Source: Eubacteriales Family XIII. Incertae Sedis bacterium (GTDB lineage Bacteria > Bacillota > Clostridia > Peptostreptococcales > Anaerovoracaceae). From it: DNA of 44,878 nucleotides. Below, piece by piece: positions 1 to 44,878 of this stretch (its first letter is position 1; the number at the start of each line of letters is the position of its first letter). Made by a program: the position numbers and the translations under genes. The stretch lies in the NCBI GenBank assembly GCA_031266025.1, contig JAISBV010000148.1, forward strand, positions 1 to 44,878, written 5' to 3'. The notes below the pieces were generated by a model. It made no database searches. It had not been told where the DNA came from and saw nothing but the letters and a program-made list of their open reading frames with translations.

Positions 1-2
1 GG

Positions 3-86
3 GAGCTTTTGGGCATAAAGGTGATCGACCATATAGTCATAGGCGACGGAAACTATGTAAGCATGAGGCAGGATAATCTGATTTGA
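3..86 (+). CDS. radC: RadC/JAB-domain DNA repair protein, C-terminal fragment (5' end outside window)
   Basis: Open frame from position 3 translates to ELLGIKVIDHIVIGDGNYVSMRQDNLI*, like RadC C-termini; radC commonly precedes mreB in Firmicutes. Confidence 0.75.
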   Translation, partial: ELLGIKVIDHIVIGDGNYVSMRQDNLI

Positions 87-154
87 CGTTCACGCGGTTC
101 TTGTCGCGTCCGCGTCCGCTAATACACTATTACAAAGGAGTGTTGAAATACAGA

Positions 155-1195
155 ATGATGCTGTTCAACAAAGACATAGGAATAGACCTCGGTACCGCCA
201 ATACGCTGATTTACATAAAAGGCAAGGGCATAGTCGTTAATCAGCCGTCTGTCATAGCCGTCGATACGGGCGTGCGCAGGATATTGGCCGTGGGGCGCGA
301 GGCCAAAAATATGATAGGCAAAACGCCGGAGCATATCAAGGTTGTGCGCCCGCTTCAGGACGGCGTCATTTCGGATTTCGAGATGACGGCGAATATGCTC
401 AGGGTATTCCTGAAAGGGATATTGGACGGCGCCGGGCTTTTGACGCGCATACGTATAGTCGTCGGCGTGCCGTCAGGCGTTACCGAGGTAGAAAGACGCG
501 CCGTCGAAGAGGTTATCAGGCAGATGGGCGCGAGGGATGTGTTTATATTGGACGAACCTATGGCCGCCGCGATAGGCTGCGGATTGCCGGTGGACGACCC
601 GATGGGCTGCATGATAGCCGACATAGGCGGCGGTACGTCGGACATCGCTGTGATAGCGCTTGGAGGCATAGTTACAAGCACGTCGCTGCGTCACGCGGGC
701 GACAAGCTCAACGAGGCCATCATAGCGTATATGCGGCGTTCGTACGATCTTCTCATAGGCGACAGGACAGCCGAAGAATTAAAGATCGCGATAGGCTGCG
801 CGTACATAGACGACGGCGCTGACGACGACGAAAAACTTCTTTATCTCGACGCCAAGGGCAGGGATATCATCACGGGGCTTCCAAAGATTATAAAGGTGTC
901 GTCCAAGGAAATACACGAAGCATTGGAAGAGTCTATAGGCGTGATCATAGACGGCGTCAAGAACACACTTGAACATACGCCGCCCGAGCTTGCCGCCGAC
1001 ATAGTCAGCCACGGCATGGTGCTTTCCGGCGGCGGCGGTTTGATACGCGGATTGGACAAACTCATAACGCGGCATACGGGTTTGCAGGTATTTATAGCGG
1101 AGAACGCGCTTGAAGCCGTCGCTGAGGGCACGGGCAAGAGTTTGAAGAATATAGAGAAGCTTGAGCGTTACGCCAGCAAGAAGTTAAAGAAATAG
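155..1195 (+). CDS. mreB: Rod shape-determining protein MreB
   Basis: IGIDLGTANTLIYIKGKG, IADIGGGTSDIAVI, LSGGGGLIRGLD motifs; start moved from 83 to ATG 155, which has AAAGGAG upstream. Confidence 0.96.
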   Translation: MMLFNKDIGIDLGTANTLIYIKGKGIVVNQPSVIAVDTGVRRILAVGREAKNMIGKTPEHIKVVRPLQDGVISDFEMTANMLRVFLKGILDGAGLLTRIRIVVGVPSGVTEVERRAVEEVIRQMGARDVFILDEPMAAAIGCGLPVDDPMGCMIADIGGGTSDIAVIALGGIVTSTSLRHAGDKLNEAIIAYMRRSYDLLIGDRTAEELKIAIGCAYIDDGADDDEKLLYLDAKGRDIITGLPKIIKVSSKEIHEALEESIGVIIDGVKNTLEHTPPELAADIVSHGMVLSGGGGLIRGLDKLITRHTGLQVFIAENALEAVAEGTGKSLKNIEKLERYASKKLKK

Positions 1196-1198
1196 TGT

Positions 1199-2020
1199 AT
1201 GAAATGGATACGAAAACACACCGGAGCAAGCACGGTCATCGCGGTCTTCGCCGCGTTGCTTATTCTTGTTTTGGTTTCATATCAAACATTCGGAGAGAGT
1301 AATATTCTGGGCAGATCGGCGGGCCGCATAGTAGGAATAGTGCAGACGCCGCTTGCCGGAGTCGGACGTTTCATAGACGCGCGGTTCTCCGTTTACCTGA
1401 ATTCGGGCGATATAGCTCGGGAAAACGAGCAGCTAAAGGCGCGCGTCGACGAGCTTGAACGCGAGCTTAACGAAGCGCGGCTCTCGGGCGCCGACCTCGC
1501 AGACCTTGAAAAACTGTCCGAAGCGCTGAATTACGCCGATCTTGGGAATGATTATAACCTTGTTACGGCGGACGTGATCGGTCTCGACAATTCGAACGGC
1601 TTTAACATCTTCACGATCAATGTCGGATCACAAAACGGCGTTTCGAACGATTCCGTCGTAATAGACAGCAACGGTCTGATCGGGCGCGTAATGGCGGTAA
1701 ACGAAAGTTCGGCAAAGGTCATTTCTATAATAGACGAAACAAACAAAGTGGGCTTTCAGGTGTTCAGGAACCTTGAATGGCTCGGCATGCTGAACGGCGA
1801 CGGCGACGGCAAGCTCACGGGCTATATGCTCGATGAAACCGCTGCGGTGCGTGAGGGAGACCGTCTTATCACCTCCGAGGTGGGCGGTTTCTATCCGGCC
1901 GGCATCACAATAGGCAAGGTGACAAGCGTTGAATGGAATCATGATTCTCCGCTGAAGACAGTGCGCGTTGAACCCGCGGTCTATTTCAAGAGCATCAGGA
2001 AGGTGACGGTGCTGATATGA
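1199..2020 (+). CDS. mreC: Rod shape-determining protein MreC
   Basis: N-terminal TM plus coiled coil, GLIGRV and beta-barrel region, position after mreB. Confidence 0.93.
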   Translation: MKWIRKHTGASTVIAVFAALLILVLVSYQTFGESNILGRSAGRIVGIVQTPLAGVGRFIDARFSVYLNSGDIARENEQLKARVDELERELNEARLSGADLADLEKLSEALNYADLGNDYNLVTADVIGLDNSNGFNIFTINVGSQNGVSNDSVVIDSNGLIGRVMAVNESSAKVISIIDETNKVGFQVFRNLEWLGMLNGDGDGKLTGYMLDETAAVREGDRLITSEVGGFYPAGITIGKVTSVEWNHDSPLKTVRVEPAVYFKSIRKVTVLI

Positions 2021-2550
2021 AGACGCGCTACGCGATACTGCTGTTTACGGTCGCGTTTGTCATACAGGCTTCCATGCTGCGCTATATAGCTGTATACGAC
2101 GTTTCGCCAAACATACTGCTCTGCCTTGTGATCATGTTCGCGTTCCTTTACGATGAACCCCTTGGCGTTGTGTTCGGCGTTGTTTTCGGTATATTGTGGG
2201 ATACAGAGTTTGGCCTGTACATCGGGATATCCGCTGTTTCGCATATGTCGGCGGCTTTGGCGGTAATGAAGATCAAGCAGTATTTGAATCACGAGCTGCT
2301 GCTTCCCGCTCTCGTGAGCGGACTTGCGGGTATAATTTTGAATAACGGCGTCTACTGGGGCCTGTACAAACTGACAGGTATACCTCATACGTTCGGTTAT
2401 ATATTGCGCATGCAGCCGGTATTGATCGCGTATAACCTGCTGTTCGTGATGATATTCCACCTTATCTTGCGACGCGGGGTTATTCGCCACAGGAAAGACC
2501 GCGATTACAAGGGCGGATTCAAAGAAGCGAAAGGTTTTATAATGAAATGA
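2017..2550 (+). CDS. mreD: Rod shape-determining protein MreD
   Basis: Small polytopic membrane protein overlapping the mreC stop (ATGA), operon position. Confidence 0.88.
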   Translation: MKTRYAILLFTVAFVIQASMLRYIAVYDVSPNILLCLVIMFAFLYDEPLGVVFGVVFGILWDTEFGLYIGISAVSHMSAALAVMKIKQYLNHELLLPALVSGLAGIILNNGVYWGLYKLTGIPHTFGYILRMQPVLIAYNLLFVMIFHLILRRGVIRHRKDRDYKGGFKEAKGFIMK

Positions 2551-5300
2551 AATGGATCAAACCGCGCGACAATCAGATCATGCTGCTCGCCGCCGTCTTG
2601 ATGGCCGTTTTGATTTTGCGGCTGTTTGTGCTGACGATATTGCAGCACGACGAATGGACAGCGGCGGCCGACGACAACGATATGCGGAGCATCTATACGG
2701 TCGCTCCGCGCGGTGAGATATACGACCGCTACGGACGGCTTTTGGCGGGCAATCTGCCGAGCTTCACCGTGCAGTTCAGCAGGGGCAATATGCGCGACGC
2801 CGAGTTGAACGATACGGCCGCGCGCCTGATCGAGATATTGGAAGAGAACAACGAGGTATACATTGACAATTTCCCGATAATTTACGACAACGGGAATTTC
2901 AAGTATAAATATCAATTGGATATAGAGGATTGGCTGATATCGCAGGGTATGCCGCCTGATTTTTCGGCGGAGCAGGCTTTCGACGAGATTCGCAGACGCA
3001 ACAACATCGACGATGATTTAGACCCTTACGAGGCGCAGCTTGACATGCAGAAGCTCGGTGTTTCGCCGCCCATATCCGTCGTTCACATGAATTATACAAA
3101 GGATATGGACAAGACGGCCTTCCTGCAGCGTTACGGGCTCGAAACGGGCATTTCCGCGCGCGACGCGTTCTATGAGATACGCGATGATTTTGAAATCGAC
3201 GAATCCGTTCCGACGTCTACGGCCCGCAAGCTCATGGTTCTGCGCAACGAGCTGAAGCTGCTCGGATACAGGCAATACGTTCCGGCCAACATCGCCGCGA
3301 ACGTTTCCGACGCCACGGTCATGCAGATCGAAGAAATGGGCAACAGTCTCAAGGGCGTCAGCGTAGTGACCGAAACGATCAGATATTATCCGAACGGCAA
3401 TACGGCGAGCCATGTGCTCGGATATATGGGCAAGATATCCGAGTCGCTCAAGGAGCGATATGTGGATGAGCTTGGGTACAGGCCAACGGATATGATAGGC
3501 CTTGACGGCGTCGAAAAGAGCTTGGAAAGCACGCTCAAGGGCAAAGACGGCATCAAGGAGGTTCAGGTCAATTCCATAGGCGAGCTTAAAAGGCTGATAA
3601 GCGAACAGGTCGCCGAAAAGGGCAAAGACGTGTATCTCACCATAGACCTTTCCTTGCAAAAGGCCTGTGAAGAGATATTGGCAAAGGGGCTTTCTCGTCT
3701 GCAGAACGGAGAAGTATTTGAAAGTCAATGGGGCAATTACTCATACAGGGACGCTCAACCCAACGCGAATGTCGGTTCCATCGTCGTCCTTGACGTGGAG
3801 ACTGCGGAACCTCTCGCCATCGTCAACGCGCCGAGCTTTGATCCGAATCTGTTCGCCACGGGCATCAGCAATGAAGACTGGAACGCGCTGCAGAGCCAAA
3901 ACCCGCGCGATCTCCTTGCGCCCCTGCCGCTGTACAACGTGGCGGCCCGCACGGCCGTGCAACCGGGCTCGACGTTCAAGCCCATAACGGCTATCGCCGC
4001 GCTCGAATCGGGCCTTAACCCGAACACGCGTCTGTATGACGGGCGCTTCGTAACTGTGGGAAACAGGGATTATAAATGTTTGCTTTACAGCACGAACGGC
4101 GGCAGCCTCGGCAGCGTAAATCTCTTTGAAGCGCTTGAGGTATCCTGCAACTATTATTTCTTCGATATCGCGACGGGTATGGACTTTTACAATAATAAGC
4201 CGCTTTCATATCGGGGCTCCATAAATATAGACAAGATCACATCCTATGCCGAACAATTCGGTCTCGGACAGTATACGGGCATAGAGTTGGCCGAAACCGC
4301 CGCCGGCGCGCCGAACGCCGCCAAGAAGATGGAGATGACAAAGTCCCTGCTGAAACGCCATCTGTACGACAACGCGGAGGAATATTTTACGAGCGAGCTT
4401 CTTGGCAATTCGGCCATGCTTGGCGGCAGTATAGAGGAGATCGTGAGTTGGGCTGAGGAAAATCCCAAGCGTTCGGATATTATCGCGCGCATGCAGGATA
4501 TCGGTATAAAGCCGGATCAGATCAATCGAGTTGCGGATACATGCAAATCCACGTATTTCAATTTCGCCCAGTGGACGACGGGCGATGAGCTGAATATTTC
4601 GATAGGGCAGGGTGAGAACGCATACACGCCCTTGCAGATGGCGAATTATATCGCGACTATAGGCAACGGCGGCGTCAGAAACAATGTCAGTCTCGTGCGT
4701 GCCGTTGAGGGCGAGGGTATAAGGGAAAAGGAGCCGGGCGTAAAGGTCGAGCTCAGCGACGACGCGTTTCTCGGTTACGTAATCGAAGGCATGAAGCGCG
4801 TCGCGAGCGGTTCTCACGGCAGCCTGACAAGCCAATTCAGAGGTCTGCCCGTTTCCGTGGCCGCCAAGACGGGAACCGCGCAAAAATCGGGCTTCATTCA
4901 GCCTCCCGATGAGGTTGAGTATATAAAGGAGCATCTTGAGAGCATCGACGGCAGCTTGGAGTGGGAGACCGTCGAGGCCGAAATGCACAGGCTTACGGCG
5001 CTTTTGCCGGATATCTACACGTCCGAGAACAAAGCGGTTCGCAGGGCGGTCATCAATCTGAGCAGTTACAGCCCCGCGAAAACGGAGGAACGCATGGACG
5101 CGTTCAAGGACAGCTACAGACCGTTTTCATGGGTCGTGGCACTCGCGCCGGCGGACGATCCGCATATCGCGGTCGCGGTGCTCGTGTTTCAGGGCAACAG
5201 TTCTCTGAACGCCGCGCCTATTGCAAAGGAGGTAATAGCGCAGTATATGGAGCTTGAGAAGGAATATAAGGATTACAGTCTCGATACGGTGATCAATTGA
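2547..5300 (+). CDS. mrdA: Penicillin-binding protein 2 (transpeptidase), enlarged, 917 aa
   Basis: N-terminal TM, PRGEIYDRYGRLLA, GSTFK, SCN and KTGTAQ motifs. Confidence 0.95.
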   Translation: MKWIKPRDNQIMLLAAVLMAVLILRLFVLTILQHDEWTAAADDNDMRSIYTVAPRGEIYDRYGRLLAGNLPSFTVQFSRGNMRDAELNDTAARLIEILEENNEVYIDNFPIIYDNGNFKYKYQLDIEDWLISQGMPPDFSAEQAFDEIRRRNNIDDDLDPYEAQLDMQKLGVSPPISVVHMNYTKDMDKTAFLQRYGLETGISARDAFYEIRDDFEIDESVPTSTARKLMVLRNELKLLGYRQYVPANIAANVSDATVMQIEEMGNSLKGVSVVTETIRYYPNGNTASHVLGYMGKISESLKERYVDELGYRPTDMIGLDGVEKSLESTLKGKDGIKEVQVNSIGELKRLISEQVAEKGKDVYLTIDLSLQKACEEILAKGLSRLQNGEVFESQWGNYSYRDAQPNANVGSIVVLDVETAEPLAIVNAPSFDPNLFATGISNEDWNALQSQNPRDLLAPLPLYNVAARTAVQPGSTFKPITAIAALESGLNPNTRLYDGRFVTVGNRDYKCLLYSTNGGSLGSVNLFEALEVSCNYYFFDIATGMDFYNNKPLSYRGSINIDKITSYAEQFGLGQYTGIELAETAAGAPNAAKKMEMTKSLLKRHLYDNAEEYFTSELLGNSAMLGGSIEEIVSWAEENPKRSDIIARMQDIGIKPDQINRVADTCKSTYFNFAQWTTGDELNISIGQGENAYTPLQMANYIATIGNGGVRNNVSLVRAVEGEGIREKEPGVKVELSDDAFLGYVIEGMKRVASGSHGSLTSQFRGLPVSVAAKTGTAQKSGFIQPPDEVEYIKEHLESIDGSLEWETVEAEMHRLTALLPDIYTSENKAVRRAVINLSSYSPAKTEERMDAFKDSYRPFSWVVALAPADDPHIAVAVLVFQGNSSLNAAPIAKEVIAQYMELEKEYKDYSLDTVIN

Positions 5301-5331
5301 GTAGTTTTGATTGAAATCTTTATGCAGTACC
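5296..5331 (+). repeat. Short interspersed repeat copy A (ATTGAGTAGTTTTGATTGAAATCTTTATGCAGTACC), overlaps mrdA stop codon
   Basis: About 32/36 nt identical to the reverse complement of 36085-36120; related copy at 25744-25775. Confidence 0.6.
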
Positions 5332-5356
5332 AATTGAAGGAATTGAGGAAAATAAA

Positions 5357-6079
5357 TTGGGTAAAGTCATAGTAACCGCATCAGGAAAGGGAGGCGTAGG
5401 CAAGTCGGTATTCACGGTGAATCTCGGCGCCGTCTTGGCGGAACGGGGCGTAAGGGTCGTCATGATCGATATGAACCTCGGGCTGCGAAATTTGGACATC
5501 TACCTCGGTCTTGAGAATAAGGTCATATTTGACGTCGCCGACGTTCTCGGCGGTCTGTGCGGCTATAAGCGGGCTATGCTGCGCGACAGACGTTTTCCTT
5601 GTCTCCATATGTTACCCGCGACGCAAAACAGAAGCAAATTCGTGTTTGGCGAGGATGATGTTTCGGAGCTCTACGCGCAGCTTGGTGAGAACTATGACTA
5701 CATACTTGTGGACGGGCCCGCCGGCGTGGGACGGGATATGACGCTCGCGGCCTCGGGCGGAGAAGTCGCCGTTATTATAACGACGCCGGAGTATGTTTCG
5801 CTGCGCGACGCCGATATGGCCGACCGCGTCCTCTCGGACGCGGGTATGACGCGGCGCGCCTGCGTGCTGAACAAGGTGAACAAAGATCTGATGCGCACCG
5901 GCGCCTTCCCGGGTCTTGAGGACGTATCCACGCGCATAAGATCACCGCTCATCGGTATCATCCAGTATGACGATAATATCAATATATCCGCTAATTGCGG
6001 CGTTCCTATCGTTCACCAAAAAGGCAGCTACATAGAAGAAAATTTCAATAATATAGCGGACAGGATTATCGGCCTGTGA
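5357..6079 (+). CDS. minD: MinD-family septum-site ATPase (TTG start)
   Basis: Deviant Walker A GKGGVGKS, MIDMNLGLRNLDIYLGLEN, LPATQNRSK; follows mrdA. Confidence 0.87.
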   Translation: MGKVIVTASGKGGVGKSVFTVNLGAVLAERGVRVVMIDMNLGLRNLDIYLGLENKVIFDVADVLGGLCGYKRAMLRDRRFPCLHMLPATQNRSKFVFGEDDVSELYAQLGENYDYILVDGPAGVGRDMTLAASGGEVAVIITTPEYVSLRDADMADRVLSDAGMTRRACVLNKVNKDLMRTGAFPGLEDVSTRIRSPLIGIIQYDDNINISANCGVPIVHQKGSYIEENFNNIADRIIGL

Positions 6080-6088
6080 CCACAGATT

Positions 6089-6182
6089 GTCATTCCGGGC
6101 TTGTTCCGCTTGTACCGGATGCCTTGTCCGGTGTAATCCCAAAATATACTGTGGATTCCGGGATAGTTCTTCCCGGAATGAC
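6089..6182. repeat. Palindromic intergenic repeat (GTCATTCCGGG...CCCGGAATGAC) with internal ACCGGA/TCCGGT hairpin
   Basis: 11-bp perfect terminal inverted repeats 6089-6099 / 6172-6182, starting 9 bp after the minD stop. Confidence 0.7.
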
Positions 6183-6259
6183 TGAGAAGATGTACAGACC
6201 TCATGAGAACATATCTTTGATCAGCAGCAAATAACGAGAGAAAAAAGCTGTCCTAATCT

Positions 6260-7366
6260 TTAAAAGTTTATAGTCTTGTTTCTTATCCCGACATTCAATA
6301 CCAAGCCTATCGCGAGCATATTGGCCGCAACCGCCGTGCCTCCCGAACTCACGAAGGGCAGGGGTATGCCGGTCACGGGCATGACGCCCATGTTCATTCC
6401 TATGTTTTCAAATATCTGAAACGCGAACATCGTAACTATGCCTATGACGATAAGCGAGCCGTACATATCCTTGGCCTTGCCGCTGATACGCCATAGGCGC
6501 AGCAGAAAGACCAGATAGAGACATATGAGTACAGCGCCGCCCATAAAGCCCAGTTCTTCCACCATTACCGCGAATATGAAGTCGGATTCCTGCACGGGAA
6601 TGAACTGCAGTTCTTTCTGTGTGCCGGAAAACAGCCCCTTGCCCAACAGACCGCCCGAGCCTATGGCGACCTTTGCCTGATATACATGCCACGTTGCGCT
6701 TATACTCAGATTTTCGGGGTTGAGAAACGCGTCGATGCGATTCTTCTGATAACCCGCCATAAACCTGTACAGTACGGGAATCGCTACTATAAAGAGCGCC
6801 GCGAGCCGTCCGAACAGCTTACCGTTCACGCCCGCGTAGAACACCATGCCCACGCACATGACGGCCAGAACAAGCCCCGATCCGAAGTCCTGCTTCATGA
6901 TCAGCGTTAAGAAGGGCGCCGCGTACAGTATCGAAAAGAACACGCCCTGTATTCCGGATAGCGCGTCGCGTATGCGCGAAAGAAAATTCGCGAATACCAA
7001 TACGAACAGTATTCTGACAAGCTCCGACGGCTGCATCGTCGTTATGCCGAGGTCTATCCACGCGAGTGAACCCGTGTGCATATCGGTGCCGAGAGGCGTG
7101 TAGACGCTGAGCTGAAACAGCAGCGCGGCGGCATAGATCAGCTTTTCGTAGCGCGCGAACAGCTGATAATCTATCAGCAGCACCGCAGCTATGGCGACAT
7201 AGCCTATCAGGTAAGAGACCGCCTGCACCACTATGCTGCGGTTCAGCGGATTCACCCCGTCATACGTGATGCTCGCGATCATGACGATGCTTGCGAACGC
7301 GAAGAATATCGGCAGCGCGAGTAACAGCCTGTCTATCCTTTTTACTAAACTGAAAAAATATCTCAT
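6260..7366 (-). CDS. rodA: Rod shape-determining protein RodA (SEDS glycosyltransferase)
   Basis: SEDS features: LGITTMQPSELVRI, QDFGSGLVL, FIPVQESDFIFAVMVEELGF, GIPLPFVSSGGT; start reassigned to MRYFFSL. Confidence 0.94.
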   Translation of the reverse strand: MRYFFSLVKRIDRLLLALPIFFAFASIVMIASITYDGVNPLNRSIVVQAVSYLIGYVAIAAVLLIDYQLFARYEKLIYAAALLFQLSVYTPLGTDMHTGSLAWIDLGITTMQPSELVRILFVLVFANFLSRIRDALSGIQGVFFSILYAAPFLTLIMKQDFGSGLVLAVMCVGMVFYAGVNGKLFGRLAALFIVAIPVLYRFMAGYQKNRIDAFLNPENLSISATWHVYQAKVAIGSGGLLGKGLFSGTQKELQFIPVQESDFIFAVMVEELGFMGGAVLICLYLVFLLRLWRISGKAKDMYGSLIVIGIVTMFAFQIFENIGMNMGVMPVTGIPLPFVSSGGTAVAANMLAIGLVLNVGIRNKTINF

Positions 7367-7477
7367 AGCATAATTATTACTACTCAAATCCCACGTGATT
7401 TTTACCCGTTCGCAAGCTCCGGGCACGCGTACCCATTTCGGAACCTGAGAGATGATTTGTTTTTGGGAAAAGCGAGG

Positions 7478-7933
7478 TTACAGCTCTTCGGCGGGTTCGG
7501 GCGCGCTCACCGGCTCGTCGTCGTTTTTGATCGCTTCGGCGCCGTTTTCGGCCGCGTCGTCGTTTTTGATCGCTTCGGCGCCGTTTTCGGCCGCTTCGGC
7601 GGCTTCTGCCGCGGCCCGCGCTTTGCCAAGGTATTTTTGCGGATTGTGCCGCCTGTCGGCGGTATCAAGGAGAGACAGATAGATATTGACGACGATTTGA
7701 TACAGCTCCTGCGGTATCTCCTTGCCGACGTCAAGCTTCGCGAGCATAGTCGCGGCGCTGTCGTCGTGGTATATCGTTATCCCGTTCTCTACAGCCACCT
7801 GCAATATCTTCTGCGCCACATAGCCTGAACCGGCGGCCACCACATGGGGAGCGCGGTCGCTGTCGGCGTCGTATTTCAGCGCGGCGACCTTCAGGTCGGG
7901 CGCGCCGTTTCCTTGATCATCAAATTCTGACAT
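7478..7933 (-). CDS. FlhB C-terminal-domain homolog (FlhX/YlqH-like)
   Basis: AALKYDADSDRAPHVVAAGSGYVAQKILQVAVENGITIYHDDSAATMLAKLDVGKEIPQELYQIV resembles the cytoplasmic FlhB domain without its TM region. Confidence 0.8.
   Translation of the reverse strand: MSEFDDQGNGAPDLKVAALKYDADSDRAPHVVAAGSGYVAQKILQVAVENGITIYHDDSAATMLAKLDVGKEIPQELYQIVVNIYLSLLDTADRRHNPQKYLGKARAAAEAAEAAENGAEAIKNDDAAENGAEAIKNDDEPVSAPEPAEEL
7518..7595. repeat. Two tandem 39-bp units encoding AAENGAEAIKNDD in the C-terminal tail of the FlhB-C homolog
   Basis: TCGTCGTTTTTGATCGCTTCGGCGCCGTTTTCGGCCGC repeated with a 39-bp offset (7518-7556, 7557-7595). Confidence 0.9.
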
Positions 7934-9524
7934 CTATGCCGGCCTTTCTCATGGCGAGCTTGGGAAAACGCTGCATTATGTTCCTGTCCTCGCGGTACTC
8001 GTCCACATTGTATGCTGTGAGACGGTAGCCAAGTTCCTCTATCATAAGTCTCAGATCGCCGCGTATGGCGCGAACGTCGTCCGTGAGCAGACTTGGGCAT
8101 TTTATGTCAAGGTCTATGAACCGGTCGCGCGCAAGCATGTCAACTTCGAAATTTCCGAATTTGTCCGACTGTATGATGAAGAATATATTGCGCGCGTCGC
8201 CGGCGTCCTTTTTTCGCTCCTCGCAATCCTTGTCCACGTAAACTTCCGCGTATACGTCGTTCCCTTGGTATTTTGTCGGAAACAGAAAATGCAACAGCGC
8301 CAATACGGGGCTGTCGTTTTCTATCAGCTGCACGAGCATGTTTTGGGCCGCCGTATTGGCCTTGGACGAGACGCTCATCTCCATGGCGTGCCGCAGAACG
8401 TCGGCTATATCCTTTGCGGCTTTGCCGTCCAAAGCTTTGCCGGTCTCTTTCGCGCCGTCTTCTTCGAGCGCGCCGGCCAAGTATGCTTTGAGCTGCTCCG
8501 GCGACAGGAGTCCGCGTTTGCCTTCCTCGGGGGCCGCCGCGCTCCGGGCTGATTCCGCCGCCTGCGCGGTCGCGCTTTTTCCGGGCTCTGCGGCGCCGCC
8601 CCTGTTCGCGGCCGCGCGCGCTTCGGCGTCCTTTGCGTCGCGCAGATGGGCAAAGAGCATACGCCGCATATCCGCCACATCGTCGTCCGTCAGTCTGCCG
8701 AAGGACTTGAGCTCATCCCCAAGCTTCGCCATAGCGTTTTCGAGCAGCTTGATATCCGACTTGTCGAAGCGCACAACCTGATGTATGATCTCCATAAGGT
8801 TGGATTGCAGCTTCTCTCCGTTCAGGAACCGGTATTTGGTCGCCATGCTCTGGAGCAGCGGCAAAAGCTCGGATTTGATGAGGACGCCGAGCTCCTTTTG
8901 CAAGTCGGGCGTTCGTTCGGGCTTGTTCATGAGCGTTTCGAGGCGGTTCAGCGTATCCGTGACACGGGCCGCGTCTTCTTCCCGCAAGTATGACGCGAAA
9001 CGCGTGCTTTGAAGCAGGAGGGACTTAAGCGCGTTATCCCTGTTCACTTGGCTGTCGAACGCGCGGAGCAGGTTCACTATGGCCTCGCGCAGCTTGGGGA
9101 AGCCTTCGGCCTTCGCCAGCACGCGGAGCGCTTCGAAGAGCTCGCCGCGGAATACCGTCGCGTCTTTGTCACTGTTAACAAGAGCATCCATGAGGTCTTT
9201 CGCGTCGACGAAGAGCCCCTCTATGTCGCCGATCTTCGCGGCAAGCGCCGGGTTGTCGAAGAAGCGCAAAAACATGATAAGCTTTTTCAACCCGTCCGTC
9301 TGTGCGGTGAGATCGGCCTTGAGGGGCGCGAAAAACTCCTTACTCAGATTTCTGAGCAGGGCTTCGCGCGGATCCTCATCCTGCCGGCGTTCGAGCACCT
9401 TGTATTTGGGCGCATCTTCCAAATTGTTGATATCGAAGACGGCGTCCCCGGGCATCTGCCGCTGCAGGTTGTCAACCCTGTTCGTCGCGGGAATGGCAGA
9501 TGTAATTTTTAAGATATCGACCAC
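7920..9524 (-). CDS. FliK/YlqG-like hook-length/export-associated protein
   Basis: 534 aa; alpha-rich N-terminus, low-complexity Ala/Gly/Glu linker, C-terminal domain (IFFIIQSDKFGNFEVDMLARDRFIDLDIKCPS) plausible for FliK-C; overlaps the FlhB-C homolog by 14 bp. Confidence 0.55.
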   Translation of the reverse strand: MVDILKITSAIPATNRVDNLQRQMPGDAVFDINNLEDAPKYKVLERRQDEDPREALLRNLSKEFFAPLKADLTAQTDGLKKLIMFLRFFDNPALAAKIGDIEGLFVDAKDLMDALVNSDKDATVFRGELFEALRVLAKAEGFPKLREAIVNLLRAFDSQVNRDNALKSLLLQSTRFASYLREEDAARVTDTLNRLETLMNKPERTPDLQKELGVLIKSELLPLLQSMATKYRFLNGEKLQSNLMEIIHQVVRFDKSDIKLLENAMAKLGDELKSFGRLTDDDVADMRRMLFAHLRDAKDAEARAAANRGGAAEPGKSATAQAAESARSAAAPEEGKRGLLSPEQLKAYLAGALEEDGAKETGKALDGKAAKDIADVLRHAMEMSVSSKANTAAQNMLVQLIENDSPVLALLHFLFPTKYQGNDVYAEVYVDKDCEERKKDAGDARNIFFIIQSDKFGNFEVDMLARDRFIDLDIKCPSLLTDDVRAIRGDLRLMIEELGYRLTAYNVDEYREDRNIMQRFPKLAMRKAGIDVRI

Positions 9525-9528
9525 AAAA

Positions 9529-9900
9529 TTACCGCCTTTTCAGAGCTTCAAGTACCGTTATGGCAACGAGAACATCGCTGCTTCTCGAATCCACGGTCAC
9601 GTCTATAAGCTGTTTGACCTCGGGCCTTTTGCCTATATACTCGATGAGTTTTTTGTTCTCCTCATTCAGCATTGCCGTTTCCGTGCTCAGATTTTCCGAA
9701 AGGAGTTCGGCCAATGTGATTCCGAGCACATTGCATATCTCATTCAGCCTTTCGAGGTCTATCGAATTTTTTCCTATTTCCCAAGCGGAAACCGAGCTGT
9801 GTGTGACCTCAAGGGCGTCGGCCAACTCCTTTTGCGTCATCTTCCGCATTTTTCGATAGATTTTGATGTTGTTTCGCGCTATGTTGTTTACAGCATCCAT
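9529..9900 (-). CDS. XRE-family HTH transcriptional regulator
   Basis: NIKIYRKMRKMTQKELADALEVTHSSVSAWEIGKNSIDLERLNEICNVLGITLAELL; start reassigned to MDAVNN. Confidence 0.9.
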   Translation of the reverse strand: MDAVNNIARNNIKIYRKMRKMTQKELADALEVTHSSVSAWEIGKNSIDLERLNEICNVLGITLAELLSENLSTETAMLNEENKKLIEYIGKRPEVKQLIDVTVDSRSSDVLVAITVLEALKRR

Positions 9901-10079
9901 ACAATTCGTCCTTTCGCGCGCCGCAGGCGCGCCTGTTGTCAATCAAATAAAGTCACTCCGCTCAATGTCGGCTCTCCGCTCGGACGCGGATGGCAATCAT
10001 GTTTTGTTTGGCGCTAATAGCATTATATATTCTGTTTATCGCAAAATCAAGACCGGTTTAAGATTCGCTGCTGATTCAC

Positions 10080-10108
10080 TTGCAATTGCTTTGTATATTG
10101 CGTATAAT
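10080..10108 (+). promoter_or_regulatory. Putative sigma-A promoter upstream of cheA (TTGCAA-17-TATAAT)
   Basis: Hexamers read directly, 17-nt spacer. Confidence 0.55.
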
Positions 10109-10257
10109 ATTAATCAGCTAAAACCCGTTACAGTAATTATTGTCCGGACAACCGAACACTGCGCATCTTGACGGCTGTTTTTCGTCTAGCCAATATATCG
10201 CAGAGTTTAATTGTCGGAGCAGTATCGGCGGCCGGACAGCCGCGTCGGAGGCAATGT

Positions 10258-12411
10258 ATGAGCGATTACGATACAAATGATTCCATGTTGGAATTGTATC
10301 TGTTTGAATCCACCACACTTTTGGAACAGTTGGATGAAATATTGCTGCAATCGGAGCATGACAAAATTCTTTCACAGGACAATATAAACGAAATATTTCG
10401 CACGATGCATACGATAAAGGGCTCTTCGGCCATGATGTCATTCAATATTATAGCCGAGGTGTCTCACAAGCTTGAGGATTTGTTTTTTATCGTCAGGGAT
10501 CGCGGCGGCGTTGACGAGGATTATTTTGAGGTGCTGTTTGACCTCGTGCTGCGCGTATCCGATTTCCTCAAGACCGAAGTCGACAAGATACAGCAGGGTA
10601 TCGAGCTTTCCGACGAGAAACCGCCCTTGGTCGATGAGATTTTGAATCTGATCGCGGCGATGAAAGGCGGGCCCGGCGCCGCGGCGCCCGCAGGCAAGCC
10701 CGAAGGGAAGTCTGCGCCGACGGCCGAAAGCGCGCCGGCGCACGACGTGTCCGCAGAGCTCCTTGACGGCGAGAGCATGTTCAGGCTGCACGTCTACTTC
10801 ACGGAAGACTGCCAAATGGAGAACATTCGCGCGTTCATGCTCGTCAGCAAGCTGCAGACTCTGGGTGAGGTTCTCAGTATAATACCGGACGATCTCGAAG
10901 GGAATCCGGACGTGGCCGATATCATCAAGGAACGCGGATTTTTCTGCAAGTTTGTAACCATGCTGTCGCGCGACGAGGTGGAGGCAAACGCAAAATCAAC
11001 GCTTTCGGTGGATACCGTGGCCTTCGTCGACAAGATGCCGGGCGAGGATTCGGGCGCGGGCGCGGCCGCGCCGGAACCCGCAGAGCCGCCCGCAGCAGAG
11101 CAGTCCGCAGCCGCCATACATACCGAGCCCGCCGCCGTGCAGGCCGAACCCGCGCCGGCGCCGCAAAGCGCGCCGCCCGCCGCGCCAAAGCCGGCCGATA
11201 AGCCCGCAGAAGGGGATCAGAACGCGCACAAGCCCACAAAGCAGAACCTTATCAACGTCGATTTGAACAAGCTTGACGTACTTATGAATTTAGTGGGAGA
11301 GCTCGTTATTACGGAGTCCATGGTTTCGGGCAGCCCGGATCTGACCGGGCTTGAGCTTGAAAACTTCAATAAGGCGGCGCGCCAGCTGCGAAAGCTTACG
11401 GACGAGATACAGGACACGGTCATGTCCGTGCGTATGATGCCCGTGGCGACGACGTTCCAGAAAATGCGCCGTATCGTCCGAGACATGAGCAAACAGCTTG
11501 ACAAGGACGTCGAGCTCACGCTCGAAGGCGAAACCACCGAGGTGGACAAGACTATTATAGACGCCATAGGCGACCCTCTTATGCATCTCGTCAGGAACGC
11601 TATGGATCACGCCATAGAATCAAAAGCCGACCGCGCCAAGACGCCCAAGCCCACGGTTGGAAGTATCAAGCTCTCCGCGCAGAATGTCGGCGGCGATATA
11701 CTGATAGCCGTAAGTGACGACGGCAAGGGGCTTGACGCGGAATACATACTTGGGAAAGCGCGTGACCGCGGTCTGCTCATAAAGTCCGAAAGCGAGTACA
11801 CGGAAAAAGAGATATTCAACCTCCTCATGCTCCCGGGCTTCTCCACGAAGGAGCAGGTCACGGAGTTTTCGGGCAGGGGCGTCGGCATGGACGTCGTGAA
11901 GAAGAACATCGAGAAGATAGGCGGAACTGTTACTATAGAGAGCGTCAAAGGCCAAGGCACGACCATTTACTTCAAGATACCGCTTACGCTCGCCATCATA
12001 GCGAGCATGGAGATAGAGGCGGGCGGCAATACCTACGCCATTCCGATAGCGAATATCCGAGAATCGTTCAAGGCCACTGAATCACAGCTCCTTTCGGATC
12101 CCGACGGCAACGAAATGATCATGATACGCGGCGCGGCCTATCCCATTATACGTCTGCACAGGATATTCAGCGTCGACGGCTGCATAGAGAGCGTGGTGGA
12201 CGGGATACTGCTGCTTGTGGATTCGGGCGACAGGTTGGCCTGCATCCTCGCCGACAGTCTTCTTGGCAAGCATCAGGTCGTCGTGAAGCCGCTTCCGAAT
12301 TATCTGGCTTGGTACGACGTCAAATCATCGGGCATAGCCGGCTGTACTATACTCGGCGACGGCAGTATAAGCTTAATACTGGATATACAGCGCATACTCA
12401 CGCAATATTGA
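10258..12411 (+). CDS. cheA: Chemotaxis histidine kinase CheA
   Basis: HPt HTIKGSSA, dimerization/HATPase motifs (LVRNAMDHAIE, GRGVGMDVV), CheW-like C-terminus; start reassigned to MSDYD with GGAGG upstream. Confidence 0.95.
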   Translation: MSDYDTNDSMLELYLFESTTLLEQLDEILLQSEHDKILSQDNINEIFRTMHTIKGSSAMMSFNIIAEVSHKLEDLFFIVRDRGGVDEDYFEVLFDLVLRVSDFLKTEVDKIQQGIELSDEKPPLVDEILNLIAAMKGGPGAAAPAGKPEGKSAPTAESAPAHDVSAELLDGESMFRLHVYFTEDCQMENIRAFMLVSKLQTLGEVLSIIPDDLEGNPDVADIIKERGFFCKFVTMLSRDEVEANAKSTLSVDTVAFVDKMPGEDSGAGAAAPEPAEPPAAEQSAAAIHTEPAAVQAEPAPAPQSAPPAAPKPADKPAEGDQNAHKPTKQNLINVDLNKLDVLMNLVGELVITESMVSGSPDLTGLELENFNKAARQLRKLTDEIQDTVMSVRMMPVATTFQKMRRIVRDMSKQLDKDVELTLEGETTEVDKTIIDAIGDPLMHLVRNAMDHAIESKADRAKTPKPTVGSIKLSAQNVGGDILIAVSDDGKGLDAEYILGKARDRGLLIKSESEYTEKEIFNLLMLPGFSTKEQVTEFSGRGVGMDVVKKNIEKIGGTVTIESVKGQGTTIYFKIPLTLAIIASMEIEAGGNTYAIPIANIRESFKATESQLLSDPDGNEMIMIRGAAYPIIRLHRIFSVDGCIESVVDGILLLVDSGDRLACILADSLLGKHQVVVKPLPNYLAWYDVKSSGIAGCTILGDGSISLILDIQRILTQY

Positions 12412-12424
12412 TAACGGAAGGCCC

Positions 12425-12445
12425 GGGCGGGTTTGAAACCCGCCC
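12425..12445. repeat. Perfect 21-nt palindrome GGGCGGGTTTGAAACCCGCCC between cheA and cheR, with a degenerate half copy at 12476-12490
   Basis: Read directly; core GGGTTTGAAACCC recurs on the other strand at 37462-37474. Confidence 0.75.
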
Positions 12446-12513
12446 CTACAAAAGGTCGCATACGGCAGTAGGTTCGGCGGTTTGAAACCCAAGAAAGGCA
12501 ATGCCCGGTATTT

Positions 12514-13320
12514 ATGCTGAAAATAAAAGACAACGAATTCAATGACCTTGTAGCGTTCATACACGACAATTACGGTGTGGATTTGCATAAAAAACGCGCT
12601 CTGATCGAAGGCCGTCTCGGCAACTATATACCGAGTCTCGGTTACGACAACTTCGGCGATTATTTCGCGTTCGCGAAGAACGACAAGACAGGCGAGGAAA
12701 TGGTAACGCTGCTGAACAGGCTTACCACGAATTATACGTATTTTATGCGTGAGCGCGAACATTTTGATTTTTACAGAACCGGCATATTGCCTTGGATAGA
12801 CAAGGAGCTTGGCACGAAAGATTTACGCGTGTGGTGCGCCGGCTGCTCCACGGGGCAGGAACCCTATACGCTCGCGCTTCTGACCCTCGAGTATCTGGGC
12901 GCGAACGCCGCGGGATGGGATCACACCATTCTGGCTTCCGATATATCAGACAGGGCGCTCGCCGCCGCGAAGAAGGGGTTGTACCCCAAAAGCGATTTCA
13001 AAGAGATGCCCGGCGAATGGGTCAGAAAATATTTTGTTTCTTACGACGAAAATCAATACTCGGTCAACGACAAGCTGAAAAAAAGTCTCGCGTTCAGGCG
13101 TTTCAATCTTTTGGATAATTTTTCGTTCAAAAAACCGTTTCAGACTATTTTCTGCCGCAACGTGATGATTTATTTCGACGTTCCGACAAAAAATACGCTT
13201 ATAAACAAATATTATGACTGGCTCGTTCCGGGCGGTTATCTCCTGATCGGTCACAGCGAGTCGCTTTCGGGCTGCACGCACAAATTCCGATACGTCATGC
13301 CGTCCGTGTACAGGAAGTAG
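12514..13320 (+). CDS. cheR: Chemotaxis protein methyltransferase CheR
   Basis: LTTNYTYFMRE, VWCAGCSTGQEPYTLAL, CRNVMIYFD, GGYLLIGHSES. Confidence 0.95.
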   Translation: MLKIKDNEFNDLVAFIHDNYGVDLHKKRALIEGRLGNYIPSLGYDNFGDYFAFAKNDKTGEEMVTLLNRLTTNYTYFMREREHFDFYRTGILPWIDKELGTKDLRVWCAGCSTGQEPYTLALLTLEYLGANAAGWDHTILASDISDRALAAAKKGLYPKSDFKEMPGEWVRKYFVSYDENQYSVNDKLKKSLAFRRFNLLDNFSFKKPFQTIFCRNVMIYFDVPTKNTLINKYYDWLVPGGYLLIGHSESLSGCTHKFRYVMPSVYRK

Positions 13321-13340
13321 GCGGCTCCTTCATCGTTCAC

Positions 13341-13369
13341 AACAAGGGCGGGTGAATCCCGCCCTTGTT
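13341..13369. repeat. 12-bp perfect hairpin AACAAGGGCGGG-TGAAT-CCCGCCCTTGTT after cheR (repeat or weak terminator)
   Basis: Perfect inverted repeat; no clean T-tract after it. Confidence 0.7.
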
Positions 13370-13431
13370 ATCGTTATTCCGCGTGCCGAACAGGCCCGGA
13401 ACGGCGATTTTTTTAATTTTCGCGCGAACGC

Positions 13432-13458
13432 TCAAGTTTTATCGTTTTTCGCCGATAC
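13432..13458 (+). promoter_or_regulatory. Putative sigma-28 (SigD/FliA) promoter for fliD: TCAAGTTT-N11-GCCGATAC
   Basis: Close to consensus TAAAGTTT-N11-GCCGATAA with exact 11-nt spacing, 68 bp upstream of the fliD ATG. Confidence 0.75.
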
Positions 13459-13525
13459 TATAGATGATATGTATAGGAATTTATATCCTAATTGAGTCAG
13501 GGAGGACAGAGGAGGATAATTTATT

Positions 13526-15778
13526 ATGGCTACTGTAGGATCCGTAACGGGTTTATTGACAAAGACCGGTATAGGGGGACTCTCCTCCGGCATGGATATT
13601 GACGCCCTCATCCAAAAGATGACGTCTGTCAGCAGGGAAAGAATAACAAAGCAGGAGCAAAGCCTGCAGATATTGGAGTGGAAGCAGACGGCGTACCGAT
13701 CCGTCACGACGGCGCTGAACGAGTTTCGCAACAAGTATTTCACCAGTCTTTCGGCGACGAACTTCAAAGGCTCGACCATGTACAACACAATACGCGCCAC
13801 GCTGCCGAAGGACACGACGGCCTTTACGGCGACGGCGCAGTCGGGCGCGGCGGCCGGCAAGGCGTACGTAAATAAGATCGAACAGCTTGCGACGAGCCAG
13901 TCGGTGACGAATGTAAACGCTGTGACAAAGAAACTTGAGGCGGAGTTCACGACTTCCGCCACCGGTTTGAACGGTTTTATCGGCAAGGATTTTATGCTTA
14001 CCTTGGACGGCGTTTCACGAACTATCGCTATGGACAGCGCTTTCGAGGAAGATTTGAAGCGTATAGCCATGGCTGATCCCGGAAATTCATATTACAATGC
14101 AAGTCCGAGCGCAACAGATATTGCAACATTTAATTTGAATGTTGTAGCAGATACCGCCAAGCAGGCCGAATATATGCAAAAAGCGCTTCAAAACCGCGTA
14201 ACGTCGCTGTTTGACAACGCCGGAACGGCCCCGGCCGATTACAGTATCAAAATCAGCGTAAACTCAACGGACAACGGCGTTATATTTGAGACGCGGCCCG
14301 ACTCAAAGCTGACGTTTGGCTACGCGACACAGCCGGCGGCCGTACCCGAAAAGATCGACGGCGTACCGCTGACGAAGGCTCAGTACGACGCCCTCGTCAA
14401 GGCCGCGCACAACGCCACGGGACTCGGCGCTCTCGGCTTTAAGGCCGGACAGTCCAACAAGATCAATATTTTTTCCGATTCTATAGCCGACCTTCAGGGA
14501 AAGATCAACGGCAGCTTTATGGAGGCCGGGCTCGACGAACTTGGCAACCAATTCGTATATAAAGACGCAGACGGCAAGGTTCATGAACTGACAAACAGCA
14601 ATTTCAACTTCATAATCAACGACGTCAGATTCTCCATTGATCCGGATGAATCCGTATCGAGCCTTATGAGCAAGATCAACGCGAGCACCGCCGGCGTTAC
14701 GCTCAGCTATTCGGAGGTGACGGACAAGTTCACGCTTACGTCCAAGACGCAAGGCGCGGGCCAGAATATCGTTATGGGCGATACGAACCGCAACCTGCTC
14801 GCGGCGCTTGGCTTGCAAAACAGCAGCTTTGAGGTTGGGGTCAAGTTTAAAGACACCGGCGTCGTCAGCACAGTCACCCAAAGCAACAGCAACGCCGACG
14901 ACGTAAAGGCGGGGAAGAACGCCGTAGCCTATATAGACGGGCAGCGGATAGAGCGCACGAGCAACGAGTTCACAGTGAACGGCGTCGCCTACGCGCTCAA
15001 GGAGCTCTACAACGAGAGTGCGACTATTGATCCCTTAAATCCCGCGGACGCGACCAAGGGCGCGGCCGTAACGCTCGCGCCCGACACGACCGATCTTATG
15101 GAGAACATCAAGAGCTTCGTGAATGACTACAACGCGCTCGTCGATCTGCTCTACGGCCTGACGAACGAGGAGAAGTTCAGCGACTACGCGCCTTTGACGG
15201 AGACGCAGAAGGCCGCCATGTCCGAATCCGAGGTAAAGGCTTGGGAGGCGAAGGCCAAGTCGGGTCTTCTGCGGGCCGACAGCACGGTCAGTAAGATACT
15301 TTCGTCCATGCGCGAGGCGTTTTTGACCGCTTCGGACGGCTTCACCCTGTTCAGCATGGGTATCACATACGGTGGTCTCGGCGAGAACGGCAAGCTGAAG
15401 ATAACGGACGAGGCGCAGATGAAGGCGGCCCTCGAGGCGCGGCCCGACCAAGTGCGAGACTTCTTCACGAACGCGAGCAAAGGCGTGGCCGTAAAGGTCG
15501 ACAAGATCATAGACGACGCCGTGCGCACGACGGGCGGCAGCGGACACAGAGGCTCGCTCATAGAGATGGCCGGTTGGCCGTCCACGCTGTCGGAGAAGGA
15601 AAATAGCATCTATACGCAGCTTCTGAATCAAAGCAAACGCATTGATTCGCTCAAGGATCTGCTTGAAAAAGAGGAAAGCAGACTCTGGAAGCAGTTCTCG
15701 GCCATGGAGACGGCCCTTTCCAAACTGAACGAGCAGAGCAGTATATTGACGCAGTATATGGGTACAGGAAAAAGTTAA
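13526..15778 (+). CDS. fliD: Flagellar hook-associated protein 2 (FliD, filament cap)
   Basis: N-terminal GLSSGMDIDALIQKMTSVSRERI, C-terminal coiled coil, fliS next. Confidence 0.93.
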   Translation: MATVGSVTGLLTKTGIGGLSSGMDIDALIQKMTSVSRERITKQEQSLQILEWKQTAYRSVTTALNEFRNKYFTSLSATNFKGSTMYNTIRATLPKDTTAFTATAQSGAAAGKAYVNKIEQLATSQSVTNVNAVTKKLEAEFTTSATGLNGFIGKDFMLTLDGVSRTIAMDSAFEEDLKRIAMADPGNSYYNASPSATDIATFNLNVVADTAKQAEYMQKALQNRVTSLFDNAGTAPADYSIKISVNSTDNGVIFETRPDSKLTFGYATQPAAVPEKIDGVPLTKAQYDALVKAAHNATGLGALGFKAGQSNKINIFSDSIADLQGKINGSFMEAGLDELGNQFVYKDADGKVHELTNSNFNFIINDVRFSIDPDESVSSLMSKINASTAGVTLSYSEVTDKFTLTSKTQGAGQNIVMGDTNRNLLAALGLQNSSFEVGVKFKDTGVVSTVTQSNSNADDVKAGKNAVAYIDGQRIERTSNEFTVNGVAYALKELYNESATIDPLNPADATKGAAVTLAPDTTDLMENIKSFVNDYNALVDLLYGLTNEEKFSDYAPLTETQKAAMSESEVKAWEAKAKSGLLRADSTVSKILSSMREAFLTASDGFTLFSMGITYGGLGENGKLKITDEAQMKAALEARPDQVRDFFTNASKGVAVKVDKIIDDAVRTTGGSGHRGSLIEMAGWPSTLSEKENSIYTQLLNQSKRIDSLKDLLEKEESRLWKQFSAMETALSKLNEQSSILTQYMGTGKS

Positions 15779-15837
15779 TGACGGATAAGACCCCCGGCAC
15801 AAAAGACGCGATTCCTAAAAAAATGGAGGTAATAAAG

Positions 15838-16227
15838 TTGACGCTTCCCGCAAACAACCCCTACGCGCAGTACAAAGCGCGATCCTTGGAAACCATGACG
15901 AACGGCGAGATCATAGTCAGGCTCTTCGAGGAAGCTTCAAAGCAGATCAGCACGGCTATATTTCTTACGAGTCAAGGCGAGGACGTTAAGGCGTTCAACT
16001 GCATATCCAAGGCGCAGAAGGTTGTTTCCACGCTTTCACTGTCGCTCGATATGAGTTACGGCATCTCGCTGCAGCTGAGCGATCTGTACACCTTTATACA
16101 CGGGGAGCTCGGCAAGGCTGTCGCCGCGAAAGACGCGGCCTCCATGAAATCCATGCTCGGCATGGTGGACGAGCTGAAAGTCACGTTCCGCCAAGCGGAG
16201 AGAATGGCGCGCGCGGGAAAATTCTGA
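15838..16227 (+). CDS. fliS: Flagellin chaperone FliS (start uncertain: 15778, 15823 or TTG 15838)
   Basis: NPYAQYKARSLETMTNGEIIVRLFEEASKQI; TTG 15838 has GGAGG at suitable spacing. Confidence 0.87.
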   Translation: MTLPANNPYAQYKARSLETMTNGEIIVRLFEEASKQISTAIFLTSQGEDVKAFNCISKAQKVVSTLSLSLDMSYGISLQLSDLYTFIHGELGKAVAAKDAASMKSMLGMVDELKVTFRQAERMARAGKF

Positions 16228-16622
16228 TGCGCGCGAGGTACACGCCCGAGAGCTATATAAAAGAAAAAAACGACGTTCTGACGCGAATCTTGCGTCTTAC
16301 GGAAGATATATACAGCGGAGTCAAGGCGCCCGAAACGCTTGAGTCTTTGCTTGACAGGCGCATGGAAACGATAGACGAGCTTCAAAGGCTTGAGCATGAC
16401 GCGGCGGACGCGAAGAAGGCTTGCCCGGAAAAGGCGCTTGCGGAGCTTGATTCCAAGCTGAGACTCATACTTAACCTTGACGCCAAGATCGAAAACGATA
16501 TGACGGACGCCAAGGCCGGGCTGTTCGACTCCATGAAGTCCAACGCTATGGAGCAGAAGTTTATAAAATACGAGATTGTGGGAGAGCCCGAAAAGGGCCG
16601 TTTGTTGGACGAGAAACAGTAA
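16227..16622 (+). CDS. Small helical protein, probable FliT/FlgN-type flagellar chaperone
   Basis: 131 aa, helical, ATG overlaps the fliS stop, operon position. Confidence 0.55.
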   Translation: MRARYTPESYIKEKNDVLTRILRLTEDIYSGVKAPETLESLLDRRMETIDELQRLEHDAADAKKACPEKALAELDSKLRLILNLDAKIENDMTDAKAGLFDSMKSNAMEQKFIKYEIVGEPEKGRLLDEKQ

Positions 16623-16637
16623 GAAGTTATGTTATGA

Positions 16638-16672
16638 ACGCCATTTCGGAACAAATCGGAATGGCGTTTTTA
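16638..16672 (+). terminator. Rho-independent terminator after the fliD operon
   Basis: AACGCCATTTCGG-aacaaat-CGGAATGGCGTTTTT. Confidence 0.85.
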
Positions 16673-16681
16673 CGCTGCAAA

Positions 16682-17851
16682 CTATACGCCGACTTTTTCG
16701 AGAAGCGCGTCCAAAGCATCGCGAACACTGTCGCTTTGCGCGGGGCGTTTTATGGCCGCGGATATGCGGCACGGAAAGTTTGACTTTATATAACTGTCGT
16801 TCTTCAAAAGCCCCGCCAATTTTTCGAGCGCTCGCTTACCGTCGCGCGGCGTCGTTTCGGGGAAGAGCAGGGCGATGGCCAAGTCCGAACAGCGGCCGAG
16901 CACATCTGTTTTTCGTATATTCTCCGACAGAAAATCAAATATATAGGACATGTTCTTTTCGAGGGTTTCTTCTCCGTGCAGCGCGCCGTCTTCGGACAGC
17001 TGCGGCGCGAAACCGAACACGCCGAAGCACAGCCGGTTGCCGTAGCGCTTGCTGCGGTTCATCTCCCTTTCCGCTTCCTCTATCCAACCGTCGCGCGTGA
17101 GCATGCCGGTTTTCACATCTATCTTGTCGATCACCTTCACATAGACATCGTCAAGATCGCTCTTTGGTATCATGCGGGCCAACTTCAGAAACTTCTCCGT
17201 TATGGGTTTCAGGTCGTCCGTACCGAGACAGACGCGCAATGCATCGCCGTCGTCGGCGACGTATTTGTGACTGCTGCTCTCGACTATCTGACCCGTCACC
17301 TGCTGCAGCTCCGTGACGCGCACGATAAAATGGTATATCTTGGGATACACCTTGCCGCCGTAACGGCAGTCCTTGTACTTTCTGAAATAGCTTATATGAT
17401 AGTTTCCGAGCCTGTAGACGGCGTGAACCGCGCGCTTCCATTCGAGGAAGGCGCCAAAATCGACGCTTTCGCGATCCGAATGCGTAAGTCTGCCGTAGGC
17501 GTCCTCCCATTTCTCGTTCATTGTCTCGCGAAAAAACGAATCGAGCATGCCGTAGGCGTCGGCGGTTTCCTTATTTTCAACCGCGCGCCAACCCACCGTT
17601 TCGCGTTCGGAAAGGGTTCTCCACGCGTTTTTTTGCATCCACGCCCTGTGGTATTGCTCGCGCAGCGCTTCATTGCCCACTACTCGGTAGGCCATGTTGA
17701 TTTCTTTCATGCGCTCCGTCGCCGCGGGCGTACGGTTCAGATCCGGATGATACAGTTTTGACAGGCATCTGTACGCGGCGTCGATGACGTCCTGTTCCGC
17801 GTCGTGATGCACTTGCAATATATTATAGTAATCCTGTTCGAGATCAAGCAT
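16682..17851 (-). CDS. J-domain protein with C-terminal degenerate GGDEF-like domain
   Basis: N-terminus DYYNILQVHHDAEQDVIDAAYRCLSKLYHPDLN (HPD motif); C-terminus TGMLTRDGWIEEAEREMNRSKRYGNRLCFGVFGF...RKTDVLGRCSDLAIALLFPETT aligns with GGDEF architecture but has CSDLA at the GGDEF position. Confidence 0.8.
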   Translation of the reverse strand: MLDLEQDYYNILQVHHDAEQDVIDAAYRCLSKLYHPDLNRTPAATERMKEINMAYRVVGNEALREQYHRAWMQKNAWRTLSERETVGWRAVENKETADAYGMLDSFFRETMNEKWEDAYGRLTHSDRESVDFGAFLEWKRAVHAVYRLGNYHISYFRKYKDCRYGGKVYPKIYHFIVRVTELQQVTGQIVESSSHKYVADDGDALRVCLGTDDLKPITEKFLKLARMIPKSDLDDVYVKVIDKIDVKTGMLTRDGWIEEAEREMNRSKRYGNRLCFGVFGFAPQLSEDGALHGEETLEKNMSYIFDFLSENIRKTDVLGRCSDLAIALLFPETTPRDGKRALEKLAGLLKNDSYIKSNFPCRISAAIKRPAQSDSVRDALDALLEKVGV

Positions 17852-20800
17852 TACAGAGGTATTCCTCCAAAGTTCTGTACCGCAGCGCCGCGCCGGCTTT
17901 TTTCAGTCTGATGGCTTCGAGAAAGACCTTTGCCGTGTCCATACAGGTCAGCACGGGCAAGCCGCGTTCTATAGCCTTCCTGCGTATATCGAAGGAGTTG
18001 CTTCCCGGTTTGTTCGCTACCTCCGGTACGTTGATAAGGCCGCATATTTCCTCGCCCGTCTTTTGCATAACTTCGTCAAAGCTTACGGTTTTCGCCTCTA
18101 TTCCGTATTCGTCCATGAACCGGCTCGTTCCTTCCGAAGCGTACAGTTTGAAACCGCAGTCTATGTACTCCTTCAATATCTCTGCGGTTTTCGCGTTTCT
18201 GTCGGGCGCTCTGAGTCCGATATAGAAACCGCCTTCCGTCGGTATCTTCATGCCCGCAGCCAGAAAACCCTTGTACACGGCGCCCGCAAAATCCTCATCG
18301 ACGCCGAGTACCTCGCCCGTCGAACGCATCTCCGGCCCGAGCGCCACGTCGACGTCCGCCAACTTCGCGCCCGAAAATACGGGAACCTTGACGGCGCAGA
18401 GTTTCATCTTGCGGTACAGGCCGACGCCATACTCAGAGTCGCGCAGTTTTTTTCCGAGCATGGCGGCGACGGCAAGCTTCACCATCGGAACGCCCGTGAC
18501 CTTGCTGAGTATGGGTACGGTGCGCGAGGCGCGGGGATTGACCTCTATGACGCAGAGTTTTTCGCCGTCCCAAGCGTACTGCACGTTGATCAGCCCCACT
18601 ATGTTCAGCCTTCGCGTGATCCTTCGCGTGTATTCCACGAGCATATCCGCGACGTCGTTCGGCAGCGTATGCGGCGGATACACGGATATGCTGTCGCCCG
18701 AGTGAACCCCCGTTCTTTCGATGTGCTCCATAAGGCCCGGTATCAGTATATCCTCACCGTCGGCCACAGCGTCCACGTCCGCCTCCCTGCCTTCGATATA
18801 TCTGTCTATAAGCACGGGGTGTTCCGCGGAAAGAGAAACGGCTTCGTCCATGTATTTTATCAGTTCCTCATCGCTGTAGACGACTTGCATGGCGCGGCCG
18901 CCTATAACGTAGGAAGGGCGCACGACGAGAGGATAGCCGAGTTTTTCCACTACCTCGAACGCCTCTTTTTCATCCGTCACGGAGTAGCCGTCCGGCGTGG
19001 GTATACCCATTTCGCCGAGCAGCAGACGCAATTTCTCGCGATCTTCGGCAAGGTCTATGGATTTGAATTGCGTGCCGAGTATAGGTATGCCGCGCTTCGC
19101 CAAATTCTCCGCGACGTTCAGGGACGTCTGGCCTCCAAGCTGAATCACGACGCCGAGCGGATGTTCTTTCTTCACGACGTTCATCACGTCGTCCGTATGC
19201 AGGGCCTCGAAGTACAGCTTGTCGGACGTGTCGAAATCCGTGCTCACGGTTTCGGGGTTATTGTTTATGATGACGGCCTCGTAGCCGAGCTCCTTGATGG
19301 CCCATACGCCCTGAACGCAGCAATAGTCGAATTCTATGCCCTGTCCTATGCGAATAGGGCCCGAGCCCACTACCAATATCTTTTCGCGCTTCGATACGCG
19401 GCTTTCGTCTTCGGCGTCAAAGCATGAATAAAAATACGGTGTTACGGCTTCGAATTCGCCGCCGCAGGTATCGACCATCTTATATACGGGGAATATGTCG
19501 TTATATATGCGTATATCCTGCAATACCTCTCGCGGAACGCCGGACAGCCGCAGTATCTCATCGTCTGTAAAGCCCGTCTGTTCAGCCTCACGCACTGATT
19601 CGACCGTCAATTCTTCGCTTTGAAGCGCTTTTTCAATACGGACGATATTGCCGAGCTTGTTCAGGAACCAAGGATCTATGCGCGTTTGTTCGTACAGTGT
19701 TCCGACGTCCGTTCCTCTGCGCAGCGCCTCCGCTATGGCGAACAGACGTTCGTCGTCACAGGCGTCGATCTTGCGCCGGAGTTCTTCGTCGCCGAGACGG
19801 CTTACGGAGTCGACGCGCAGACCGTCCAACTTGACTTCGAGGGAAGTTATCGCTTTGAGCAGCGCGTCCTCAAATGTGCGCGATATGGCCATGACCTCTC
19901 CCGTCGCCTTCATTTGCGTGCCGAGCTTTCGCGAGGCGGCGCCGAATTTGTCGAAGGGCCATTTCGGGAATTTGACGACGCAGTAGTCGAGCGTAGGTTC
20001 GAAACAGGCGCTTGTCTTTTGCGTCACGTAGTTCTTCAGTTCGTCCAAGCTGTATCCCAATGCGATCTTTGCCGCTATCTTCGCTATCGGATAGCCCGCC
20101 GCCTTGGACGCGAGCGCCGACGAACGGCTCACGCGAGGGTTCACTTCTATGACGACGTATTCGCTGTTTTCGGGATTCAGGGCAAACTGCACGTTGCAGC
20201 CGCCTTCAATTTCGAGACTTCTTATGATCTTGAGCGACGCGTCCCTGAGCATCTGATATTCTTCGTCGCGCAGCGTCTGTATGGGCGCCACGACGATGCT
20301 GTCGCCTGTATGCACGCCCACGGGGTCGAAGTTTTCCATGCCGCAGACTATGATGCAGTTGTCCTTCGCGTCGCGCATCACTTCGTATTCTATTTCTTTC
20401 CAGCCCGCCACGGAGCGTTCGAGCAGTATCTGACCTATGGCGCTGTTTTCCATGCCGCGCCGCGCAAGCAGTGACAGGTCTTCGTCGCAGAAGGCGATGC
20501 CGCCGCCCGTACCGCCGAGCGTGTAAGCGGGTCTTATGATGACGGGATAGCCCACGTCACGGATGAAATCCCTGCACTCGTCCATATTCGTGGCGATCGC
20601 GCTGCGCGGCACCGGTTCGCCTATCGTCAGCATGAGCTCTTTGAACGCCTCGCGATCCTCGGCGCGTTTGATGCTGTTCCTGCCCGCGCCGAGCAGACGC
20701 ACGCCGAGACGCGCGAGCACGCCGCGTTCTTCGAGCGCCATGGAGAGATTCAGTCCCGTCTGTCCCCCGAAGCCCGCCAGTATGCCGTCCGGGCGTTCGC

Positions 20801-21038
20801 GCTCCAATATGGCGGTCATTGCGTCTTCGGTCAGGGGCTCCATGTACACCTTGTCCGCTATGCCCGGATCCGTCATGATGGTGGCGGGGTTGCTGTTCAC
20901 GAGGATGGTTTCTATGCCTTCTTCCCGTATAGCTTTGCACGCCTGTGTGCCCGCGTAGTCGAATTCTGCGGCCTGACCTATTATGATAGGGCCCGAACCT
21001 ATGATAAGCAGCTTTTTCAGCGCGTTGTTTTTCGCCAT
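17844..21038 (-). CDS. carB: Carbamoyl-phosphate synthase large subunit
   Basis: 1064 aa, duplicated ATP-grasp halves, GSGPIIIGQAAEFDYAGTQA and GSGPIRIGQGIEFDYC. Confidence 0.97.
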   Translation of the reverse strand: MAKNNALKKLLIIGSGPIIIGQAAEFDYAGTQACKAIREEGIETILVNSNPATIMTDPGIADKVYMEPLTEDAMTAILERERPDGILAGFGGQTGLNLSMALEERGVLARLGVRLLGAGRNSIKRAEDREAFKELMLTIGEPVPRSAIATNMDECRDFIRDVGYPVIIRPAYTLGGTGGGIAFCDEDLSLLARRGMENSAIGQILLERSVAGWKEIEYEVMRDAKDNCIIVCGMENFDPVGVHTGDSIVVAPIQTLRDEEYQMLRDASLKIIRSLEIEGGCNVQFALNPENSEYVVIEVNPRVSRSSALASKAAGYPIAKIAAKIALGYSLDELKNYVTQKTSACFEPTLDYCVVKFPKWPFDKFGAASRKLGTQMKATGEVMAISRTFEDALLKAITSLEVKLDGLRVDSVSRLGDEELRRKIDACDDERLFAIAEALRRGTDVGTLYEQTRIDPWFLNKLGNIVRIEKALQSEELTVESVREAEQTGFTDDEILRLSGVPREVLQDIRIYNDIFPVYKMVDTCGGEFEAVTPYFYSCFDAEDESRVSKREKILVVGSGPIRIGQGIEFDYCCVQGVWAIKELGYEAVIINNNPETVSTDFDTSDKLYFEALHTDDVMNVVKKEHPLGVVIQLGGQTSLNVAENLAKRGIPILGTQFKSIDLAEDREKLRLLLGEMGIPTPDGYSVTDEKEAFEVVEKLGYPLVVRPSYVIGGRAMQVVYSDEELIKYMDEAVSLSAEHPVLIDRYIEGREADVDAVADGEDILIPGLMEHIERTGVHSGDSISVYPPHTLPNDVADMLVEYTRRITRRLNIVGLINVQYAWDGEKLCVIEVNPRASRTVPILSKVTGVPMVKLAVAAMLGKKLRDSEYGVGLYRKMKLCAVKVPVFSGAKLADVDVALGPEMRSTGEVLGVDEDFAGAVYKGFLAAGMKIPTEGGFYIGLRAPDRNAKTAEILKEYIDCGFKLYASEGTSRFMDEYGIEAKTVSFDEVMQKTGEEICGLINVPEVANKPGSNSFDIRRKAIERGLPVLTCMDTAKVFLEAIRLKKAGAALRYRTLEEYLCNA

Positions 21039-22129
21039 CAGTCTCTACCGCCTTCCATCATGGACAGGAAGCGATCAAACAGATACGAGGAATCGTTTGG
21101 GCCGGGCGAGGCTTCGGGATGGTATTGCACGGAGAAAACGGGAAGACTCCCGTGGCGCATACCTTCCACCGTGCCGTCGTTCAGATTCTTGTGCGTGATG
21201 ATCATGCCGCAGTCCGTAACGCTGCGTTCGTCCACCGCGAAACCGTGGTTCTGCGACGTGATGACGGAGCGTCCCTTCGCGTCGTCGCGAACGCCGTGAT
21301 TGCCGCCCCTGTGGCCGTATTTCATCTTGTATGTGCGCCCGCCGACGGCGAGGGCCAGTATCTGATGACCCATACATATGCCGAACAACGGCGCCTTTCC
21401 GAGCAGCGCGCGCGTCGTTTCCACACCCTCCGCAGCTGCCGCCGGGTCTCCGGGGCCGTTCGACAGGAATATCCCGTCGGGTTTGACCGAGAGTATTTCA
21501 TCCGCCGCGCTGCCGTAAGGGAATACGTGCAGATCGAGGCCCAAGGCCGAAAGGCCGCGCAGTATGGACGTCTTTATGCCAAAATCCAAGACGGCCACCC
21601 TGTATCCCGCGCCTTCTATGCGAAAGCGCTCCTTCGTTCCGGCTTCCTTCATCCAGTCCTGCCTGAGCTCGGTTTCGTCACAGAGTTTTTTTGCCTCGGC
21701 AAAGCTTAGACCTTCCGTACTGATTACGCTCTTTACCGTGCCTTCATCGCGAATCTTCTTCGTTATCATGCGCGTGTCAACGTTCCATATGCCGGGGATT
21801 CCCTGACCGGACAACCATTCGTCTATGTTCATGACGGAGCGGTTGTTCGAGGGTTTGAACGCTATATCCTTCGCCACGAGACCGAAGGCGTGTATGCGTT
21901 CCGACTCGTAGTCCGTTTCGTTGACGCCGTAGTTGCCTATAAGCGGATAGGTCATGTTGATGATCTGACCTTTGTAGGATGGATCCGTCAATATTTTCTG
22001 ATAGCCCGTCATGGATGTGTTGAACACGAGCTCGCCGACCCGCGTCGCGCGCTCCCCAAAGCTTTTGCCCGTGAACGCGGTTCCGTCGGCAAGATACAGT
22101 ATTCCTTTATTGTTCATCGTCGTCGACAT
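21038..22129 (-). CDS. carA: Carbamoyl-phosphate synthase small (glutaminase) subunit
   Basis: LADGTAFTGKSFG, LSNGPGDP, FGICMGHQILALA, FSVQYHPEASPGP. Confidence 0.97.
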   Translation of the reverse strand: MSTTMNNKGILYLADGTAFTGKSFGERATRVGELVFNTSMTGYQKILTDPSYKGQIINMTYPLIGNYGVNETDYESERIHAFGLVAKDIAFKPSNNRSVMNIDEWLSGQGIPGIWNVDTRMITKKIRDEGTVKSVISTEGLSFAEAKKLCDETELRQDWMKEAGTKERFRIEGAGYRVAVLDFGIKTSILRGLSALGLDLHVFPYGSAADEILSVKPDGIFLSNGPGDPAAAAEGVETTRALLGKAPLFGICMGHQILALAVGGRTYKMKYGHRGGNHGVRDDAKGRSVITSQNHGFAVDERSVTDCGMIITHKNLNDGTVEGMRHGSLPVFSVQYHPEASPGPNDSSYLFDRFLSMMEGGRD

Positions 22130-22802
22130 TCTTACCGCCTGTTTTCTGTTTTGCCCGCGCCTTGTGAGACGACTGCGGTTTGCCGTGCTTGTTCCGCGTT
22201 CCTTCCGGTCTTGTGAAGTATTCGCTCAAAATCCTCTGCACCGCGTATTTTGCGGCGTCCGCGCGCGCGGCAAGACTTAAAAGAAGCAGCAAGAGCTCGG
22301 TATTGTCGTCGTCTTCGAGTCCTTCGCCTCTTATGGCTGCTTTTACGTCCGTTACGCTGCCCTGTATTTCGCGCGACAACAGGGTTCGCTCTCTTTCGAG
22401 CACGGGCGCTATAGCCGCGTAGAGCCTGTAGAAGTCTATCTTGTCGTCAAACGTCGAGTCGTAATTGTCTATAAAAGGCCGCATAACGCTCTCTATTTCG
22501 TCCGTTCTGAGGACGCTCGTCATATAGAACAGCATGGTCATTATGATCACATGATCCCGCGCGTATTTCTTTTTTATGGGTTTTGGCAGTACGCCGCGTT
22601 TTACGCTGCTTGCAATGCCCGTCTCCGTAAGTACGGAATCGGATTTTTCGCGCGCGGCGCCCGCGTATATCTTCAGTTGCTCGTCAAAAAATCCCGCCAC
22701 TTGGTCGGCATAGAGCTCCATAGTCGGGAACGCGTCGGGTTTTATTATGCTCTCGGATGTGAAATCATCCATGACGTGCTTTATATATTCTTCATAGCGC
22801 AT
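22107..22802 (-). CDS. DUF1836-like protein
   Basis: ADQVAGFFDEQLKIY, TETGIASSVKRGVLPKPIKKKYARDHVIIMTMLFYMTSVLRTDEIESVM; start reassigned to MRYEEY with GGAGG upstream; overlaps carA start. Confidence 0.75.
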   Translation of the reverse strand: MRYEEYIKHVMDDFTSESIIKPDAFPTMELYADQVAGFFDEQLKIYAGAAREKSDSVLTETGIASSVKRGVLPKPIKKKYARDHVIIMTMLFYMTSVLRTDEIESVMRPFIDNYDSTFDDKIDFYRLYAAIAPVLERERTLLSREIQGSVTDVKAAIRGEGLEDDDNTELLLLLLSLAARADAAKYAVQRILSEYFTRPEGTRNKHGKPQSSHKARAKQKTGGKNVDDDEQ

Positions 22803-22852
22803 ACATGCCTCCATCGAAAAAGCAGGCGGCGCCTGCCGGATACGGGCGCGTC

Positions 22853-23875
22853 TCAAATATAGGGTCTGCGCCTGTTTACATGCCGCGACTCCATCGCGGG
22901 AAGTGAGTTTAACGCCTTGCCCGTGCCTACCGCCACGCAGGACTTGGGGTCGTCGGCTATGATTACGTGTATGCCCGTACGCTTGTTGATTCTCTTGTCT
23001 ATACCGTTGAGCAGCGCGCCTCCGCCCGTGATCACGATACCGCTGTTGCTGATATCCGCAGCCAACTCGGGCGGCGTTTTTTCCAAAACGGAGTGCACGG
23101 CCTCGCAAATTACCTGCAAGGGTTCGTCCAAGGCTTCAAGCATTTCGGCGGAGCTGACGTCTACGGATTTCGGCAGACCCGTCACGAGGTCGCGCCCCCT
23201 GCATTCCATGGCGAGGGGTTCTTCTATCGCGAAAGCCGTGCCTATCTTTATTTTCATTTCTTCCGCCGTGCGTTCGCCTATGAACAGCTTGTGCTCCTTG
23301 CGCATATATTTGATAATGGATTCGTCGAAACGGTCGCCCGCCACCTTGACCGACATGCTCGCGACTATGCCTCCGAGCGATATAACGGCTATGTCCGTCG
23401 TGCCGCCGCCTATGTCTATGACCATGATGCCATCGGGCTTTGTGATGTCGAGACCGGCGCCGATGGCGGCCGCTACGGGCTCCTCCATCAGGTATACGGA
23501 TTTGCCGCCCGCTTGCGTCGCGGCTTCGCTGACCGCGCGCTTTTCGACTTCCGTGACGCCGCTCGGCACGCAGACCATGATCTTGGGCTTGAACAGCTTG
23601 CTCGCGCCGCAGGTCTTGCGGATAAAATACTTCAGCATGCGTTCGGTGATGTCATAGTCTGAAATCACGCCGTCCTTCAGCGGACGCACCGCCACGATGT
23701 TGGCCGGCGTGCGCCCGAGCATCTGCCGCGCCTCCTCGCCTACGGCGACGATCTCATTGGTGTCCCTGTTGATCGCCACAACGGACGGCTCGTTCAATAC
23801 GACGCCTTTGCCTTTTATATAAACCAGCACGTTCGCAGTGCCGAGGTCTATCCCGACCTCTCCGGAAAACGCCAA
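22853..23875 (-). CDS. MreB/Mbl-family actin-like protein (second paralog)
   Basis: GIDLGTANVLVYIKGKGVVLNEPSVVAI, IDIGGGTTDIAVISLGGIV, ITGGGALLNGID; TTG start 23875 spaced from AAAGGAG. Confidence 0.95.
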   Translation of the reverse strand: MAFSGEVGIDLGTANVLVYIKGKGVVLNEPSVVAINRDTNEIVAVGEEARQMLGRTPANIVAVRPLKDGVISDYDITERMLKYFIRKTCGASKLFKPKIMVCVPSGVTEVEKRAVSEAATQAGGKSVYLMEEPVAAAIGAGLDITKPDGIMVIDIGGGTTDIAVISLGGIVASMSVKVAGDRFDESIIKYMRKEHKLFIGERTAEEMKIKIGTAFAIEEPLAMECRGRDLVTGLPKSVDVSSAEMLEALDEPLQVICEAVHSVLEKTPPELAADISNSGIVITGGGALLNGIDKRINKRTGIHVIIADDPKSCVAVGTGKALNSLPAMESRHVNRRRPYI

Positions 23876-23947
23876 TAGAATCAACTCCTTTCGCCGGAAC
23901 AGGCGTGCGCCGCCCGAATCCGGCGCGCCCCGTCAACCTACCCAAAT

Positions 23948-23976
23948 ATTATACACGCTCTTGGGATGTATTACAA
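23948..23976 (-). promoter_or_regulatory. Putative sigma-A promoter for the mreB-paralog/carAB operon (TTGTAA-17-TATAAT on minus strand)
   Basis: Reverse complement reads TTGTAATACATCCCAAGAGCGTGTATAAT. Confidence 0.6.
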
Positions 23977-24067
23977 ATTATTTTTGGAAGCTTGGCAGGG
24001 GGATTGTAACCTGTTCGCAGCCGGCGCCGAAAGTGCAATTGTAATCAACATGTAATATGGCGGCGGT

Positions 24068-24095
24068 TTTACAAAACAGTTGTTTTTGATATAAT
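24068..24095 (+). promoter_or_regulatory. Putative sigma-A promoter TTTACA-16-TATAAT only 6 nt before the ftsE ATG
   Basis: Hexamers read directly; ATG at 24102. Confidence 0.65.
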
Positions 24096-24101
24096 CTCCT
24101 T

Positions 24102-24836
24102 ATGATCGAATATAAAAATGTAACCAAAACATATGGCTCCAACATCGGCTTGGACGACGTCAGCGTCAGTATAGACAAGGGAGACTTCGTGTTCCTTGTG
24201 GGCCCGTCCGGCGCCGGCAAATCCACGTTTATAAAACTGCTGCTCAAGGAGATCAAACCTGATTCGGGAAGTATAACGTTCAACGGTCTCGACATCACGA
24301 AGATGTCGAACCGCAGCGTGCCCAAGCTCCGCAGGAGCATAGGCATAGTGTTTCAGGATTTCAGGCTCCTTCCGAAAAAGACCGTGTACGAGAACGTGGC
24401 CTTCGCGATGGAGATCATACATATGGGGCCGCGCGTGATCAGGCGGCAGACGCCGCAGGCTCTCAGTCTCGTCGGTATAAGCTCCGAAGCCGCGAAATAT
24501 CCGGATGAGCTCTCTGCCGGAGAACAGCAGCGGGTCGCGATAGCGAGGGCCATAGTCAACAATCCCACTATACTCATAGCCGACGAACCCACGGGCAATC
24601 TCGATCCCGACACGGCCTGGGAGATCATGCATCTCCTTGAACAGATCAATATGCGCGGCACTACGATAGTCATGGTCACGCACGCGAAAGATATCGTGAA
24701 CAAGATGAACCGCCGCGTTATTTCCATAAAGTCAGGCCGTATCACGAGGGATGAGAAGAGGGGCGGATACGGCGAAACCGAAGACGATTTCGGCAGATCG
24801 GAGCTTCTTCTGCGAGGAGGGCCTTTCAGCCTATGA
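24102..24836 (+). CDS. ftsE: Cell division ATP-binding protein FtsE
   Basis: ABC ATPase: GPSGAGKSTF, LSAGEQQRVAIARAIVNNP, ILIADEPTGNLD; followed by ftsX. Confidence 0.95.
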   Translation: MIEYKNVTKTYGSNIGLDDVSVSIDKGDFVFLVGPSGAGKSTFIKLLLKEIKPDSGSITFNGLDITKMSNRSVPKLRRSIGIVFQDFRLLPKKTVYENVAFAMEIIHMGPRVIRRQTPQALSLVGISSEAAKYPDELSAGEQQRVAIARAIVNNPTILIADEPTGNLDPDTAWEIMHLLEQINMRGTTIVMVTHAKDIVNKMNRRVISIKSGRITRDEKRGGYGETEDDFGRSELLLRGGPFSL

Positions 24837-25714
24837 GCTATTCGATAAAGCAGGCTGTTAAGCAGTTTTTTCGAAACGGCGCCATGTCAACGGCTTCGGT
24901 ATTTTCCATTTCCGCGATATTGCTCATACTCGGTTTCTTCTTTCTTTTGGTCGTCAATGTGACGAATATAGCGGAAAGCGTGAAAAAAGATTTCGACACT
25001 ATACAGATATATCTGCTCGATTCCACAGAATACGCGCTGTCCGACAGCATGATGAAGAAGCTCAACCTCATGCCCGAGGTGCTTGATGTTAATTATCTGA
25101 CAAAAGAACAGGCCATGGAGGACTTTAAGAAATTGTTCGGCGACAAGGCGTATCTGCTTGAGATGCGGCAGGAAAACCCGCTGCCGAATTCTATAGTGGT
25201 AAGGGTGACTAATATAGAAGGCGTCGACGCCGTCGTCGCGCGCGCAAGGAGCTTTGACGGCGTAGAGGGTATAAAATATTACAAAGAGGCCGTAAACCGC
25301 CTGATACGTTTCACGAACTTCATACAAGTCGGCGCATTGGCGCTTATCCTGTTTCTTGTCGTGATCTCGGTGGTCGTCGTCTCAAACACGATCAAGCTCA
25401 CCGTGGTGGCCCGCGACCGCGAAATCGGCATCATGAAATACATAGGCGCGACGAATTGGTTTATCAGAGGGCCTTTTTTAGTCGAGGGCATACTGATAGG
25501 GTTGGTTTCGGCGGTTGTTTCGGCGTTTGTCGTGGGTTTTGTATACGCGAAGATCATTGAGCTTTTCGGAACCGATTTGATCGTTATGCTGTCTACGGGC
25601 TTCGTTCCGCTGCGCTTTATGGTAGGAAATCTCGCCGTTATCTTCACGGCGCTCGGCGTGAGTATAGGCGCGTGCGGCAGTATTATATCCATGAGGAGAT
25701 TTTTGGATACATAA
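24833..25714 (+). CDS. ftsX: Cell division permease-like protein FtsX
   Basis: Four predicted TMs with extracellular loop, REIGIMKYIGATNWFIRGPFLVEG. Confidence 0.94.
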   Translation: MSYSIKQAVKQFFRNGAMSTASVFSISAILLILGFFFLLVVNVTNIAESVKKDFDTIQIYLLDSTEYALSDSMMKKLNLMPEVLDVNYLTKEQAMEDFKKLFGDKAYLLEMRQENPLPNSIVVRVTNIEGVDAVVARARSFDGVEGIKYYKEAVNRLIRFTNFIQVGALALILFLVVISVVVVSNTIKLTVVARDREIGIMKYIGATNWFIRGPFLVEGILIGLVSAVVSAFVVGFVYAKIIELFGTDLIVMLSTGFVPLRFMVGNLAVIFTALGVSIGACGSIISMRRFLDT

Positions 25715-25743
25715 TGCGAACGGGTGAAACCGGCGCGGCGTTC

Positions 25744-25775
25744 GGGTAGTCTTGATTGGCCTTTTAAGCAGTAAC
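25744..25775 (+). repeat. Short interspersed repeat copy C (GGGTAGTCTTGATTGGCCTTTTAAGCAGTAAC)
   Basis: Similar to 5296-5331 and the reverse complement of 36085-36120. Confidence 0.5.
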
Positions 25776-25803
25776 CGTACATAGATTTGGGAGGCGCTGT
25801 ATT

Positions 25804-26934
25804 ATGAATTATCGCGGCAAACGCAGCATTATTTACTTTTTGACGGTATGTTTGTTTCTTTTCGTTCTGACGCTCTCGCCCGGTTTTGCGGACGAAAAGG
25901 AAGATCTGGAGCAGGTGAGAAGGGAAATAAGCGAAACGCAGGCAAAGTACAACGACGGCAAAAAGAGGGAAAGCGCGTTGAATTCGCAGATCAAGGAATT
26001 GGACGCGAAGATAAAGGCGACGGAGACGGAAATCGCCGGCATACAGGGCGATATCAACGAAACGCAGAAAGCCATAAATACAGTGGAGCAGAATCTTGCC
26101 GAGGCCGAAGCGGAGATAAGCGTGCAGAACGGCGACATCAACAACAGGCTCAGAGCCATGTACATGAACGGCGAGACCGGTATGCTCGATATCATTTTGA
26201 GTTCCGCGAACATCTCGGAATTCATGTCCGCCGCGGATATGGTGCAAAAGATATATGAGAGCGACGTACAGCTTTTGGAAAGCATGGAGAGCCGATACGC
26301 GGAGATAGACGCGCAAAAGAAAGAGCTCGAAGCGCTGCGGCAGCAGCTTGTGTCCAAGCAGACGGCCCGCGTCAACAAACAGAATGAAATAGAGGCCGAT
26401 AAAAACACGGTCGCGTTGGCGCGCATAGAAGTCTCCGAGGAAAACAAAAAACTTTCTCAAATGCTTGACGATCTGAACGAGGAAGCGAACAGGCTCACGG
26501 CCGAGATTCTGAGGAAGATGAGTTCGCAGGAATTCATAGGCGGCGCGCTGCTGTGGCCTGTGCCGGGTCATTACAATATCACCTCGCATTTCGGCAACCG
26601 CGTACATCCCATACTGCGCGTTCCGAAGATGCACACAGGCATGGATATATCCTGTCCCAAAAATACGCCCATCGTGGCGGCCAACGGCGGCACGGTCATT
26701 ATGGCGGCTTGGAACAACAGTTACGGCAATGTGGTCATAATAGACCACGGCGGCAAGATCGTAACGCTTTACGCACATAACACGAGCCTTGCCGTGGCGG
26801 AAGGCGATATCGTCAGCCAGGGCCAAACGATAGCGTATGCCGGCATGACCGGCAGCGCGACGGGAAATCACTGCCACTTCGAGGTGCGCGTGAACGGCGA
26901 ATATCTGGATCCCGAGCTGTGGGTGAGCCCGTGA
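25804..26934 (+). CDS. EnvC/PcsB-like M23 murein hydrolase with coiled coil
   Basis: Signal peptide, long coiled coil, LytM/M23 motifs HPILRVPKMHTGMDI and GNHCHFEVRVNG; adjacent to ftsEX. Confidence 0.92.
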   Translation: MNYRGKRSIIYFLTVCLFLFVLTLSPGFADEKEDLEQVRREISETQAKYNDGKKRESALNSQIKELDAKIKATETEIAGIQGDINETQKAINTVEQNLAEAEAEISVQNGDINNRLRAMYMNGETGMLDIILSSANISEFMSAADMVQKIYESDVQLLESMESRYAEIDAQKKELEALRQQLVSKQTARVNKQNEIEADKNTVALARIEVSEENKKLSQMLDDLNEEANRLTAEILRKMSSQEFIGGALLWPVPGHYNITSHFGNRVHPILRVPKMHTGMDISCPKNTPIVAANGGTVIMAAWNNSYGNVVIIDHGGKIVTLYAHNTSLAVAEGDIVSQGQTIAYAGMTGSATGNHCHFEVRVNGEYLDPELWVSP

Positions 26935-28637
26935 TGCATCTTCATCCCGCTATCAGGCGAATACTGAAACGCAGAGGCATTAAGGCGTCCAACGATATAG
27001 CGGAGTTTCTCTCGGAAAAACCGATCAGAACATACGATCCGTTCCTTCTTCGCAATATGCGCGAAGGGGTGGATTTCATATTGTCCGCAATCAACGAAAA
27101 CAAACGCATATGCGTGTACGGCGACTACGATGTCGACGGCATAGCGGCGACCGCGCTCTTGGTGCGCGCGCTGCGGTATATTACGGATAATGTGGATTGG
27201 TATATCCCGTCGCGTTTCTCCGAGGGCTACGGTTTGAACAAGGAAGCGCTTCGCAATATCGCGGATTCGGGCGCCCGAGCGGTGATCACGGTGGACTGCG
27301 GCAGCGTTTCTTCGGAAGAGGTGGCGTTCGGAAAATCACTGGGTTTGGATTTGCTTGTTACGGATCACCACAACATAGACGGGCGTGCGGCGGATTGCCT
27401 TATCATAAACCCGAAGCAGGAGGGCGACCCTTATCCGTTCCGGGATCTCGCGGGCTGCGGCGTGGCGTTCAAGTTGGCGCAGGCGCTGAGACAAACGCTG
27501 TCGCTGCCAAAGGACATGCTGAACGACGCGCTCGATTTAGTGGGCTTGGCGACCATAGCGGACATCGTGCCGCTCGTTGATGAAAACCGCACATTCGCGA
27601 AATACGGTCTTAAGGCGCTGAACCGTATGCGCCGGCCCGGTTTGCGAAGCCTTGTCGAAAAATTGGGTTTTGCGGGCAAAATGATCAGCGCCGACAAAGT
27701 GGCTTTCATCATAGCGCCGCACATAAACGCGGCGGGCCGTATGGGCGAAGCTCGGGACGTGGTAGAATTGCTGCTTACGGACGACAAAGCCGTGATCAAT
27801 CGCGTGACCGACGAGCTTATCGCTTATAACAACGAGCGCAAGAGCGTTCAGGAGGATGTGTTCGAAAACTGCGACAAGATCGCGGCGCGCATGATCAAGA
27901 GAGGAGCGCCGATATGCGTGGTGAACGCGGGCGACGCGCACGAGGGCATAACGGGTATAGTGGCGGGCAAGCTCAAGGAAAAGTACAGCAGGCCCGTGAT
28001 TATTTTAACAAACAGCGCGAGCGCACAGGACTCGGCTTATCTGAAGGGTACGGGCAGAAGCGTTGAGAGCGTGGATATGTACGAGCTCCTGAAGAACCAC
28101 GAGGATATGTTCGAAAAGTTCGGAGGACACGCGATGGCTTGCGGTTTTCTCATGAAAGCGGTCGATGAGGAGAGATTTCGGGATACGTTGATACGCGATA
28201 TGTACGTGTTGCTGTCGCGCTCACCCGATATTCTGGATGTTCCTGTTCCCGAGCCGGACGCGGAGATCAGACCGAAAGACGTAAACGCGGATTTCGCGCG
28301 GCGTCTGAGGGCGCTCGAACCTTTCGGAAGCGGAAATCCCATGCCTGTGCTGGCGGTGCGCAATCTTATTGTCTCGGATCTGGCGCGTATAGGACAAGGC
28401 CGTATTTTGAGGTTCAACGCGGGAAGTTTGCCCTGTGTGCTGTTTCGGCGCGCGGACGAATTTTACGACACGCTCGCTTCCGGAAATCCCGTTTCTGTAT
28501 TCGGCTGTCCTACGATAGAAACCTATAAGGGCAAGCAGCGCATGCAATTCAAAGTAGAATGGGTATTGGAGGCGACCGCGCAGCCCGGCGATTTTGATAG
28601 AAACTGTACAAACGAGGGTTTTGCATGTTCATTATAA
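26934..28637 (+). CDS. recJ: Single-stranded-DNA-specific exonuclease RecJ
   Basis: CVYGDYDVDGIAATALL, VTVDCGS, LVTDHHN, INAAGRMG, GHAMACGF; ATG 26934 overlaps the previous stop. Confidence 0.93.
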   Translation: MHLHPAIRRILKRRGIKASNDIAEFLSEKPIRTYDPFLLRNMREGVDFILSAINENKRICVYGDYDVDGIAATALLVRALRYITDNVDWYIPSRFSEGYGLNKEALRNIADSGARAVITVDCGSVSSEEVAFGKSLGLDLLVTDHHNIDGRAADCLIINPKQEGDPYPFRDLAGCGVAFKLAQALRQTLSLPKDMLNDALDLVGLATIADIVPLVDENRTFAKYGLKALNRMRRPGLRSLVEKLGFAGKMISADKVAFIIAPHINAAGRMGEARDVVELLLTDDKAVINRVTDELIAYNNERKSVQEDVFENCDKIAARMIKRGAPICVVNAGDAHEGITGIVAGKLKEKYSRPVIILTNSASAQDSAYLKGTGRSVESVDMYELLKNHEDMFEKFGGHAMACGFLMKAVDEERFRDTLIRDMYVLLSRSPDILDVPVPEPDAEIRPKDVNADFARRLRALEPFGSGNPMPVLAVRNLIVSDLARIGQGRILRFNAGSLPCVLFRRADEFYDTLASGNPVSVFGCPTIETYKGKQRMQFKVEWVLEATAQPGDFDRNCTNEGFACSL

Positions 28638-29854
28638 AGAAACGCAATTTCATATTCATGCTGTCCGCAGTTTTCTTGGCGGGCATGCTTGTGTTCGGCG
28701 TGGGCTTCAAGCTCAGCTTCGACGTCGTGGGCGGCGGCGCGCGCATCGTGTCTGCGGCCGACTATGAGGAATACAGCGCGTACAAGGATAATTACGCCGA
28801 ATTGATCGGTTTTGACGAATATCTGAAGGATAATTTCTATATGCCCGTGTCTGCGGAGACTTTGGAGGTCGGCGCGTACAAGGGCATGTTCGCGAGTCTC
28901 GGAGACAGGTACACGGTATACTATACGGCTGACGAATACCGAAGACAGTCGGAAAATACGCAGGGTGAGTTTTCCGGTATAGGCGCCACCGTTTCTATGG
29001 ACGAGAGCGGTTATCTCGGCATTGTCGAAATATTGCCGGGCGGCGCGGCCGAAAGAGAGGGTCTCCTTGTGGGCGACGTCATAGTTTCAATAGACGGCGT
29101 TTCGTATGAGGGGCAGGACTTGAACGGAGCGGTCGCGCTGCTTCACGGCGAGGAGGGCTCGGAGGTCAGGCTGCTCGTACGCAGAAACGGCGAAGAGTTT
29201 GAGAAAACGCTGATACGCGCGAAGGTTATCACGCCGTCGGTTTCGTCCGAATGGCTTGCGGACGGCAATATAGGCTATATCCGCGTATCTTCGTTCGCGA
29301 ATCGAACTGCGGAGGATTTCGGCGCCGCGCTGCGCGATATGGAAGAAAAACAGGCGGGCGGGCTGATCATAGATCTTAGGAACAACGGCGGCGGATTAGT
29401 GGACAGGGGAGTAGAGATAGCGGATATGCTGCTTGACGCGGGAACGGTCGCGACAGTCCGCTCAAGGGACGGCACGGAATCAACGGTCTATACGACCGAA
29501 GACGGCGCTACGCGTCTGCCGTACGTGCTGCTTGTGAACGGCGAAACGGCCAGTACGTCGGAGATATTGGCGGGCGCGGTCAAGGACAACAGCGGCGGGT
29601 ATATCGTCGGCGCGAAAACCACGGGCAAGGGGATACTTCAGCGGCTCGAACGCTTCGCCGGAGGCGACGGCGCCAGGATTACCGTCGCTCAATATTTCAC
29701 GCCGAACGGCGACGCGGTGCACGGCGTCGGCATAACGCCCGATTTTATAGTGGACGACCCCGACCCGAACGGGGACGGGGCCGATATGCAGCTCGAAAAA
29801 GCGATAGAATTGCTGTCTTCGGAGACCACCGGCCAAAGGCAGCCGGTGGAATGA
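28625..29854 (+). CDS. S41-family C-terminal processing peptidase
   Basis: N-terminal TM, PDZ region (GIGATVSMDESGYLGIVEILPGGAAEREGLLVGD), GYIRVSSF, LVNGETASTSEILAGAVKD, TTGKGILQ. Confidence 0.94.
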   Translation: MFIIKKRNFIFMLSAVFLAGMLVFGVGFKLSFDVVGGGARIVSAADYEEYSAYKDNYAELIGFDEYLKDNFYMPVSAETLEVGAYKGMFASLGDRYTVYYTADEYRRQSENTQGEFSGIGATVSMDESGYLGIVEILPGGAAEREGLLVGDVIVSIDGVSYEGQDLNGAVALLHGEEGSEVRLLVRRNGEEFEKTLIRAKVITPSVSSEWLADGNIGYIRVSSFANRTAEDFGAALRDMEEKQAGGLIIDLRNNGGGLVDRGVEIADMLLDAGTVATVRSRDGTESTVYTTEDGATRLPYVLLVNGETASTSEILAGAVKDNSGGYIVGAKTTGKGILQRLERFAGGDGARITVAQYFTPNGDAVHGVGITPDFIVDDPDPNGDGADMQLEKAIELLSSETTGQRQPVE

Positions 29855-29885
29855 CAAAAGGGAAAATCTTACTTTAGCGTTGACC

Positions 29886-31406
29886 TTACCGCAATTCGCC
29901 TCCGAAAACCTTATCTGTATGTGCGCCGTCGAATTTCTTTGTCACGAGACTTACGAGCGGCACGGCTATGACCGACACGGCCATGGCCGCCACGCCCATC
30001 TGAGGCGCGAGACTTTTCGCCGCGGCAAAACCCATGGATGACGTGAAATATATCAGCAAGCCGCCCACAACAACTACTCCCGCAAGCAGACCCGCCCAAG
30101 CGCCGGCTTTTGTGACCCATTTGCCGTACAGTCCCCACAGAAAGGGGCCTATGAACGAGCCGGCCACGACTCCCCACGAGAACGACATCAGGTTTACGAT
30201 AAAAGAGATGTTCATCGTTGCGAATATGAACGAAAGAATGATGAACAACACGCAGAGCCAGCGCATAAGCATAAGCTGCGTACCCTGCTTCACGTTCGGG
30301 TTGATCTCATGAATCAGGTCTATGGATATCGCGGAGCTTGACGAGATCACTACGGACGACAGCGTCGACATAGACGCGGAAAGCAGCAGCAGCAATATGA
30401 CGCCGAGAATGATATTCGGTAATACGCCGTTGCCGAGCGCCGACATAAGCATGGCGGGCACAACGCCGTCGTATCCTGCCGCCAAGTCGGGCGCGCCGCT
30501 TTCGGCCGCGGGTACGAACAGTCTGCCGAGCGCGCCCGTAAAATACGCGCCGCCTCCTATGATAAGCGCGAATACAGTGGATATTACCGTCGCTATGCGT
30601 ATGCTGTTTTCATCCTTGACCGCGTAATATTTGTGTACCATCTGCGGCATGCCCCAGACGCCGAAGCTTGTCAGCAGTATGTTCGGGATCAGTTGTTTTA
30701 TGTTGGCGCCGCCGAATAAGTCGACCAGATTGCCGTCTATGGCCGACAGATTCAGGGTCGCGCCCGAAATACCGCCGACCTCGGGTCTGCCCGCAAGTAT
30801 CAAGAGCATCGCGATAAGGCCGACGACCATGATAAAGCCCTGGATCAGATCGTTTAACGTCGTGGCCACATAACCGCCGAGCACGAGATATATGCCCGTC
30901 AGCGCGGCGACGATGACGATGCACAGCGTCGGCGAAGCGCTCGTGAATATCGAACTGAACAGCACGCCGAGCCCTTTGTATACGCTTGCGGCATAAGGTA
31001 CAAGGAATATGAATATGATGACGGCGGCGAAGCGTTTCATGATGCTGCAGTTATATCTGGCCGCGAAGAATTCGGGGATGGTGCGCGCGTTCAGGGCGTG
31101 CGTCATGCGGCGCGCGGGCCTTGCAAGCACAAACCACGCTAAAAGACAGCCGAGCAGGGCGTTGGCGACGCCGATCCAGATGCCGGCCAGACCTATAGTC
31201 CATCCGAACATACCCGCGTAGCCCACGAAGATGACGGCCGAGAAATACGTCGTACCGTATGAAAAAGCGGAGAGCCACGGCCCGACCGTTCTTCCGCCAA
31301 GCAAAAAGCCCTCGACAGTGCGAGCCTTTCGCGAACTCACAACACCGACGGCAATCGTAACCAAGATAAAGCAAAGCAATACAATTCCTGCAATAACCTG
31401 TGTCAT
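29886..31406 (-). CDS. Sodium:solute symporter family protein (SSS; proline/pantothenate-like)
   Basis: About 13 TMs, GRTVGPWLSAFSYGTTYFSAVIFVGYAGMFGW, ARTIPEFFAARY. Confidence 0.9.
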   Translation of the reverse strand: MTQVIAGIVLLCFILVTIAVGVVSSRKARTVEGFLLGGRTVGPWLSAFSYGTTYFSAVIFVGYAGMFGWTIGLAGIWIGVANALLGCLLAWFVLARPARRMTHALNARTIPEFFAARYNCSIMKRFAAVIIFIFLVPYAASVYKGLGVLFSSIFTSASPTLCIVIVAALTGIYLVLGGYVATTLNDLIQGFIMVVGLIAMLLILAGRPEVGGISGATLNLSAIDGNLVDLFGGANIKQLIPNILLTSFGVWGMPQMVHKYYAVKDENSIRIATVISTVFALIIGGGAYFTGALGRLFVPAAESGAPDLAAGYDGVVPAMLMSALGNGVLPNIILGVILLLLLSASMSTLSSVVISSSSAISIDLIHEINPNVKQGTQLMLMRWLCVLFIILSFIFATMNISFIVNLMSFSWGVVAGSFIGPFLWGLYGKWVTKAGAWAGLLAGVVVVGGLLIYFTSSMGFAAAKSLAPQMGVAAMAVSVIAVPLVSLVTKKFDGAHTDKVFGGELR

Positions 31407-31566
31407 TTTATTTACCTCTTTCCTACAAAACTACGTGTGCGAAACCTCACCCCGACCTTCGCGGCGGAACGCACCCTACATGACGATAATTGTATAATAT
31501 CCGGAGGGGTTTGTAAAGGGGGGAAAATAAAAATTTTATTGGAAATAACTACCTGAAAATCGGGTA

Positions 31567-31595
31567 TTGCAAAGCGCAACGCTTTATGGTACAAT
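31567..31595 (+). promoter_or_regulatory. Putative sigma-A promoter for rpmB (TTGCAA-17-TACAAT)
   Basis: Hexamers read directly. Confidence 0.6.
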
Positions 31596-31653
31596 GGCGA
31601 AAACCCATGATTAATGTATTTGTTCGTCCTTGGAGAAGGGAGGTGCGGCGAAG

Positions 31654-31845
31654 ATGTCCAGAAAATGCGCTATTTGCGGAAAAGGTCAGGTTTCCGGCAA
31701 CAACGTTTCTCATTCCAACAGGCATACGAGACGGAAGTGGAACGCCAATATTCAGACTGTCAGGGTCAATGAAAACGGAACCGTCAGAAGAAAGAATGTT
31801 TGCACGAGATGCTTGCGTTCAGGAAAGGTTACACGCGCCATCTGA
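31654..31845 (+). CDS. rpmB: 50S ribosomal protein L28 (CxxC zinc-binding form)
   Basis: [36 protein letters not shown]...[14 protein letters not shown]. Confidence 0.97.
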
Positions 31846-31914
31846 CAGGCGGCGCGCGCCGGCAAGCCGCGAACGGTCTGCCGGATTTTGCCGCAAAGTT
31901 CATGAGGAATGACG

Positions 31915-32283
31915 ATGTTCTACGAGGTCAAAACGCGGAACGGAACTATCACCGTGGACAAGACCGTGCTCGGAAATATCATAAGGCGTGAGGCCGGAGC
32001 GTTTCGTGGCAAAGTCATGCTTTCAAACGCAAAAGGAAAGCCGGTCGGCGACGACGTCGGCTTTTTTGATTGTATTTGGTCGGACGGCGGCGCGTTCGAG
32101 CTGCGTGTTTTCGTTATACTGCAGTTCGGAAGCAGTATCAGCGCCGTCACAGGCGATCTTATAAACGGGCTCAGGTCACGGATCGAAGCTTTGACCGGTA
32201 TCCGGGCCGAGCGCATATGTATTGCCGTAAAGGGTATGCTGTCAAAAAATATCTCAAGACGCGATTTGGAGATCAGCGGTTGA
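31915..32283 (+). CDS. Asp23/Gls24 (DUF322/YloU-like) family protein
   Basis: GTITVDKTVLGNIIRREA and AVTGDLINGLRSRIEALTGIRAERICIAVKG; between rpmB and recG. Confidence 0.75.
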   Translation: MFYEVKTRNGTITVDKTVLGNIIRREAGAFRGKVMLSNAKGKPVGDDVGFFDCIWSDGGAFELRVFVILQFGSSISAVTGDLINGLRSRIEALTGIRAERICIAVKGMLSKNISRRDLEISG

Positions 32284-34400
32284 CGGCGGATCTTAGCGCG
32301 CCGGTTTCCCGGCTCAAAGGTGTCGGCGGTGTTCGCGGGGCGGCGCTTGAAAAACTTGGCGTTCGTACATTGGGCGATCTGCTTCGCTACTATCCGCGGG
32401 ATTACGAGGATCGACGCGATAAGCGCAATATCGGAGATTTGTCGCATAATATGACCGCCGTCGTCAAGGCCGCCGTCGTCTCCGTCATTGAAGACGGTTT
32501 GCGTTTCCCTCCGGTTCACGGCAAGAAACGTCCCCCTCTGAGACTGTTAGTGCGCGACGATACGGGCGTGATGGAAATCCTGTTCTTCGGCGCGCCGTAT
32601 CTTTCCCGTGTTTTCGCGCAGGGTGAAACATATATATTCTATGGCAATGTGATTCACGGCGCGCGAATGCTTCAAATGATACATCCTGATTTCAGCCGCG
32701 CCGACGAGGGCGGCGGCAGGGACATATTGCCTATATATCCTCTTTCCGCAGGCCTGAGCCAGAGGGATATGCGCAAGTGGACGGAGATGTTGCTGCCGTC
32801 AACCCGTCTTATAGAAGAAAATTTACCTGCCGGCACTATTGCCGCAAACAGGCTTTGCGGCATAGGCTACGCGCTCGACAATATCCATTATCCGGCGGAT
32901 GCGCAGCGTCTGCGCGAGGCGAAATACAGGCTTGTATTCGAAGAACTTTTGATATTGCAGACCGGGCTTTTGACGCTAAAGCGCGCAAGCGGGCGCGAAG
33001 GCTGCGGCATTGCGTTCAAACGCGCCGCAGAAGGGGCGGACACGGAAGACTTTGTCGCCGCTTTGCCTTTCGAACTGACGGGCGCGCAGCGCAGAACCCT
33101 TGATGAGATACAGAGGGATATGGAGTCGACCCGCGTTATGAACAGGCTGATTCAGGGCGACGTGGGTTCGGGCAAGACCGTAATCGCCGCCGCCGCCATG
33201 TATAAGGCCGTAAAGAGCGGGTACCAAGCTGTAATTATGGCGCCTACGGAAACGTTGGCGAGACAGCACATGGAAGAGTTTGAGAGACTTTTTGCCGGGC
33301 AAAACGTTCGCATGGGCTTTCTCACGGGCGCGGTCAGGGGAGACGAACGGCGCGATCTGCTTGAAAAAACAGAGAAGAATGAAATTGACATATTAATAGG
33401 CACGCATGCCCTCATACAGCCCGACGTTGTTTACGGCAAGCTCGGTCTCGTCGTAACGGATGAGCAGCATCGCTTCGGTGTGAAGCAGCGCGTCGGGCTT
33501 TCCAAGAAAGGAGCCGATCCGGACATACTCGTTATGACCGCGACGCCCATACCGCGAACGCTCGCGTTCATACTTTACGGGGACTTGGATGTTTCCGTTA
33601 TGGATGAAAGGCCGCCGGGCCGTAAACCCGTCGTTACAAGGGTTACGGACGCGGGAGGCAGGGACGCGGCTTATCGCTTTATAATGAAAGAACTGCGGGC
33701 CGGCCGTCAAGCCTATGTTGTGGCGCCTTTGATAGATGATTCGGACGAGACGGCGCTGCGTTCCGCGACGGGGCTTTACGATGAACTGTCTGAATTTTTT
33801 TGCGATTTTACCGTCGCTCTCGTTCACGGGCGCATGCGGCAGACCGAAAAAGACGCGGCTATGGACGCTTTCTACTCCGGCGCCGCGAATGTTCTCGTAT
33901 CGACGGTACTGATCGAAGTCGGCGTCAATGTTCCGAACGCGACGGTCATGCTGATTGAAAACGCCGAGCGCTTCGGTCTCGCGCAGCTGCACCAACTGAG
34001 GGGCCGCGTGGGGCGAGGATCCGCCCGGTCTTACTGTATACTTATAACGGAGGGCGGCCGCGACGGCGTTGGGGGCGCGGCCGTCGCCGTCGTCGGCGAA
34101 CATAAACCAACATTGGCCGCAGAGCGCGCGCGCATCATGCTTTCCACTGACGATGGTTTTGTTATAGCCGAAAAGGATTTGGAGCTTCGCGGCCCCGGCG
34201 AGTTTTTCGGCGTCAGACAGCACGGCATACCGCCGCTGCGTATAGCAAATTTGGCGAAGCACGTAAAGGCGCTGAGCGCCGTTAAGGCGGAGGCGGAGCG
34301 TATACTTGCCGACGACCCATTGCTTTGCAAACCTGAGAACGCGGCGCTGAACGTTGCCGTCGGCCGTTTTTTCGCGTCTGCGGCGGATGTGGGAATTTAA
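32280..34400 (+). CDS. recG: ATP-dependent DNA helicase RecG (TTG start overlapping previous stop)
   Basis: LIQGDVGSGKTVIAAAAM, MAPTETLARQH, VTDEQHRFGVKQR, MTATPIPRTLA, QLHQLRGRVGRG. Confidence 0.96.
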   Translation: MTADLSAPVSRLKGVGGVRGAALEKLGVRTLGDLLRYYPRDYEDRRDKRNIGDLSHNMTAVVKAAVVSVIEDGLRFPPVHGKKRPPLRLLVRDDTGVMEILFFGAPYLSRVFAQGETYIFYGNVIHGARMLQMIHPDFSRADEGGGRDILPIYPLSAGLSQRDMRKWTEMLLPSTRLIEENLPAGTIAANRLCGIGYALDNIHYPADAQRLREAKYRLVFEELLILQTGLLTLKRASGREGCGIAFKRAAEGADTEDFVAALPFELTGAQRRTLDEIQRDMESTRVMNRLIQGDVGSGKTVIAAAAMYKAVKSGYQAVIMAPTETLARQHMEEFERLFAGQNVRMGFLTGAVRGDERRDLLEKTEKNEIDILIGTHALIQPDVVYGKLGLVVTDEQHRFGVKQRVGLSKKGADPDILVMTATPIPRTLAFILYGDLDVSVMDERPPGRKPVVTRVTDAGGRDAAYRFIMKELRAGRQAYVVAPLIDDSDETALRSATGLYDELSEFFCDFTVALVHGRMRQTEKDAAMDAFYSGAANVLVSTVLIEVGVNVPNATVMLIENAERFGLAQLHQLRGRVGRGSARSYCILITEGGRDGVGGAAVAVVGEHKPTLAAERARIMLSTDDGFVIAEKDLELRGPGEFFGVRQHGIPPLRIANLAKHVKALSAVKAEAERILADDPLLCKPENAALNVAVGRFFASAADVGI

Positions 34401-34505
34401 ACCGGAAAACGGGCGGCTTGCCAATAGCGCGCATTGGTGATATCATACTGTTGTGGCGAAAACGCCGCCGGGATATGATATAAAAACGGAAGGAGAGAGG
34501 CTTTT

Positions 34506-35048
34506 TTGAGGGTCATTGCAGGCGACGTTCGCGGAAAGAAGCTTTTTTCACCGAGTGATCGCAATATTCGCCCGACTTCGGATAAGGTAAAAGGCGCTAT
34601 TTTCAACATGATAAGCGCGTATATCCCGGACGCCGCAGTCGTCGATCTGTTTTCGGGCTGCGGCAGTCTCGGCATTGAAGCGCTCAGCAGGGGCGCGCGC
34701 CGCTGTTATTTTTGCGACAATTCCGCGAAGGCGCGGGTGCTTACGGAAAAGAACGTCGCGCATTGCGGGATGTCGGAACGCGCCGAATTGCTGTGCTGCG
34801 ATTACAGGGCCGCGATCGGCATGATCGACGGGGCGGACGTAGTATTTATGGATCCGCCTTATGAGCGCGATTGCTATAAAAGTTGTCTCGCGGCCATGGC
34901 GTCGGCGGTCTGCGTGAACAGGGGCGGTATCGTCGTTTGCGAGCACGGCGCGTCAGTATCTTTCCCGGAGTCCGTTTTCGGATTTATAAAAATAAAGGAG
35001 AAAAAATACGGATCTACGGGCGTCACCGTGTTTTCGTATGAAGGTTAA
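34506..35048 (+). CDS. rsmD: 16S rRNA (guanine(966)-N(2))-methyltransferase RsmD
   Basis: MRVIAGDVRGKKL, RPTSDKVKGAIFN, VDLFSGCGSLGIEALSRGA, VFMDPPYE. Confidence 0.95.
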   Translation: MRVIAGDVRGKKLFSPSDRNIRPTSDKVKGAIFNMISAYIPDAAVVDLFSGCGSLGIEALSRGARRCYFCDNSAKARVLTEKNVAHCGMSERAELLCCDYRAAIGMIDGADVVFMDPPYERDCYKSCLAAMASAVCVNRGGIVVCEHGASVSFPESVFGFIKIKEKKYGSTGVTVFSYEG

Positions 35049-35056
35049 CCGTTGTC

Positions 35057-35584
35057 ATGAAGGGGAAAATATTGTATGCCGGATCGTTTGATCCGATTAC
35101 GAACGGTCATCTGGATATGATCGACAGGAGCGCGAAGCTCTGTGACCGGCTTGTAGTGGGCGTCACAGAGAATCTTTCAAAGAAAGCTCGTTACCCTGTC
35201 GAGGACAGGCTGAACATGATTCGCATGGCTACCTCGCATCTTGACAATGTCGATACGGAGAGCTTTACGGGATTGCTCGCCGATTACGCGAAACGTTTGG
35301 GTGTAGAGGCGGTTGTGCGCGGTCTGCGCGTAACCATGGATTTCGAGTATGAGCTTCAGATGGCTCATATGAACGCGCGTCTCTACGCAAACGGGATTGA
35401 AACAATATTTTTGATGACAAATCCCGCTTATTCATTTGTAAGTTCCGGTCTTGTGAGCGAGGTGTTCACGCTCGGAGGCGACGTGGACGGCCTTGTGCCG
35501 AGTTCCGTGCTCGAATATATGAAGAACCTCCATCGCGAAGAAAGGCGTAAAGATGAAAGTATTGGAATTGCTGGACGAGCTTGA
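35057..35584 (+). CDS. coaD: Pantetheine-phosphate adenylyltransferase
   Basis: ILYAGSFDPITNGHLDMIDRSAKL, VVRGLRVTMDFEYELQMAHMN, FVSSGLVSEV. Confidence 0.96.
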   Translation: MKGKILYAGSFDPITNGHLDMIDRSAKLCDRLVVGVTENLSKKARYPVEDRLNMIRMATSHLDNVDTESFTGLLADYAKRLGVEAVVRGLRVTMDFEYELQMAHMNARLYANGIETIFLMTNPAYSFVSSGLVSEVFTLGGDVDGLVPSSVLEYMKNLHREERRKDESIGIAGRA

Positions 35585-36083
35585 CGAGATCGTTGAAACC
35601 GCGTCGGGCGTGCCGCTGATGAAAAAGATTATCGTGGACAGCGCCGAGATACAGGATATCGTGCGGGAGATAAGGGTGGCGCTCCCGGACGAGATACAGC
35701 AGGCGCAATGGATAAAAGAGCAGCGTCAGAATATATTGGATGAAGGAAAAAAAGAGTACGAGCTCGTTATCCAAGACGCGAGACAGCAAGCTGATATCAT
35801 ACTCGACAAGAGCGAGATCATGACAAGGGCAAGAGCAGCGGCGAAGGAGTTGACATCGCAAACCGAAGCCAATGTAAGGCAGCTGAAATTGGACACCTAC
35901 GACTATATCGACAAGATATTGTTTGAATTCCAAGGAAAAATGGAGCAAATGAACGCTGCGTATTTCGGAGATATGTTCACGAGCGTGCAGCGCACGTTCG
36001 AAGGTATCAACCGAACGGTACAGGAAAACCGCTTGGAAATCAAGGATTTGGCCTATAAGACACACTTGGAAAACGACGATTAA
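35553..36083 (+). CDS. Coiled-coil protein, ATP synthase subunit B/H-like, function unknown
   Basis: MKVLELLDELDEIVETASGVPLMKKIIVD, long helix with charged repeats; overlaps the coaD 3' end by 32 nt. Confidence 0.65.
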   Translation: MKVLELLDELDEIVETASGVPLMKKIIVDSAEIQDIVREIRVALPDEIQQAQWIKEQRQNILDEGKKEYELVIQDARQQADIILDKSEIMTRARAAAKELTSQTEANVRQLKLDTYDYIDKILFEFQGKMEQMNAAYFGDMFTSVQRTFEGINRTVQENRLEIKDLAYKTHLENDD

Positions 36084-36084
36084 T

Positions 36085-36188
36085 GTTACTGCTCAAAGAT
36101 TTCAATCAAAACTACTCAAACGCCGCTATTGTTTTGTTCAGATCAGGTTCCGAGATGGGTAAAAAAGGCGTGGGGTTTGAGTAGTTAC
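36085..36188 (-). repeat. Interspersed repeat copy B within a ~104-bp element bounded by imperfect inverted ends (GTTACTGCTCAAA / GTAACTACTCAAA)
   Basis: 36110-36121 AACTACTCAAAC and 36175-36186 GTTTGAGTAGTT form a 12-bp perfect inverted repeat; 36085-36120 matches copy A in reverse complement. Confidence 0.55.
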
Positions 36189-36191
36189 AAA

Positions 36192-37406
36192 TTGACGACA
36201 GACAAGAGGATAGTTGGGATTGTCGCTGAATACAATCCCTTCCACAACGGGCATCTCTATCACCTGAAACGGGCGCTTGAGCTTACGGACGCCTTCGGCA
36301 GCGTCGCCGTTATGAGCGGTAATTTCGTGCAACGCGGCGAACCGGCGCTTATCGACAAATGGCGGCGTGCGGAGACGGCTGTCAGGAACGGCGTCGATTT
36401 GGTGTTGGAGCTGCCGTTTTTGTATGCTGCGGGCAGCGCCGAATATTTTGCTTCGGGCGCCGTGCGTTTGCTTGACGCGCTTGCATGTGTCACGCATGTG
36501 GCTTTCGGCTGCGAAGAGGGCGAATTGGCGCCGCTCGCAGAGGCCGCCAACGTACTTGCTGCGGAGCCGCCTGCTTTCAAAGAGGGTTTGCGCGACGCGC
36601 TCTCGGCAGGGCGATCATTTCCGCGCGCGCGCGCGGAGGGCTTGCGCCGGGCGGCGGGCGACGCGCAGGCGCGGTTGCTCGACTTGCCGAATAATATACT
36701 GGCTATAGAATACCTGAAGCAGCTTACGCTCACAAAAAGCCGCATAGAGCCCGTCGCTGTAAAACGCGCCGGCGCCGGATATTTTGACGCCGATCCGTGC
36801 GTACGGATTGCCGGCGCCTCGGCCATAAGGGACATGCTGCTCACAGGCAGAAAGGACGAAGCCCTTGTGTATTTGCCGCGCGGCGGCGCCGATACGGCTG
36901 TTTTTCAAAGTTTCGACAGATATTTTACGCTCATTGCCGCCGTCGCGAGACTGCGATCACGTGAGGAGCTTCACGAGATCATGTCCGCGTCCGAAGGCAT
37001 AGAAAATTGCCTGATACGCGCGCTTGACGGCGCTTCCGATATGCCGGCCCTGATCGCGGCTGTAAAGAGCGCGCGTTATACGGAGACTCGCGTCCGTCGC
37101 TTCCTGCTGCATACGCTTTTCGGCGTGACGCGCGGCAAATTCGCCGAGTCGGACGCAGCTTGGCCGGGCTACGCGCGCGTGCTCGCTCTCTCCGAACGGG
37201 GCGGCGAGATTCTGCGCATTGTTAAGGCGTACGCGAATATCCCCGTCGTTACGAACATGAACAAGCAGCGGCCGGGCGCGCCGGTTGCGGCTCTGCTCGA
37301 TCTTGACGTGCGGGCGGCCGACATTTACAATTTGATGGGCGCGGGCTCCATGCACGAAAGGTCGGATCACAGGATGCGGCCCTTTTTGTTCTTGAATCCC
37401 GTATAA
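36192..37406 (+). CDS. tmcAL: tRNA(Met) cytidine acetate ligase-like nucleotidyltransferase (TmcAL family)
   Basis: IVGIVAEYNPFHNGHLYHLKRA, VMSGNFVQRGEPALIDKWRRAE; start uncertain (longest ORF begins at 36129 inside the repeat element). Confidence 0.87.
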   Translation: MTTDKRIVGIVAEYNPFHNGHLYHLKRALELTDAFGSVAVMSGNFVQRGEPALIDKWRRAETAVRNGVDLVLELPFLYAAGSAEYFASGAVRLLDALACVTHVAFGCEEGELAPLAEAANVLAAEPPAFKEGLRDALSAGRSFPRARAEGLRRAAGDAQARLLDLPNNILAIEYLKQLTLTKSRIEPVAVKRAGAGYFDADPCVRIAGASAIRDMLLTGRKDEALVYLPRGGADTAVFQSFDRYFTLIAAVARLRSREELHEIMSASEGIENCLIRALDGASDMPALIAAVKSARYTETRVRRFLLHTLFGVTRGKFAESDAAWPGYARVLALSERGGEILRIVKAYANIPVVTNMNKQRPGAPVAALLDLDVRAADIYNLMGAGSMHERSDHRMRPFLFLNPV

Positions 37407-37461
37407 TTAACCGGTAAAATACATGTAAAACGTCTGTACTGAGTTCGTCATTCGCAGCGAT

Positions 37462-37500
37462 GGGTTTCAAACCCGTCCGGATTTGTTACTGCTTAAAAGA
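37462..37500 (-). repeat. Partial copies of the GGGTTTGAAACCC palindrome and of the TTTTAAGCAGTAAC repeat, upstream of ackA
   Basis: GGGTTTCAAACCC at 37462-37474 and GTTACTGCTTAAAA at 37485-37498. Confidence 0.45.
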
Positions 37501-37513
37501 AAGGAAAAATGTC

Positions 37514-38710
37514 ATGAAGGTATTAGTAATCAACTGTGGCAGTTCGTCGCTGAAGTATCAAGTTCTGAATATGACAAGCGAAACGCTTTTGGCCAAAGGA
37601 CTGGTCGAGCGGATCGGCATAGAGGGTTCCGCGATCACGCATGAAAAGATAGGCTTGGAGGAAAAATTCAAGCTTGTAACGCCAATGGAAAGCCATAAGG
37701 AAGCGATAGAACATGTGATAAAAGCGCTGACCGACAGCGAACACGGGGTTATAAATTCGTTGAATGATATCGGCGCCGTCGGACACAGGGTCGTGCACGC
37801 GGGCGAAAAATACGCAAACTCCGTGCTGATAGACGATAATGTGATAGCCGCGCTTGAAGAATGTATCGAATTAGCTCCTCTGCATAATCCTCCTAATATT
37901 CTCGGTATCAAGGCATGTATGGAATTGATGCCGAAAACGCCGATGGTCGCCGTATTCGATACGGCTTTTCACCAGACTATGCCGCCTGAGGCGTATATCT
38001 ACGCGCTGCCTTACAAGTATTATGAAAAGTACAAGATTCGCCGCTACGGTTTTCACGGAACGAGCCACAAATATGTCGCCGAGAGAACCGCGGATATGCT
38101 CGGCGTAAATTTGAACGACCTCAAGATCATAACCTGTCATCTGGGCAACGGCGCGAGCGTGACAGCCATCAAACGCGGGAAATGCATAGAAACGTCCATG
38201 GGTTTTACGCCTCTCGAGGGTCTTGTAATGGGTACGCGCTCCGGCGACCTCGACCCGTCCATAGTATCGTTTATCAGGGATAAAGAGGGTATACATCTGC
38301 ACGACGTCATAGATGTGTTGAATAAGGAGTCGGGTGTTCTCGGCATATCCGGCGTCAGCAGTGATTTCCGTGATCTCGATATAGCGGTCGAGGAGGGGAA
38401 TGAGAGGGCTTCGCTCGCCATCAAGGTATTTGCCCACAAGGTGCGTTTCTATATAGGCGCGTATATAGCCGAAATGAACGGTGTGGACGCTATTGTGTTC
38501 ACAGCCGGCGTCGGCGAGAACAGCGCCAATATGCGCAGCGTTATCTGCGCCGAGCTCGGTAATCTCGGCATCAAGCTTGATCTCGTGAAGAACAAAGTCA
38601 GGGGTAAGGAAACTATCATAAGCCGTGACGATTCGCGGGTCGCGATCCTGCTTATCCCCACGAATGAGGAGTTGATGATCGCGAGGGATACGTATAAGAT
38701 AACCAGATAG
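37514..38710 (+). CDS. ackA: Acetate kinase
   Basis: [60 protein letters not shown]; start reassigned to ATG 37514. Confidence 0.97.
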
Positions 38711-38730
38711 CTTGTAAAAACACATGGCTT

Positions 38731-38767
38731 TATCATAAATGCTTTGCTATATTATGCATTTATGATA
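38731..38767. repeat. 12-bp perfect inverted repeat TATCATAAATGC-13nt-GCATTTATGATA downstream of ackA
   Basis: Read directly; overlaps a possible promoter. Confidence 0.7.
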
Positions 38768-38776
38768 TACTTAAAT

Positions 38777-38876
38777 ACAGAAAGGCGCTTTTCACGTCGT
38801 GTTTGCGCGTTGCGTTTCTGCCTGTAGGCGGATGCGCGCGGCCCGACGCGGTGAATGGCGCCGTTTGTTTTTTTTG
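38777..38876 (+). ncRNA. Candidate structured small RNA or transcriptional attenuator ending in a U-tract
   Basis: Nested arms GGCGC/GCGCC, TTCAC/GTGAA, GTCG/CGAC, GCGCG/CGCGC, GCC-tgta-GGC, then GTTTGTTTTTTTT; possible promoter TTGCTA-16-TATACT just upstream. Confidence 0.45.
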
Positions 38877-38885
38877 TACTTGCAA

Positions 38886-39057
38886 CTCGGTACACTGTAA
38901 CCCCTAAAAGTTGTCAGTAATCGGCGAGGATTTTTTTCGCCGGGCAAGGCGGAGGGTTCTGTTGATACCGGGCAGTATCAACAGGTTCTTTTCAACGCAG
39001 CCCGACGGAAAAAAGACCGTCGATCAGTAAAGCTTTAGGGGTTACAGGGTACTCAGT
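38886..39057. mobile_element. Candidate MITE-like long palindromic element (~172 bp), non-coding
   Basis: Imperfect terminal inverted repeats CTCGGTACACTGTAACCCCTAAAAG / CTTTAGGGGTTACAGGGTACTCAG; central perfect 10-bp hairpin CTGTTGATAC-CGGGCA-GTATCAACAG at 38959-38984; intermediate blocks also mutually complementary. Confidence 0.6.
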
Positions 39058-39076
39058 AGGGGAAGGGATAACTGCT

Positions 39077-40888
39077 ATGAAAAATTTAAAAATATCGGTG
39101 AAGATGATGACAGCCTTCGGCATCGTTGTGATTTTGACGCTCGCAATGGGGATTATTTCGATTCGTTCCGCAAGCGGTATCGAAAAATCGTACACCGAAA
39201 TGGTCGCTGAGGATACAAAAGCCCTGAGCGATCTCGGCGCGGCGCGCGCGGCAATTAGGGGCGAACGCTCTGAGCTTAGAGCCATCATGATATACGCCGC
39301 GCTCGACGATTCGGCCGGCATCAGTAAATCAGTCGAAAATTATCAGAAGAATAAATCTGTGTTGAAAACAAGCATGGACAGTTACAGCACGGGTCTGAGA
39401 ACAGAAGAGGGTCTCGGATATTACAGTGTATTTGAAAAGGAGTACGAAGATTATACCAAAGCCGCAGAGATATTTTTGGCCGCCTTGGATTCGGCGGAAC
39501 TTGAACGTCTGTACGCGCTTATGAAAGATTGCTCTGATGAGGTTGACAGTTCCATCGAAGCTATAGACGGTATGGAAGCCGCGAAGTTTCAAAACGTACA
39601 GGTGAGTAATGACAATATGACGAAACGCTCCACTGCGGGTATAATGATCACTGTAGGTATTTTGATAGCGGTGACTGTCGTATCAATAGGATTGGCCGTA
39701 TTTATTTCGGCCATGATTACAAAGCCGCTTGGTCTTATGAGGGATTTGCTGCAGCAGGTGGGCGAATCGGGCGATCTCGAATTCGGCGACACGCAGATGC
39801 GCAGAATAAGGGAAGAAGCGGCGTTTAAGGATGAGATAGGGCAGTCTATAGCGGCATTTGTCAAGATGATGGAACAGTTCGTTTACTACGGAAAATGTCT
39901 CGGCATGGTCGCGGAAAAGGATCTTACCGTAAATGTGAAAACCTTGAGCGGCAAAGATACATGCGGCGTCGCGCTGAAAAACATGTTGGCGAATCTCAAT
40001 TCCATGTTCGGCGAAATCAATATCTCCGCTTCTCAGGTGGCATCCGGTTCGTCGCAGATAGCGCAGGCGTCGACAAATCTGGCGACGGGCGCGGGCGAAC
40101 AGGCCGCTACCATTCAGGAATTTACCGCCACGGTGTCGGAGGTTAACAGGATGGCGGAGGATAATACAAAGATGGCTACGGAAGTGCTGAAAGACGTGCA
40201 GGAATCGGGCAGTCTGATGAACGAGTGCACAAACGAGATGAACAGGATGCTGCAAGCCATGCAGCTAATAGACGAGAAATCGCAGCAGATATCCAATGTT
40301 ATCAAGGTCATAGACGACATAGCGTTCCAAACGAATATACTGGCTCTGAACGCGGCCGTGGAAGCCGCCCGCGCGGGACAGCACGGAAAGGGCTTCGCCG
40401 TCGTTTCGGACGAGGTGCGAAACTTGGCGTCGAAATCGGCCGGCGCGGCCAAGGAAACGGCGGAGTTGATCGAAAGCAGTCTTCGCAGCGTCGCCGAAGG
40501 CAATATGATCGTGTGCAAGGTGAACGACAGCTTGCAGGCCGTAGGCTCAATCTCCGACAGGAACGCCGAATCCGTGGAAAAGCTGTACAACGGCTCGACT
40601 TCGCAGAGCAGTTCCATGTCGGAGATCAATACGGCCATCTTGCAGCTGTCCTCCGTGGTGCAGGCCAACTCCGCCACGGCGCAGGAAACGGCGGCGTCCT
40701 CGCAGGAAATGTCCGCCCAGTCCGTCATGCTGAACGATATAGTGAGCCGCTTCAAGCTGTCGGAAGACGCGCGCGCTCAAGGATGGACGAATCCCGGCTC
40801 AGGCGGTCATGCGAAAGCAAACGCCGCCCCTGCGAGCGACAAACCCGAGAGCGTGATTTCACTTTCCGACAGCAACGATAAGTATTGA
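39077..40888 (+). CDS. Methyl-accepting chemotaxis protein
   Basis: Two TMs with 4HB-like sensor, HAMP-like region, signalling hairpin IKVIDDIAFQTNILALNAAVEAARAGQHGKGFAVVSDEVRNLA. Confidence 0.95.
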   Translation: MKNLKISVKMMTAFGIVVILTLAMGIISIRSASGIEKSYTEMVAEDTKALSDLGAARAAIRGERSELRAIMIYAALDDSAGISKSVENYQKNKSVLKTSMDSYSTGLRTEEGLGYYSVFEKEYEDYTKAAEIFLAALDSAELERLYALMKDCSDEVDSSIEAIDGMEAAKFQNVQVSNDNMTKRSTAGIMITVGILIAVTVVSIGLAVFISAMITKPLGLMRDLLQQVGESGDLEFGDTQMRRIREEAAFKDEIGQSIAAFVKMMEQFVYYGKCLGMVAEKDLTVNVKTLSGKDTCGVALKNMLANLNSMFGEINISASQVASGSSQIAQASTNLATGAGEQAATIQEFTATVSEVNRMAEDNTKMATEVLKDVQESGSLMNECTNEMNRMLQAMQLIDEKSQQISNVIKVIDDIAFQTNILALNAAVEAARAGQHGKGFAVVSDEVRNLASKSAGAAKETAELIESSLRSVAEGNMIVCKVNDSLQAVGSISDRNAESVEKLYNGSTSQSSSMSEINTAILQLSSVVQANSATAQETAASSQEMSAQSVMLNDIVSRFKLSEDARAQGWTNPGSGGHAKANAAPASDKPESVISLSDSNDKY

Positions 40889-40928
40889 GAGCGGACGGTC
40901 GTGTAATGAAATTGTAATAAAAGAGGTG

Positions 40929-40957
40929 TTGACAAATGCCGGCAGGGGTGCTATCAT
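40929..40957 (+). promoter_or_regulatory. Sigma-A promoter TTGACA-17-TATCAT driving the T-box leader
   Basis: Consensus -35 and near-consensus -10 with 17-nt spacing. Confidence 0.8.
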
Positions 40958-40963
40958 TGCTCT

Positions 40964-41272
40964 AAACCTATGACGAGGAAGTAAAATCGCGAAGCGGTCT
41001 TAGCATCCGGCAAATATTTTCAGCCGGGCGCTTACAGCGAGTTCGGGACGGTGGGAGCCGAGCGGATGCAGCCGCGAACAAATGGGCCTCTGAGGGCAAA
41101 GCGAAAGGATGTACATCCGAGTAGCGGCGACGCTTGATCCCGCGTTATCGGGATAGGGGTGTGATGGCGCCCCGCCGAGAGGGTGCGCGTTTGCGCATCA
41201 AACAAGGTGGCACCGCAGGCTGTAATAATACGCCTGTCCTTGTACTTTTGCAGTACATGGACAGGCGTTTTT
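40964..41272 (+). promoter_or_regulatory. T-box leader, tRNA-Trp specific (specifier TGG at 41083-41085)
   Basis: GACGAGGAAGTA, AGCGAG...GGACGGTGGGAGCC distal loop, specifier context GAACAAATGGGCCTCTGAG, T-box AAGGTGGCACCGC (41204-41216), then terminator. Confidence 0.9.
41230..41272 (+). terminator. T-box regulated terminator hairpin
   Basis: ACGCCTGTCCttGTAC-ttttgca-GTACatGGACAGGCGTTTTT. Confidence 0.9.
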
Positions 41273-41300
41273 GTTTGTTTAAAAAGAAAGGAACAGAGAA

Positions 41301-42689
41301 ATGAGTACAAAAGACAATATCCCCTACAAGATTTATTTGAACGAAAATGAGATTCCCAAGGCATGGTACAATGTACGCGCGGATATGAAAACGGCGCATC
41401 GTCCGATTTTGCATCCGGGAACCCTAAAGCCCGTAACGGAAGCAGATTTGAGTCCCGTTTTCTGCGACGAGCTTGTCAAGCAGGAGCTGAACGATAAGGA
41501 CAGGTATATCGAGATACCTACGCCCGTACTTGATTTCTACAAGATGTACCGTCCTTCGCCGCTCGTGCGCGCCCGCTTTCTCGAAAAGGCGCTCGGAACT
41601 CCCGCGCGCATATATTACAAGTACGAAGGCGGCAATACCTCCGGCAGCCACAAGCTCAATTCCGCCATAGCTCAGGCATATTACGCAAAAGCTCAGGGTC
41701 TGAAGGGCGTAACGACCGAAACGGGGGCGGGGCAGTGGGGCACCGCGCTCTCAATGGCTTGCGGCTACTTCGATCTGGATTGTCTTGTGTATATGGTGAA
41801 GGTTTCGGCGGCGCAGAAGCCGTACCGCAAAACAGTCATGGAGACCTATGGCGCGAAGGTTACGCCGTCGCCGTCCGATACGACGAATATCGGCAGGAAG
41901 ATGCTTTCGGACAATCCCGAAACCACAGGCAGTCTCGGCTGCGCCATTTCGGAGGCCGTAGAGGTCGCCGTTTCCACGGACGGTTACAAGTATGTACTCG
42001 GCAGCGTGCTGAATCAGGTGCTGATCCATCAGTCCGTCATCGGGCTTGAAGCCAAGTCAGCGCTCGAAAAATGCGACGAATATCCGGATATTCTGATCGG
42101 CTGCGCCGGCGGAGGTTCAAATCTCGGCGGCCTTATGGCGCCGTTTATGGCCGACAGACTGGCCGGTAAGCGGTCGCCGCGTTTCATAGCCGTCGAGCCC
42201 GCATCCTGTCCGTCCATGACGCGCGGACGTTTTGCCTATGATTTTTGCGATACGGGAATGGTTACGCCGCTCGCGAAGATGTATACGCTCGGCGCGTCGT
42301 TTATCCCCGCGTCGAATCACGCCGGCGGTCTGCGTTACCACGGCATGAGCCCCATATTGTCGCAGCTCTATCATGACGGATATCTGGACGAGGCCAGGGC
42401 CGTTGGGCAGATCAGCGTGTTTGAGGCCGCGAAGCTGTTTTCAAAGGTGGAGGGATTGCTGCCCGCTCCCGAATCCGCTCACGCCATACGCGTAACGATC
42501 GATGAGGCGCTCAAGTGCAAGGAGAGCGGCGAGGCGAAGACGATACTGTTCGGTTTGACAGGCACGGGTTATTTTGATCTCGGGGCCTACGCCCAATATA
42601 ACGACGGCACGATGGAAGATTATATCCCGACCGATGAGGATCTCGCTATAGGTTTCGCCGGTCTGCCGGATTTGAAAGGCGCAGAGTAG
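41301..42689 (+). CDS. trpB: TrpB2-type tryptophan synthase beta-like PLP enzyme
   Basis: YKYEGGNTSGSHKLNSAIAQAYYAK, TETGAGQWGTALS, CAGGGSNLGGL; long form (462 aa), no adjacent trpA. Confidence 0.94.
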   Translation: MSTKDNIPYKIYLNENEIPKAWYNVRADMKTAHRPILHPGTLKPVTEADLSPVFCDELVKQELNDKDRYIEIPTPVLDFYKMYRPSPLVRARFLEKALGTPARIYYKYEGGNTSGSHKLNSAIAQAYYAKAQGLKGVTTETGAGQWGTALSMACGYFDLDCLVYMVKVSAAQKPYRKTVMETYGAKVTPSPSDTTNIGRKMLSDNPETTGSLGCAISEAVEVAVSTDGYKYVLGSVLNQVLIHQSVIGLEAKSALEKCDEYPDILIGCAGGGSNLGGLMAPFMADRLAGKRSPRFIAVEPASCPSMTRGRFAYDFCDTGMVTPLAKMYTLGASFIPASNHAGGLRYHGMSPILSQLYHDGYLDEARAVGQISVFEAAKLFSKVEGLLPAPESAHAIRVTIDEALKCKESGEAKTILFGLTGTGYFDLGAYAQYNDGTMEDYIPTDEDLAIGFAGLPDLKGAE

Positions 42690-44120
42690 TTATAGCACTC
42701 GGGCCAGATGCCGGTCGAATATGTGTTTTTCGGCCGCGATCGGCGGTTTGATGGGATATCTGCCGCTGAAACAGGCGTTGCAGATAGGGCAGCCCGCCTT
42801 GTTCATCACATCGGAGAGCGACGTGAGCGACAGGTACGCAAGCGAGTCCGCGCCTATGATCCGCGCCGTTTCGTCTATCGTGTGATTATGGGCGATCAGG
42901 GCCTCGCTGTCAGGAATGTCGGTTCCGAAATAGCAGGGATGCAGAAACGGCGGCGACGATATGCGCATATGCACCTCGCGCGCTCCCGCCTCTCGAAGCG
43001 CGGATACGATGCGTGCCGACGTCGTGCCTCGCACGATGGAGTCGTCTATCATGATGACGCGTCTGCCTTTTATGTTGGCGGAAAGCGGATTCAATTTGAG
43101 ACGCACGGCCCGCTCGCGCTGCCCCTGTGACGGCTGTATGAATGTTCGGCCGATATAGCGGTTCTTTATCAGTCCGACGCCGTAGGGAATACCCGTTTCC
43201 GCCGCGTAACCCTGCGCCGCGCTGATACCCGAATCGGGAACCCCGATTACGATATCGGCGTCGACGCTGCTCTCGCGGGCGAGATATCGGCCCATTTCCT
43301 GCCTGGCCCATTCCACGCCTATGCCCTCAAGTATGCTGTCGGGCCTTGCGAAGTATATGAATTCAAAAGAACAGAACGATTTGTTGTCCGCATGCAGACC
43401 CGAGTCTATGGAACGCATACGGCCGTTTTCGACGACGACGATCTCTCCGGGAGCGACGTCGCGCAGGAATGTACCGCCCACGGCGTCTATAGCGCATGTT
43501 TCCGAAGCGAATATATAGTGATTGTCGAGCTTGCCCGCGCAGAGCGGCCGAAAGCCGTTTGGGTCGCGAGCGGCTATCAGTTTTCTCGGACTCATGATAA
43601 GCAGCGAATACGCGCCCTTTATGCGTCTCATTGCGCGTGATAACGCCTCTTCTATAGAATTTACAGAGAGCCTTTCCTGCACTATGATATAGGCGATGAT
43701 TTCCGTGTCGTTTGACGAATGGAAGATGCCTCCGATCTTTTCTATATCGTGCCGCAATTCTCCGGCGTTCACGAGATTCCCGTTGTGAGCTATGGCGAGG
43801 TTACCCTTGTGGTGTGTTACTACGATAGGCTGCGCGTTTTCGACATTGGAATTTCCCGTGGTGGAATAGCGCACATGGCCTATGGCCGCGTCGCCTTTCA
43901 TGGCGCGCAGCGTTCGCTCGTCGAACACTTCCATTACAAGTCCAAGATCCTTGCGGCATGAGATTACGCCCGAGTCATTGACGGCGATGCCGCTTGATTC
44001 CTGTCCTCTGTGCTGCAGGGAAAAAAGTCCCGTAAATGTTTCGTAGGCGGAGTCGACAGAGGACTCGGTTGACGCGGCTATACCGAATACGCCGCATTCC
44101 TCATGAAGCTTGTCAAACAT
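42690..44120 (-). CDS. purF: Amidophosphoribosyltransferase
   Basis: EECGVFGIAA, LQHRGQESSGIA, GHVRYSTTG, VIMIDDSIVRGTTSARIV; cysteines including AGCPICNACFSG suggest the Fe-S form. Confidence 0.96.
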   Translation of the reverse strand: MFDKLHEECGVFGIAASTESSVDSAYETFTGLFSLQHRGQESSGIAVNDSGVISCRKDLGLVMEVFDERTLRAMKGDAAIGHVRYSTTGNSNVENAQPIVVTHHKGNLAIAHNGNLVNAGELRHDIEKIGGIFHSSNDTEIIAYIIVQERLSVNSIEEALSRAMRRIKGAYSLLIMSPRKLIAARDPNGFRPLCAGKLDNHYIFASETCAIDAVGGTFLRDVAPGEIVVVENGRMRSIDSGLHADNKSFCSFEFIYFARPDSILEGIGVEWARQEMGRYLARESSVDADIVIGVPDSGISAAQGYAAETGIPYGVGLIKNRYIGRTFIQPSQGQRERAVRLKLNPLSANIKGRRVIMIDDSIVRGTTSARIVSALREAGAREVHMRISSPPFLHPCYFGTDIPDSEALIAHNHTIDETARIIGADSLAYLSLTSLSDVMNKAGCPICNACFSGRYPIKPPIAAEKHIFDRHLARVL

Positions 44121-44123
44121 TTG

Positions 44124-44708
44124 CTATTCCTCATAATTGCTGATGACATAGGTGTTGATGACGCGGCGCGCCACCTCGCCTTTTGTGATGCGGCGCTCCA
44201 TAGCCTGTTTTTCGATGAACCTGTGGGCTTGAGGCTCTGACATCTTGAGCCCCGTCATAAGTATGGATTTCGCGCGGTTAATGTACTTTACATCCTCTAA
44301 TTTTTGTTTGAGCGTTTCGTTCTGCTCCCGCATGGCCGACATGCGGTTGTGTACGACTGCCATATTTCGAACGGCGTTCCAAAGCACGTCTCGCCGCACG
44401 GGTTTTGTGATAATGAATACGCCCGCGGACTCGACTGCCGCGCGCATATTTTCGGCAAGTTTTTCCGCCGCGACGATCAGGCTTTGCCCGTTTCCGCTGT
44501 GCACCGCGCGAAGCGCGAGCGCCGTGCCGTCCGAGTCGGGCAGGGGAGCGTTGATTATGCAAAGGTCGTATTCGCGCGCGTCCATAAGCGCTCCGGCTTC
44601 CTCCGCGCTTGCGGCCGGACTTATATCGCTGTATTGGCAGGCGCGCAGAAAATCACAGAAGAACGCGCGGCTTTTTTCTGTTGCGGATACGACAAGCACG
44701 GTTTTCAT
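44124..44708 (-). CDS. ANTAR-domain RNA-binding regulator with degenerate receiver domain
   Basis: Receiver-like N-terminus (VLVVSATE...CIINAPLPDSDG...FIITKPV) and C-terminal ANTAR (QKLEDVKYINRAKSILMTGLKMSEPQAHRFIEKQAMERRITKGEVARRVI). Confidence 0.87.
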   Translation of the reverse strand: MKTVLVVSATEKSRAFFCDFLRACQYSDISPAASAEEAGALMDAREYDLCIINAPLPDSDGTALALRAVHSGNGQSLIVAAEKLAENMRAAVESAGVFIITKPVRRDVLWNAVRNMAVVHNRMSAMREQNETLKQKLEDVKYINRAKSILMTGLKMSEPQAHRFIEKQAMERRITKGEVARRVINTYVISNYEE

Positions 44709-44878
44709 AGAATACCATGATATCACAAAGCCGTTATTTTTGCAAACGGCCGGAATTCACGACGGTGTCAAGTTGTTCTGGATTTTATCCGTGATATTTT
44801 TTTCGGGATATCAATAATATACGAAAATGCCGTCCCTCTCTTTTTGCAAAACCGTCACGCGACGGGCGATCCCGGACA

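Follow-up and report, generated by a model that had tools for sequence, protein, structure and literature searches.

The intergenic DNA between ackA and the MCP gene in the window, a stretch of 44,878 nucleotides from a Family XIII-type Clostridia MAG, holds a 163-bp element (positions 38890 to 39052, + strand, centre 38971), for which MITE is the right class. With high probability it is a MITE with a shared and exchanged core. A fold-back core of ~90 bp is common to elements with unrelated terminal inverted repeats, and elements with different ends that share it were found from termite-gut Clostridia to soil Proteobacteria. Bacterial MITEs have been regarded, family by family, as degenerate derivatives of a single insertion sequence. 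The new point, absent from the first-pass annotation, is a cross-phylum core that is independent of the ends, with middles and ends that seem to be exchanged like cassettes. The overall reading, a MITE with an exchangeable core whose transcript would fold into a hairpin at the MCP gene and may be processed by RNase III, is well favored.

Limits, parts, and fold of the element

The limits of the element were drawn from its arms, its fold, its multicopy occurrence, and the comparison with sister copies. The outer sequence reads GTACACTGTAACCCC...GGGGTTACAGGGTAC and is symmetric over 38890 to 39052, and the + orientation was defined as that in which GCAAGGCG precedes CAACGCAGC. From the sequence and the comparison of delimited copies, the left terminal inverted repeat is GTACACTGTAACCCCTAAAAG (38890 to 38910, + strand) and the right one, as reverse complement, is GTACCCTGTAACCCCTAAAG (39033 to 39052, - strand). 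Inside these, alignment A2 and its covariation marked the left outer arm of the core, TTTTTTTCGCCGGGC (38931 to 38945, + strand), and the right outer arm, GCCCGACGGAAAAAAGAC (39000 to 39017, + strand). The conserved non-complementary internal loop was recognized by motif and in arm-selected matches, with GCAAGGCG on the left side (38944 to 38951, + strand) and CAACGCAGC on the right (38993 to 39001, + strand). Between them, the fold and the sister-element comparison placed a central hairpin, CTGTTGATAC-CGGGCA-GTATCAACAG (38959 to 38984, + strand), in whose place other hairpins stand in sister elements. No open reading frame of at least 90 aa lies inside the 163 bp, in keeping with the size definition of a MITE (<500 bp, no transposase gene).

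The first-pass annotation had described a palindrome of nearly full length, and this was confirmed, with all quoted arms found in place. The RNA fold of 38870 to 39076 reached -87.9 kcal/mol compared to -56.0 ± 4.2 for 200 dinucleotide shuffles (z = -7.6), none of which folded as well. The palindrome is imperfect: one G is bulged, and the two arms differ consistently at the non-complementary loop, which reads GCAAGGCG on one side and CAACGCAGC on the other. With a covariance model of the core, the + strand scored higher (95.5 bits versus 29.8 bits on the - strand). The suggested switch between one long hairpin and a multi-hairpin form was rejected on energy and on the poor conservation of the local hairpins: taken separately, the local folds amounted to -48.6 kcal/mol in sum, compared to -83.3 kcal/mol for the entire element. 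In some copies, L003 and L005 among them, the left local hairpin is weak (-3.0 to -3.5).

Copies, empty sites, and mobility

The earlier suggestion of a MITE was borne out by three findings: the element is multicopy, sister copies carry target duplications, and two congeners have syntenic empty sites. A BLAST search of the host genome (2.61 Mb, 162 contigs, 82% complete) returned 11 matches, not all independent, as some are fragments of one copy or the same copy read in reverse. The covariance model gave at least 14, some at contig ends where one copy may have been counted twice; full-length copies number about a dozen or more. The ends of host contigs C15, C80, C128, C137, and C139 coincide with element copies, so the elements seem to break the assembly and to make copy numbers taken from MAGs unreliable. 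Such elements also occur in the related genomes G003, G004, and G010, and all 11 elements delimited in detail in the host and in G010 are 157 to 163 bp long. Two host copies (L009) lie ~1.2 kb apart (G000:C98:5592 and 6940), one of them with the central part deleted, the centre being missing from G000:C98:6940-7017.

In congeners G001 and G002, the orthologous MCP gene follows ackA with no element between, and model R1 found no match in the ackA-MCP loci of either; the intergenic DNA left of the insertion site is too diverged there for a base-exact empty site. Target duplications flank sister copies, namely, in one end class, TAA/TAA (L004, L021, and L014), TTA/TTA (L003), and TCA/TCA (L116), and in the class with CTAG ends the form is CTA|..|TAG (L031 and L035), with TA within CTAG. 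No clean target duplication was found on the window copy (flanks ctcg|...|tcag).

MITEs move by a DDE transposase acting on their ends, as established for the class. The search of the host genome, 82% complete, returned no PF13358 match, and none of its three PF01609 loci had a convincing match to the element ends. The cognate transposase may lie in the missing part of the genome or may have been lost.

A riboswitch-like structured RNA leader acting in cis on the MCP gene, repeated by chance, would account for the position before the MCP start and for a strong conserved fold with covariation. It is nevertheless highly improbable. Other copies, including those on other host contigs, sit next to unrelated genes, and such elements occur in both orientations; the congeners keep the ackA-MCP order without the element; and the element has terminal inverted repeats, with target duplications on its sister copies. 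Moreover, Rfam gave no match for the element or its core at gathering or relaxed thresholds. The genomic distribution of the copies refuted a gene-specific cis leader.

Exchange of cores and ends

The independence of middles and ends was evident within one genome, G010. Elements L021 and L035 have 86-bp cores that are 98% identical, and their ends are 58 and 53% identical, compared to a chance level for random 34-mers with a mean of 47% and a 95th percentile of 55%. Conversely, L021 and L014 share ends (100 and 97% identical) over cores of 72% identity. Host elements L003, L004, and L005 have AAATAA-type ends, which are 45 to 59% identical to those of the window element; their cores are 78 to 81% identical to the core of the window element. 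The same core under unrelated ends indicates that cores and ends recombined.

A rival explanation would be an ordinary MITE of a single family, derived by internal deletion of one insertion sequence, in which the likeness of the cores reflects convergence on stable hairpins. Its anatomy and copy number are indeed ordinary, and the centre of the window element is without similarity to that of the Neisseria element CREE (40% identity, with 4447 of 5000 shuffles as good). This explanation is at odds with nearly identical cores that have unrelated ends within a single genome, and with the non-complementary loop that Clostridia and Noviherbaspirillum share in matches chosen without it. A mismatch would not be kept if the likeness were convergence on a hairpin, and hundreds of copies versus zero for a reversed pattern do not fit either. 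A single-family origin is thus very unlikely, and the exchanged core is the preferred reading.

Three further arrangements were observed. A tandem array of the core, with 2.1 copies of a 104-bp unit and no ends between, lies at L063:1522-1734, from which it follows that cores can multiply without ends. In G010, an element of the CTAG class (L031/L052, G010:C221:19094-19225) sits exactly at the middle of a longer palindrome, gccgcggccctcgctgcggcacg...cgtgccgcagcgagggccgcggc. The left arm of L018 (G003:C239) is interrupted by a palindromic insert of another kind, roughly 75 bp or longer.

Conserved loop and covariation of the arms

The internal loop GCAAGGCG/CAACGCnGC is kept, and the flanking arms vary with compensation. 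A pattern of the outer arms only, run over a collection of 85,462 species, returned 30 DNA stretches from Family XIII, Gracilibacteraceae, Oscillospiraceae, other Clostridia MAGs, and three Noviherbaspirillum genomes. Among these arm-selected matches, comprising 22 distinct sequences, the left arm is followed by AAGG in 16, GAGG in 4, and TAGG in 1; the sole exception, L070, is a near-symmetric copy read in reverse. The right arm is mostly preceded by CAACGCA. When matches were selected by the loop instead (GCAAGGCG...CAACGCnGC), the arms outside it were complementary, with a median of -13.6 kcal/mol versus -5.5 kcal/mol for left and right arms taken from different elements.

In alignment A2, changes on both sides occurred in 14 of 26 pairs. 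The covariation score, for which the first-pass annotation had proposed a check, was 0.292 versus 0.125 in shuffled alignments, with none of 500 shuffles as good, and it fell to 0.04 to 0.10 when partners were slid by 1 to 3 columns; kinship among the sequences and DNA-level homogenization of inverted repeats may partly cause this covariation. That the loop remains non-complementary while the arms around it remain complementary suggests selection on one folded strand of either RNA or DNA, and these patterns speak for an old, structured core. Of the conserved structured RNA that had been suggested, the conserved structure is supported by covariation and by the kept internal loop; these tests do not tell RNA and DNA apart.

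The orientation of the elements relative to neighboring genes is mixed (12 against and 6 with, by a crude test on open reading frames), with no clear bias, which does not favor function as an RNA of one strand. With such mixed orientation, a role of the core at the level of DNA has to be taken seriously as a rival explanation. The core could act as a DNA hairpin or cruciform bound by a host or transposition protein, aiding synapsis or the tolerance of long palindromes, and be kept across many transposase classes for that reason. In bacteria, long perfect palindromes are unstable, a problem that a fixed mismatch would ease; the core is kept whatever the end type or gene orientation, and only few elements have lost it (L009). 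Relief of instability alone, however, needs no fixed loop sequence, and no protein is known to bind it. We regard a DNA role as rather unlikely, though far more credible than a leader or a single-family origin.

MCP locus and proposed mechanism

The window element stops just before GGGAAGGGAT (39060 to 39069, + strand), a ribosome-binding-like stretch of the MCP gene that lies outside the element, recognized from the sequence and the congener loci, where it is conserved in G001 and G002 as GGGAAAGGGATGAC before the ATG. The distance from the element end to the MCP ATG (39077) is 24 bp and not 19 bp as first given. It is plausible that the element forms part of the MCP 5' untranslated region. 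The sole promoter-like match upstream of the element, at 38744 to 38771, is near chance level. A terminator-like hairpin with a T-rich run, likewise near chance level, follows ackA at 38848 to 38864, between this match and the element. Beside the promoter-like match and upstream of the element, a perfect 12-bp inverted repeat, TATCATAAATGC-N13-GCATTTATGATA, occupies 38731 to 38767, and a similar inverted repeat, ATACCATAAATAT...GTATTTATGGTAT, was seen in the same intergenic region of G002. The repeat at 38731 to 38767 is a possible operator of the MCP gene.

In the mechanism that we propose for the MITE with an exchangeable core, a DDE transposase supplied in trans would recognize the ~20-bp terminal inverted repeats of the non-autonomous element, the interior of which is an exchangeable fold-back core made of outer arms, conserved internal loop, and variable central hairpin. 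Such an element landed just upstream of the MCP ribosome-binding region. If the locus is transcribed through, the transcript would form a long imperfect hairpin near the MCP start. RNase III could cut or bind this hairpin, as it does in Neisseria CREE, and thereby alter the amount of MCP mRNA, with the ribosome-binding stretch at 39060 to 39069 left free. Processing of the element transcript by RNase III, taken by itself, is put forward tentatively, at a little below an even chance.

Spread across genomes

The loop motif occurs in 20 to 330 copies per genome in some Bacillota and Pseudomonadota, and the reversed-pattern control gave about 0. The counts of motif versus control were 84 versus 0 in G010 and 33 versus 0 in Noviherbaspirillum aerium; six Pseudomonadota genomes had 331, 58, 51, 39, 33, and 31 matches, with 0 for the reversed pattern. 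Further Bacillota with repeated copies included G146, G530, G607, G425, G716, G697, and others. The 331 matches belong to a 2.0-Mb Pseudomonadota genome (G835, L222), where they amount to about one every 6 kb, and a copy sampled from it has the ends GTAACTACTCAG. Lone matches in high-GC genomes are probably mostly chance, as control counts are not far below them, and for this reason only genomes with repeated matches were used. BLAST of the consensus core against plasmids and phages found no match.

Comparison with known systems

REP/REPIN and other palindromes tagged by GTAG or CGTC are repeated extragenic sequences of 20 to 40 bp with a tagged unpaired end (PMC3733652). The window element, in contrast, has 163 bp and inverted ends, and its sister copies bear target duplications; membership in this group was rejected on size and ends.

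The MITEs of Noviherbaspirillum with TACCAATCCC ends (L045, L046, L129, and L138) resemble the window element in their T-run/CG arms, internal loop, and similar size, but differ in unrelated ends, 3-bp TNA target duplications, and another central hairpin. With IS630-type MITEs (CTA|G...C|TAG), the likeness lies in the ends, those of the window element being 66 to 69% identical to a CTAG-class element of G010, where the 95th percentile for random sequences is 55%. A TA duplication within CTAG is the hallmark of IS630-type insertion, and the window copy, flanked by ctcg and tcag, does not have it. In G298, a contig with an IS630-like transposase starts with CTAGTGTAGTGTCGTGTTGATATTT, which is identical at 21 of 25 positions to the end of a CTAG-class MITE of G146.

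A close parallel is the Correia element (CREE/NEMIS) of Neisseria, also a MITE, of 104 to 157 bp, with inverted ends, an A/T stretch, a core, and a central hairpin. The CREE sequence used as query matched N. gonorrhoeae exactly (107/107). The window element has the loop motif CAAGGCG...CAACGC in a fold-back core, as does CREE, in which one compensatory pair is AC..GT instead of GC..GC, giving an A-T pair where other elements have G-C. The ends differ, TATAGTGGATTAA-type in CREE and GTACMCTGTAACCCC in the window element, and the CREE centre, GACAGTAC..GTACGGCAAGG, is the one to which the centre of the window element showed no similarity; the link is therefore one of loop and architecture, not of centre, and model R1 did not pick up CREE itself. 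The CREE centre did align with cores of the Pseudomonadota Noviherbaspirillum aerium, G1079, and G1099, with none of 5000 shuffles as good. Moreover, the CREE core alone (positions 27 to 79) matched Cupriavidus metallidurans at 85%, in an element that has the CREE centre and the ends AGAGGCGCTATCAAAATGA instead of TATAGTGGATTAA. Common descent of the shared cores with CREE cores is somewhat favored. IHF has been proposed to act in long CREE. For CREE-bearing transcripts, cleavage or binding by RNase III has been shown (PMC2649163; PMC10969869). A literature search that covered few subscription papers, run on strings of the core and on elements of Correia type beyond Neisseria, returned nothing relevant and no later report in which CREE cores were linked to elements with different ends.

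Across families and phyla, it is the middle of the element that is conserved and not its ends, which are exchanged, a warning for annotation pipelines that sort MITEs by ends alone. Such a core would tie the well-studied, supposedly Neisseria-only Correia repeats to a large unrecognized group, and it would let the reason why these palindromes spread be tested with one motif. More speculatively, and with the balance somewhat against it, a single superfamily of fold-back cores with the loop 5'-GCAAGGCG/5'-CAACGCnGC might have spread over Bacillota and Pseudomonadota by swapping the ends of several unrelated transposase families, with Neisseria CREE as one branch and with a loop to which a host factor of wide distribution (RNase III or a protein that recognizes DNA structure) would bind, making insertions tolerable or mobile.
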